From Leucosporidium creatinivorum (lineage: Eukaryota > Basidiomycota > Microbotryomycetes > Leucosporidiales > Leucosporidiaceae): a stretch of DNA of 64,000 nt. The notes below the pieces were generated by a model. It was not told where the DNA came from. It searched no databases and worked only from the letters and a program-made list of their open reading frames with translations. The translations under genes were made by a program, and so were the position numbers. This document shows positions 1-64,000 of the stretch, in pieces (position 1 is the stretch's first letter; each line of letters starts with the position of its first letter). The stretch is from assembly GCA_001600635.1 (NCBI GenBank), contig BCKL01000004.1, forward strand, positions 954,904 to 1,018,903. The letters run 5' to 3'.

Positions 1-555
1 GCTCGGTCTTGAGCAGAGCGTTGAACGTCTTCTGCGCGTCGTCTGTACGGTGTGCAGGTGGGGAGTGAGCTGCTGCACACGTCTAGCTGCCAAAGCCACG
101 GTAACGCACCCTGCTGAGCCTCGTTGTCCGGGCCAGTAGCTCGTCCTTTGCCTTTGAATGGGCTTGTCGAGCTATCTGGGATGAGTTGAAAGCTCGTCTG
201 CAGATCCAGCCCGTCGCGATTAGGAATGAAGCTGCAGGAGAACCGCGAGCGGCGTCAGCTCGAGCGATCTGCCGAGTCCGGCTCCTCGCAGCTCGACTCA
301 CCGATCTCCATACACCTTGCGCTTGGTAGGAGAGCCTGGTACACTCGCTGCTGCTCCTCCCCTACTTCCGCTCCCACTCCCACTGCCGCTGGCGATTGGG
401 AAGGCGGCGTCGAGGGTCATCTTGAGCGTCGTCCTGGAGCTGGACGAGCTCGGCGCAAGGCTGGGCCGAGTCGGACTAGCGCCTGATGCTGGTACCGACA
501 TGCTCGACAGCGAGGAAGCGCTCTGCACCCTCCTGAAGAAGTCCGAGTCGGGCAT
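1..555 (-). CDS. CDH1: Cdh1/Fizzy-related APC/C activator, 5' part (cut by window edge)
   Basis: Co-activator of the anaphase-promoting complex that recruits substrates in late mitosis and G1; this role is known for the family. Three exons are visible: 555-302, 231-110 and 42-<1, with phases that join cleanly. The N-terminus is Ser/Pro-rich and has SPTKRKVYGDR at the end of exon 1. Exon 2 opens with FIPNRDGLDLQTSFQL, so the splice rebuilds the C-box (GDRFIPNR) that binds the APC/C. Exon 3 reads TFNALLKTE, matching the conserved segment before the WD40 propeller. The 'YGDRFIP.RDG.DLQ' form fits Cdh1 better than Cdc20. The WD40 repeats and C-terminal IR tail lie outside the window. The start at 555 is the first in-frame ATG of a plausible N-terminus; an upstream start was not excluded. 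Confidence 0.88.
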
Positions 556-990
556 TCGTTCTGTTTCGAGAGTGTGTGCGAGCTGGCTGAGCTGTATGGG
601 AGTGCAGAGGTTGCCAGTGAGGAATAGCAGCTGCTGGTATGTCGTATATCGTTACTGCTGCTGGGAAATCTGAGCAAAGGCCAGCCTGAAGGCCGAGAGA
701 GTCGAGGCGGCGGCGAGTTGAACGAAGCGGAGAGGGCGAAGAGAGAGGGAAGAGGAGAGCGGTACTGTAGGGTGTTACTCTGCTCCGGGAGAATAAAGCG
801 GGCCTTCCGCCTGTACTACGATACAACGGCTAGGGAGAGAGAATTGGCAAGAGCGAGACCCTTGAGAGCTGCTCAGCTCTCAGCGCCCTTCTCGAAGTCC
901 GAGCTCGAGTCCGCTGCTTACCTTCCTGCCTCGTCTTGCTATCAGTCTTCATTCGACTTCAATACAGCTGCTGCTGCTCTGCTGTAGAGC
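556..990. promoter_or_regulatory. Divergent intergenic region between CDH1 and the spermidine-synthase-like gene
   Basis: These 435 bp separate two divergently read genes and must hold both 5' leaders. The part just before 991 is pyrimidine- and CTG-rich. No TATA box or other specific site could be assigned. Confidence 0.4.
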
Positions 991-3103
991 ATGGCCAAGC
1001 ACAAGCCAGCAGCAATCCCTACGCCGGACGCTCCCTCCTCCGCTCGTTCCTCTCAAAGCTCAGCTCTTTCGACCATCGTCGCGCTCGCTCTCGTCGCTAA
1101 GCTCAGTCAGCTACAAGCGGAACTACTGCGCCCTCTCTTTCCCAGCAGCGACTCGCTCGTCACTTCGACGGTCTTCCCACTCCTCGCCCTTCCTTTCGCC
1201 TCTCTCCTCCGCCTCTGCATCCCAAAAATTGGTCGCACTGGATGGCCAAATTGCTGGACGCTGTTAGGGCTGAGCTTCCTCCTCTCCGACGAGGTCCTAC
1301 GATGCAGTGCCGTTTCATTCATGCAGCTCGGCGCCGACCGAGGGCGTTGGACAGCTGCTCTGGTGCTGAGGGGACCTACGCTGGCTGTTACAGCAGCTTG
1401 GATGGCGAGTGATTGCTGGACGAATAGCGTGAGTTGTCTCGTCTGGAGCGACGAGCGTCAAACTGACCCCTTCATTAGCTGCAGCCTTCAACGGGCATAA
1501 TGCCAGCAAGTCTGAGTCTCGCCCAGCTGGCTCTCCTCCTACTGGCCCACTTCCAGCCTGCAAGATTTTCAGAGCTACCTACTAGCCTCTGGGTGAGCTC
1601 GCCTCTTGTACCCCGCCCTCATGGCTCGCCGCTCACCCGTCTCTCTCCACAGCTTCAGCTCGGCGGGCTTACTCTCATCCTCGGTGCGGCCTTGAGCCAC
1701 TCGGACAGCTCTCAAAAGTCTCGGCACTGCGATTCAACCACGACTCTCCCTCGCCACGCCCTCGTCTCCCTCATCCTCGCCTTCTCGACCGCCAGCATCT
1801 TCGCCTCCCTCTCCCCGTCCTCCGTCTCTCGACCCTACCTCTTCGGCCATCGCTCCTCCTCCGTGAGCCAGCTTCTCGCCTCGAGAAGAGGTCCAACTGG
1901 TCAGATCGTCGTCGGAGAGCACGAGTCGCGAGGGATGCGATTCCGCTACCTTCGAGCCGACCACTCGTTGCTCGGCGGGCTGTGGGTTGGGCCGGCTGAG
2001 GATGCGGTGCTATCGGGCTCGGGAGGTTCGAGCATGGATGAGGAGGAAGTGCACACTCGGGGGCTCGAGACGGCGGAGAGCATCTACGTGAGTCAGCGGT
2101 GGAGAGGAGAATGCGCCGACTCTGACCTCTCGCTCGCTTCGCAGTCGACGTTCATCTTGCAAGAAGTGGTGCGCCTCGCAGATCCTACCAGTCAGGTCGC
2201 AAGTCCAGGACAGAAGACTGCACTCATTATGTGAGTACGAAGCTATGCCTCTCCACCGATACGAAGCTGACCCTTTCTTGCTTTCGCAGCGGGCTCGGCG
2301 CTGGCCTCGCCGCACGCGCTCTTCATCAACACGAAGTCGAGGTCACTATCGTCGAGATTGACCCGATTGTCTACGACTTTGCTCGTCGATACTTTGCGGT
2401 GCCAGAGCCGACAGGAGCGTTTCTCGAGGATGCCCGATCCTTTTTGCACCGAGAAACGGACAAGGCGAGCTTTAACGCGGACCAAGCGAGCTCGACAGCT
2501 TGCTGACACTGCCTTGGATTGTCAGAAATACGACTACATCATCCATGACGTAGTGAGCCGTCTTGTCGATACCCTTCCGTTGGTGACGAGTCCGACGCTG
2601 ACTCTCTGCTCCTCCCCTGCTCACAGTTCACTGGAGGATCCGTGCCGGCCTCACTTTTCACCATGGAGTGCTTCTCAGACATCTCTCGTGTTCTCACTCC
2701 CACCGGCATCGTCGCAATCAACTTTGCCGGCAACATCAGCTCGGTCGCCTCTCAACTCGTCTTCTCCACGATCCTCTCCTCCTTCCACCACTGCCGCGCC
2801 TTCGAGGACGGCGCCCACGCCACCGACTACCAGAACCTAGTCTTCTTCTGCTCGCGCTCATCTCCCGTCGTCTTCCGAAAGCCCGTCCCCTCCGACTACC
2901 TCCCCTTCCCATCCCCGCTCATGCGCGAAAAGGTGCTCGGCGAGTTCGAGAAGGCCGAGATGGATCTCAGTGGGATGCGGTTAGGCAGGGTGGTGAGAGA
3001 TGGACGTGAAAAGGAGCTGGAGGAGGCGCAGAGAGCGGGAGTGAAGCAGCATTGGGAGCTGATGAACGGGGTGCTCCCGCTCGAGACCTGGGCTATGTAT
3101 TGA
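991..3103 (+). CDS. Membrane-anchored spermidine synthase-like protein
   Basis: Exons 991-1428, 1479-1592, 1653-2087, 2145-2230, 2290-2464, 2526-2552 and 2627-3103 give 583 aa. The N-terminal ~250 residues hold about six hydrophobic stretches (for example TVFPLLALPFASLLRLC and LGGLTLILGAAL), suggesting a multi-pass membrane domain. The C-terminal half is a spermine/spermidine-synthase Rossmann fold: IGLGAGLAARAL is the nucleotide-binding glycine loop, VTIVEIDPIVYDFARRYF follows, and YDYIIHDVFTGGSVP carries the catalytic-type Asp. This architecture occurs in fungal 'spermine/spermidine synthase family' proteins whose substrate is unsettled, so polyamine synthesis should not be assumed. The intron at 2465-2525 appears to use a GC donor (AAG|GCGAGC). 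A second GC donor further downstream is also in frame and would add seven residues. Confidence 0.85.
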
Positions 3104-3571
3104 GGTGCAATGATTCGGCGGGTCCGCTTATCTCATTTTGAGTTCTGCACATTGTGACCCCCTCTGCACAAGGCTCTGCTTTCGACTCAAAAGCGCGCCG
3201 ACCTCATCGCCGAGAGCGCCGCCGAATGAGGAGTAGCGACGAATCAGCCAGAGTGGATGTAGGGAGAGAGCAAGTGCTGCAAGTGAGTCTCAGAAACTTG
3301 GTTCGCTCCATAATCCAGAGCTCTGTCGAAGAAGCTCTTGCGCTCGTCTGCTAAAAGCTCGCTCGGCGAACGGCCTCGTTCGCTCGGCGCCTCATCCATG
3401 TCACTGAGCAAACTTCTTGTGGTTTGGATTTCGGTCGGGTGAGTACTAATGTTGTTTCTATCGCGAGCGAGGCTCCAATAGCAAGCTTGTGGAAGATAAG
3501 AGGTGTGAAAGAGAGTGGGGGAACCTCGGAGACGGGGATCGCCGAGGTGGGATCTTGAGCGTACCAAATGC
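3104..3571. other. Intergenic region between convergent genes
   Basis: This 468 bp spacer lies between the 3' ends of the synthase-like gene and the metalloprotease gene. A minus-strand open frame crosses it (3567-3244), but it overlaps the protease 3' end and matches nothing I recognise. It is treated as non-coding. Confidence 0.4.
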
Positions 3572-5220
3572 TCAGAGGCCGCGATACTGGCTGAAGGCAG
3601 CCACCTGCGTTGATTGAGATGTAGAAAGCTATGTCAGGGCTCTGTAGACGATCTGGACGCGAGGAAAGGGTGGAAACGAAAGCGAGCTCGGCTTACCATT
3701 CGCGTAGCTTGCCCAGAGGTGAATTGGTTCTTGCAGGCATCGTTCGTGTAATCCATATTGTTATTGACGGGATCAACTCCACCTCCAGAGCACGTATCGC
3801 GACCAGTAGGGCATCCAGAAGCAGCAGAAGCCTCGGGAGGCGTGTCGTCCACGCCATCTCCGGTGCCAGTGCAGCCGCCCTGGGGGGAGCGATGTCTCGT
3901 CAGCTTCCTATTTGACGACACATACGCTACATGTCGGAGCGAGACCGCTCGGAGCGGCGAGGAAGAAGGAGAGGGCGGAAAGAGCGAAAGACGAAGGGGT
4001 GGGGACAAGAGGCGAGGGCTGAGAGGGCAACGAAGGCTCAAACTCACCTGGAAGGTGTGGTAGAGTCCGAGCCAGTGTCCGACCTATGGAACGGGACAAG
4101 CGAGGTCAGCTACGAGCTCTCTATAGCGTAGGTAGGGCCAAAGAGCGTCGACCGTCGAACGCCGAGACCAAAGACCTCACCTCATGGATCGCTGCGAGCG
4201 AAGCAAGGTTCAGCCAGGGCACTTAAAGGTGGCTCAAACCAGCTTACTAGTCTTTCCCTGGTTGTAGCCGGAGATAGAGCCGCCGGGAACAGTTTGATAC
4301 TGCGACCCAGGGAAGGTTAGCTCCGGCTTCGTACAGAGAGAAGCCGACGACGTACGAGGAAGACAACACCGTCATCCTTAGGGTTTCCAGAGTAGGACCA
4401 GGGGAAGGTAGCATAGCCGAGGAGACCTGAGGGGTTCACGCTTTTGAAGCCTGCGCCGAGCAGCCAATAGTCAGCTCCGAGCGGGAAGGAAGAAGCTGGC
4501 GAGGGCAAGGCGAGGGATGAGACATACCCACGGAGTAGAGGTTGAGGTCGGCGGCACCTCCCTTGCGAAGGGCAGTCTTCATGGCGGTCTGGTAAGAAGT
4601 GTCGGGTCCGGCGTAATTGAACCAGTTGGCATTGGTGGTGTAGTCGGTCGCAGCAAGAACGAACTGGAAGCCGTAGGCGGCGAATTGCGAGTTGAGAGCG
4701 GAGATCTGGCCCGAGATTGCTGAAGCCGAAATGGATCCATCGGCGAGAGCTGCGAAGCAATGCATCAGCCGAAGTCTTTCGAGGTCAGGGTATCAGTCAA
4801 TGCTCACCAGTACTAGCACGGATGACATGGAAGTCTATGGAGTTGAATCTCCGTCAGCTCGAGGAGAAGAAGCGATCGCCGAAAGTGGGAGGACTCACAG
4901 ACTTTGACGGTCTTCGTGGCCACAAGGGCAGTGACGGGTGCGCGATTGCTGTCGCTGACCATCAAAGTAGCAACCTTCGCCGCCAAGTCAGCGACCAGCG
5001 GAGCCCTGTGTTGAACGAAGCGTCAGCGAGCCGGTCACTGGCGATCGCCGAGCTTGAGCTGCACTTACATAACTCTCTCCGCAGCCGTGTCCACCACTTC
5101 GGGGGTTCCACAATGGCGAGTGTCGGAGGCGAGTGTCACCTCTGGTCCACCAGTGTTGGGAGCGGCGAGGGCTGTCGCGAGAAGCGAGGAGAGGGCGAAG
5201 AGCTTGGCGGCGAAGTGCAT
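3572..5220 (-). CDS. Secreted M43 (pappalysin-like) zinc metalloprotease, MEP1 type
   Basis: Ten exons (5220-5069, 5005-4899, 4834-4808, 4749-4528, 4450-4356, 4299-4248, 4191-4181, 4083-4048, 3879-3697, 3604-3572) give 305 aa. The N-terminus is a signal peptide (MHFAAKLFALSSLLATALAA), so export is expected. The middle follows the fungal extracellular metalloprotease pattern (VYFHVIRAST, NPSGLLGYATFPWSY, DDGVV, YNQGKT). The zinc site is HEVGHWLGLYHTF, i.e. HExxHxxGxxH, complete only after splicing: HE sits at the end of an 11-nt exon and VGHWLGLYHTF fills a 36-nt exon. The following exon has the cysteine-rich DDTP block and the Met-turn-like NNNMDY. Members of this family degrade external protein and sometimes act on hosts; the target here is unknown. 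Assignment to M43 is firm; the exact substrate is not. Confidence 0.92.
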
Positions 5221-6043
5221 CGTCGAGAGGGAGGCGGCCGATTGGCTGTGAAGAAAGAGAAGAAGAAGGGCGACTCGCTCTTTTTCTATACCTCCTCCTC
5301 CGAACCTTCTCGCACCATCACGCGGTCGAGGAAAGCTGCTAAGCAGGAGCGGGGCTACTGGCCGCGAGGTTCCCTCTTAGGCGTTAGTGCAGAGTATTGT
5401 GAGTCCCGTCAAAACTAAAGCCGAGACTGTGCGAGAACCGCATGCAATGACTTGTGAGCACGGTCTGTATGGCCAAGAGATTGTCAAGCGCAGAGGGGCA
5501 GCAGCGAGGGTTGGAGACGGCAGAGCGCGGGCAAACGGACGCCATGCTTCTCCAGCGAGCCGTCGCTGAAGCTGCACTAGTCAGGTATAACCTTATGAGC
5601 GCTCATGGAGAACGCGGCGGAAAACAAGAAGCACGGAGACTTTCTGGACCGCCGTCAGAGATGAGCGCCGAGGCCGAACTTGAAGTGCAGCGCAGGGACA
5701 AGGGTTTGTGCAGGTGTATGATCAGAGCGGTTGCCTCAGCAGGATGAAGTACAGCGGCACACAAATCATCGCCCTCTCCTCCTGCTCGACTCGCTTTACC
5801 AGAACGTCTGCGATCTCGGCGCTCGGCGCTCGCTTGAGCCATGTCCTGAGCCGAAGCGTGCCAGTTGCTCCGAGACTCGGACGAGGGTGCCGATTAAATT
5901 CTGAGCGTATCTATGAACGAATGTCGTATGAGTTGAATTCTGAGCGTATCTATGAACGAATGTCGTATTAGTTGAAACAGAGAGCCTCGCTGTCGATTGA
6001 TGCCTGGCCGAGCTGGACGACCTGCCCCAGTTGCAGACAATCC
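5221..6043. other. Intergenic region with a short tandem repeat
   Basis: The region separates the metalloprotease 5' end from the 3' end of the monooxygenase gene; both are on the minus strand. It should contain the protease promoter. Apart from the 39-bp repeat listed separately, no gene is supported. Scattered open frames lack family features. Confidence 0.4.
5894..5971. repeat. Two-copy 39-bp direct tandem repeat
   Basis: Unit one starts TTAAATTCTGAGCG at 5894. Unit two starts TTGAATTCTGAGCG at 5933. They differ at very few positions, near the start and at the end of the unit. The period is a multiple of three, so an open frame on the plus strand repeats a 13-residue block, but no gene is supported there. 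Confidence 0.9.
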
Positions 6044-7810
6044 CTACTCGGCTTTCCCACGCCTTGATAACCGAGCTCTAAGTTGCTCGCCTAGTCCTCT
6101 ATACGCGGTAGGGTCGACGGGAAGCAGCCACTCGCGCAGGTAGGCGTACCAGCCGAGCCTCAGGCCGAGGACGCCGAGCATGTCGTCGATGTTGGAGAGC
6201 GAGAAGGGGACGAGGTTGGTTCCGTGAGCGTGCTTCCCCTTCGAGCGTTGATCCATCCATGCGAGAGTGTCTTTCGCTCCAGCAAGCTGCTGCTCAGCGA
6301 GTGGGAGGGCGAGATCTGGATGAAAGGCCGTCAGCGCGTGCCGGCAGCTTCCAGAGCGAGAACGGGCTCACCTCCAGCTAGGTGGCTAGCAATCCAGAGA
6401 GAAGTGATCTCGGCGGTGAGAGGGCAGAAGAGGGAAGAGTTGAAGCCGTTGAAAGTGAGATTGGCGACGAAGGGAGGGAGGATGTGCCGGTAGAGGAGCC
6501 AGTTGCCCTCGCTGTCGGTCATGCGATGGTAGACCTCGCGAGGAAGGAAGTCGACCACCTGCTCCCATCCTGTACCGCACACGACGACGTCTGCATCGAC
6601 TTGCTGCCCAGTCGAGAGGATCGCCGAGCGCGTCGAGAGTGAATGAATCGAGGCATCTCGAATGACCACGATCCGACCAGCACCGACGTCCTCGTAGAAG
6701 CGCGGCGTGACGAGACTGACGGTGCTAGTCGCGATGTCGCTGTAGGGACCGGGAGGGAGGAGCGAGAGGGAGTCGAGCGAGTATTGGTAGCGAGTGGCCC
6801 ATTCGAGGGACTTGAAGGCGAAGGTGCGAATCGGGGATCCGAACCGGCTCGAGAGAAGCGTTGCGCTTTCCAGGGTCGGATGTACTTGAACAGGGACTCG
6901 CCCTGAGGTAAGGCAATCAGCGACACGATCTCGCAGGAGAAGCTCCGCACAGCTCACGATGCGGTTGAGAAGAAGGTAGCTGTAGTGCAGCATCCCCAGG
7001 ACATGGGTAGGAAGCTTCCATATCAGGCGGCGGGCGACGACGGTGGTGGAAGCAGCTGTAGCGCTGACGGCTTGCGCAGCATCGCAGGCGCTCTTCCCAC
7101 TGCGAAACGAGACGGGTCAGCAGGAGCCAGCTTCCACCACAGCAGACGAGACTCACTACCCGACCACGAGAACATGCTTTCCTCTGACTTCCTCTGCGCT
7201 ATCAAGCTCAGAAGTGTGGCATAGCCGTCCTCCGCTTGCGACGAAGCTTTCGGCGCCGAGGAAGGTTGGGAGGAAGGGCTTGCTGAAGGCTCCGGAGCAG
7301 ATGCAGAGGTGGTCAAAGTGTTGGGAGCTTGGTAAGATGTCCGAGAAGCGACTCTGGAATGTCTGAAGACATCAATATCGACGTACAGAGCCCGATAGGC
7401 GTGCAAGACTTACCTCGATAAGCCAGCCGTCCTCGACCTGCTTGGCAGCAGTGACCTCGGTGCCGAGTCTGATCATCTCGCGCAGATCATGCTGCTCGAC
7501 ATAGCTCTCGAGGTAAGCTTGTACCTAGTGCAGAGAGACCAATCAGCTGCAGCTCGGACGTCCGACAGTCCTCTGGGCTCACCTGCTCGCCTGACGGGTG
7601 GTCGGGGTAGGAGGAAGGCATAGCGAGGGTGGAGAGGCAGTAGGTCTGCTTGCTGTTCTGAGTCTTGATGCCTGGGTACCGCCGAGTGGAGCTCCAAACT
7701 CCTCCCACCTCTTGCGCGAGCTCAAAGACCGTCACATCGTGGCCGACTTCGGTGAGGGTTTTGGCGGTAACGAGTCCAGAGAAGCCAGCGCCGACAATAC
7801 AGACCCGCAT
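6044..7810 (-). CDS. Flavin-binding (FMO-like) monooxygenase
   Basis: Exons 7810-7583, 7524-7414, 7353-7157, 7099-6372 and 6315-6044 give 511 aa. The N-terminus MRVCIVGAGFSGL is a GxGxxG FAD-binding fingerprint directly after the start. A second nucleotide-binding motif (VLVVGYGKSACDAA) appears once exons 3 and 4 are joined, as expected for NADPH. FLGAESFVASGGRLCHTSE resembles the FMO/Baeyer-Villiger fingerprint FxGxxxHxxx. ADVVVCGTGW is the usual ATG-like motif before the C-terminal region. Such enzymes oxygenate small N- or S-containing or carbonyl substrates with NADPH and O2; the substrate cannot be read from sequence. A GTGAGC at 6957 looks like a donor, but splicing there breaks the frame, so exon 4 is read through. 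Confidence 0.87.
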
Positions 7811-8980
7811 GATGAGCTGTGGGTCGAGGCGAAGCGAGACGAGGTGAGAGCAGGAGGGAAAGAAGCGCTCGAGCGACAGAGTTGAGGCTACTCGAAGATC
7901 ACCTTGGGCGTGATTCAACCGCTTCTAAGCACATACTAGAGCGGTGGAACGCACATTATACCGTTTGATTACACCCGGCTGGACTTTTTGAGAGAACGCC
8001 TCCTTTCCGTTCGGCGCTCAGGCGAGGGCGTGGTGTAGGCTCTCAAAGGTCGAAGTTGTAGCGTTGGTAGGTCAAGATGATCTGTTTGCACTACCCACGA
8101 GCATCTCAGCGTTTGTGGTCTAAGCGGCTGCTCCCCAGCACTCCCCAACTCGACTTCGCCGCCGAGCAGATCCTTTGAGACCCGTAAGAGGGCAGAGGCA
8201 AATGCCACCTGCAGAGAGGCCTGGGGGACGCTTCTTGTATCTATGTACCCCCATGAGCTACTGGAACTGGTGGGGGCGAACATTCGTCGCTGCACTCGCT
8301 GCAGACGTTGACAGAGCCGGCTCGGTCTCCTCAAGCTGCTTCGTTTCCGCGACGGCTGATGTCTCGCAACGTAGCGTCAATGCCTGCATAGAGGGGCTGT
8401 ACTTTTGCAGACAGCTGTACTGTCTGAACAGCGAGGAAGGGCTACATGGTACAAAGCTCTGCCCCTCTCCCTTCTTCGAGCCGCGGTTCGCCCTCTCGCT
8501 CGCTTCCTACTCACTTGTCAAATATCCGAACGGGTGTACAAGAGCTCGGCGACAGTCGACGAGAGGGCAAGATGAGCCAGATCGGCCGAACGCGCTCGGG
8601 CCTGGCGTCGACTCGGGCGTTGACACGGAGGCCTTGGGCGTTACAGGGCTTCGGAAGGGGTACAGAGTCGACGCTGGATGCAAGGTGAAACTCTCGGCCA
8701 GTGCTCAGCCTGCTGCAGGCTCTGCAGCGCCATCGCAGAGTCGGCCGAAGCCAAATTTGGACCGTTGCCTTCCCAGGTGAGGGGCAGCGGCAGCGGATCG
8801 CTGTCGGCTCACATGGCTTTGCCGGGAGAGTCGACGCCGGATGTGAGCCCCAGAGGCAAGGAAGTGAGGGTGTTGGGGACCCAAGTCTAACAGGCTGCAT
8901 CTCCGCTTCCGCTTCTCTTCCTCCTCGTTCTCTCCTCATCTCTCCAGGTTCTCCCCGGGACTAGCCGGCTTCTTCTCGCC
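7811..8980. promoter_or_regulatory. Divergent promoter region between monooxygenase and sugar transporter
   Basis: This 1.17-kb spacer is flanked by two genes read outward and must hold both promoters. It has open frames up to about 200 codons (8175-8780 plus), but these show no domain and no intron pattern like the neighbours. No specific binding site could be assigned. Confidence 0.35.
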
Positions 8981-11669
8981 ATGGTCAGCGACTATACACC
9001 TAACTTGGTGAGTGGCAGAAAGCTTTTCAAGTCTTGCCCCTCGGCCTCGGTGCTGACCCTCTCTTCCTCCTCCTACTTCGGCTCTTTCTCGTTTCCTCGG
9101 CTCATTCTCGCTTCTCGCTGTCCACCTGCGCTCTATTCGCTGTTATTCTCCTGGCTTGCTCTCCTGGACCCCACCCATCTCAGCTCCTCGCTTGCACGTT
9201 CGCCTCGCTCGGGGCCTTCAGTTTCGGCTACGATAATGGGTGGTGGGGCGTAAGTTCCTTCATTTGGTGCGATGGCCGCCAGGAAAAGGAGTTTAAGACG
9301 GATCTGTAGGCTGACCTCTGGACTTCTCCGACTCGGCAGGGAGTGCTGGGCGAGCGCGCCTTCAATCAAGCTTATGGCTCCATCGAGACGACTGCCGCCG
9401 ACGGTTCTATCATTAGGTCACTTTCTGCAGCGGAAACGAGTAATGGTACGGGCTTGGGAACAGCAGGGTGAGTAGTAACGACGTTCTCGGAAGCTTCGGC
9501 TGTCTCGGCCGAACTGACTCATGCTCCTCCAGCATCATGCTAGGCTGCATGGCTGCCCCTTTTATCAACAAGCGCTGGGGCAGGAAAGGTGCTATGCTCT
9601 CCATTGCCATCATTGGCATCATCGGCGGCCTCATTGAAATGCTTTCGACCCTTCCTCAGTGAGCTTCCTCTCCGCGCCTCCTTCTCAATGCTCTTCATCA
9701 CCACATCTCGTCCCGATCATTCATCTCCACCCATCTCTTAACACGATGCTAGTACCCTACACCGAGACGTCGACTCCATCCTCCATGACCCCATCTTTCG
9801 CTTGCCGAAGTCGATCTCGGCGCTGGCTGAGGGCTCGCTGACTCGCTTCTCCAACAGTTCTTACTACATGCTCGTCGCTGGCAAGATTATCATCAACGCA
9901 TCCGTCGGTATTGCCGCCTCGACTGCCCCTGCTTACCAGGCTGGTGAGTTCCTCAGCCGAATCGCCGACGAACCACCTTCTCAGCCCTCGTCTAATTCAA
10001 CAGAGTGCGCTCCCGCCAAGATCCGAGGTGGTCTCAGCAATCTGTACAACACTATCAACACTATCGGCGGTCTCATCGCGACCGGTGTCATCTGGGGTGT
10101 CAACGAGAGGCCCGACAGCTCGGCCTGGCTCATCCCTATGGGCCTCCAGTTCGTCCCCAGTATCGGCATCTTGGCAGGTCTGCGTTGGATGCCTGAGTCA
10201 CCGAGGTGGCTTATTGAGGTCGGTCGCGACGAGGACGCCATCCGGTCGATCCAGCTCCTTCGCGGAGATGCTGTCGATGCTCGCGCCGAGGTGGCCGAGA
10301 TCCGTGCTGGTGAGTACTCTAGTCCTCAAGAGTACACAAAATCATGCTGACATCTTGTTTACACCAGCCTACGAGGCCGAGAAGGCTCTCTACTCGGGCG
10401 TCGAGTGGGGGATGCTCTTCAAGGGCACGAATGCTCGGCGCACTCTCATTTCCATCGGTCTGCAGTGCCTGCAACAAGGACAGGGCATTTCGTACATGGC
10501 AAATTACCTACTCGAAAGTTATTCTTCTTGCCTCGGCTCGGCGATCCAGGCTGACCCTTTTTCGCTCCCAACAGGTCACTTTCATCGCTCTGTACGCTGA
10601 AGTAGGACTCTATGCGTCCCTTCTCTCGCTAACAAACCGATGAAATACCTACAGCGGCTTTTCCGACGTCTACCTGCTCTCCTTCGGAGGTGAGCCAGCC
10701 CCTCGGCTCCCTGAGGCCCTCGGTCACTCGGCGGCCTTGCTGACCTCGTACCTTTCAGTCTCCCTGGTCATGGTTGCCTTCAACGCTCTCGGCTTCTATC
10801 TTCCCGACAAGGTTGGACGTCGCAAGCTACTCATGTGTAAGTCCAGCGACTCGAGCCTCTTCTCTTGGCGACCTCGACCCGCGTCTTCCATTCGGCGCTG
10901 ACTCTCTGCATTACAGTTGGCGCCACGGTCATGTTCACATGCCAGCTCATCGTAGGAGGAATCACCACTCACGACTCGACACCCACTGGAGCGCTCGCCA
11001 ACCTCCTCATCGCCGCTTGCTTCATCTGTTCGTCCTTCGTCGGCGCCCTCCGCCCGTAGAACTTGACTGACTCGTTCTTCCACTCGCAGGGATCGCCGCT
11101 TTCGGAGCCTCGTGGGGGACTCTTCCCTGGATCGTCAGTGCCGAGATCTCTTCCCAGATGCTTCGCGAGAAGTCGCTCGCCTCGGCGGCTTGGTCCGGCT
11201 TCGGCGTTGGCCTCATCTCCAACTTTGTCACTCCCTACATCCAAAACCCTGGTTACGGAAACCTTGGAGCCAAGATCGGGTGGCTATGGGCTGGATTCAG
11301 TTTCGTCTCGTGAGTTCGAACGAGAGACGAGGGCGCTCCGCGTGTCTCTCGTCACTATGTAGTAGAGCAGCCTGCTAACCTTGGAACCCTTCCAACAGGA
11401 TCATCTACGTCTTTGTGATGGTACCGGAGATGAAGGGTCGCACTTTGGAGGAGGTGAGTTTCGCTTTCGCAGCTCGGCGCTCGGTCACTCCTCATGTTCA
11501 TGCTCACGCATGCCGTCGTCCACAGCTCGATCAACTCTTCGAGGCTCGCATCCCTGCTCGTCACTTTGGCACGCACAGGCTCAATGCTCCCCTCGAGGGC
11601 GACTCCCACTCGGAAGATGGCAAGCTCAGCAAGTCCGAGATAGCCGACGCCGAGAGGCATTTGGAGTAG
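8981..11669 (+). CDS. MFS sugar-porter family transporter
   Basis: Proton-coupled or facilitative uptake of a sugar at the plasma membrane is the family role; the sugar is not predictable here. Clear exons are 8981-9007, 9184-9249, 9340-9467, 9533-9658, 9858-9943, 10004-10309, 10368-about 10515, about 10575-10591, 10655-10689, 10759-10836, 10917-11027, 11090-11309, 11399-11453 and 11526-11669. Family marks are GYDNGWWG after helix 1, KRWGRKG (loop 2-3), RGGLSNLYNTINTIGG, PESPRWLIEVGR, ISYMANY, PDKVGRRKLLM (loop 8-9) and PEMKGRTLEELDQLFE at the C-terminal end. The junction after MANY (about 10507-10574) has no GT or GC donor in the right phase and remains unresolved. The spacer 9659-9857 is a long intron for this genome and might hide a small exon. 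Confidence 0.9.
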
Positions 11670-12048
11670 AGAGGCGTTCAAACCTTCCCTGAACACTCGG
11701 GTATTAGGATTCCAGTTCGTTTATTAGTGTTTGAATAGCTCGCAATTTAGTGTTGACCCCTCTCCGCCCTTTCGAAACGACGAGCGAGCGCGAGACGATC
11801 CAGCTCGATTCCATTAGATGTCTTGCAGTGCGTGCATATCGCTACAGGCTCCTAGATACATGTCAAGTCGATTACTAGTACAGCTGTGGAGAGGAGACGG
11901 TAGGTCAGCAGCGACTCGACAGCTCGGCGAAGAGGGAGCGAGCGGCCGACTCACTTTTGTGAGTTGCAACAACAGCTATGTATCGAGTGCTGCAGAGGTC
12001 AGACAATTAGCTCTCTTCGCTCAAATCTAGACCACACTCGATTCACTA
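11670..12048. other. Intergenic region between convergent genes
   Basis: A 379-bp 3'-to-3' spacer between the transporter and the F-box gene. Nothing else is recognised in it. Confidence 0.4.
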
Positions 12049-13610
12049 CTACTGAGCCATCTCCTCGTCGGGCAAGAAGGTGAACCGAATCCCCCTCGCC
12101 TCGCAAGCCTGCGCCATCGCCTCGGCATTCTCGTGCTCCCAAGCATCCGCCGAATCATACAGCACCAAAGATTCGAGCGCTCCAAAGTCGAGCGAAGGAT
12201 CAAGGAGATCGTCGATGAGATGCTGCGAGAAGATGAACGAGCCGACGTGGTTGAACGATTGGATCTCGAGGGTGACGAGCTTCGGAGGGATGAGGCGGAA
12301 GATGTTGGTGGAGATCTCGGTGGCAGAGATGCTGAGACGGTGCAGGTGCTGCTGGTAGGGTAGGAGCAGGTCGAAGATGGGCTCGTGAGTCGCCGGGTCG
12401 AACTGGTCGAGTTGTTCCACGGTCGGGCTGGAGGGGGGTGGAGTCAGCTCGTTTACAGCAAAGCTCGAAGTAGAAGTCACGACTCACTTGCAGATGAAGC
12501 GAAGTGACTTGATGGAAGCAGCACACGACCTCAGCGCCGTCGTCGTCCTGCGAGAAGGATTGGCTCGAGGTCAGCTTTCGAGGCGAGGCCAAGAGAAGTC
12601 GCTCAAACTCACTGCTTGGAGGGCAGCAGCCTCTCAAAGTAGATATCGCATACCTCGAGCTCATGGCACGCCGAAAGCAACGCCCACAGCGTCTGGTCCG
12701 AGAGCTCGCAGTGCAGCCGCAACTCGACGAGGGGGAGGAAGAGCGGNGGNGGGCTCATGAGAGGNGGCANGGCGATGGCTGNAGNNTCNGTCTCTGCTTC
12801 AAACTCGAGCTCGAACGTCCTGAGGCTCGGATGAGCTAGAGCGAGGTCATTGGCCGCGTACAGGCCTGTCCCCCAGTCGCGATCCGAGATGCCGAGACGA
12901 GGAGCGCATACGAGCGACTGGAGGTGCAGCGAGGCGAGGGCGACGAGGAGAGCATTGCGAGCACCGTGGTGGAGAGGTCGGACTTGTAGGTGACGAAGGT
13001 TGGGGCACAGAGTGAGGACGCGGATGAGGTCGAGCGAATCCTCGGCCAGTCCCGTGTCGTCCTCGGTCTCCTCCCTGTGGTCGCCGACGCCGATGACGAG
13101 GTGCTGCACCTTGACAGCATGCTCGGGATAGTGGTGCAGCGTGTCCAGGAATGCGCGAGCCTTGTCGCCGCCGAGAAGCGCAACCGAGCGGTAGAGCGCT
13201 GCGTTGGCTGTGGGAGTGTGCAGCGTTGGGTCAGCTACGGGTCTCGAGCTGCATCATAGCATCATTCACACCCACCTGCATCTTCCCACGCCGAGCAGAT
13301 CAAAGGCATGGTGTCGAGCGACTCGTTCGGATCCCACCGCGAGAGCTTGCCGCCATGCTCGCTCTGCACAGGATCCTTCTCGACAGCGTAGAGGAAGATG
13401 TCGAGGAGGATGTGGTAAGGGAGCCCTTGCGGTCGTGTCGGCATGAGCTGAGCTTGGTCGAAGGGCGTCTCGGTAGGAGGCGAGAGCGAAGGAGAGGCGC
13501 CGCTGCTTGGTCGCAGGAAGAGGGAGCGAATGAGTGTAGCTGTAGGTAGGAGGAGAAGCCTCGGTCAGCGCGTAAGCTTTCTAGTCGAACGCCGAGCCAT
13601 ACTCACCCAT
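12049..13610 (-). CDS. F-box/LRR-like protein, copy 1
   Basis: Exons 13610-13607, 13539-13276, 13207-12613, 12547-12488 and 12427-12049 sum to 433 aa. The first coding exon is only ATGG; joining to exon 2 gives MATLIRSLFLRP, and the same arrangement recurs at 63854 in the duplicated arm. PYHILLDIFLYAVEKDP...MPLICSAW is an F-box-like start (L-P-x-x-[IL]-L..I) followed by Leu-rich segments (LTLCPNLRHLQVRPL, PLVELRLHCELSDQTLWAL, SATEISTNIFRLIPPKLVTLEI) typical of fungal F-box/LRR substrate adaptors of SCF ligases. The target is unknown. Eight ambiguous bases fall within 12747-12789 in exon 3, so a few residues are undefined. An F-box assignment from such weak similarity is moderate. Confidence 0.68.
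12747..12789. other. Cluster of eight ambiguous bases (N)
   Basis: Ns occur at 12747, 12750, 12765, 12770, 12782, 12785, 12786 and 12789, all within one exon of the F-box gene. I saw no other Ns in the window. They fall on first and third codon positions. Isolated Ns interleaved with called bases look like a mixed consensus rather than a gap. Confidence 0.95.
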
Positions 13611-15912
13611 CTTTGACCTCGAGACGGCGAAGGAGAGGGGAGGACGAGCTCGAGTCGCGGGGAAAGGTCGAGCTAGCCCGAGGGGCAGAGGCTCGAGTGA
13701 GGGTGTGCGCTACTGGTGAGCTAGTGGAGTGCAGCTGGAGTGTTGCTGGACGAAGAGGAAGGAGCGGAACCGCGAAATCACGCGTCCCAATTCGAACCTC
13801 GCTACCCGCCGAAGTCGAGCCTGAGGTCGACCACCAGGGTTGCCCTCCTGCTACTTTGTCTCGAGTGTCCTGTAGCAATTGCGACCGTACTGGACACATA
13901 TCCGACTGCTCTTCAACCTCGAGAGTGTTGCCGCAGGAACACCGAGAGGAGCAAGGGGAGTTGGGGAGGAGCGGTGAAGATGGAGCTGCTGTTGGCGGGA
14001 GGACGCTGATGAAGAGCTTCCGAAGCAGCTGGAAAGCGGGGAAGGTGTACTGCTGCTCTACAGCCTTCCTACGCAGCTGCAGGAAGACAGCTCGACGCCC
14101 GTCGCCACTCGTCGGCATAGTGCGTCGAGCGGGAAAGGGAAGCCTCCTGGACAGGAAGCTCAGCAGCTTTTGACGTGCAGGGGAGCAGCATGTGCATCTT
14201 TGATCGTCGTGGAAGAAGACGAGACCGCTCGGAGGGGGTCGGATTGGCTGTTCGGCGAGGAGGGGTCAAGCTGCTTCTCCTCGATTGGCGGTGGTAGTAG
14301 GAAGTGTCCTAGAGTTCCGGGCGGGAGGAGCGTACTTGCTCGATGCTTTTGGATCAGCTCCGACGCTGTTCGGTGTCCTCGAGCTGGACTGGAGATGAGG
14401 GACGGGGGACTCAGGGCATGGCTCGCCGACTGAGCCTTTCGAGGTGATGCTCCTGAGGATGCTGATGGCGGCGTAGGATGTAGTAGTGATGCTTGGAGGT
14501 GCGGACGAGATGACTGGGGGGTGGTAAAAGTCAGGTTAGTGGGCTTGCTCCTTCGCGAGATGAGGAAGCGAAACGAGCTGAACCCTTCTCGTTCGCCTAC
14601 AGGTCAAACTCCAATCACAACACGCTGTCCACCTCATCCACGAATCCTCTCACTGCCTTCTCCGCCCCTCCAACCTTCCGCCTCTCTCCCCCAGCGCCAT
14701 CAGCGCCATCCCCGCCGCCGACTTGGCCTTCCTCCATCCGCCCACGCTCTCAATACGCCTCACTCGGTCGGCGATATTCCTACCGCCCGACCTGAGAGCA
14801 ACAGCGTGCGCTCCTTGGCCGTCAGCCAACGAGCATCACGCTCAGCGTGGACTCGACTTCTCAAGCGGTCAGCTACGAGGGACTCAACAGCAGTAGAGAC
14901 AAGCACAGTAGAGTTTGCTGAATGTACCCCGTCCTCATCTTATCGTCCCGACCACGAGGAGAGCCAGAGGCAGACAGAGCATGCCAGACGCCCGTCGCCG
15001 CTCATCCGCTTCACATAAGCTGTAGCATCTCAAAGCCGACGAGGAACCACAGCCGGAGCAGCTCACCACCGCGACCCTTCACCGAGCCCTTCTTCACCTT
15101 CCCTCCCTGCTGCAGCTTCACCGCCAAACCTCGCCGCGCCCTCGCTCTGCGCCAGCTCTCCCAAGCGTCGACGAGCAGCAGCCCTCCCTGTCGCTCCTCC
15201 TGCACCAGCCTACGCCACACTACACTCACCTGGCTCGTGTATCGAACCGTTCTCGTCTACAGAGCTCGACAAGAACACCGAGAGAGGCTCGAAAGCTGCC
15301 TCAAGCACAGCGAGCTTGGAGCGAGGGTTCCGAGAAGATCGTCGCGTGATGCGGCTTGGGAGCTGGCCGTGTTGGCGAGAGACCACGAGAGCCGAGCGAA
15401 AGCGTACTTCTAGGCTGATGTAGACTGTTCGAAGTGACGAAACGGTCGAGAGAGCAGCGAGCGAGTGAGAGGAAGAAGGGAGAAAGGCGACGGCGAGCGG
15501 TTCGGAGCTTCCTCACAGTAGCCTCGCCGTCTCGCTCGAGTCGAGCTTTAATCACTGTGGCAATAGCTCTGTACTGAGTCTGTTTCGACTTGATGAATCT
15601 TCTCTGCCGCTCCGTGCTCAGGCTTCGCAGCATCACCGAGCTGTCGAGCGACGGCCCCTGGCCCCAGAGGCGCTCTCCTGTAGCTTCAGCGGCAGCTGCA
15701 GGACCGACCAACAAAGCTCAACGTACTTTGATCTTTCCTCTTGGATCGCTGCTGCTCACCACGGCTCGATAATCGAGCTCATCATTCGCGAGCTCAGGCC
15801 AACTTTCGCTCTGTCTCTCTCGGCTTCCTGCCTTATTAAGCAGGGTCGTATCAGCTCATATCGGACTACACGCAAAGCAGAGTATTGCTCCTCGTCCACC
15901 TTCTCTGCTCGA
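13611..15912. other. Unassigned spacer inside the left duplicated arm
   Basis: No gene is firmly supported. Several frames stay partly open in both arms: minus 14118-13603 (first ~90 codons similar to plus 63340 onward, then the frame differs), plus 14170-14433 (similar to minus 63287-63012) and plus 14521-15018. Small indels between the arms break each of these frames, which argues against selection on them as proteins. An intron-like unit on the minus strand ends CTAACCTGACTTTTACCACCCCCCAG near 14516, so a spliced 5' leader or non-coding transcript is possible. Confidence 0.4.
15301..15714 (-). other. 137-codon open frame identical in both duplicated arms
   Basis: The reading starting MLVGPAAAAEATGERLWGQ is the same, residue for residue, at 15714-15301 (minus) and 61734-62147 (plus). 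It is Arg/Ser-rich, has no recognised domain and no signal or membrane segment. Identity follows from the whole ~740-bp tract being identical, so it is not by itself evidence of coding. The opposite strand is also open over part of the tract (plus 14922-15413). Confidence 0.25.
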
Positions 15913-16325
15913 CTAAGCGCGACCTCCCGGCTGAGCCATTTGAGGCGCCGGCCCTCCGTAGACGGCCCTCGTCTCGCGCCTGTCCGAGAAGGCAGACCAA
16001 GCCAAGGCGATGAGGTAGAAGGAGAGGAAGGTCTTGTGTATGCAGATCCATTCAGCAGCAACTTGAGCCAAGTAGCGAGAGGAGGCAAGACCCGCCAGGT
16101 CATCCAAGCAAAAGCCTCCATCGTCGCGAACATGGCGCAGCGAATTCTCCTACAAGCGGGGCCGAGGATGATGCACCTCTCTTGCGAGCAGCTGTTGTTG
16201 TTCAAAGCGACGTCGATACCAAAACAGGAGATGAAGACGAGATTCTGATCTCGGAGAGAGGTCAGCTCGATTGAAGTTCGGCGAAGGCGAAGTCGGTCTC
16301 GGACACACCCAGAGGAAGCCGAGGA
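15913..16325 (-). pseudogene. 5'-truncated copy of the MARVEL-like membrane protein gene
   Basis: This corresponds to the last two exons of the gene at 60605-61535. The exon-5 equivalent (about 16246-16098) still reads NNNSCSQERCIILGPACRR and MFATMEAFAWMTW, close to the intact copy. The exon-6 equivalent (about 16033-15913) is identical. Exons 1-4 are missing. The intron between the two pieces has lost its GTGAGC donor (GCGGGTCTTG instead) and its sequence is unrelated to the intron in the intact gene. It is most simply a broken duplicate left at the edge of the segmental duplication. Confidence 0.78.
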
Positions 16326-17539
16326 CAGCGACCTCGATAATCTACCTTTGGCAGGTGGGTCTGAGGAATAGTACGAAGATGCACCAGCTTGAGCAGCTCC
16401 CCTCTTGACCTGTCGACAGCCTTACTAACGCCATTTGACCGCGCTCGGCGATGAGCTTCGGCGCACCCCGCTCGCCCTTCGCATCTCCCTGTGCTACCAC
16501 GAGGGTAGAGCGACGGATCATTCTCTTTTCCCATCACTGCACTTTCGCGAGGCTGCTTGCAGGAGCCACATCGACGTCAAAGAGGTTCAAAGAGCAATCC
16601 CGAGCCCCTCGAATTCGGCGGAAGGGGCCGACGGCGAGCGAGAGTAATTCGGAGCTCGTGAAGCCGACGCTACCGCTCGGTTAATCCGAGGGTATATGCT
16701 GCTGAGCTCTTTTGACCGTTACGATGACCATCGGACTAGCAGAGTTGGGGGCGAGGCGCTTCGGCGGCTATCCCCTCCGAATCGTATCGCAACCATCGCG
16801 AGGACGCCAGCATCGACTTGTCGTCGGCTATAGTTCTACAGTACAGCGAAGCAGGTGATGGCAATATGCAGAGCTCGGTAAGGCAAGATGGACGGGCAAA
16901 ATTAATCAAGCTCGGCGAAAGCTTGCTTCCTCTCCCTCAATCGCGTATAATGCAGGGGAGTAAGCTGGGGGCTACCCCGAGCTTAACAACTCGCAATTCA
17001 GCGCCCGCGGCTACTTGCCTTGATGGACAAAGGCTGGAAGCTGGCGATCTCTGACGTTCTACAGAGTTTTGGCCAGCCCCCTCACCTCCCCGCAGATGCT
17101 GCGGCTCGAGCATCGCCTCCGCCGTCGTCTTTTGTTGCTGTAGGCGAGCAGAAAGCGCGTACAGGAGCGAACAAAAGGCGAACAGCAATGTTTGTTGTTC
17201 AACGCAGCTAGATGAGGTGCACGACAGGTCCCGGAACCTGCAGGGAAAGCAGGCAAACGGAGCGCCGAGGCCGCTCATCGCCGGCTTAGGAAGGTCGTTT
17301 GAGGGAGTTGGAGTCGTCTAACCTGCCTCGGAGAACGTTGGCCTGGCAAGCTTCCTTGTCGAGGTTGTGAGAGCCCACATCACACCTCTCGTGCAGGGCT
17401 GGCATCCCTTGTCCGTCTCCTCCTCCTCGCCTTCCCCCTCGTTCCTCCCTCCTCGCTCCTGCATCCGTCGTACTCGCCAGCGCCATAGCTTCCAACTCGC
17501 CCAAGCCGTCGATACAACCGTCCTCAGCGGCTCCACGCG
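16326..17539. promoter_or_regulatory. Intergenic region upstream of the disordered regulator-like gene
   Basis: A 1.2-kb stretch between the edge of the duplicated arm and the start at 17540. It likely includes a long 5' leader: pyrimidine-rich sequence fills about 17400-17470. No gene or RNA was recognised. Confidence 0.35.
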
Positions 17540-19669
17540 ATGGACTACACCACCCAGACAGCCGCCAGCTGGCCAGCAGATGCGCCCTCGCTCGAGGCGC
17601 TGAGCTACGACCACGCCCTGCAGCCGACAGAACAACAACACCCGCACGAGCGTCAGCAATACTACCAGCAGCAGCATCATCACCAACAGCAGCAGCAGCA
17701 CCATGTCACCTACAAGCCGGAGCAGCAAGCCTACCCCGATTCGCTCGGCAATGCCTTCGATAGCGACTACCTCAGCCTGGACCAGTATTTCGTCCCCGAG
17801 CAGCTCGAGGATAACAACATGGGAGCGCTGAACAACTATGCACCTCTCTCTGCATCCCTCTCCTACGGCACGCCTTCCCCCGCCCTTCCCGCCCTCTCTC
17901 CTCCCTCCACCGCCGGCACCAGCTACGAGTCGTCGCCTACCGACTCTGCATACAATGGGCTCATCTCCCCTCATGTGCTCCCTCCACCGCACACGATCGC
18001 GCCCCCTCAGCACTCGCCCTTCCTGCTTCCCGCCGCCGACATCTTCGACACCTCCGAGCCGGCGCCGATGCATCGCGACGCGCATCACAATGAGGGATCG
18101 AGCTGCTTTGCCCAGATGCAAGATTCGTATCTGCAGCAGCACGCTCAAGCCTACTCGCCGGCGCGCCCTCCTTCGACTCCCCTGCGGACTCGAACCATCT
18201 CCGAAGGACTTCCCTCGTCCACTACGCCTCGCGGACAAGGTCAGAATGGTGAGCTTCTGCAGAGTGGGTTTATCGAAAAGACTTGTAGAGCTGACCATCC
18301 TCTCCTGTTGTCCCCGCCTACAGCCTACGTCTACCGCTCACCCGGCCCCACCTACTCCCCTTCCTCTTCGCCGACCAAGTCTCCATACTCGCGCAATCAC
18401 ACCCCCGTTCCCTTCGCTGGATCATCTCCATCTCGCCCAGCCAGCTACCTACAGCGCTCGCACTCCCAGCGATCGCCATCGAAGGCAGACGGCTCCGCCG
18501 AGCCCGCCGACCGCCGTCGCCAGTCGCGGCTGAGCATCGCTGTTCCTCCTTACCAACCTCGGCCTGTCCGCAGTCGCCCTCCGCCCGCTCATGAGCTCTC
18601 TCCCAATGCCGCCAGCGGCTTCCATATCGTTGGGGATGTGGAATTGGAAGCGACGCAAGAGATGGAGCAGCTACTCGGGCAGCTCGGCAGCTTCTTGGGA
18701 CCCGATGCGACGTCCAACGAGTCGCCACAGCCCCAGCACAGAGTCCCACCAGAAGTAGCTCGCGGTCGTACAATCGGTGGCTCGTACAATCAACAACTCG
18801 GCGCCTCGCAAGGCTCGAATCTCGCTCCTCCTCCCATGTCTTTCGGCGGTTCCATCGACATCTCAGGCGTACGGCTCAGCGAGGAGGACATGGCGCTACT
18901 AGATGAACCAGACTACGACTACGACGACCGGCAGTACCCTGCATCGGCGCCCGCGTGGCAGACGAGCTTCAACTTTGATCCGAGCGGCCCTCACTCTCCC
19001 TTCCAACATCACTCTCACACGCCTCGCTACACGGCAGCTCCTCTCAGCCCTCACTACCCAGCTCCTCAATACACCTCTGCATCACTTGCCCCACCCCTCT
19101 CCTACTCGCATGCCGACTTCGATGGTCCCCTCTCGGCGCCGCTTCGCCCACGCTCAACTCCCATCCTCGAGCAGCAGGCGACCTTCGCAGCTCCTCCTTC
19201 CTTCTCCGGCGGTGGAGGAGTACGGCGACGACGTTCCTCGGTCGACGATGCAGCTTCCTACGCCCTCGCCTCGCCCATCTACGCCAGCAACTCGAGCTAC
19301 ACATACGACCAGCATCCCCATGCCCCGCAATCATACCCCTACCAACGTCCTGCACCCACCCATCGCCACACCTACTCTCCCTCTCCTTCGGCCTCGTCCA
19401 TCTCTTCCGCCTCCTCACCTGTCGCGGTCCATCGTCTTCCTGCTCAATCCACGACACCTCGGACTTCGCCCACCAAGCTCGCTTCGCCTCGCAAGACTCG
19501 CACCTCGCCCACCAAGAAGAAGGGTGCAGGGGGAGTGCCCATGTTTGTCAACTTTGGTGCCTCCGACTCGAAGAAGCTGTTGAGCGGTGTGGCGCCCAGT
19601 GGGAGTTCGAAGAGGAGGAGGGAGGAGCAGGAGGCAGCAGCGGCGGCGGCGGGCAGTTCGAGTAGCTAG
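17540..19669 (+). CDS. Large disordered Gln/His/Ser/Pro-rich protein, possible transcriptional regulator
   Basis: Two exons (17540-18248 and 18324-19669) give 684 aa. The intron length is divisible by three and keeps the frame open, but it has a GTGAGC donor, a CTGAC branch box and a CAG acceptor. Residues 34-55 are a His/Gln tract. The rest is rich in Ser, Pro and Tyr, with SPTK/SPSK-like repeats that look like proline-directed kinase sites. An acidic patch (LSEEDMALLDEPDYDYDD) and a basic C-terminus are present. The block GVPMFVNFGASDSKKLLSGVAPSGSSKRRR near the C-terminus looks like a conserved fungal motif, but I cannot name the family with confidence. No DNA-binding domain is visible. Confidence 0.75.
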   Translation: MDYTTQTAASWPADAPSLEALSYDHALQPTEQQHPHERQQYYQQQHHHQQQQQHHVTYKPEQQAYPDSLGNAFDSDYLSLDQYFVPEQLEDNNMGALNNYAPLSASLSYGTPSPALPALSPPSTAGTSYESSPTDSAYNGLISPHVLPPPHTIAPPQHSPFLLPAADIFDTSEPAPMHRDAHHNEGSSCFAQMQDSYLQQHAQAYSPARPPSTPLRTRTISEGLPSSTTPRGQGQNGELLQSGFIEKTCRADHPLLLSPPTAYVYRSPGPTYSPSSSPTKSPYSRNHTPVPFAGSSPSRPASYLQRSHSQRSPSKADGSAEPADRRRQSRLSIAVPPYQPRPVRSRPPPAHELSPNAASGFHIVGDVELEATQEMEQLLGQLGSFLGPDATSNESPQPQHRVPPEVARGRTIGGSYNQQLGASQGSNLAPPPMSFGGSIDISGVRLSEEDMALLDEPDYDYDDRQYPASAPAWQTSFNFDPSGPHSPFQHHSHTPRYTAAPLSPHYPAPQYTSASLAPPLSYSHADFDGPLSAPLRPRSTPILEQQATFAAPPSFSGGGGVRRRRSSVDDAASYALASPIYASNSSYTYDQHPHAPQSYPYQRPAPTHRHTYSPSPSASSISSASSPVAVHRLPAQSTTPRTSPTKLASPRKTRTSPTKKKGAGGVPMFVNFGASDSKKLLSGVAPSGSSKRRREEQEAAAAAAGSSSS

Positions 19670-19872
19670 GCAGTTTCTTCCTTCGCATGTTGTAGATTCG
19701 TACCTATCGTAGCATTTCAGCATCACCTCATCCAGTTCTTGTGAATAATCATCCAGCATTGCCTCGTACATCGCGCTCGAGTTCGGAGAGCCTTCGCCGA
19801 GATCAAGCTCACTGCGCTCCACGAGGGGCATCCGATGGCTCAGGCATCGCGTTACAAGCTCGACTATCCCTA

Positions 19873-22305
19873 TCAATCTTCCTCCTTGACCTCGATCTTG
19901 GCTACATCCCACAATCCCTCCAACTTGGGCCCCAACGCCTCCTTGACCGCCGCCTCCGATGGGCAATTGGCGTTCCTGATCTCCCTAAACATCCTCTCGC
20001 GATGCTGCCCCTCCCAAACCAACGTACAGTAGTTATCTGCCAAGCTCTGCGGCTCCGCGAGCTCGTCCATAGGCCCTCCGATCGACTCGGTCGAAACGGG
20101 AGCGGCGGGGGGAGCGTCGCCCTCGCGCACTCGGACCTCCTCGGTCCAGTCGATGCGGTTGAGCATGAGGTTGCGGTAGTGCTTGAGTCCTTTGGCTCCT
20201 CCTTCGACGACGACGAGGCAGAACTTGGGGTTGTGGCAGATGACGCCGGTGAGGTGGTCGTCGATGGCGTTCTTCTTGACCTTGTACTTGTGCGAGGGGT
20301 TGGAGAGGTAGCGGATCCTGTTAGGCGGAACAGGGGGTCAGCACACGAGCGACGGCAAGACTAAAAGAAGCGAGACGAACTTGAACACGAGAGCGCCGAT
20401 TCCCTTCGCAGCATCGGCATCGGCCTTGGCCAACGCCTTCGCCTTGCGCTCCTCGTCCGTCAACTTGCGCTCTTGGTTCATCTTGATGTGTCCCTTCTCG
20501 CGCGCGACCATCTCGCGACGAACTTGCGCCTCGACCTTGGTGGGATCGTTGACGGCCTCGTGAGTGAGAACGCGCATCATGTTGGAGAGCTTGACTGTAG
20601 CGGGGAAGATAGAGGGTCAGCGAGATGTCCTGGAGAACTGAAGGAGGGCAGGTCGCTCACCCTTTGGTGGGTCGGGAGGCAAGAGACCCATCTTGACGCG
20701 ATCCTGCCTGTCCTTGAGCGCTGCCATCCTCCTCTGCTTCCTCATCTTCTTCATCTCCTTCTTAGTCAGGAACAGAGCCTTGGACTCGACCTTGATCTTG
20801 TCCTGCGGCGCCGGGATCTGGATTGGGTGCTGGACGTAGATGGTGATGGCCGCCGTGCTCTCGAGAGCTTCGGGCTTGAACGACTCGTAGGTCTTCTCCT
20901 CGAGGAAGGGCGCATCCCACCACTCGATCTCGGGAGGAGCCGGGCGCTGCGAAGGAAGAGGAGGGTCAGCTCCAGGCCTCAACGTCGCTCCCCAGAAAGC
21001 GCTCGAAAGCTCACCTTGATGACCCTCGCCTGATCCTCCATCTCACTCTCCAAACCAGCCTTCCTAGCACTCTCCAAGATCCTCTTCTTGAGGTCCTCCA
21101 TCCTCGCCTCCGCACGAATGGCCTCGCCGAGCTTGACGAACTTACCCTTCTGATTGAACTTGAGCGTCTCGCGAGCATGTCCACGACCCATGTGGCTGCG
21201 ACCGGTGGCTCCTGCTGAGCCGTAGCCGAGTCGTGGATCGTAGAAGGGAGTGTCGACGAGAGTGTCGGGCGTAGCTTCGGGAGCGGGGGAGGGAGCGGCC
21301 TTTGGCGGAGGGGGAGGAGGGAGACGAGCGTTGGCCTGCGAGAGAGAAAGGGTGAGCTAGGTGCACAGTAGTCAGATCGGGAACGAGAAGCTTACCTTGG
21401 TCGACGAGAACTTGGGCGCCATGGGACGGTAGCGATCTTTCCTCGTCTGAGCGACGGGCACCGAGTTGTCCATGAGCAGCGGGTGAGCAGCCATCGCCAA
21501 TCCTCCACGTCCAGCGAGGGAAGGGTCGAGCTCCGGATCGGTCTTCTTGGGCTGCGAGCCAGACTGCAGAAGGCAAGCGAAGTCAGCTCTCGCTCACATC
21601 GCGTCCTCTCCTCGTCGAACTCACCAAGTAAGGGTTGGCAGGCATAGCAGCGGCCCTCTTCTTCGCCTGCATGCTCTCGACCAGTCGCTTAGCATCGGCT
21701 ACCTTCTTGGCGAGATCCGGGTCGAGGTTCGGTCGAGGGAGTCCGGGGACGGAGGGGAGGGACGGCGGCGGTGGAGGAAGGGAGGAAGGAGGAGGAGGGG
21801 GCGAGGGCGTACTGGCAGCGCCTCCTCCTGGAGCGAGCTTGCGCATGGCGGCGAGCTTTGCCTGGATCTCGGCGCGCTTAGCCATGATGTCGATGCCGCC
21901 CACAGCGCCAGTAGGTGGAGGAGCAGGCGGGAGGCTCGAAGGGGGCATGGCGGGCATTTGAGGAGGCAAGAAGGAAGGCTTCTGTAGGGCATCAATCGTG
22001 TCAGCTATGCTCCGTCGCGCAGGCGAGCAGGCAGGCGAGCGTACGGCGTTTCTGTTCAACGAGAGGCGCAAGTCAGCTCTGTGTTCACGCGAGCAGGAGC
22101 AACAGAACGTCTAGCAGCTCACCCACTGCAGCCAGATGTACTACATCAGACTACAGCCGTGCAGGCTGAGCTGCCAGACGAACGAGGCGAAGCGGGAGAG
22201 AGAGGTGACTGACGCTTTGAGCTTCTTGGGCTGAGGGGAGCGATCCTCTTCCTCCGGATCACCAAACACGTTCGAGCTGCGTTTCTTGTCACCGTATCCG
22301 CTCAT
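19873..22305 (-). CDS. PRP3: U4/U6 small nuclear ribonucleoprotein PRP3
   Basis: Core component of the U4/U6 di-snRNP needed for pre-mRNA splicing; acts in the nucleus. Exons 22305-22214, 22051-22045 (7 nt), 21981-21625, 21563-21396, 21335-21015, 20946-20661, 20594-20381 and 20317-19873 give 629 aa. The N-terminal half is Pro-rich (PPPPPSSLPPPPPSLP). From about residue 250 it matches the family: RETLKFNQKGKFVKLGE, RPAPPEIEWWDAPF, LTKKEMKKMRKQRRMAAL, VKLSNMMRVLTHEAVNDPTK and RYLSNPSHKYKVKKNA. The C-terminal DUF1115 region reads LTGVICHNPKFCLVVVEGG...LMLNRIDW and NYCTLVWEGQ. Between exon 1 and the 7-nt exon there is a possible further 3-nt exon (TGG followed by GTGAGC near 22118). It is frame-neutral, so its use cannot be decided from sequence. 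Confidence 0.94.
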
Positions 22306-22438
22306 CTTGAAGCGCGAAAAGTCGAGAGACGAGAGAACGAGGAGATGTGGGAGAGGGCAACCTGTTAACCTGCCCAGCGCGTCCAAGTCGACGCTTTGTC
22401 TTCGACGTTGTACTGCTTCTTTTGCTCGACCGAGCTGC
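22306..22438. promoter_or_regulatory. Short bidirectional promoter between PRP3 and the RCC1-repeat gene
   Basis: Only 133 bp separate the two divergent start codons, so the genes must share promoter sequence. No specific element was identified. Confidence 0.55.
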
Positions 22439-23590
22439 ATGTCAAGAGTGATCGGTTGTGGGGACAACTCGTTTGGCAATGTGCTTCCCAACAGCTCAGA
22501 TCTGCACCTCTTGAGCCCAGTCGAGCTGCCGGATGTCTCCTCCGTCGCCGCTGCTTCCTGGTCTCAGACCATCATTCGTGAGTGCTTGTAGTACTCAATG
22601 TGACTTCAAGCTGATGTCCGCTCACTTCACGGGCAACAGCGAAGGCGATACGAAGCTACAAGGCCTAACCGACAGCTCGCTGAGCCTCAGCGGTTCGCAA
22701 TGGCTCGGGCAAGACAGCTTTGAGGCCTGGCTTCGATCGGACGGTCGAGTTGAATCACTAGAAGGTCTCTCGAGCGACTCGGCCTTCTCGCATATCGCCA
22801 TGAACGGCCGTGGAGAGCTGCTCGGCGTGACTGGTCCGTTCGCTCGCTTCTCGCGCTTCGGCCTTGCTGACCTCTTCTTCTGCAGCGACCTCCCCTCCCA
22901 CCATCATATTCTACCCCGATCTCTCTTCCATCCTCTCCGCATCGCCCAAGTCCCCGCCCATTACTCTCACCTCCCCTCTCCTCACCTCCTCCACCTCGGT
23001 CCACTCCCACGTCGCCGGCGCCTCCCACTTCCTCCTCCTTCTGTCTTCTCCCTCCCACGCCCTCCTATCCTACGGCGACAACCGCTTCTCCCAACTGGGC
23101 GTACCCTCCTCTACTCCTTCCCCCTCCTCAAAGCTCCACCACGTCGACTTCTTTGAAGGGTTGGCGCCGAAGCAGATTGCTGCTGGCGCTTTTCATTCGG
23201 CGGTAGTGGGTGGAGATGGTGCGCTGTATATGTTTGGGAAAGGGTCGGAGGGGCAGTGTGGTGAGGAGGGGGGAGGAGAACCGGTCTTGATTGAGCTCGG
23301 TGATGGAGAGGAGGAGGTCGTCAGCGTGGGTTGTGGGAGCGGGCATACTATCGTGGCGACGGATCGAGGGGTGTGGGTTACGGGAGCAAGTGAGTCGAGC
23401 TGATATGCCTTGCAGTCCCTCTGACTGATCGAATCCTGCTACAGACCACGCAGGACAGCTCGGCCTCGGCGATCAGATCGCTCGCTCTTCCTTCACTCGC
23501 AATGACGCCCTCTCCTCGCACGCCGGACCTCACTCAACAATCACTTGTACTCGCTGGAACACCTTTCTGACTACGGAAGAAGGTGCATAA
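22439..23590 (+). CDS. RCC1-repeat (ATS1-like) protein
   Basis: Exons 22439-22587, 22640-22833, 22886-23389 and 23445-23590 give 330 aa. It contains RCC1/beta-propeller repeat signatures: VIGCGDNSFGN at the start, LLSYGDNRFSQLGVP, ALYMFGKGSEGQCG, VSVGCGSGHTIVATDRGVWVTGANHAGQLGLGD and a terminal TRWNTFLTTEEG blade. Length and order resemble small fungal ATS1-type proteins rather than nuclear RCC1. The first intron seems to use GTAGTA at 22588 and not the stronger-looking GTGAGT at 22578, which would shift the frame. Function is not known; the propeller is probably a protein-interaction platform. Confidence 0.8.
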
Positions 23591-23621
23591 TGATGGCAAT
23601 AAAACACGAGCCTAACCAGAG

Positions 23622-26600
23622 CTACAAGAGCCTGCGATCCTTCCTCACCGACGCCTTCTCGACGAAGCTATTCACATCCGCTTTCACCACCTTGTTCATC
23701 TGCTTTGACATGTTCTTGCCCATCGGCTGGCGTAGCTCCTCTGCCAGCGAGTAGAGCACCACGCCGTAGACGGCGGGCTTGCGACTCAAGACTCGGCGGA
23801 AGGCGTGGTAGCCGAGCCTGTGGACGAGACGGGTCAGCATGAGAGCAGGGCGCTACGAGGCAAGAGTACAACGCACCACAGCACCCAGGATCGTTTGACG
23901 TCGCATTCGGCGCCAAGGTCGCGAGCGCCTTTCGTCCGAGTTCGGGTCTGAGCTTGCGAGAAGGCATACTTGACGATATCCTTGATGGCGCCTGCGCATA
24001 GGACGAGTCTCGGTCAGCGTTCTTTCACAAGCCGTTCAACGAGGAGCCACTCACGCAGGAAGAAGCTCGGCCTCTTTCTCGGATCGGCTCCCCACTCGCG
24101 CACGTAGGCTTGAAACTTGAGTGCTACGACGAGGACGGTCTGGTAGATGTTGAGATAGACGGTGGAGGGTGAGTTGTGCGAGGTGTCGGTGTAGATGACG
24201 TGCGAGCGAAGTTTGATGGCGCTGCGAAGGGCGGGACGGTCAGCATCGATGGACCGCCGAGAAGGCGAGACGAGACCCACCGAAGCATGGTGTTGATGAA
24301 GGACTGTCCAGGTTTCTTGTGGCGCTGTACTGTGAGCTTGTCCGAGACGTCTGCAGGGGTGTAAGGCGTCAGCTCGGTGAGAAGCGGCGTCGGCTCATCC
24401 TCGCTCACCCGTCTCGAGATGAGTCGCCGTGCCGGCCTTGACGTCGAGAGTCTGCGTGTCGATAGCGAGACCGCACCAAGGGAAATCCTGTCCCTCAGCC
24501 AACGGTACGACGAGCTCGTTCGGGCGAAGAGCAATGTCGAAGCTGGTCAGGCGCTTCTCGGTCGAGATATAACAGCCGTATTCGGGGTGACCTGAGTTTG
24601 CCAGGGTTAGCAGTACTCAATGAGCGAGAACAGAAGACACTCACCTTCGTCCATGACCCGCAGGAATCGCGAAGCGAGCGGCTTCTGAGTCGAGATGAAC
24701 AGAAAATCGTCGACGTAGCGGAGGAGGAGCTGAGGGGGTTGACGGTCAGCTCGTTATCCTATCGAAGGGATAACCACATACCGACTCCTTGTCCTTGGTA
24801 AATCCGAGCTTGTGCATCTCCATATCGCCGTAGAACAAGCTACACAGCAAGCTCGACAGCACCGAACCTTGAGGGATTCCGTCCTTCTGGCGAAAGAGGC
24901 GTGGGCCGATCTTGACGAGGTTAGTGGTGATGTGCTCGCGAAGTAGAGACATGACCTCGTCGCGGTTGGCGCTGAAGTAGACGACCTGAGGAGGAGCCAA
25001 AGTCAGCCTCGGCGAGGAGAGGGCTCATCGCGAGACGTGCTTGATCGGTGAGCAGCGCGTTGTGCAACGCTTCGGCAAGACCAGCGGCTAGGTTGCTGAA
25101 TAAGCCAAGCTCCTCTATCGCCACGAGATGGCCTAGGTCAGCCCTAAATCCTTGGGAGAGCGGAAGCAACGCACCGTCAGGACAAGCTCGGCGCTTGAAC
25201 TTCTTGTTGGCCTTGGTGAGGGCGGGCGTGACCTGGGCGTAGCGCTGTACCCAGTACTCGTTCTTCAGATGCAGAGACGTCAGCTCAGCAGGCATTTGCC
25301 AGAGGCCAGGGAGCGCACCTCGGTCAAAACGGCCTCGACGATTTTGAGTAGCTTCTCCTGCTTGATGGTGTCGTAGGCGGCTCGCACGTCGACCTTGACA
25401 AAGTAGAGCTTGGGGCTGCAATGAGGAAGGCGTCAGCGATAGACAGCTCGTCGTTCGGCTCGCGCACGCACAGCTTCCCGTCGCTGTCGGCGGGGAGGTT
25501 CTGCTTGTAGCTCTTGAGGCGGGCGTAGGTATCCTGAGGGCTCGAGACGAGAGATCCCACGAGCTCGGGTTTGCGTTTCTGCGGACAGGTGGCGCATTCG
25601 GTCAGCGACGGCGAAGGATTGAAACCCCAGCGACTCGGCGACCGACACACCCGCTCGAAGGTCAAGACATCGAAGGTGCTCTGGAGCACCTTGTTGATGG
25701 GCTTTCCGACCTCACGGCGACCAGTGGGCTGTCGGAGGATACCGTCAGCGCGAGAAAAGGCCGCGGTCCGGCGACGAGCTCACCCCGACGATCAAGGGCC
25801 TTCGCGCCAAGTTGACGATGGGTCGCACTCCGGTCGCCTTGGGCAGCAGTCGCACGTAAGAGAAGCCGAGTTGCCGACCACGTAGTACATCGTCGACGTG
25901 CTCCTACAATAGCGAAAGTCAGCAATGCACCTCGACCATCGAGAACGGGCGGCTCACGTTAGGGATGCGCTCGAAGATGGTCTCGCCGAGACTGCGCATG
26001 AGAGGAGCACTCAGTCGCTCCCAGTCGTCTTGGCGAAAGAAGAGAGGTCGGTTCTGATGAGTAGCCGAATCGGTGATGTAGAAGGCGGTCTGCGAGGACG
26101 ACGTCAGCTATGCTCGGCGCCGACTGCCTCGGACGGCTCACTCGGACAAGAGGGATGATCAGGCCATCCACAATCCAAAAGATGAATTCCTGCAGCAGCT
26201 CCCGTCGCTTGGCCATCTCCAGCTGGTTCGGCCGCTGCTCCGAGTTGCGCAGCTGCGACGCCGAGGATGGGAGAAGCCAGGCGCAGTCGGCGATGCAGAA
26301 GCCTTGGAGGAAGGTATGCACCGTCATAGACTCGAACCGGCGAAGACGGAGAAAGGAAGAGATGTCTGTGGGCGAGGAAGGTTAGCTCTGAAGGACAGCG
26401 CGAGAGAAACGAGACTCACAGCCGAGAACGAGGTCGGCATTGGCTGCGCTGCCCCAGAAAGCCTTCGGGACGATCTCGCGAATGACGGCCTTGACGTAGG
26501 ACTCGACCTGAAGAATCAACTGAATCAGCGAAGGCTTCACGGGCATCACAAGCCAGCACTTACCTCATACGGCGAGCAGGCATAGTCGAAGAAGCGAGGT

Positions 26601-28753
26601 TTCGCGTTAACCTGGGCGTCTGCCTCGTCTCCACCGTGAGCGATGACGAGCGATTTGTGCGAGACGTCGATGGAAGCTTCGGCGCGCGACATCTGGGTGC
26701 GAGGTTGCGACATGAGATCCTGCGAAGGCAACCGGTCAGCGGGCGAGGCGGCGAGCTCGGCTGAGCCGAAGTCGAAGCTCACCAAGAATGAGCTTCTGTC
26801 CTGCGGAGTCAGCTCCAAGTTGTCCTTTGTCTGAAGGAGCTCATGCGAGTCAGCACCTTCCTCGACCACGAGGATCATGAAAGGCTCACCTTGCTCGGGC
26901 AGTGCCGATCGAGTAGCTTGCGAGGCTTGCACCTCGAGTGGAGCGTGACCATCTTCTCCAACATGTCGAGTGCTCCTTTCAGTCGCTTCGGCGTCTTCGT
27001 TGGACCGAGTTTCTGTCGTCTCGGCGCTGCGTTAGCTGAGCATGCTCCTTCGCTCCCCGGTCGAGAAGGCTCACCTTGATGTCGAGCTCGCGATCATCGT
27101 AATCAGGAAGCACCTCGTAGCTGTTCTGGACCTTGGGAGTGGTGAAAACGTTGTGGAGGCAGAACTGGCGCGGGAAGATGTACTTGGCGAGGTGGCGAGC
27201 GGGAGCTTGGGCAGACGGCGAGGAAGACATCGGACTAGAGGAAGGGCGCGGGAAGAGTTCGGGGATTCGGTTAAGGATGTCTGCGGCAGACGATGTCAGC
27301 AACGACAAGAGAGAGCGAGCGGCGTAGGCGGCAGCTCACGCGTCGGTGGTAGACCATAGGCTAGCTTGCGGGCGGAGAGCTTGGCCGGTCGAGCATGATA
27401 CAAGCGGTGTCTTGAGAAGACGATCTCGTTTGACTTCCAGCTGAGAGGGGAAGACGAACGTCAGCTGCCGCTCAGATGCTCTTCGAAGTCAAGCCCGAGC
27501 TTACAGCGTTTCGAGCTTCTTCCGCTTGACGACCTTCATGCCGAGCTCCGCGTCCGCTCCCCTCTTCGCGCCACCTCCAAACAGGCTCGTGCTTGACTGC
27601 GTAGGCCGCAAAGGCGTCCGCTCTCCCGCCTGCGTCGAAGGGAAGACCAACGAGCGCGCCGTAGCAAGCCCTCGAGCAGGGGAAAGGAGCTCTGGCGCAG
27701 AGACGGAAGGTCCGAGGGTACGGATGCGCTTGATAGGGGACTGACTCGGCGTGCGGAAGGGGAGTGGCGGGGCTGGTGGTGGAGTCGCCTCGACGGTAGC
27801 TTCGCGCTCCTCGGTCGACTCGTCGTCGTCCGCGAGAGGGCCCTTCTGCTTCCGCTTCCGCTTGCCCGCTCGGCTTGTACGCTTTCTGGGTCTCGTCTGC
27901 TTCTTCTTCAGCTCCTCCTCGATGGCGTAGAGCGGCTTAAGCTCCGAGACGGGCGTGCCCGAGATCTGGACGAAGCAGGCGTTGGCGAGAGGGCTGAACA
28001 AAGCAGTCGTCGAGGAGGCGAGGAGGGTGAGGAGGGGATGAGGACCAATTCTGCGTACGGCAGAAATCAGCGAACATCCTTGAAAGACGGAGGAGAGGCG
28101 CACCGAGAGAGCAAGGTGTGCCATTCGCGCGAGGAGCGCAGCGCCGAGACCGTCGTGTTGGCAAAGATGTTGACGAGAGGAATGGCGCCTGAGGCTGATG
28201 ATACAGCGTCGTTGTTCCATCCTGTGGCCTGTGGAATTCAGACTCAGTTGCTGTTCGGCGGAGACGAGGGCAAGGAACCAGCCGCACGGGTCGGTACCCC
28301 ATCGCTAGGACGTTCTTGGGAATCGCAGAGATGTAGGCTCCAGGGATCTTCTTGGCCTTGACCACGGCTCGAGCGTGCTGAGAGAAGATGCGAGTGTGGA
28401 CTTGCTCCAGGATCTGGGGCGGCGGCAATTAGCGCTCTGCAGCTTCAGAAGCCGCTCCAGAGACTCACATCGCGCATGCCAACATCTGAGCCCGCTGCTG
28501 CTTCCACCCTCAGCTCCCCAATGCCATCCTCGGCCAAGCTAGCGACCATTGTCTCCTCGATGAGCTGCCTAAACGCGTCTGAATCACCTTCTCGGAGCAG
28601 CTGGCAGGTCGGCGGGAAGTGCTGTTGCAGAGGCTTGACATGTTTGTAGAACTGGCGCAAGAGCCCGACCGTAACGTCGAGAGAAGGGTCCGGCGGAGCC
28701 AACGAGGTTTGAGACGCGCCTTGCTCTGGTGGCAGAGCGTCCTCGAGGCTCAT
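23622..28753 (-). CDS. TERT: Telomerase reverse transcriptase
   Basis: Catalytic subunit that adds telomeric repeats using its RNA template; host gene, nuclear. It is split into many short exons. The N-terminal (TEN-like) region starts MSLEDALPPEQG at 28753. A basic linker lies around 27900-27500. RNA-binding domain: YIFPRQFCLHNVF (CP-type, about 27190) and the T motif FIFWIVDGLIIPLVR then AFYITDS (about 26190-26070). Reverse-transcriptase motifs: 1/2 SYVRLLPKATGVRPIVNL (about 25860), A with FVKVDVRAAYDTI (about 25390), B' DGIPQGSVLSSLLCSLFYGDM (about 24880-24820), C with LLRYVDDFLFIS (about 24715), E with WCGLAIDT (about 24475). The first Asp of motif A and both Asp of YVDD are present. The C-terminal extension ends at 23622, only 31 bp from the convergent RCC1 gene. 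Exon edges between motifs are not listed individually, but the motif order is complete. Confidence 0.93.
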
Positions 28754-28956
28754 CTCGAGTGGGCGGTATGCTCAGTGTCCAGTAGTGATGCAAACAGGTG
28801 CCAAGTAGTCGACGAGGCAAAGTGGAGGAGCGAAAACCAATTGAAAGCTCGACACTGAAGGTGGAGCTCTCAGCTCGGGCCAAGTTCCTTCGCTGTAGTC
28901 TCTGCTCGACTGTGATTGTTCTGATACCTCCTTGCAATTCATCTACTAGCCTAGAT

Positions 28957-31900
28957 CTATGCCCTCACGAGAGTCAAGGTGATCTGGTCGTCTCCAACCT
29001 CCTGCACCTCCTCGATGAGGACGGCATCCTCGGCCGCCTCATTCTGACTGAATGGCCTGGGCATCTTCTTGAGCACCCTGGTGATGACCTCCTCACTCTC
29101 GTTCATGATCCTCGTCAATTCGGCTCCGACACCCTCGGCGAAGCGGTAGAACACGTCAATGTCGTCCGTAGCGACGAGGCCGGCCTTCTTCCTGAGGCGC
29201 TGGACACGGTTGACGACCTCGCGGGCGAGTCCCTCCTGCTCCAACTCGGGGCGGCGGCGAACGTCGAGGAGGACCACGACGTCGTTGTTGGTGTTGGTCT
29301 CGTACTGAGCGGCGCCCTCCTCGGTGGAAGGAGCGAGCTCGACGTAGCGCTGAGCGGTGAGGTCGCCCTCGATGAGCTCGATACCATCGACCGAGATCTT
29401 GCCGTCCTTGAGGTAAGCCTTGACCTCCTCGGAAGTGAGGTTGGGAAGGTTCTTCTTGACGCGGCCGATGTCCTTGCGGAGCTTGCGACCGAGCACGGCG
29501 TAGTCGGCGGTGGCGCGGAACTTGATGCCGCAGCGAGCCTCGTCCGAGGTGAAGACGACGGTGCGGATGTTGAGCTCCTGCTCGACGTAGGGGAGGAGGG
29601 ACTGGACGTCGGCGAGGTACTCGGGATCGGGGTGGTAGACGAGGAGCTCGGCGAGGGGGGTCTGTTGGAGGTAGCTGGTCAGCTGATAGTTCCTCCCAGC
29701 TGCAAGGTCGAGTAAGGCTCACCTTGAGAGGAAGAACGAAGCGCTCGCGAACGGTACGTCCGAGCTCGATGACGGCCTGGAGGCGACCGACCTGGCGCTG
29801 GACGACGGGGTCGAAGTACTCCTGGCGCACCGAGGGGAAGGGGAGGAAGTGGAGGGAGCGAACGTCCTCGCCCATGCTCATGGAAGCGATGTCGGCGGGG
29901 AAGAAGGGGCGGAGACCCTGATAGATGTTCTCGGTGAGGAAGGGGATGAAGGCCGACTGTGTAGGATGGAGGATTAGTGATCGATATATCGTCTGGAACG
30001 AGTGGAGTAACGTACGAGAGTACGCGAAAGGGTGAGGAGAGTCTCGAAGAGGGTGTTGAGGGCGGCGGTGACATCCTCCAGTCCTCCCTCTCCCTTCAGG
30101 CGACGACGGTTGGAGCGAATGTACCAGTTGGTCAACTCATCGATGAGGTTGAGCATCTGGGCGACGACGGTGTAGAGGCGGTAGGCTGCGAGAGGAGGCG
30201 CCGAGGGTCAGCGCCGAGCACGTTGGATTGAGTTAACGGCCAAACGCACCCTCCATCTCCTGCTTGACGAGCTGGATGAGACTCTGGCACCTGGCGAGAA
30301 TCCACCTGTCCATGACGTTCTTGCTCTGGGGCGCGTGAGGATCGTACTTGAAGTCGACGTTGGACTCCTTCTTGAGGAGGGAGGCCTGTCCGAGGAAGAA
30401 GCGGTACGAGTTGAGGAAGGGAAGGAGGACGTGCGAGACGACATCCTTGACTCCCTCCTCCTTGAAGCGGAGCGAGTCACCGCGAACGACGGGCGAGTTG
30501 ATGAGGAAGAGGCGGAGGGCGTCGGCTCCGTACGAGTCGACAATGAGGTTGGGGTCGGGGTAGTTCTTGAGCGACTTGGACATCTTCTTGCCGTCGCTGT
30601 CGTCGCAAGAGGGTGATCAGCTTCCACGATCCGAAGCTCGGTAAAGGCGCTCAACCGAGCTCACGCAGCGAGGACGTGACCGCAGACGATCAAGTTCTTC
30701 CATGGTGCGGTGCCGAAGAGGTGGGTCGACAAGACGAGGAGGGTGTAGAACCATCCACGGGTCTGGTCCATGGCCTCGGAGATGAAGTCGGCGGGGAAAG
30801 AAGCCTCAAACTTCTCCTTGTTCTCGAAGGGGTAATGCACCTGAGCGTAGGGCATCCTGTGGGGTCGAGGGTGCTCGTCAGCCAGCTACTCGGCGAGGGA
30901 AATGCGCACAGCTCACGATCCTGACTCGAACCAGCAGTCGAAGACCTCCTCGACACGCTTGAGCATTCCCTTGCCCTGCTTCGAGGGGATCTCGATGTGG
31001 TCGATCTTGTCGCGGTGAAGGTCCTCGAGGATGCCGCATCCAGAGAGCTCGTTGAGCTCCTCGATGGAGCTGACGCAGACGATCTATCGAGCCGGGGGAG
31101 GTCAGCCTTCCCGCGCCGAGAGATGTACGACGAGCGAGCCAGCTCACCTCCTCGTAGTCGTCACTAGCCCAGAGAGGCAGAGGAGTTCCCCAGTAACGGT
31201 TACGCGAGACGTTCCAGTCACGAGCGTTCTCGAGCCACGACTGGAAACGGTTCTCTCCGACCGAAGCGGGAACCCAGCGAGTCTCCTGGTTGTTCTTGAC
31301 GAGCTGGTCGGTCGAGTCCTGCACGCGGACGAACCAAACGGGGATGACACGGTAGATGAGGGGAGTGCCGGAGCTGTGGGGCGACAAGAGTCAGCGAGGC
31401 GAACCAGGAGCAAGAACGGTCGCCGAGACTCACCGCCAGCAGAAGGGGTACGAATGCTGGATGGTGGCGGAGACAATGAGCTGGTCCTGAGCCTTGAGGT
31501 GCTTGATGATGACCTTGTCGGCGTCCTGCGATGTCAAGACTGAGTCAGCTCCAAGCTCCGGACTCGCTCCATGCCAGCTCGACATACCTTGACGTAGAGA
31601 CCCTTGAAGTCGGGGACCTCGTCGGTGTAGATTCCACGCTCGTCAATGGGGCAAGGAGGCATCTCCTCCTTCTTGATGATGCCGTTGAGGATGGCGATGC
31701 GGTGATCGTCGTCTCCGAAGGCGGGAGCCTGGTGGACGATACCGGTTCCAGAGTCGGCGGTAACGTAAGGGTCGCAGATGACCTTGAAGGCGCGATCGGC
31801 GTACTGCAAAAGGCGGCGAGTTAGCAAAGTCTCTCGAGGCGAGAAGCGAAGGGACAGCAACTCACGTCCGCGACGAAGTAGTCGAAGAGGGGAGTATACT

Positions 31901-33238
31901 TCTTGTCGGCGAGCTCAGTTCCCTTGTAGGTGGCAACGACGGTGTACTTCTTCTCCTTCTTGGCCTTGACGGGGTCCTTGTACAGGGCGGTGAGGAGCTT
32001 GTCGCAGAGGATGAACTTGCGGTCGCGCTCGGTGTCGTGAATCTGAACGTAGGTGAGCTCGGGGTGAACGCAGAGGGCGAGATTGGAGGGGAGAGTCCAG
32101 GGAGTAGTAGTCCAGGCGAGGAAGGCGACGGAGGGGTCCTCGACGAGCTTGAAGGCGACGGTGACTGCGAAGAAGGGGGAGAGGGTCAGCCGAGCTTTCT
32201 TGAGGAGGCGAGGGGCCCAGGAGCTCTCGAGCGTACCAGCAGGGTCCTGAACGTCCTTGTAAGCCTGTCCAGCCTCGAAGTTGGAGAGGGGAGTGGTGCA
32301 GCCGGTGGTGTAAGGCATGACCTTGAGTCCACGGTAGACGAGGTCCTTCTTCCACAGCTGTCCAAAGACCCACCAGACCGACTCCATGAAAGGAGTGTTG
32401 AGGGTCTTGTAGTCGTTGTCGAAGTCGATCCACCTTCCCAGGCGCTCGACGGTTCGGCGCCATTCCGACGAGTACCTCATCACGATGGCGCGGCACTCGG
32501 CGTTGTACTTGTCGATGCCCATGGCCATGACGTCGGCCTTGGAGGTGATTCCGAGCTTCTTGTCAATCTCGTGCTCAACGGGGAGGCCGTGGGTATCCCA
32601 ACCGAAGCGGCGCTCGACGTAGAAGCCGTTCGAGTGAGCGAAGCGGGTGACAATGTCCTGTAGGATCAGCAAGTCAGCTCGGTTCTTGGTGCAGCATAGT
32701 CGAGACAGAAGTGAGCCGCGAGAGGTGCTTCCTAGCACCTCCCATCGCCCTCCAGCCGAGCCAAACGAGGGGCGAGCAGCTGGCTACGCTCCTCCTGCTC
32801 TGCCCTGCTGTCCTCCTACAAACTCGACATCACTGAAGCTGTAGCCTACCTTGACGGTCCCCATGAGGATGTGACCATGATGCGGAAGTCTGTAATGCGG
32901 TAGAGCCAGTCAGTAAAGAGCTGGTAGGAGTGGCCGCTGCTTTCCTGCTCCTCGCGGTTCTCAAGGGATGGGAATGAGCTGGAGAGGTAGACTCACCCAG
33001 TGGCGAAAGGAGGTCCATCGTAGAACGAGTACTGCGGCTTGCCTACAGACTGGCGAACCGACTCTTGGAAAGCATCAATCTCCTTCCAGAATCCGAGCAC
33101 CTGGCGAGTCAAAAAGCGCGTTAGCAGGCTGTAGGGAGGTAGGCAGAGCACAGAGCGTACCTTCTCTTCTTCCTTGGGGAAGCTAAAGTTGCTCGAGGGG
33201 TTGTGCTCGGGGAACACGGCATTCGGATTCGTCGCCAT
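28957..33238 (-). CDS. ILS1: Isoleucyl-tRNA synthetase, cytosolic
   Basis: Charges tRNA-Ile with isoleucine; class I synthetase with an editing domain. The first exon 33238-33161 codes for [12 protein letters not shown]...KEEEK, then [10 protein letters not shown] joins [13 protein letters not shown]. The class I HIGH motif is thus HHGH, where most relatives have [25 protein letters not shown], the CP1 editing segment ([34 protein letters not shown]) and [12 protein letters not shown] follow in order. The adenylate-binding loop is [11 protein letters not shown] (KMSKS, about 30580). The anticodon-binding region and C-terminal extension run to 28957. The order and size match eukaryotic cytosolic IleRS. 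No mitochondrial presequence is evident. Confidence 0.96.
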
Positions 33239-33518
33239 GTTGAGCGGGAGAGGGAAAGAGGGAGAGACGCGAAATGAGCTGGCTGTAGGGCGATCAGGAA
33301 GCTGACTCGAGAGTCCGGGTGGCGCTCCGTCGGCTGCTGGGGCGATTCCTTAGCACAAGATCTGGTCTGATAACAGTCAAACAGAGCGCCGCGCGGTCGG
33401 CTGCTTCGGCGGAGGGGAGGCTCTCAGCTCCGCAAGCGTGGGGGGGCTATAATCGCAGTTCTGCCCCACTTGGCTCTCTCTCCCTCCTACTCTTCGCTCA
33501 CATCGTCTCAATCACATC
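33239..33518. promoter_or_regulatory. Divergent promoter region between ILS1 and the O-methyltransferase gene
   Basis: A 280-bp spacer between two start codons read outward. No specific site was identified. Confidence 0.4.
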
Positions 33519-34740
33519 ATGGGAGCTGCACCTACTCCCCACAGCCGAGTCGTCTCGCTCCTCGCTCAGGCGCTCCCTCTCGTCTCGAAAGACCACCCCG
33601 CCTTCGCTGCTCTCGAGGAGGCTCATCGTGTTGCAGCAGGACTGGATCAATATCTTGATGAGCACTCGTCACCGTTGATCGTTCCTTCGAAACATGCTGT
33701 ACCAGAGAAGGAGGTTCGCCAGGTGTGGTCGGACTTGCTGTCGGCAACCGACGCCGAAGATTGGGCGAAGCGCCATGAAGAGGGAACGACGACCTACGCT
33801 TTGAACTCGGGCATGGTGAGCTGGCATTTTGCTACTCACCCCGACGTCGCCTCATCACTCTTTGCCGCCCACAGTGCAGCGGCAACTACGAAGCCTCGGT
33901 CATCCAACAGATCGCTCTGGCGGCCAAGTCGACTCGTGTGCTCGAGATTGGACTCTTCACCGGCACTACCACTTTAGCTCTCGGTCTACTCCCCGGCATC
34001 AAGGAGGTCGTGGCTCTTGACATCGAGCCCTACCTTGAGAAGTTCGACCGGCCGTACGTCTATCTTTCTCTCCTCCTCACCCCACTCTGCTTTCCAGACT
34101 AGGTCACTCACCCTCAATCCTTTCAATAGATACTGGAAGCGCGCCGGCGTCTCGGACAAGATCCAAACCCTCATCGCACCCGCCTCCGACTCGCTTCGCC
34201 AGCTCAAGTCCGAGGGCCACCCGGCTTTCGACCTCGTCTTCATCGACGCCGACAAGCCTTCGTACAAGGACTACGTCTCGCTTTTGCTAGAGCTGGACCT
34301 GCTCGCGCCCGATGGCATCATCCTTGCTGTGAGTTTATCGAAGCTTGAGACCGGCGCCGAGCTGAATCGCCGAGCTTCTTCGCTGACCTTGGTACTGCTT
34401 CGCTCGCAGGATAACACGCTGTACAAGGTGAGTAGTGTGGAGCCTTCACCTTTCTTGAGCTTCTGCCAACCAGTGTTACTCTTCTGTAGGCGCTACCGTG
34501 GGCCGATTGGAGTCGCCCCGACGAGGATGCTCGCAATGCCGGTTCGAACAACAAAAGCGTGGCAGAGGCGACTCAGGGAATCATCAAGTAAGCTGTATTG
34601 TTTATCCTCTTCCTATTCGCCGCTTGCTGACCGTCTTGCCGTGTCTCAGCTTCAACAAGTTCGTTCGCGACGATGAGCGGCTCTCGACGGTAGTGCTCCC
34701 CGTCAGGGATGGCGTCACGGTCATCAGGAGGAAGATTTAA
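33519..34740 (+). CDS. Class I SAM-dependent O-methyltransferase (family 3, catechol/caffeoyl-CoA type)
   Basis: Exons 33519-33815, 33875-34053, 34130-34328, 34410-34427, 34490-34587 and 34650-34740 give 293 aa. The core reads VLEIGLFTGTTTLALG (SAM-binding glycine loop), VVALDIEP (acidic residue for the ribose), FDLVFIDADKPSYKDYV and LLAPDGIILADNTLY. The IDADK and DN pairs are the divalent metal and catalytic residues of this family. These enzymes methylate catechol-like hydroxyls; which compound is used here is unknown. There is no signal peptide, so it is likely cytosolic. One exon is only 18 nt (34410-34427) and carries the DN metal motif. Confidence 0.9.
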
Positions 34741-35130
34741 GGGAGTTGAGTAGACATGTAAGAACCCGAGCCCGATAAGGTGTGCCGAAGGATGGATGCG
34801 CGGTCGAGCTGCGAAGCAAGCGCCGAGCGCGAGCGCCGAGACGGGCGTCGAAAGCGCCGTGTAGGCTCAGCAAGGGCATCTCAGTCTGCTCAGACAGTTA
34901 AATATCTACTAGACACCGACCAGCTCTCATCTAGCTCGGGCCGAGCTGATTCGCTGATCCTAAACTGCATTCTCACCCGCTTCGCTCTAGCTCGGGCCGA
35001 GCTGATTCGCTGATCCTAAACTGCATTCTCACCCGCTTCGCTCACTCGAACGGCGCAAGTTCGCGGAGCCGCTCTCCCGACTCGAGATTCCCGACAAGCA
35101 CAGCGACTATGTTACAGCTTCAACAGACCC
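34741..35130. other. Intergenic region between convergent genes, with tandem repeat
   Basis: A 390-bp 3'-to-3' spacer between the methyltransferase gene and SNU23. It contains the 56-bp tandem repeat listed separately and no supported gene. Confidence 0.5.
34930..35041. repeat. Two-copy 56-bp direct tandem repeat
   Basis: The unit beginning TCTAGCTCGGGCCGAGCTGA occurs at 34930 and again at 34986 with no difference seen. Each unit contains the near-palindrome AGCTCGGGCCGAGCT. It sits in a 3'-to-3' spacer. Confidence 0.93.
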
Positions 35131-36103
35131 CTATGCCTTCACTCCTCCTGGACCAAAGCTGCCAAAGCCCATCATCTTCATCATCTCCTCATCCGCTGCA
35201 CCTCCCATCTCGGCCTGCTTGGCCTTTGCTTCGTCCTCCTTCTTCCGTCTCTTTGCCTCCTTGGCCTCCTCCTTGCCCTTCAGCTCGGCTTCCTTGATCT
35301 CCTTAATCCGTGCAGCGAAGTCGTACTGCTTCGACTCGGTCGTAGCGGCCGTCTTGGCTCGAAGGTCGGCGATCTTGAGGCGGACGTCGTTGAGGGTCGA
35401 CTTGACGACCTTGGTGGTTTGACCGAGTCGGCGCAGATCTGTGGTGTTGTGAGATCAGCTATGAGTTCACTCGTCAGCTGTAGCACGTCAACTTACGGCT
35501 CCTTCCGTTGATGTGGTCGAGGTAGCCCGTCGAGTCCTTGTACGTCCTCTTGCAGACGTCGCAGAAGAAGCCAGGCTGTCCTGCACCATTTCCAGCAGCC
35601 GCATTGATGATGATGGTCTTGTTGAGGTTCTTGTCGAGCTCCAGCGGCGCATCACGAGCCTTCATCAGCTCGGTAGGCTTGGGCAGGTCGTCCTTCTTTC
35701 TTGGTGGCTTCTTGCCTGTTGTTGCGTCGAGAGGGTCAGCTAAGGATGACACAGCATACAAGAACTCGAACGCACCCTTCTTGGCGTACTCCTCTGCCTC
35801 TACTGCTCGCTCATGCTGCTCGCGATCCTGTCAACAAGAGCGAGTCAGCTGTAGTCCCTGGAAACAAGGCGATGCGCTAGGACACACCTTCTCCTTTGCT
35901 CGTTCCGTGTACTCGTCCTGGTTCCATTCTTTCTGCGGGCGGCGGGAGAAGTCAGCGTCGACGAGCTTGACGACCACAGATGGAGCGTACTCGGAAGGAA
36001 GTGTCGGACTGTAGGCGAGCAAGGGGTCAGCTGTGCTTCTAGCCTGATCTGTTCAGCTACTCACACTCGACTTGGCGCCGTAAGCTCCCTCCTTCTTCGA
36101 CAT
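35131..36103 (-). CDS. SNU23: SNU23/ZMAT2-like tri-snRNP zinc-finger protein
   Basis: Component of the U4/U6.U5 tri-snRNP in splicing. The first exon 36103-36065 codes for MSKKEGAYGAKSS. Later exons give TSFR, then KEWNQDEYTERAKEK (the conserved W-x-x-[DE]-E-Y block), PPRKKDDLPKPTELMKARD and LDKNLNKTIIINAAAG. The U1-type C2H2 finger reads FFCDVCKRTYKDSTGYLDHINGRS-H, with the last His completed across an intron. Then come LGQTTKVVKSTLNDVRLKI, a Lys/Glu-rich helix, and MMKMMGFGSFG near the C-terminus, the family's usual ending. Length and order match human ZMAT2. A second tri-snRNP gene (PRP3) lies 13 kb away, which may be chance. Confidence 0.92.
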
Positions 36104-36780
36104 AGCGATGCGAGTGCGTGCGCTCTCGACTGCTGATGAGGTGCAGGAAGAGGGTAGGTACTGTCTTGCAGTACACTAGACTCGTCTGGTGTGCTTTGTG
36201 TGCTTCGAACAGGCGGTGGCGAGCGACGAGATGAGACGAGCGATTCGGGAGGAGCCAGAGCCTGCGAGCGGCGTGGCGAGGGTCAACTTGCTCAGCTGGA
36301 GACTGCAAAGGTGCCGAGAGGGTCCAGGGAAGCAGAGATTCGTGGCTAGCACGATCACATCCGACGAAAGCCGCTGTAGACCAAGAGCTCCCTGCTAAAG
36401 GGCTTGCTCCGAGTCGAGAGACGCCCGGCGCCGAAGTCAGGCCTTCGCTGGGGGCTGCTCTACTCGACAGCCAAGCGGCATAGGCGGACATCTACAGATG
36501 CTCACACCAATGCTCGCTGTAGCCCACTCACCGCAAGGTTTGGAAGGTAGAGCTCAACTCATGAGCTTCGCCGAAACGACTATCGCCGAGCCCGATCTAA
36601 AACGCAGAGAAATCGAAAGCTGACAGAGCTGGCTGTTGAGCAGCAGCTGATGTGAAGCAGGGTAAGCTTCTCTTGCTCTCGTTATCTAGATAACTCTCGA
36701 GCGGCGAGCGGCAGATGGTAGGCGAACGACGTCAATTGCGCCGACGCCGGGCACGGCTCCGAGCGTCCAAAGCGACACGC
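36104..36780. other. Intergenic region between SNU23 5' end and RPS2 3' end
   Basis: About 680 bp, expected to include the SNU23 promoter. The only short feature noted is the palindrome TTATCTAGATAA near 36685. No gene is supported. Confidence 0.4.
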
Positions 36781-37533
36781 TTAGTACTGCTTTTTCTGCG
36801 AGAGCTGGAGGTGGCTGTGAATGGGAGAAGAGGGAGGGAGAACGTGGTCAGCGATGCTCGGCGAAGTCGCGAACGCTTCCAAGTGGCTTGAAACGATGCG
36901 ACGGTGCAGGGATTCTTTATCTCACCTCGAGAACTCGTCGAAAGGAGCGGCGGAAGGCTCGATCTTGGTCCAGAGGTCGGGAGTAAGGAAGCCGTAGGTC
37001 TGGGAGAGGTCGAACGGGGTCAGCGAGCAGTTCGACGGCGACAAGATGCGGGAGTGACATACCTGGGTGATGGCAGCGTAGGTGGCCTTGATGAAGTTAC
37101 CTGTAGTGTAGTAAAGGATCAGGGTCAGCGATCAGAACGGGACGAGGCTACAGGCTACTCGGCGAAGGCAGACTCACCCATGGTGGAGGTGTTTCCACGG
37201 GAGCAGGTGTAGCAGTCCTCAACACCGGCAAGCTGGAGCATGCGCTTGGAGGCGGGGGCGGCGACGATACCGGTTCCACGGGGAGCGGGGATGAGTCCGA
37301 CGAAGACGGATCCGACCTTGCCGTTGACCTTGCAGGGAACGGTGTGGGGCTCTCCGAGCTTGTTTCCCCAGTACCCACGACGAACGGGGATGACCGAGAG
37401 CTTGGCGAGGATGATGGCACCGCGGATGGCGGTAGCGACCTCCTTGGCGCACTTGACACCGAGTCCAACGTGTCCGTTGAAGTCTCCGATGGCAACGAAG
37501 GCCTTGAAGCGGGTGCGCTGTCCGGCACGGGTC

Positions 37534-37565
<32 letters not shown>

Positions 37566-37992
37566 ATCTGTTGGTGTGGGAAGCGAGCAAGGTCAGCTCG
37601 GCGCTCGAAGCTTGCTCGGCGACGAGGGATTCGGGAGCTTCTGCTCAAGCAGCAGCTCCGCCGAAGAGACGTTGACGTACCCTTAAGGGCGGGGAGGAGG
37701 ATGTCGATGATCTGGTACTCCTTGACGGGGAGGGAGAAGAGGTAGATCTCCTCGATCGACTTGATCTTGCCGTCCTTTACGAGACGTCCAAGCTTGGTGA
37801 CGGGGACCCTGCAGCGTACATGGACGTGAGCTCTCCTACTCTATGCTACATCGCAACAGCAGCTCGGACGCACCACTCCTTCTCCTCGTCCTTGCGGGCA
37901 CCGCGACGGGCACCGCGGCGAGGGCCACGGCGGTCTCCACGTCCACGTCCAAAGCCACCTCGGGATTCTCCAGCGGGTGCGGGTGCGGACAT
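36781..37992 (-). CDS. RPS2: 40S ribosomal protein uS5 (S2)
   Basis: Structural protein of the small ribosomal subunit that contributes to decoding accuracy. The start at 37992 gives [23 protein letters not shown], the Arg/Gly-rich N-terminus typical of eukaryotic S2. [20 protein letters not shown] and [39 protein letters not shown] follow. The S5 double-stranded-RNA-binding fold and C-terminal domain continue with [17 protein letters not shown] and [38 protein letters not shown]. The last short exon ends [11 protein letters not shown] before the stop at 36783-36781. At least six exons are present. Codons are strongly biased to C-ending forms, as expected for high expression. Confidence 0.96.
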
Positions 37993-38742
37993 CTGTAGTA
38001 GGAGAGCCGAGGTTAGCTCCCAGCTCCCGGCGTGTCGCGTACGTTGTGTTTCCCGCCGTTCCGCCAGCCGCTCAGCATCCCGTGCTGCACCCTAGCAGAA
38101 TTTGGCCAGCAGTTCCCCCTCTCATACACCTTCTGCACCTTTTCACAGTGCGCCCCTGCCTTCTTGCGTGCTGCTTTCCCCTCCCACAGCGCTCCTTCAT
38201 TTTTTCCCCTTCCTTCGACCTCCAGCGGCTCAGCCCTTCGAGCAAGCGGTGCGGCGAGTAGGCGGGAGGGTGCTGGGTGTTCCGTGAAACCATCGTACGC
38301 TGGTAGTGGTGAAATGAGACTAACTTTGAGAGATGGGACGAACAAAGAGCTTGAATCGCGGCCAAGTCCAAAGCCAGGCGATTTCCCTAGTCGAACTTTT
38401 TGTTCGTGGTGAGGGGCAATCACTCGCTGTAGTTCCCTGCGGTCGACTCTTCGGATCTGCATCCGAACTGGGAGTGATACTCGCGTCGAGAATCGCTGCA
38501 CCTCACTAGCAGCCAAATCCCGCTCGACTCGAAGTTCTTCAGCTTTCGTTCTCGCCGAAGCTGGTCTCTCGGCTCTCGCAGCTCAAGAACGATGATTGCG
38601 AGACTGGGCTGTATTACTGCACGAAGAGGGAGCAAAAGGGGCAGACACGACCACGGCGACGGGGTACGAGCGAATAGGAGAAAGAGGAGAAGGGAGGAGA
38701 GCGAACGAAAGCTACAGGGTAACGACGACGATGGGGAACGAT
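37993..38742. other. Intergenic region between RPS2 5' end and calcineurin A 3' end
   Basis: About 750 bp, expected to contain the RPS2 promoter. Pyrimidine-rich tracts at 38090-38230 may belong to the RPS2 leader. No gene is supported. Confidence 0.4.
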
Positions 38743-41666
<2,924 letters not shown>

Positions 41667-42059
41667 GGCTGTAAGGGAGCAGGCGGTAGACGAGGTTGAA
41701 ATTTGTACGAGAGTCGAAACTTGGGCTAGCTAGACGAGCCGAGCTGGAACCGAGTGAAGAGTCGAGGGGAGGAAAGTGGCGGAGTGAGAGAGTCGTCTCG
41801 CAGAGCGGGGGAAGCGACAAGGGGCGAGGCCTAATTCGCAGAGTGAATCGGCTGCAGCTCTTGGCGTTGTAGTAAAGTAGCTTATATTCTGTAGCTTCTC
41901 CTGGTTCGTCGAGCTGCACCCCACGACACGACACCGCCGGCGAAGGGGCCCAAGCGCCGTGGTATCTCGCCGAGAACCGAGCTGCTCCCGTTCACTTCGC
42001 TTTCCGTATCCTCTGCAGTCGAACTATCGCACTGTAGTATGCAGCGCAACACGACAAAG
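41667..42059. other. Intergenic region upstream of calcineurin A
   Basis: A 393-bp spacer holding the CNA1 promoter and the 3' flank of the F-box-like gene. No site was identified. Confidence 0.4.
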
Positions 42060-43232
42060 CTATGACCTATGGGAACTCCCCCTTCGGTCCCTTCCCACCG
42101 CCATTGCCGCCGAGCTCCGAGTCGCCTCCCACCGCTCGTCCATCAGCTCTTTCCATTCCCTTCTCTCCCTCGCGCTCCACCACTCATCGCCGACCCGAAT
42201 GGTACAGTTTGGCGCCCAACCGTTCTTGACCGCAGCGACACAGTCTGAGTGTAGGAGCGCTTCACGCCCCGGCGCAATGAGGTCGAGGATGCGAAGGGAG
42301 GTGGGGAGACGAGCGAGGAAGAAGCCGTGGTCGTCCGTCTGGATGGAGCAATGGGCAAATGAGCCCTCCCATGTTATGGAGAGGTGTTGGACTTGGGTGC
42401 AGCCCTCGAGTATCGGCAAGAGGCGAAGGAGGTCGAGGGGATCATGTGAGAGGACGACGAGTTCGAGCCGAGCGAGGTTGAGGAAGGTGGAGAATCGAGG
42501 ATGTGGGAGCTCCCAGAAGCCAGCGTCTAAGTCGATGTAGACGTGCTGCAAGCTGGGCGATCCGGGCTCGGCCCACTCAGAGAAGGACGAGTAGGCTGCC
42601 GCGCTGAGCGAGAGGTAGTTGAGATCCCAGGGTACGGGCCCCGCAACCGTATAGTCGAGAGCATCGTGGTAGATGAGGATGCTTTTGAGTGCTACGAGAG
42701 AGCGCAGCGCGACGACTATGTCGGCTGATGGCGGAGAATCGTAGGCGCCCCACAGCTCGACTCGGCGGAGGTTGGGCTTGCTGCCTGCCGCGAACTTGAT
42801 GAGCCTGTAGGTGTCGTCGTTATTGGAATTGTCGAGATGCAGAAAGTCCAATTGACTGCAGCAGGCGAAGAACACGCCTACCAGTCGACTGAGCTGGCTC
42901 CACTCGAGCGGCGGCGCCGAAAAAGGGTTCGGCCAGTCCTCCTCCACGAACTCGATGGAGAGACAGCGAACCGAGTCCCGAGCATGCTTGTTGGAAAGCA
43001 AAGTCTCCTCCAATATGCGTCGCTTCCTCTTGAGCTCCCTCCACGGGTCCTGGGCGATCTGAAGGCAGACGGTCCTGTAGAGCTCCTCCGTGGCGAGCAC
43101 GCGGAGTGCTTTGCACACGAGCGTACAACGCGCCAGCATGTCCTCCGGTTGTATCGCGTAGGTGAGCAGCTCCGGTTCGTTGACAGCGCGGAGGATCTGA
43201 GCGAAGACTTCGGGAGGGAAGGAAGTGGGCAT
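42060..43232 (-). CDS. Intronless F-box-like protein
   Basis: A single open frame of 390 aa, unusual beside its intron-rich neighbours. The N-terminus MPTSFPPEVFAQILRAV...MLARCTLVCKALRVLATEELYRTV matches the F-box pattern (LPxEVxxxIL...L..C.LVC+.....), which binds Skp1. The remainder has irregular leucine-rich segments (LRRVELWGAYD, LQHVYIDLDAGF, LARLELVVLSHDP, VQHLSITWEG). A substrate adaptor of an SCF ubiquitin ligase is the likely role; the target is unknown. It shows no close similarity to the F-box gene at 12049-13610. The final ~20 residues are basic and Ser-rich. Confidence 0.72.
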   Translation of the reverse strand: MPTSFPPEVFAQILRAVNEPELLTYAIQPEDMLARCTLVCKALRVLATEELYRTVCLQIAQDPWRELKRKRRILEETLLSNKHARDSVRCLSIEFVEEDWPNPFSAPPLEWSQLSRLVGVFFACCSQLDFLHLDNSNNDDTYRLIKFAAGSKPNLRRVELWGAYDSPPSADIVVALRSLVALKSILIYHDALDYTVAGPVPWDLNYLSLSAAAYSSFSEWAEPGSPSLQHVYIDLDAGFWELPHPRFSTFLNLARLELVVLSHDPLDLLRLLPILEGCTQVQHLSITWEGSFAHCSIQTDDHGFFLARLPTSLRILDLIAPGREALLHSDCVAAVKNGWAPNCTIRVGDEWWSARERREWKELMDERWEATRSSAAMAVGRDRRGSSHRS

Positions 43233-43922
43233 CGCCGAAAGGCTGAGCGGGAGGGTGGGCCGGTCGAGGGGGAAGGGAGGAAGGCGGAAGGTCGAGTGGG
43301 TAGGCTTGTAGCTGGTGGCGACTCGGAAATTGTGTTCTGCTAGGCAACAGAAGGTCAGCGCTCCGCCCCAGCTTCGAAGGCAACTGAAGGCAATCTTGAG
43401 AAACGGCTGAGAGCCAACGAAGAGCAGTGTAGCGAGTCGAAACGTACAGTGATGAGTCTTGACTGCTTGGACTGTAGCTGAGCGAGTTGACGCTGCTGCA
43501 GAAGCGCGAGATCCCGGCGCAGGCTGCTAGAGACGAGCTGAGGCGCTTCCGAGACTGAGGGCGACGATGGAGACGAGCTGCGATCCTGTAGCAGCTGTAC
43601 GAAGCTGTAGCACGGTCAACGACGAGTCGAGCCGAAGACGAACGATGGGCGGAGCCAAGGAGCGCTCGCATGACGGGCGAGCAGGTCTCCCTCCTTCAAT
43701 TCACCTCGTCTGCATCTCTCGCTCGTTTCGGACTGCTACAGAAAGACTACAGCTTTCAACTACCCCCTCAAACGCTAGGCCAACCCATACCAGCGTACAG
43801 CTTCACCGGCAAAGCGCGCGCGCCTCCTCTGAGCTCGTGCGCGTCCTTAAGGTGAGTTCGTACGCTCGTACAGAGGCAGGACCAGAGCTGACATAGTTAC
43901 AACACTACAGGACAGCTCCAAG
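43233..43922. promoter_or_regulatory. Divergent region with a 5'-leader intron of the LRR gene
   Basis: 690 bp between two divergent genes. At 43852-43910 there is a GTGAGT...CTGACATAG...CTACAG unit that ends 12 bp before the ATG at 43923. This is best read as an intron in the 5' untranslated leader of the LRR gene. Confidence 0.5.
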
Positions 43923-46445
43923 ATGGCTGCCAACGAGACGACCGTGGAAGGATCGACCTACATCCACGCTCTCGCCTCGTACATTCGCCAGCACGAGTCC
44001 AAGCTCGCCGACTTTGTTCGGCGCAAGCCAGCACCGACGGCACCTTCTTGGACGACCATCCTCACCCTCGGCATCGTAGCCTCGGACGTGCCCCTCGAGC
44101 GGAAAGCGCCCCTCATCCTCCGGTTCGACCCCCACCACCTCTACTACCTCCTCCTCAAATTTGATGAGGTGGGCATCCCTAACATCGGCAGCCTCGATGT
44201 ACGGATAGATGGGGGAGCGAGCAGGCCGATGAGCGTCAACTATGGCAGCGCGCACCTTCCGATACCAGGCGGCGGGATGCTCGGGATGCCCAACTCGGAC
44301 ACCATGTCGATTCGCTCGGGCTTGTCGTCCTTCTCGATGGGGTCAGGATGGTGGGGCACCTCGGCTCCTCCGCCAGACGAGTCGGTCGACGTCAAGTACC
44401 TCTACTCGAGCTGCACCAAGCTGCCGGCGCTTCGCCTCTCCCCCTTCTCCTTCTCCACGACCCCTTCCCCTCGCAACCCTGTACCCACCCTCCAACGCGC
44501 CGTACAAGATTTCGGCGATTGTCCTCCACCCGACACCACGGTCCCGCTCTACGCCTTCAAGAATCTACAAAGCCTCATCCTAGAGGACCTCGACCCTCGG
44601 GCCTTCCTCGGCTGGGACGTGCTGAGTGTGCAGCTGAGGAGCCTGGAGGTCCACAGGAGCGGGATCGAGGATCTTGGCGAGCTGGTGTGCGATGCGGTGG
44701 TGGAGGATACGGAGCGGAGGAAGAAGGGCAGCGGAGGAGTCGGCGAGGAGCGACGGCGTCGGCAAGGGACGTCGATCGGCTTGGACTCGGTTCACGACCA
44801 CGACCATGCTCCCAAGGGCGAGGAGGACGCATCGTCCACCAATGGCGATCCTACCGAGCCTTCCTCCTACCCCGTTCCTCCTCGCGCCGCCTGGTCTCAA
44901 CTCCGACACCTCTCCCTCGCCAACAACTCCCTCACCTTCGTACCTAGCCCACCTCTCTCCTATCTCTCCGTCCTCACCTCCCTCGACCTCTCCTCCAACC
45001 TCCTCATCTCAGTCCCTGTCGGCCTCTCCCACCTCCACTCCCTCCGCTCACTCAACCTCTCCGACAACATGATCGACACTCTCGTGGGCGTTCCCAAAGC
45101 AGTCGGAGCCGTCACCGTCATCAACCTCTCCAAAAACCGACTCGAGAACCTCTCCGGACTGGACCGCTTGTTCGCACTCGAGCGCATCGACGTTCGCGAG
45201 AATCGTCTGAGGGAGGCGCTTGAGGTCAGCCGGCTGGCGACGCTGCCTTGTCTACGACAGGTGTGGATCGAGGGCAACCCCTTCTCCGCCCCCATAGCAG
45301 AAGGCGGCGAGGAAGGCTACCGAGTCAAGTGCTTCAACTACTTTGTCGCCGAGGGCCGTGGTGACATCACGCTCGACGGCACGGGACCAGGGATGAACGA
45401 GCGCCGAACGATGGGGAGTCCCAAGCCGACGTCGAACGGTAAGTCGAGAAGCGCTAGCATGGGCGGACCGTCGAGGAGCGAGGAGGCGAGGACCGCCAGC
45501 GAGGCCAAGATCGTCGGTCGAAGGGTCGTCACTACACCTCATCCCTCGCGCATTCGAGGACAGAAGCAGCCCGAGCGCGCCATCTCCCCTTCTCGCCTCG
45601 CTTCCCCTTCCACCTCTCCTTCCGCCACTTCCGCCCTTCCTCCTCCTCCTCCGACCATCACCACTCCCACAAAGCATAAGCCGCGACACCGCAAGCCTCG
45701 TCGCATCGTCGACCTCGATGGTGGACCCTTCCCTTCCTCCAACGCTCCGTCCTCCACTCGAACCGCCGGCGATGGCTCAGCCACGAGCGGCCTCAGCGAC
45801 TCGGATCTCGGGTCTAGCTCAGGCAGGGAGCTCGCCAAGGGTCATGGAGCTGGTCGTCGTCCGATGGAGGGTCTTTCGGGCAAGAAGGAACTCTCGGCGG
45901 CGCAGGAGGAAGCAGAGGACGAAGAGACGGCCGGATCCTCCTCGCCCAATCGCAAGCACACTCGCTACCCTACCTCTCCCGCCGGCTCGACGGTAGCCCT
46001 CCCCCCCACTCGTCGACTCGAAGGCTCCTCCTCCCTCGGCGCCTCCTCCTCCGCCAAAAGTGCCACCCGCCGCGAGCGTCTCTCGGCTTCGACCTTCGAA
46101 CCTCCCACCTCCGGCCAGAGCTCCGACGAAGGTCGTATCGAGAACTCGGGCGAGGCCTTCCGGAAGAAGATTGAGGCGCTGAGGAATGAGGTTGGGGAGA
46201 GTTGGTTGAGCGTGCTCGGCGAGAGGGAGTTGGCGGCTGAGAGGAGTAAAAGCCAGAGTGAGGAGGAGGATGCGGCGAGGAGGAAGAAGAAAGCAGAGGA
46301 GGAGGCCGAGTCGAGTAAGGAGACGACTACTTCAAGTGAGGCTGTTGGAGTGGCGGCGCCGAAGCCGGAGGAGGCGGTCGCGGTGGTCAAGCAGGTTGTC
46401 AAGGGCAAGGGTAAGAAGAAACGCAAGAAGAAGGGTGGTTCGTGA
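43923..46445 (+). CDS. Leucine-rich-repeat protein, STK11IP/SDS22-like
   Basis: An 840-aa single-exon frame. Residues ~1-270 form a conserved-looking N-terminal domain that includes LYAFKNLQSLILEDLDPRAF and VQLRSLEVHRSGIEDLGELVCDAV. Residues ~315-460 hold about five SDS22-type LRRs (LRHLSLANNSLTFVP, LTSLDLSSNLLISVP, LRSLNLSDNMIDTL, VTVINLSKNRLENLSGL, LERIDVRENRL) closed by LPCLRQVWIEGNPF and a YRVKCFNYF cap. The rest is disordered and Ser/Pro-rich, ending in a Lys-rich tail (KGKGKKKRKKK). The layout resembles STK11-interacting-protein-like fungal proteins, but the assignment to that family is inference. Any partner is unknown. Confidence 0.78.
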   Translation: MAANETTVEGSTYIHALASYIRQHESKLADFVRRKPAPTAPSWTTILTLGIVASDVPLERKAPLILRFDPHHLYYLLLKFDEVGIPNIGSLDVRIDGGASRPMSVNYGSAHLPIPGGGMLGMPNSDTMSIRSGLSSFSMGSGWWGTSAPPPDESVDVKYLYSSCTKLPALRLSPFSFSTTPSPRNPVPTLQRAVQDFGDCPPPDTTVPLYAFKNLQSLILEDLDPRAFLGWDVLSVQLRSLEVHRSGIEDLGELVCDAVVEDTERRKKGSGGVGEERRRRQGTSIGLDSVHDHDHAPKGEEDASSTNGDPTEPSSYPVPPRAAWSQLRHLSLANNSLTFVPSPPLSYLSVLTSLDLSSNLLISVPVGLSHLHSLRSLNLSDNMIDTLVGVPKAVGAVTVINLSKNRLENLSGLDRLFALERIDVRENRLREALEVSRLATLPCLRQVWIEGNPFSAPIAEGGEEGYRVKCFNYFVAEGRGDITLDGTGPGMNERRTMGSPKPTSNGKSRSASMGGPSRSEEARTASEAKIVGRRVVTTPHPSRIRGQKQPERAISPSRLASPSTSPSATSALPPPPPTITTPTKHKPRHRKPRRIVDLDGGPFPSSNAPSSTRTAGDGSATSGLSDSDLGSSSGRELAKGHGAGRRPMEGLSGKKELSAAQEEAEDEETAGSSSPNRKHTRYPTSPAGSTVALPPTRRLEGSSSLGASSSAKSATRRERLSASTFEPPTSGQSSDEGRIENSGEAFRKKIEALRNEVGESWLSVLGERELAAERSKSQSEEEDAARRKKKAEEEAESSKETTTSSEAVGVAAPKPEEAVAVVKQVVKGKGKKKRKKKGGS

Positions 46446-46879
46446 GCTTGTTGTCGAGTAGCCTACTAGAGATTGATACTACCAGCATTTCGCATCGTTT
46501 CTGACGCCACCGAGAGATGAGCGAGCCAACTCGGCGAGAGGCTCGGTGCTCCTGCAGAGGAGCTGCTTCGTCTGTTGCATCGGCATCCGACTGGGCTCTC
46601 CTGTACTTCGTTCTCTGCTCGCATCTCCAGTACTCGTTTCACCGGCGTCCGGGAGAAGGAGACGCCCAGAAGATACAGGAGCGAAACCCCGGACGGAGAC
46701 ACTTCGTAGCCTCGCCAGTCCGCCAAAGTCGACTGTTGCTCTTTCTTCCTCATTTCTCCCTCCACTTCTCACTTTCCAGACGACGGGACTACTCTCAGCG
46801 GCGACCTCTAATCACTTCTCCAGTCAAGCCCGAGTCGACTTACGCTCTTTCTTCTCTCCCTCCCCCTCTCTCGACCGAT
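46446..46879. promoter_or_regulatory. Intergenic region upstream of the seven-helix protein gene
   Basis: 434 bp between the LRR gene stop and the next start, in tandem orientation. The last 130 bp are CT-rich, as in a fungal 5' leader. No gene is supported. Confidence 0.35.
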
Positions 46880-48615
46880 ATGAGCGACTGTGTATCTGAG
46901 GCAGGCGTCGCTTGCGTTAACGGCGATGTCATGGGCGTCGGTGAGGAACGTACTGCAGCTTTGACTGACCTCACGAGCTTACCTGGTCGTTGATGACCAT
47001 CCACAGGCATTTGTTTCTCGCTGGGCGTTCTCTTCATCTGTTCATTCTTCACCATCATCGTGACTGCCATCAACGATGTGCATGTAAGTTCCTCTCCCTC
47101 CGCAACTCCCTCCTAGAGGGAGAAGAGGTAGTTGAGGCTCCGGACAGCTCGGTGGCGAGCTCGGCGGAACTTGAGGGAGTAGGACCTCGAGTACCCCACC
47201 TCGGAGCTGACAGCTTCTCGACTATACACCCGTCAGGCGACTCTCTCGGTCACTGGCCTTGCCTTCGCATACAGTATAGGTGAGTCGAGCGTGCGCAGGC
47301 CAGACAGCTGGCCTCGGCGCCGACCGTTGACCCTTGCCTTCTTTCGCGACCTTTGCAGCCACCGCCGCCCTCAAGGTGCAAGCAGACAACGGATTGACGG
47401 ACTACGATATCGCTGTGGCTTCCATGTTGGCTTCGACCCTTTGTATCTGGGTGGGTTCGGCTGCTCGGCGCAAGATGGTTTGAGCTCGCTGACCACTCTC
47501 CGCCTGCAACAGGCCGCCGCCATCACTCTCTGCGCCAACAGTGAGTAGATACTTTTCCCTACGCCTGGAAGCTGTGCAACCCTTGGCTCTACGCCTGGAA
47601 GCAAGCTCGGACATCGGTGATCCGCGCCGAGCAACTTGCGCTTCTCTCGAGGGGGGATCTGAAGACGATTCTGACCCTTTCTCTCATCGCATCAAGACGT
47701 CAACTTCTTCACTCTTGGTGTCAATCTGGCGATCAACGTGGTCTCTCTGTACGTTCTCTCCGAAGTCCGAGTCGGCGCTGTTGGCTCACCAGCCTCTATT
47801 CCATAGCTACGTCGCCTTCGGCAGCAACGGAGACAAGATGTGAGTTCACAAAGTGTACGACTTAGCTGGTCGATTCAGCCAACTGACCTTCGGGGCTTCC
47901 CAGCGAGCTCACCGGCGTGGAGCAGCTGGCCTACCGATCGAAGACGTTCGCCGTCGTTGCAACAGTGCTCACGTTGGCACTGGTACTGTCGCAGTACTTC
48001 ATCACCTACCGACAGAAGATTCTGAAGCATGGAGAGGTGGACAGGAAAGGATGGCTACAAACGACCCTCATTTGTCTCGCCCTCTTCTTCCTCGTCACTT
48101 CAACGGCGGGCTTCTTCCTCGGTGCGGCATACGCCAAAAAGGGTGGAGTGAACGCGATGAAGATCGACATGACCCTGTCCTACGGCCAGGTGAGCATCTT
48201 CCAGCCTTATTGAGTCGTGAGCTGAAGCTCGGCGCTGACCCTCGGCGCTCGCTCCTCGCTCCACTCTCCATCGCAGGCCTACAGTATCGCCGCTAGCATC
48301 ACTTGCGTGATTTCACTTCTCATCACCGAGCTGGCCGCCTTCGGTATCGTCAAGGACTGGTCCGTCAAGGTCGAGCCCGACAGCAACTCCAAGTCGCTTC
48401 CCATTTCCTCGGTCAGTCGGGCTAGCGAGCAGAATCCAGGATGTCAAGTGTACCGAGCTGACATGTTGCATCTCTGTATAGCCAAGGGACAGCAAGCAGG
48501 CCTACGAGACGCATGTGAGTGACTTTCCGGCCTCCGATTCTCATCGACGAACGCTGACACTTTGCGCACCCCGCAGTCCAACGACACAAGCTACCTGCCC
48601 ATGACACACCAGTAG
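46880..48615 (+). CDS. Orphan seven-helix membrane protein
   Basis: Eleven exons (46880-46940, 47007-47083, 47237-47279, 47359-47450, 47513-47540, 47697-47748, 47807-47839, 47904-48189, 48277-48411, 48482-48514, 48577-48615) join in phase to 292 aa. After a ~20-residue N-terminus there are about seven hydrophobic segments: ~22-42 (ICFSLGVLFICSFFTIIV), 48-66, 79-99, 104-122, 144-165 (TFAVVATVLTLALVLSQYF), 181-207 (TTLICLALFFLVTSTAGFFL) and 228-249. The C-terminal ~40 residues are polar. There is no cleavable signal peptide. The helix count is GPCR- or transporter-like, but I see no signature of a known family. Function is unknown; plasma or endomembrane location is inferred from hydrophobicity only. 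Confidence 0.72.
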
Positions 48616-49082
48616 ATCCCCCCTTAGTATCTCCTTCTGTGTAGATTGTTCGCATGCCTTTGCGCTACCCCTCAGCGCCGATGTCCACCCCCGCGCTCGC
48701 CAGCCACTCAGTCCCCCGTCGTCACCTTTCCCACTTTGTGACACTCTTTGAAACACTCCTTGCTACCCCGTGTGTGCTCGCCGCATGGCATCATGAGGAG
48801 AAGTGCAGTTTGTCGAGAGTCGAGAGTTTCTCCCCGCTCGCCGAGCATCTCCATGCTGCCTCTGCTCGAAAGTTCCCGCCAAACCCATCGTAATTACGCG
48901 CATCTCCAACCCAAAAGCAGTACGAACGCTCCGTCTCTGTGGTGTACAATGAGGGATATCGATGGAGGACGTTCGACGTCGGCGGATCGGAAAGGGAGTT
49001 GCTGGGGGAGGGGTAAGAGTGCGAGGGAGAGGCTGAGTGGTGGTAGTGGTGGTGGTAGCAGTGTGAGAGGACGAAGATACGA
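48616..49082. other. Intergenic region between convergent genes
   Basis: A 467-bp 3'-to-3' spacer between the seven-helix gene and TIM17. Nothing specific is seen in it. Confidence 0.4.
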
Positions 49083-50043
49083 CTAGGCGGACATGAGCGT
49101 GGGAGCGGCAGGTGGTGGGGGCTGCTGCTGTGGAGGGCAAGAGGAGGTCAGCGCCGAGCAGGGAGAAGCGATTGCTCAAGCCTCGAGGGCTGCCGGCTGC
49201 AAAGCAAACTCACTTCGGGAATCTGTGCGGGTAAACGAGCGAGGTCAGCGGCGGGTTCCAACAAGAGTACAGTAGTCGACTGAGCTCACCAAAGGGGATA
49301 CGGGCTTGTTGGTCTCGGCGAACAGACGTCCGACGAGCACTCCAACACCCTCGAACACACCGAGCAAGATACCGCAACCAATAGCGGATCCAAGCATTCC
49401 TCTTGGTCCACCTACAGACGGGAAAGAATCGCAACGAAGGACGCATCAGCTCACGGCGCTTGGCTCGAATCGACCAGAGCTACTCACTGCGAACGGCGAG
49501 GGTTCCACCAGTCAGGAATCCAGAGATGATAGCGTTGTAGGGGTCCTCCTTCTGCCTGTAGCCCTTGACGGCGCAGTCGAACGACGAGAAGAGGCCTCCC
49601 CAAACTCCGAAGTTGCCGCCAACGACTGGCGCGCGCGCCTTGATGGCCGAGATGGAGCCTAGCAGCTTGTCACCGCGAGGAGAGTTACGTGCTCCCTTGA
49701 TGCCGTGCCACACGGTTCCTCCAACAGCTCCCATGGCGACTGTCGAGAGATGAGATGGCCCAGGTCAGCGAGCAACCCTATAGCAGCTTCGAAAGCACTA
49801 GATGAACATACAAGCTCCTCCAAAATCGTTCAAGATGACCCATGGGCTGTAGCGAGACGTAATTAGCTCCCGCCTTCTCCTTACAAGACGCCGACTCCAG
49901 CTCCGTCGCCTCCGCCTTCCGCACTCGATTCGTCAGCTTACCAAGGGTCGCGGGTGTGATCGCTGTAGAGGAATGAGTCAGCATTGTATCCCCAGCGATG
50001 ATACGGTCTCCTAGGAAGCTGCTGTAACGCACTGGCGAGACAT
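49083..50043 (-). CDS. TIM17: Mitochondrial inner-membrane translocase subunit TIM17
   Basis: Channel subunit of the TIM23 complex that imports presequence proteins into the matrix. The start at 50043 lies in an 11-nt exon (50043-50033). Joined exons give [30 protein letters not shown], with the conserved N-terminal RDPCPW block. [57 protein letters not shown] and [20 protein letters not shown] are the four GxxxG-rich helices with the PRAT signature. A short Pro-rich tail spread over two tiny exons ends PTLMSA before the stop at 49085-49083. Length and motifs match fungal Tim17. Confidence 0.95.
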
Positions 50044-50463
50044 GTTCGAAAAAAAGTGCGGCCGGACGAAGGCGGAAGGAGAGCGGTTGCAGGTGGGTAG
50101 AGAGTGTAGAGGTGTAGCCGAGTGAGCACTGCTTGCTGTCCTAAAACGAGGTAGTGACGAGGGTTTGTTGTGGCGAAGCGAGAGCCTGGACTTGCTCGGC
50201 CGCGCCGAGGCAATCCAATGCCGGCGAGATTGATTCGCATCGCAGACTCACACGCTTGGCCAGCATGATAGGTTGAGACTCGTCTTAAATAGTATTGGTC
50301 ACAGTGTAGCATCAGAGAGGGAAAAGAAGGGGAAACAAGAACGGCACAGATCGAAAGCACCGAAAGCAAGAGACAGTAACCCGAGTGTGAAAGGAAGGGG
50401 TATACAAGAAAGGGGGAGAGAGATGGCCTATCAACGGATGTGTCCGATAGCGTGGCATCCTGC
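50044..50463. other. Intergenic region between TIM17 5' end and adenylate cyclase 3' end
   Basis: A 420-bp tandem-orientation spacer that should hold the TIM17 promoter and the adenylate cyclase 3' untranslated region. No element was identified. Confidence 0.4.
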
Positions 50464-53400
50464 TCAGTGCATCGCCGCTGCGAACCGGCTGAGAGCGTTC
50501 AAGATGGACCGAGGATCCGTCTTGACGGCAGCTCCGAGGGCGGCGAGGACCTCTGCGATACAGCGGAAGAAAGAGAGAGTCAGTATAGAACTCGGACTAG
50601 CAGATGGGGAGAAGAGACGCACCGGTGTAGGGTCCGAGACGATGCAGAGTCAACGTCGAGAGGACATTCTCGATCCGCTGGAGGTAGCCCTCGAGCAGCG
50701 CTGCGAGCTCCTCATCGCTCGAGTCTGGTCGAATGGGGTAGGCGAGCGACGTGGGATGAATAATGGCCTTGCGCCTAGCGAGGGCGAGCTCGGCGCTCTC
50801 GGCGGGGACGTTCTCCTCCTCGTATCGGTGAGGGTTGACGATGGCAGCAGCAGCTGCCTCGAGGCGCTGGCAGACGCGACCGATACCTTTGACGAGGTTG
50901 ACGTCGATGATTTGCGAGGAAGGGCTGTAGAGGAAAGGTCAGCGAATGGCTCAGCGATCAGCTCAAAGCGATCTACGCACTCGTAGATCTCGGTCTGAGC
51001 CTTCTCCTGCACATCCTTCGTGGGCTTGATCCGATCCTTGAGCGCCTTGGGCCAGATGAGAGAGATGACCTCGGCGGTCTCGAGTCCCTTGAGACGACGC
51101 TCGCCGAGCTCCTCCATTCCAAAGCCGAGACGACGAAGGGCGAGGACTGTGCGGCGAGAAGAGTCAGCGCGCAATCGTTGAAGCCAGAAGAGCGAACGTA
51201 CCATCCTGCTTTTCGCTCGGGTCGAGCCAATCCTCCTCTTCCTCCTCGCCGCTGTCGCTGTCGAGCGAAGAGGGCTCAGGTCGAGCGTCCATGACGACCT
51301 CCTGCAGAATGAAGAGAGGTCAGCGAGGTGTAAGCGTGCGGTAGAGAGGTGAGGACGCACCTGGATGATGTCGATAACATCCTGACTTGCGCTGATCTGA
51401 CCTCCTTCGGCGACGGCGGAAATCCTCGCCGAGCGGTTGACCATGGGACCAAAGTAGTCCATGCGCCTCGTGATGGGATCGGCCTCGCATACGGGAGCTC
51501 CCCAATGCATGCCCATCCTGACCGACAATCCTCGGTAGATGATGTCGCCTCGAGCGTTGATGATCTCGCGACCTTCCTCCGAGTCGAGAATCTCCTGAGG
51601 CCAATCCTCGCGAAGGAGCTCGAGTTGGACGGTAAGACACCAGAGGAGGGCTGAGGTGACGGTGGGGAAGGAGACCATGAAGGCGTCGCCTTCCGTCTTG
51701 ACCTCGTATCCTCCGATGGCGCGAAGCTGGCGACGAAGGAGCTGGTTGTGCATCCTAATGGCCGTCTGCATGCCCGGGTTGGACTCCCACAGGGCGGTAG
51801 AGTTGCGGATATCGGTGAAGACGAGGGCGACCATGCCGACGGGAGGAGCAATCTCGCGCTCGACCAAGTTGAGATAGCGCTCGCCGGCTCCCTCCTCCTT
51901 GCGACTGCGCATGGCCATGCCCGTCCGCTGAGCGCCGTAGAATCCTCCCTCGTCGTCGTGGGGGTGCGCTCCTCCTGCTCGGTGCGACCGGTATCCTCCC
52001 TTCTTGGCCTTGTTGAAGAGGTCGCCGACGGCCAGGACCATGACCATGACGTTTTGCGACGAACCGTACGAGATGGCGAGGTCGCGAAGCTTTGCGGCGG
52101 CGGCCATGGGGTCTGCACGCTCGGTGCGGGCGACGTCGACTGCTGCCTGGTAAGACATGTGCTCCCATAATCCGCGGTTGGCGATGATGACGAACTCGTC
52201 CGTCTCCTCGAGCTCAATCTCGTCGATGTCGGGCGAGGCGTTGATGGCGGGGAAGACGTTGTAGAATCCGAACGAGCGCGAGATGTCGACCTCGTCGTTG
52301 ACGTATCCTCGGTGCGAGATCCAGCCCTCGGCGGTGCGGATGCGAGCGATCTCGGCGGCGTCGAAGGGCTCGTGGCGCTTGCCGATGAGGCGAAGCTTGC
52401 CCTGCTTGCTGGCGATGACGGCAAGGGCGTTTCCGGCGTTGGCGACGTACATCCGCTTGCGCCGAATGTAGACAATGATGCCTGCTGCTCCCGTCCTCAC
52501 TGACGCCGAGGAGCGATCCGTGAGGCTGACCTCCGAGTCCTTGCGGCGAGATTCCAGCGAGGGGAGAAGGAGGTTGCCGTAGTCGCGGTTGATGCCGAGG
52601 AAGGCTCGTCGGAGAGCATCGCTCGTGACCTCGCCCGACTTGAGACGCGAGAGCTCGAGGGTGAAGACGGCGGTGAACGAGTCTTGGAGGTACTTGACGA
52701 GCTTGGCGCCAGTGTTCTGACCCTTGTTGACAGCGTCAAAGAGACCAAAGATGGCCTCGTCGTCCTTGGAGCGGAAGCGAGGGATGACGATATCGAGGAG
52801 GGAGAGGGTGTCGTGGCGCTGGCCGAGCGTATCGGCGATTCCGTACCCCATCTCGTTGATCTCGGAGAGTGAGGTGCGCACGCGACGATCCTCGTTCTCG
52901 TCTGGTACCGAGGGGATCATGAGGGTGACGTCCATGAGGCCGAGGATGCGAAGCTTGGTGAGGGCGCTGAAGTCGGCGAGGTTGCGACGCTTGGCCGAGC
53001 GAGGGAGGTTGGAGGTGTCGTTTTGGTGTCCAGGCTTGATCTCGAGACGCTTGTTACCCGACAAATTGAGGTAGCGAAGCTCGAGGTTCCAGTTCCTGCG
53101 AGAATCGAGGCAACGTCAGCTCGAGCTCGGCGCTCCTCGACGGATTCGGAGAAAGGGCTTACCAGTTCCAATCGTAAGGCCAGTTGGCAATGTTGTACTT
53201 GAGCACGTTACTACCGACGTCGAGGGCGTAGAGCTTCTTGATCTTGCCGAGCTCGGCGGGGAGGGTTTGCATCTGCCAGCGAACAAGTGAGCTCGGCGAA
53301 TGGCGACAGCGACAGCGAGGGAGGTCAACTCACCCTGTTGCCGTTGAGGTAGAGAAGTCGCAAGCTGGTCAATCGCTCGAGATCGTCCGGCGATAAGCTC

Positions 53401-56400
53401 GTGAGTTTGTTGCCCGAGAGGTAGAGCTCCTCGAGCTGGCCGAGGCGGAAGAAGCTGCGAGAGCGAGAGAAATGTCAGGCTCGAACTGTGATGCCAGGTA
53501 GAGACGACTCACCTCGTCGCCATGACCTCGGTGATCTCGTTGAAGCTCAAGTTGAGGATCCTCAGCTCCGACATGAGCGAAATGGGTACGAGCGAGTCGT
53601 TCTCGAGCTGGTTGTCTCCGAGGAAGAGCTTCTGCAGGCTCAACGCGAGGGGTGGGGCGACTCGACCCGAGGAGGTGGACGGCGCCTTGGAGATGGTCGA
53701 CAGCTTGCGCGCCTCGATCTCATCGAGACCTGGTTCGGCGACCAGTGCCGGCTCGGGAGGGTCGGGGAAGTCCTTGAGGAGGTTGGAGGAGGCGTTGAGA
53801 GAGGTGAGTTGGGGGCAGTTCCAGAGCGAGGCGGGGAGGGTTTGCAGATTGTTGCCACTGAGGTTGAGGGTGTTGAGGCGACCGAGCTTGCCGATCGAGG
53901 CGGGCACCTCGGCGAGCAGGTTGTTCTTGAACGACAAGTTGACGAGGCTGCCTAGCGATCCAATGCCGTCGGGGATGATGCGGATTTGGTTGGAATCGAA
54001 GACGAGGTTCTCGACCGAGCCGAGGTGGGAGAACATGTCGGGCGCGAGGGTCGAGAGTTTGGCGAAGGAGAGGTTGAGCGAGGTGAGGCTCATGCTCGTG
54101 CCGGAGATGACGAAGCGGGTGAGCGAGTTGTTGGAGGCGGTGAGGATGCGGATGTGGGCCCAAGTGGCGTCGAGGACGGAGGCCTGGTTGTGCTCGCAGC
54201 GGAGGACCTCGAGGCTCGGGACGTTGGCGATGGGCGAGAGGTCGGTGATGAGGTTGCGCCGGCAGTCGAGCTCCTTGAGGTGCTCGAGGTTGCTCAGCGT
54301 CGGTGGGAGCGAGTTGATCGTGTTGGCGAGTAGGACCAAGCGCTCGAGTGACTTGAGCTGTCCAATCTCGGGCGGAACGACGTTGATCGTATTGAACGAG
54401 ATGTCGAGCTCGACGAGCGAGGTGACCTCGGCGACGACGGCGGGGATCGAGTCGAAGCGGTTGTTGCTGAGGTTGAGGTACTTGAGCATCTTGAACCGCG
54501 CAAAGTAGTCGGGGAGGTTCCACAGGCGGTTGTTGTGGCATTTGAGCGACATGAGCTCGCCGACGTCCTCGAGGCTGATGTGCTCCAGCTCGACGATATG
54601 GTTGTTGGAGATGTCGAGACGGGTGAGGGTGACGCACTCCTTGACGGCTTGGGGTATCCGCTTGATGCCCATGTGGGAGAGGACGAGCTCGCGAAGGGAG
54701 GTGCAGAGTTGGACGAAGTCGGTGGGGAGGTCGAACGGCCGGTTCTTGGAGAGGTTGAGGCTGACGATCTCGTGGGCGTGGCGGTAAAGGAAGATGGGGA
54801 TGGTCTCGACTCCCTTGCCCGAGAGGTCGACGAACTCGAGACTGTCGCCGACGTCCTCCTCCTGTCGGGAGTCGGGCGGGTTAGCGGGATTATTCGAACA
54901 GCGAAGCGGCAAAGGACTTACTCCTGCCGAGATGGAAGAGTGCGTCGCCTTGTAGATGAGCTTGCAGAGGTACGAGTTGTCCTCGCGACCCAGCTCCTCG
55001 AGCTTGTCGAGCTCGGTGTACCCCGCCTGCTCGAATCGCCGCTTCTGCAGCAGTACCGGCTTTTCGTTGGCTCCGACTCGGCGTTCTGCAACACGGTCAG
55101 ATCGATCAGCTTCGAACTTTCGACGATATGAGGGTGCCAAGGCGCACCGGTCCCCTTCTCGCGAAGGTAGAGCGCGTGGCTCGATTTGCCGTTGACTTGG
55201 AACTTGCGCGCGAGGGTGGCGGTAAGTTCGGCGGCGGTGACGGTGAGAGGTGCTGGTAGAGTGGAGAAGGTCGAATCGGGGCGGAAGATGCGGATCATGA
55301 ACTGCTCGGGCGGCGAAAGAGGTCAGTCTCCTCCACAGCGCTCAGCGAGCTTCACACTACTCACCGGCTTAGAGCCACCACTCCTCAACCCATCAGCAGT
55401 TCCCGGTCTCCCGCTCTTCGTCCCCGGCCGTCCATTACTAGTCCCTGGCCGTCCTCCAACCAGCGCCCCCTCCTCTCCCGATCCAAACGTCTTCACATGC
55501 CCCGGATCAGGCGACATGCCCCCCTCACTCTCCAGATCCTCCGTCTCATCATCCTCCACCTCCTCCTCACTCGAATCATGATCCAACGCCCCTGCCTCGG
55601 CCTTGACCGCCCAAGAATCGGGCGCCGTCCATGCTCCCGACGAAGGATGCCCAGCAGCGACCGTAGGTCCCGAACCATGCCTTCCCGTATTGGTCGAGGC
55701 TCCTCCGATACTCCCTCCCGCCGAGCCGGGCGGTACGGGCTCAAAATTGACCGCCGAGGGACGACGACCTGCCTGACTCGCGGGGTTGCCCATGTTGTAC
55801 GAGTGCATGGCGCTGAGACCGCTGCCCGTTCTCAAGAGTCCGGGTCGGACTGCTGCGGCGATGCCTCCGCCGGGAGGAGTGATGGAGAGAGGGCTAACGG
55901 GCGCATGGCTCGTGCTGCCAATGCCGGCTTGCGTTGCCCAAGCGGCGTTGTTGGCGTGGCCGGAGGTCGAGCCCGAGGCAGCAGAGATGTTGCCGATGGA
56001 GGGTTTTCGACCGAACCCTCCTGCGCCGGGGATGCCGACTGGTGAGGACGAGTCGGAGCCGGGGGAGGAGGAAGGGAGGTAGCCATTGGGGTCGAGAGAA
56101 CCTCTTCGTGAGCCGGCGAGGAGCATGGGACCAGACATGCGACGTTGGCCCGGTACCCAATGCTCGGGTAAGCCGTTGTGGTTGTGGTGCGAAGTGCCGG
56201 GGTCGGCGGGGTCGAGATTCGAGCCCGAGGAGGGGGAGCGGGAGAGGGAGGCGGATGGAGGGAGGTTGTTGATGGCGTTGAAGTTGACGATGCCTTCCAT
56301 CGAGTTGAGGTTGGTGTCGAGAGAGATCTCGGGGTCGACGGTGAATGCGTTGGGGTTGCGAGGGGTAGGGCCGGAGGACCCTCCTCGGCCGGGAGTGATC

Positions 56401-57159
56401 GAGTTGCCTCGGTTCGGCGTAGGTGGCTTCGCCTTGTACTTGCTCTTGCCGTTGCGTGATGCTGATACGCTAGCGCGAGGGAGGATGTCGGCGGTGTCGC
56501 CGCGAGCTTGTAGCTTGGCTGGTAGCGCGACGTTGTCGAAGTGAGGAGCGGGTTCGGCGAGCGAAGGCGAGTCCGAGTGGTAGCCTACGCGAGGGGAAGG
56601 GGTCAACCGTATGCTCGTTGAAATGAGCGGTCAACACATACCATCTCGGACGTCACTACGACTCGTCTTGCGCTTGAGGAAGCCGAGTCCGAAGGCGCCT
56701 TTCCGCTTCTCCTTGGGCGGAGGAGCATCGTTCTGGATAGGGTTGGCGGAGCGCGAGCCACGAAGATTGGATTGCGAAGACGTCGCCTTGCCCTTGCGGT
56801 TCTGCTGGAGACGATAAAGAGTCAGCTCCTCGACTGCAACGACATTCCTGCGCCTGCCAGCTCACCTCGTTCGAGGTGCTCGCCGATTGACCCCACGGCG
56901 CAATGACTCTGACCGAGCCATTGTCGAGCCGAGGGCTACTGGATCCATCTCCTACAGCTCCATTATTGACTTTGGCTCCCCAGCCATTCCAGCTCTCGAG
57001 CCCTCCATCACCCGAAGCATCGCCGAAGCCGTTGCGTCCTGTTCGCCCAGCCATTCCTCCCTTGCTCGCTCCGGCGGGGTCCAAATCGACGCCTACGCCG
57101 AGCATCTTGGCCTGCTTGGAGGAACGAGGGACGACGGGTTCATCGTCAAAGTCGGCCAT
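50464..57159 (-). CDS. CYR1: Adenylate cyclase (fungal LRR type)
   Basis: Makes cAMP downstream of Ras/G-protein signals. The start is at 57159 ([16 protein letters not shown]) or an in-frame ATG at 57234. The N-terminal ~600 residues are disordered, Ser/Gly/Pro-rich. A Ras-association-like domain starts [16 protein letters not shown] (about 55300). More than fifteen leucine-rich repeats run from about 54870 to 53180 (for example [30 protein letters not shown]). A PP2C-like domain follows ([19 protein letters not shown], about 52850, to about 52000). The class III cyclase domain at about 51860-51360 has [38 protein letters not shown] and [14 protein letters not shown], with both metal-binding Asp present. 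The C-terminal region ends FAAAMH at 50464. Domain order matches fungal Cyr1/Cac1, so the gene looks complete. Confidence 0.95.
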
Positions 57160-58054
57160 GCTGAACGGAGAAAGCTGGCGAGGTGAAGGAGAGGGCGAAA
57201 GAGGGCGAGGTGGAGGGGTGGTGCTGGTGCTCAAGAGCGGCGGAAGCGGAGATGTAAGGAGCGCGACCTCGGGAGGATAAAGTACGTTGAAGACCGAGGG
57301 AACAAGTGCGATGCCGGGTGCTGTAGGTCGCTAGGCGGGAGATTGCTGTTTGCTCTGGTGGGGGCTGCTCCTGGCTCGAATCGTGAGCTGTTGGGCGTAG
57401 CTGTGTAGTATGGTGTATAAATGGAAGGAGAGCTGTAGCCGATTCCCTGCTAACGAGCTGTGTAGCGAGTCCTTTTGAGCGAGTTGTCGGGAGGTAGCTC
57501 GAGAGAGAGAGGTGGCTGAGCCGGTGTAGCGCGCCTGCCTAAAGAGAGGGGGCGACCGGAGACAGCAGCCGAGTAGAGCTGCTCTACAAGGGTACAGCCG
57601 ACGGAAACGAAGGCGAGAGAGAGAGGTGTGCTCGAAGAGGGTACAGAAGGAAGGAGAGCGAGGGCCAGAGTTCAACCAGTTGAGCGAGAAGCAAGGAGAG
57701 GGCCGATTCTCCAGGCCGAGACTCTTTGCTCCAGTTCGGACTTGCAATTGCAGCAGAGCTACAGATTTCCTTTCACTAGTTTCGAGCTTCCTATCGCCCT
57801 ACAAAGGTACTCGGCTGCTCCTCGGCCCAAATTGAACCCTCTTCCAACGAGAGCCTTTGCCCTTTCCGAATCTCGGTTCGCTTCTTGCCTTCTCGTCGTC
57901 GTCGCAGCTCCAGGTTATTCCGTTCCTCGCTGCCACGTCAGTAGGCTCCGACAGCTCCCACTACTCTGCGTCTACTCATCGACAGCCTTCCGCCTTCCAA
58001 CGCGCCCCACTTGAACCGCTCGCTTTCAACCCCGCCCCGCACTTTCCCAGCACA
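57160..58054. promoter_or_regulatory. Divergent promoter region between adenylate cyclase and TMEM135-like gene
   Basis: About 0.9 kb between two outward-reading starts. It is rich in short pyrimidine tracts near 58000. No gene or defined site is supported. Confidence 0.4.
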
Positions 58055-60451
58055 ATGGCTTCGTCCCCAGGCAGCGTACAAGGATGCAGCACACTATCTC
58101 CAGCCCAACTCCGAGCTCTTGCTTTTGTAGGTAAGTAGCCCCTCCCAGCTGGAAGCGCAGTTTCAAGCGGCATCGGCTTCTTGCTCACCGAGCACTTCGC
58201 CGTGTCTGCAGCGACGAGGGAAGAGTATGGCAAACTCGCTAGGACGGTGGAGAACATTGGGGAAAAGCTAGGAGGGAGTTTGAAACTGCCCCGAGCCCCG
58301 ATGGTGTTTGGACCGAGCCAGCAATCGAATGAGGAAGGGTAGGTCGGCGATCTTGCTCGTTCGACTCGGCTTTACAGGGAGCTGACCACCACTTTGGGAC
58401 AGTGGACATGCAGCTACAGTCTCTCGATCGAGTACACGTCTTTTCGCCCTCATCTACTCGGTAGCAGCCCTCTACGAGCTCGTCCTCAACCTAGTTCGGC
58501 GCAAGAAGTGGGCTCTCCTCTCGGCTTCACTCTCCCTCGCGCTAACACCTTCCTTCATTCGCAGGCTCTCGACCACTCACCGTTCCCTCCGTTCCCTCTC
58601 TTCCCTCCGCCTAGCCTCAGCCATCACCCTCTACTCAACCCTCTACCGCCTCCTCCTCCCGCGCCTCACCTCCTTCCTCCCCACTCTCTCCCCCTCGCCC
58701 ACCCCCTCCCTCTCCCTCTCCACCATCACCCGTCAAACACTCCACTCCAAGGCCCTCCCTCCCTTCTTACTAGGCGTAGCTGCCTCTCCCGCTATGCTGC
58801 TCGAGGGAAGAGGTCAAAGAAGAGTGACGATCGCGCTGTATGCGATGACTAGGGCGGTACATGGGATGGTTGGAGTGGCGGGGAGTAGGAGGTGGGTGAG
58901 CAAGGGGATGAGGGAGGGGAGGTGGTGGTGGGGTGGGCATTTGGTGTTCGCGTGAGTTGAGTCGGCTCGGCGCATCCTCTCGTCCTCCTCTCTTTTCGAT
59001 GCGGCTCATGACTGATCACTCGCTCGTTCGCTTGGCATACACACAGCGCAGCCAACGCCATCCTCCTCCACGCCTTCGTCTACGCCCCCTCCACCTTCCC
59101 AGCAGCCTACTCCTCCTTCATCCTCCGTTTCTCCTCCGCCTACCTTCCTGCCTCTCCCTCTCCCAGCACTCCCTGGCCCACCCCCCGCGCCCTCGTAGAC
59201 GCAATCGCCGCCTCCTCCCGTCTGCACTACCCCGCGTTCATCTCCCCTCTCCTTCATCCCAGCTCAAAGATGGGCTTCAGCGCCGAGGTCGCTAGGAAGG
59301 GAGGCGCAGTGTTGGAAAAGATTAGGCCGGTGTTGGATGATAGAGCGCACACGGGACAAAGTAGATTGACTTGCGCGTTCTTGCATCCTGAGGAGGTGGG
59401 ATGTTGGGAGGTGTTTGCGAGGTGAGTTGGGCGGCGCCGAGCTTGAGGTCGAGCTGAGGGGAGGCTGACGGTCGAGAGTTGTGCAGGTTCGTCAAGGGCG
59501 AGTTCAAGGGAGCGAGCAAGTTCTTTGGCGCGTTGGCGATTCTGGGGACTTTGACGAGGTGGAAGAAGTTCTTCCGAGAGTGAGTCGACGTTTGATCTCC
59601 GAGCTCACCTGCCGTTCTCATCCCAGAACGCTTGAGCTGACCTCGTCCATCCCTTTACCCTGACTCCACTTCTTTATCATGCCCTTACGCTCCATAGACC
59701 CGAACTAGGCATCCTCCACGCCCTACAGAGCACCATCACCTCCTCGGCGTTCCTCTCCCTCTCGCTCGGCACGGCCTGGAGCACCATCTGCTTCTTCCAG
59801 CACTACCTCCCTGGTCACTTCATGCCTACCAAGCGTTTTTATCTCCAGGTGAGCTCTCCCACGTTCCTTCAACGGCATCGCGGCTGTCTCGTCGTGACCC
59901 AAGCCCTCGCTCGAACCGAGCGAGCTTCCCTGCGCTGGGGCTTGGGACTCTCTTCAGACTGAACAACTTCTGATACCCTTATATAACTCTCGCAGGGCTT
60001 CCTCGCCGGCCTCTGGGTCCGCCTTGTCGGCGCTCAACGCTCGACCGACCTCGCTCTCTACTCGGCTCGTCTCGCCGTCCAATGCGCATGGGACGTGCTC
60101 GTACAACAAGGCAAGGTGAAGAACATCAGGTGCGTTCTCTATCTTTCTTCAGGTCGAGACCGAAGCGTGAGCTGACATCTTCTCGTCCCGCCCGAGAAGG
60201 AACGGCGAGATCCTCTACTTCGGCTTGAGCATGGGCGTGCTGCTGGCATTGCATGAGGTGAGCCCCTTCGCTTCTTGACTCCTTCTCTATCTCTGAGCTC
60301 CATGCTGACTGATTCGAACCGACCACAGGCGAACCCCGAAGCACTACAGAGCAAGCTCGTTTGCTCGGCGTTGAGGAGGGTGGGAGGACCGTCGCTTGCT
60401 GAGGTGGAGGCAGGAAAGGAGAAGGAGGGAAAGAAGGAGGCTGTGCTGTAG
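58055..60451 (+). CDS. TMEM135-like multi-pass membrane protein
   Basis: The first exon 58055-58130 (MASSPGSVQGCSTLSPAQLR) joins ATREEYGKLARTVENIGEKLGG from 58212. Later exons carry several hydrophobic segments (LFALIYSVAALYELVLNL, GVAASPAMLLEG, ANAILLHAFVYAPSTFP, ILHALQSTITSSAFLSLSLGTAWSTICFFQHYLPG, ILYFGLSMGVLLALHEA). A segment with LTCAFLHPEEVGCWEVF sits mid-protein. The overall pattern resembles TMEM135-related proteins linked to peroxisomes and mitochondria in animals, but this is a similarity of layout and a few motifs, not a certain match. A generic fungal integral membrane protein is the alternative. The stop is at 60451, and the C-terminus is Lys/Glu-rich. Confidence 0.68.
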
Positions 60452-60604
60452 TGCTTCGTGCCCCTCTCAATTGACTGTACAGTCTCCTCGTCCTTCCTCG
60501 AGTCCGAGCGGCCGAGAGCGAGGAGAGGCGAGCGACTCGCAATCAGGTTCTTCCTCCGCCACATCTTGCTCGTCTCGATCTCCCGCTCTAGAAGCTAGCT
60601 CAAG

Positions 60605-61535
60605 ATGGCACCTGCACTCGTGAGTGCTGCTTGATAGCACGCAGAACATCTTGAATCGCCCTGCTGACCTACAGCGCTCTCCGCCTCGCACAGAAGCGCA
60701 TCCTCGGCGTCCCTCTTCTCGCGGTTCTGTGGCTCTTCTCGCTCATCGGTGAGTCTCAGTAGAGCATTCATAGGATCTGTAGGGTGGACAGATGTCCAGC
60801 GAGGCAGTGGCTGCTCGAATGGAGAAGGAGAAGCTGACGCCGAGCTGCTCGTCTCGCAGGAATGTCGCTCGCCGCCGCGCTCTGCGGTGAGTGGTCTCAA
60901 AGCTTGCAAGGGGCATTCGAGAGATGGAGCTCATCTCGCACTCTCCTGCAGCCCACTACCACGTCTGGGCTGGCTCGCTCGGCGGCTGGACGAAAGCGCT
61001 CCTCAGCCTCTTCGTCATGACCCTCTTCTTCTCCACCGTCTTCCTCCTCGGTCTACTCTTCAAGCCTGGGGATGAGGTCCGTCCTTCTCCCTTGGCCAAC
61101 ATCCCCATCAACCTCGCCACCTTCGGCTTCCTCTGGGTCAGTCCAAAGCCGAGTTCGCCTTCACCGAGCTTTCGACCGATCTGACCTCTCTCCAACATCA
61201 GACCCTCGGCCTCATCTCCTGTATCGGCATCGACGTCGCTTTGGACAACAACAGCTGCTCGCAACAGAGGTGCATCCTCCTCGGTCCTGCTTGTAGGAGG
61301 ACTCGCTGCTCCATGTTCGCGACGATGGAAGCTTTCGCTTGGATGACCTGGTGAGCCTTCTCCTCTCTCGCTCGTCCCTTCCGAATTGACGCTGACCCTC
61401 GAGTACATGAACAGGTCCTTCCTCTCCTTCTACCTCATCGCCTTGGCTTGGTCTGCCTTCTCGGACAGGCGCGAGACGAGGGCCGTCTACGGAGGGCCGG
61501 CGCCTCAAATGGCTCAGCCGGGAGGTCGCGCTTAG
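60605..61535 (+). CDS. Four-helix MARVEL-like membrane protein
   Basis: Exons 60605-60619, 60694-60748, 60860-60886, 60952-61136, 61202-61350 and 61415-61535 give 183 aa. The acceptor at 60693 is chosen because it joins MAPAL to KRILGVPLLAVLWLFSLIG in frame; an earlier AG at 60674 would give a non-hydrophobic reading. Four hydrophobic segments are predicted: ~6-33, ~45-67 (SLFVMTLFFSTVFLLGLLF), ~83-108 (NLATFGFLWTLGLISCIGIDVAL) and ~133-160 (AFAWMTWSFLSFYLIALAWSAF). A cysteine-rich loop (NNSCSQQRCILLGPACRR) lies between helices 3 and 4. The topology matches MARVEL/Nce102-type fungal proteins. Its last two exons recur as a broken copy at 15913-16325. Confidence 0.75.
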
Positions 61536-63853
61536 TCGAGCAGAGAAGGTGGACGAGGAGCAATACTCTGCTTTGCGTGTAGTCCGATATGAGCTGATAC
61601 GACCCTGCTTAATAAGGCAGGAAGCCGAGAGAGACAGAGCGAAAGTTGGCCTGAGCTCGCGAATGATGAGCTCGATTATCGAGCCGTGGTGAGCAGCAGC
61701 GATCCAAGAGGAAAGATCAAAGTACGTTGAGCTTTGTTGGTCGGTCCTGCAGCTGCCGCTGAAGCTACAGGAGAGCGCCTCTGGGGCCAGGGGCCGTCGC
61801 TCGACAGCTCGGTGATGCTGCGAAGCCTGAGCACGGAGCGGCAGAGAAGATTCATCAAGTCGAAACAGACTCAGTACAGAGCTATTGCCACAGTGATTAA
61901 AGCTCGACTCGAGCGAGACGGCGAGGCTACTGTGAGGAAGCTCCGAACCGCTCGCCGTCGCCTTTCTCCCTTCTTCCTCTCACTCGCTCGCTGCTCTCTC
62001 GACCGTTTCGTCACTTCGAACAGTCTACATCAGCCTAGAAGTACGCTTTCGCTCGGCTCTCGTGGTCTCTCGCCAACACGGCCAGCTCCCAAGCCGCATC
62101 ACGCGACGATCTTCTCGGAACCCTCGCTCCAAGCTCGCTGTGCTTGAGGCAGCTTGCGAGCCTCTCTCGGTGTTCTTGTCGAGCTCTGTAGACGAGAACG
62201 GTTCGATACACGAGCCAGGTGAGTGTAGTGTGGCGTAGGCTGGTGCAGGAGGAGCGACAGGGAGGGCTGCTGCTCGTCGACGCTTGGGGGAGCTGGCGCA
62301 GAGCGAGGGCGCGGCGAGGTTTGGTGAAGCTCGAGCAGGGAGGGAAGGAGAAAAGGGCTCGGTGAAGGATCACGGCGGTGAGCTGCTCGGGCTGTGGTTC
62401 CTCGTCGGCTTTGAGATGCTACAGCTTATGTGAAGCGGATGAGCGGCGACGGGCGTCTGGCATGTCTCTGTCTGCCTCTGGCTCTCCTCGTGATCGGGAC
62501 GATAAGATGAAGACGGGTTACATTCAGCAAACCCTGCTATACTTGTCTCTACTGCTGCTGAGTCCCTGGTAGCTGACCGCCTGAGACGTCGAGTCCACGG
62601 TGAGCGTGATGCTCGTTGGCTGACGGCCAAGGAGCGCACGCTGTTGCTCCCAGGTCGGGCGGTAGGATGCTGACGGATCTAGCTATGTACCTCCGACGGA
62701 GTGAGGTGTGCTGAGGGCGTCGGCGGAAGATGGAGGGCCGAGTCGGCGCGGGGATGGCGCTGATGGGGGACAGAGAGGCGGAAGGTTGGAGGGTTGGAGA
62801 CGGCAGTGAAAGAATTCGTCGATGAGGTGGACAGCGTGTTGTGATCGGAGATTGACCTGTAGGCGAACGAGAAGGGTTCAGCTCGTCTCGCTTCCTCATC
62901 TCGCGAAGGAGCAAGCCCACTAACCTGACCTTTACCACCCTCCAGTGATCTTGTCCGCACCTCCAAGCATCACTACTACATCCTACGCCGCCATCAGCAT
63001 CCTCAGGAGCATCACCTCGAAAGGCTCAGCCGGCGAGCCATGCCCTCTCCCCCGTCCCTCATCTCCAGTCCAGCTCGAGGACACCGAACAGCGTCGGAGC
63101 TGATCCAAAAGCATCGAGCAAGTACGCTCCTCCCGCCCGGAACTCTAGGACACTTCCTACTACCACCGCCAATCGAGGAGAAGCAGCTTGACCCCTCCTC
63201 GCCGAGCAGCCAGTCCGACCCCCTCCGAGCGGTCTCGTCTTCTTCCACGACGATCAAAGATGCACATGCTGCTCCCCTGCACGTCAAAAGCTGCTGAGCT
63301 GCCTAGCCAGCAGGCTTTCCCTTTCCCGCTCGACGCACTATGCCGACGAGTGGCGACGGGCGTCGAGCTGTCTTCCTGCAGCTGCGTAGGAAGGCTGTAG
63401 AGCAGCAGTACACCTTCCCCGCTTTCCAGCTGCTTCGGAAGCTCCTCATCAGCGTCTTCCCGCCAACAGCAGCTCCATCTCCACCGCTCCTCCCCAGCTT
63501 CCCTTGCTCCTCTCGGTCTTCCTGCGGCGACACTCTCGAGGTTGAAGAGCAGTCGGAGATTTGTCCAGTACGGTCGTACTTGCTACAGGACAGCCGCGGG
63601 CTAGAGACAAAGAAGCAGGAGGGCAACCCTGGTCGTCGCCTCAGGCTCGACTTCGGCGGGTAGCGAGATTCGACTTGGACGCGTGATTTCGCGGTTCCGC
63701 TCCTTCCTCTCCGTCCAGCAACACTCCAGCTGCACTCCACTAGCTCGGCAGCAGCGCACACCCTCTCTTGAGCCTCTGCCCCTTGGGCTAGCTTGACGTT
63801 CCCCCGCGACTCGAGCTCGTCCTCCCCTCTCCTTCGCCGTCTCGAGGTCAAAG
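61536..63853. other. Unassigned spacer inside the right duplicated arm
   Basis: Counterpart of 13611-15912. It includes the 137-codon frame at 61734-62147, identical to the left arm, and frames at 62035-62373, 62370-62639 and 62549-62938 (minus) and 63040-63297 (plus). Their counterparts in the left arm differ by small indels. No gene is supported with confidence. Confidence 0.4.
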
Positions 63854-64000
63854 ATGGGTGAGTATGGCTCGGCGTTCGCCTGAGAAGCTTACGCGCTGAC
63901 CGAGGCTTCTCCTGCACCCTACAGCTACGCTCATTCGCTCCCTCTTCCTGCGACCAAGCAGCGGCGCCTCTCCTTCGCTCTCGCCTCCCACCGAGACGCC
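63854..64000 (+). CDS. F-box-like gene copy 2, 5' end (cut by window edge)
   Basis: A 4-nt first coding exon ATGG (63854-63857) is followed by a GTGAGT intron and a second exon from 63925. The joined reading is MATLIRSLFLRPSSGASPSL, as in the F-box gene of the left arm. It is intact as far as it is visible, but only the first ~26 codons lie inside the window. Whether the full gene is functional cannot be judged here. Confidence 0.6.

Follow-up and report, generated by a model that had tools for sequence, protein, structure and literature searches.

What is the large inverted duplication that brackets about 45 kb of genes in Leucosporidium creatinivorum, and how did it come to be there? The window, which is the whole stretch of 64,000 nucleotides that was analysed, corresponds to bases 954904-1018903 of contig C4 in a genome of 27.7 Mb and 63 contigs. 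Reverse-complementary arms of at least 2.9 kb had been described in an earlier note, and self-comparison of the window bore this out: 13464-16322 and 64000-61123 were reverse complements with 93.4% identity over 2895 columns (31 gap openings, E = 0). Apart from this arm pair, all of the self-matches in the window at E≤1e-3 were of 58 columns or fewer.

For mapping of the arms, 60 kb of flanking contig was added to the window and the resulting 124 kb was compared with itself. The full arms, A and B, were 92.1% identical over 4569 columns (Table 1). Position 64000, which had been taken as the end of an arm, proved to be the edge of the window; alignment of the sequence beyond it carried arm B on to 65664. 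The two-copy structure that had been described did not hold either, as a third copy, C, was found further along the contig in the same orientation as A. It was 93.5% identical to A (3917 columns) and 93.0% identical to B (3959 columns). All three copies lay within 70 kb (A +, B -, C +), with 44.8 kb between A and B and 11.4 kb between B and C, and the flanks of each copy had no similarity to the flanks of the others in the 124-kb self-comparison. A and B were two similar multi-kilobase sequences inverted around unique genes on a single chromosome. When the 13464-16325 segment was searched against the whole genome at DNA level, at least three places were found, namely A, B and C; all three candidates were scored and the count is a lower bound.

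Table 1. Coordinates of the features discussed, in window numbering carried past 64000 where necessary, or on contig C3 for the last three lines
Feature	Position	Strand or orientation	Basis or remark
Arm A, full extent	11819-16322	+	124-kb self-comparison; 13464-16325 is its inner part
Arm B, in-window part	61123-64000	-	Ends at 65664 (65698 against C), outside the window
Copy C	77054-80987	Same as A	124-kb self-comparison
Enclosed unique block, 44.8 kb	16323-61122		Self-comparison, Pfam
F-box/LRR-type gene (named with reserve), arm A	12049-13444	-	Exons 13444-13276, 13207-12613, 12547-12488, 12427-12049; 400 codons
F-box/LRR-type gene (named with reserve), copy B	64020-65423	+	Outside the window; shared gene model
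F-box/LRR-type gene (named with reserve), copy C	78724-77330	-	Shared gene model
Apparently non-coding upstream DNA, duplicated with the gene	13445-16322	-	Copy C only to 15684
Eight isolated N, the only N in the window	12747-12789		Arm A
A/C agreement against B, 48 consecutive variable sites	12181-12589	-	Three-way alignment
635-bp tract, A and B identical	15293-15927	+	B counterpart at about 61521-62155
C3 inverted pair 516/596	515932-520768 / 596971-592136	Inverted	97.2%, 4853 columns
C3 inverted pair 932/968	929064-933340 / 971123-966858	Inverted	94.3%, 4290 columns
C3 inverted pair 339/376	339385-341434 / 376057-374045	Inverted	89.6%, 2060 columns

The arms had been said to hold ordinary gene pieces. 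None was seen in 13464-16325, where no Pfam domain scored above chance and there was no convincing coding signature; the whole of arm A carried one complete gene, which starts at 13444, 20 bases outside that segment. Under a gene model common to A, B and C, which was our own prediction and involved no transcript comparison, the three genes had an identical four-exon structure, 400 codons apiece and intact reading frames, and the arm A gene was open apart from eight ambiguous bases. Codons were strongly conserved among the three copies. The dS/dN values were 0.165/0.027 for A-B, 0.066/0.007 for A-C and 0.148/0.022 for B-C, with dN/dS of 0.10-0.17 across the three copy pairs.

The nearest named protein was BCR35DRAFT_300291 (P0001) of L. 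creatinivorum, which was 85% identical in the search listing and 82.8-84.2% by alignment, compared with 94.2-98.5% among the A, B and C proteins. We take this protein to be from strain 62-1032. A protein difference of about 16% under the same species name may mean that the strain represents a distant lineage, or that the protein is not the direct counterpart. At least one named L. creatinivorum protein matched the window gene and at least three matched the 932/968 type of contig C3; these searches scored limited candidate lists, and the number of copies there is a minimum.

One source labels P0001 an F-box domain protein. In the arm gene the F-box-like domain PF12937 gave a weak signal below the cut-off (E = 0.044, 14.0 bits against 24.3), and, with E values of up to 1 accepted, it was detected in four of 11 scanned members of the family, 0.00019 being the best value. 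The AlphaFold model of P0001, which was built on a 12-row alignment with a mean pLDDT of 74.8 and low confidence in the F-box part, matched leucine-rich-repeat (LRR) proteins that included TIR1, rice D3, SKP2 and FBXL17 (E of about 1e-5 to 1e-4), and other leucine-rich-repeat proteins scored equally well. The predicted fold of this relative resembles those F-box/LRR (FBXL-type) ubiquitin-ligase subunits, but its TM-scores were only 0.31-0.46 and the F-box sequence signal in the arm gene was weak. The arm gene is named putatively, and with reserve, as F-box/LRR-type.

Upstream DNA of 2.3-2.9 kb was copied along with each gene, and copy C was without the 638 inner bases common to A and B. When 11801-16500 was scanned in six frames with Pfam, the single row obtained was at chance level (CEP76_N, E = 0.11, 13.3 bits where the cut-off is 27). 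The presence of another gene in this upstream part was considered and was not convincing, as most of the upstream ORFs had frame-breaking gaps or pN/pS above 0.3; this test covered the best eight ORFs per comparison with at least six differences, and N-bearing codons are included in its count of stops for the copy compared. Against the non-coding reading, the ORF at 15026-15347 (+ strand, 107 codons) had a pN/pS of 0.32 between A and C, with 10 synonymous and nine other changes and no frame break. An upstream element common to the window copies and the C3 relatives was also rejected: 14 stretches around relatives of the gene yielded no DNA-level match at E 1e-10, and the translated comparison with one of these stretches (L030) was convincing over the gene only.

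The enclosed block had been described as containing essential genes. In the parts scanned with Pfam, which amounted to less than the whole block, domains of telomerase reverse transcriptase (TERT), class I (Ile/Leu/Met/Val) tRNA synthetase, ribosomal S5-type protein (RPS2), calcineurin-like phosphoesterase and adenylate cyclase were found, in agreement with the earlier list; PRP3 and TIM17, which were also on it, were not found by Pfam in those parts. The block contained a second F-box-like ORF (42063-43232, - strand, 390 codons, PF12937 E = 5.9e-6), which had no meaningful similarity to the arm family. Minor repeats were also observed. A 58-bp piece of the tRNA-synthetase ORF (32625-32682) recurred in inverted orientation 2.3 kb away (34997-35054, 88%), and the latter overlapped a self-repeated 58-bp unit (34930-34987 and 34986-35043, 100%); elsewhere, a pair of 44-bp repeats 39 bp apart (95%) was present at 5894-5976. 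ARAGORN found no tRNA in the window, and no Rfam family reached its gathering score there.

In the three-way alignment of the copies, 334 of the 3829 ungapped columns varied, and each copy also had private indels. The variable sites comprised 93 A-only, 136 B-only and 101 C-only differences and four at which all copies differed. Pair types at these sites formed 112 runs, where shuffling gave 223 on average and never fewer than 199 in 2000 shuffles, and the longest runs, of 34 (AB), 48 (AC) and 16 (BC) sites, were each reached in none of 5000 shuffles, which treat variable sites as independent. The odd copy changed along the alignment. It was A at the outer end (38 of the 58 variable sites), where B and C agreed; B at all 48 in the 3' part of the gene (12181-12615), where A and C agreed; and C at 46 of 48 at the inner end (15150-15684), where A and B agreed. 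The 635-bp tract over which A and B are identical is probably a recent conversion tract.

Forty of the 45 interior 250-column windows were above 90% identity, the others being A-B at 79.8%, 85.7% and 89.5% and B-C at 84.8% and 88.3%. The end windows were at 78.9% and 82.0% for A-B, 81.1% and 82.6% for A-C and 96.0% and 85.2% for B-C; the low values among these are partly expected from the stopping points of local alignments. The value of 96.0%, by which B-C identity keeps up at the outer end, speaks against a conversion reading. On the pattern of variable sites, the simplest reading of the mosaic is ectopic gene conversion among copies whose age would exceed what their mean identity implies. 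A consensus shared between copies could account for long identical tracts, and assembler joins for some of the copy switches; such mix-ups should be limited because the longest run identical in all three copies was 158 bp, which is below the stated inserts of 240 bp. With the caveat of a short-read assembly, the runs and the odd-one-out counts point to homogenisation of repeats within the genome.

Translated searches for the gene family elsewhere in the genome gave 18 matches each among those at E up to 10, including the window copies and chance-level rows. Relatives at E up to 1e-3 were 27-49% identical and lay on contigs C3, C7, C11 and C25; weaker relatives were on C20 (2e-11 and 6e-11, and a third at 383 kb with E = 0.008). 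Three inverted pairs on C3 each surrounded a gene of the arm-gene family, and none had a DNA-level match to the window copies at E 1e-10. Upstream DNA was about 80% alike between 339 and 516/596, and 88-89% alike between 890 and 932/968. The C3 sets are not all independent, because those at 339 and 516/596 are related at about 80%. One C20 pair was direct (77.4%) and the C7 relatives formed a direct tandem. Strands alternated between neighbouring family members in nine of 12 cases (P = 0.073), the non-alternating neighbours being those on C7, the first C20 pair and C3 376/517. Alternation across the family is suggestive and not shown, and an orientation bias is not claimed as a rule, the figure being non-significant.

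Two further observations were made on these contigs. At locus L037, another F-box relative was flanked by a near-perfect inverted repeat (C3:258109-259223 and 263375-264490; 99.6%, 1116 columns) whose halves are separated by about 4 kb. Exons of an STE3-type pheromone receptor were present at C25:435951-436551, less than 5 kb from the contig end; a mating-type link of the arms was rejected, as these exons lie elsewhere than the arms.

The concern that the structure is an assembly artefact, which the earlier note had raised, was upheld in part. A short-read assembler may share repeat sequence so as to create false copies or a misoriented 45-kb block. According to PMC12093110, L. creatinivorum JCM 10699 was assembled with ALLPATHS-LG v52155 from libraries whose inserts measured about 240 bp, and k-mer profiles suggested haploid strains; the term 'mate-pair' is absent from its main text. 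Isolated N were counted in 264 kb in all, consisting of the 124 kb around the window (nine N: eight in arm A and one in arm B) and 14 further 10-kb stretches chosen for holding relatives of the gene (57 N, located in seven of the 14). All 66 lay within duplicated segments. Positions of N matched between the copies of the C3 pairs (12 of 12 for 516/596, six of seven against six of six for 932/968, and two of two for 339/376), suggesting that reads of the two copies were mixed and entered both consensus sequences, and one C3 arm (locus L031) ended at a long N run.

Against this stand the private differences and private indels of each copy, the dissimilar flanks and the N positions in A and B, which do not coincide. 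On these grounds the copy number of three looks sound, and an artefact is quite improbable as the explanation. The orientation of the 45-kb block is not secure in the assembly because phasing runs through the 635-bp tract identical in both arms, which exceeds the stated insert. Short-read assemblies do not secure the orientation of blocks between such arms, and caution is needed with them.

Explanations that take the copies as real were weighed within one assembly. If the arms were the scar of a single staggered-break inversion of the 45-kb block, sequence at the breakpoints would have been duplicated in inverted orientation at both ends, and a geometry of inverted few-kilobase arms at both ends of a unique block fits this. 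Duplicated fragments in Drosophila, reported in PMC4965816 to measure between a few hundred bp and 8 kb and in some cases to include complete genes, resemble the arms in standing as inverted copies at both block ends. The L. creatinivorum locus differs in its third copy and in the occurrence of the same family at other inverted pairs; random breaks would not give three C3 pairs of like geometry around one gene family, and this explanation is considered unlikely. A mobile element carrying an F-box gene would explain why the repeated units are similar in size and contain an open gene. In agreement with the earlier note, which had found neither transposase nor terminal motif, the six frames of arm A contained no transposase-like domain by Pfam, and the printed boundaries, inspected by eye, had no shared terminal motif or target-site duplication. 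In addition, the DNA-level copies found, at least three in number, all lay inside 70 kb, and the 14 stretches around relatives gave no match to them at E 1e-10; a mobile element is very hard to credit.

Most likely, the arms belong to a low-copy repeat of L. creatinivorum JCM 10699 in which an F-box/LRR-type gene and its upstream DNA are present in three copies kept similar by ectopic gene conversion. The earlier reading of a segmental duplication and not a mobile element stands as far as it was tested, except that the duplicated unit is present three times and has a single F-box/LRR-type gene at its centre. The A/B inverted duplication would have come first and C would have been copied later from B, because at the outer end A is the deviating copy and B matches C, and because C is without the 638 inner bases. 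Ectopic gene conversion since then would have kept the copies alike. A crossover between A and B, or between B and C, could flip the 45-kb or the 11-kb block with genes intact, since both of these pairs are inverted. The best reading is that recent duplicates of an ordinary gene family landed close together, several of them inverted; the essential genes that the arms enclose are incidental passengers.

The closest described case is the flip/flop (FF) region of Saccharomyces chromosome XIV, where, according to PMC9731477, 4.2-kb inverted repeats enclose a 24-kb block, gene conversion during non-allelic recombination is proposed and flipping was shown by strain comparison. Both systems have homogenised inverted repeats of about 4 kb, with genes and intergenic DNA, around ordinary genes, and the FF gene family also duplicates often. 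They differ in the size of the block (24 kb against 45 kb), in the genes of the repeats (Centroid and a partner gene against the F-box/LRR type), in copy number (two against three) and in that flipping was seen between strains in Saccharomyces, whereas in L. creatinivorum it would be deduced from one assembly. What is new is modest: the locus adds a basidiomycete example in which the repeat is present three times and the genome has several loci like it.

It is conceivable, though doubtful, that these loci form a set of invertible blocks that end in homogenised inverted copies of one F-box family and flip repeatedly in nature, as the FF region does. The blocks would then measure 45 and 11 kb near the window and about 31-33, 33.5 and 71 kb on C3. 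If repeated flipping were true, rearrangement would be a habit linked to a single gene family. Several F-box loci in such a state, in a basidiomycete yeast, would provide an independent test.
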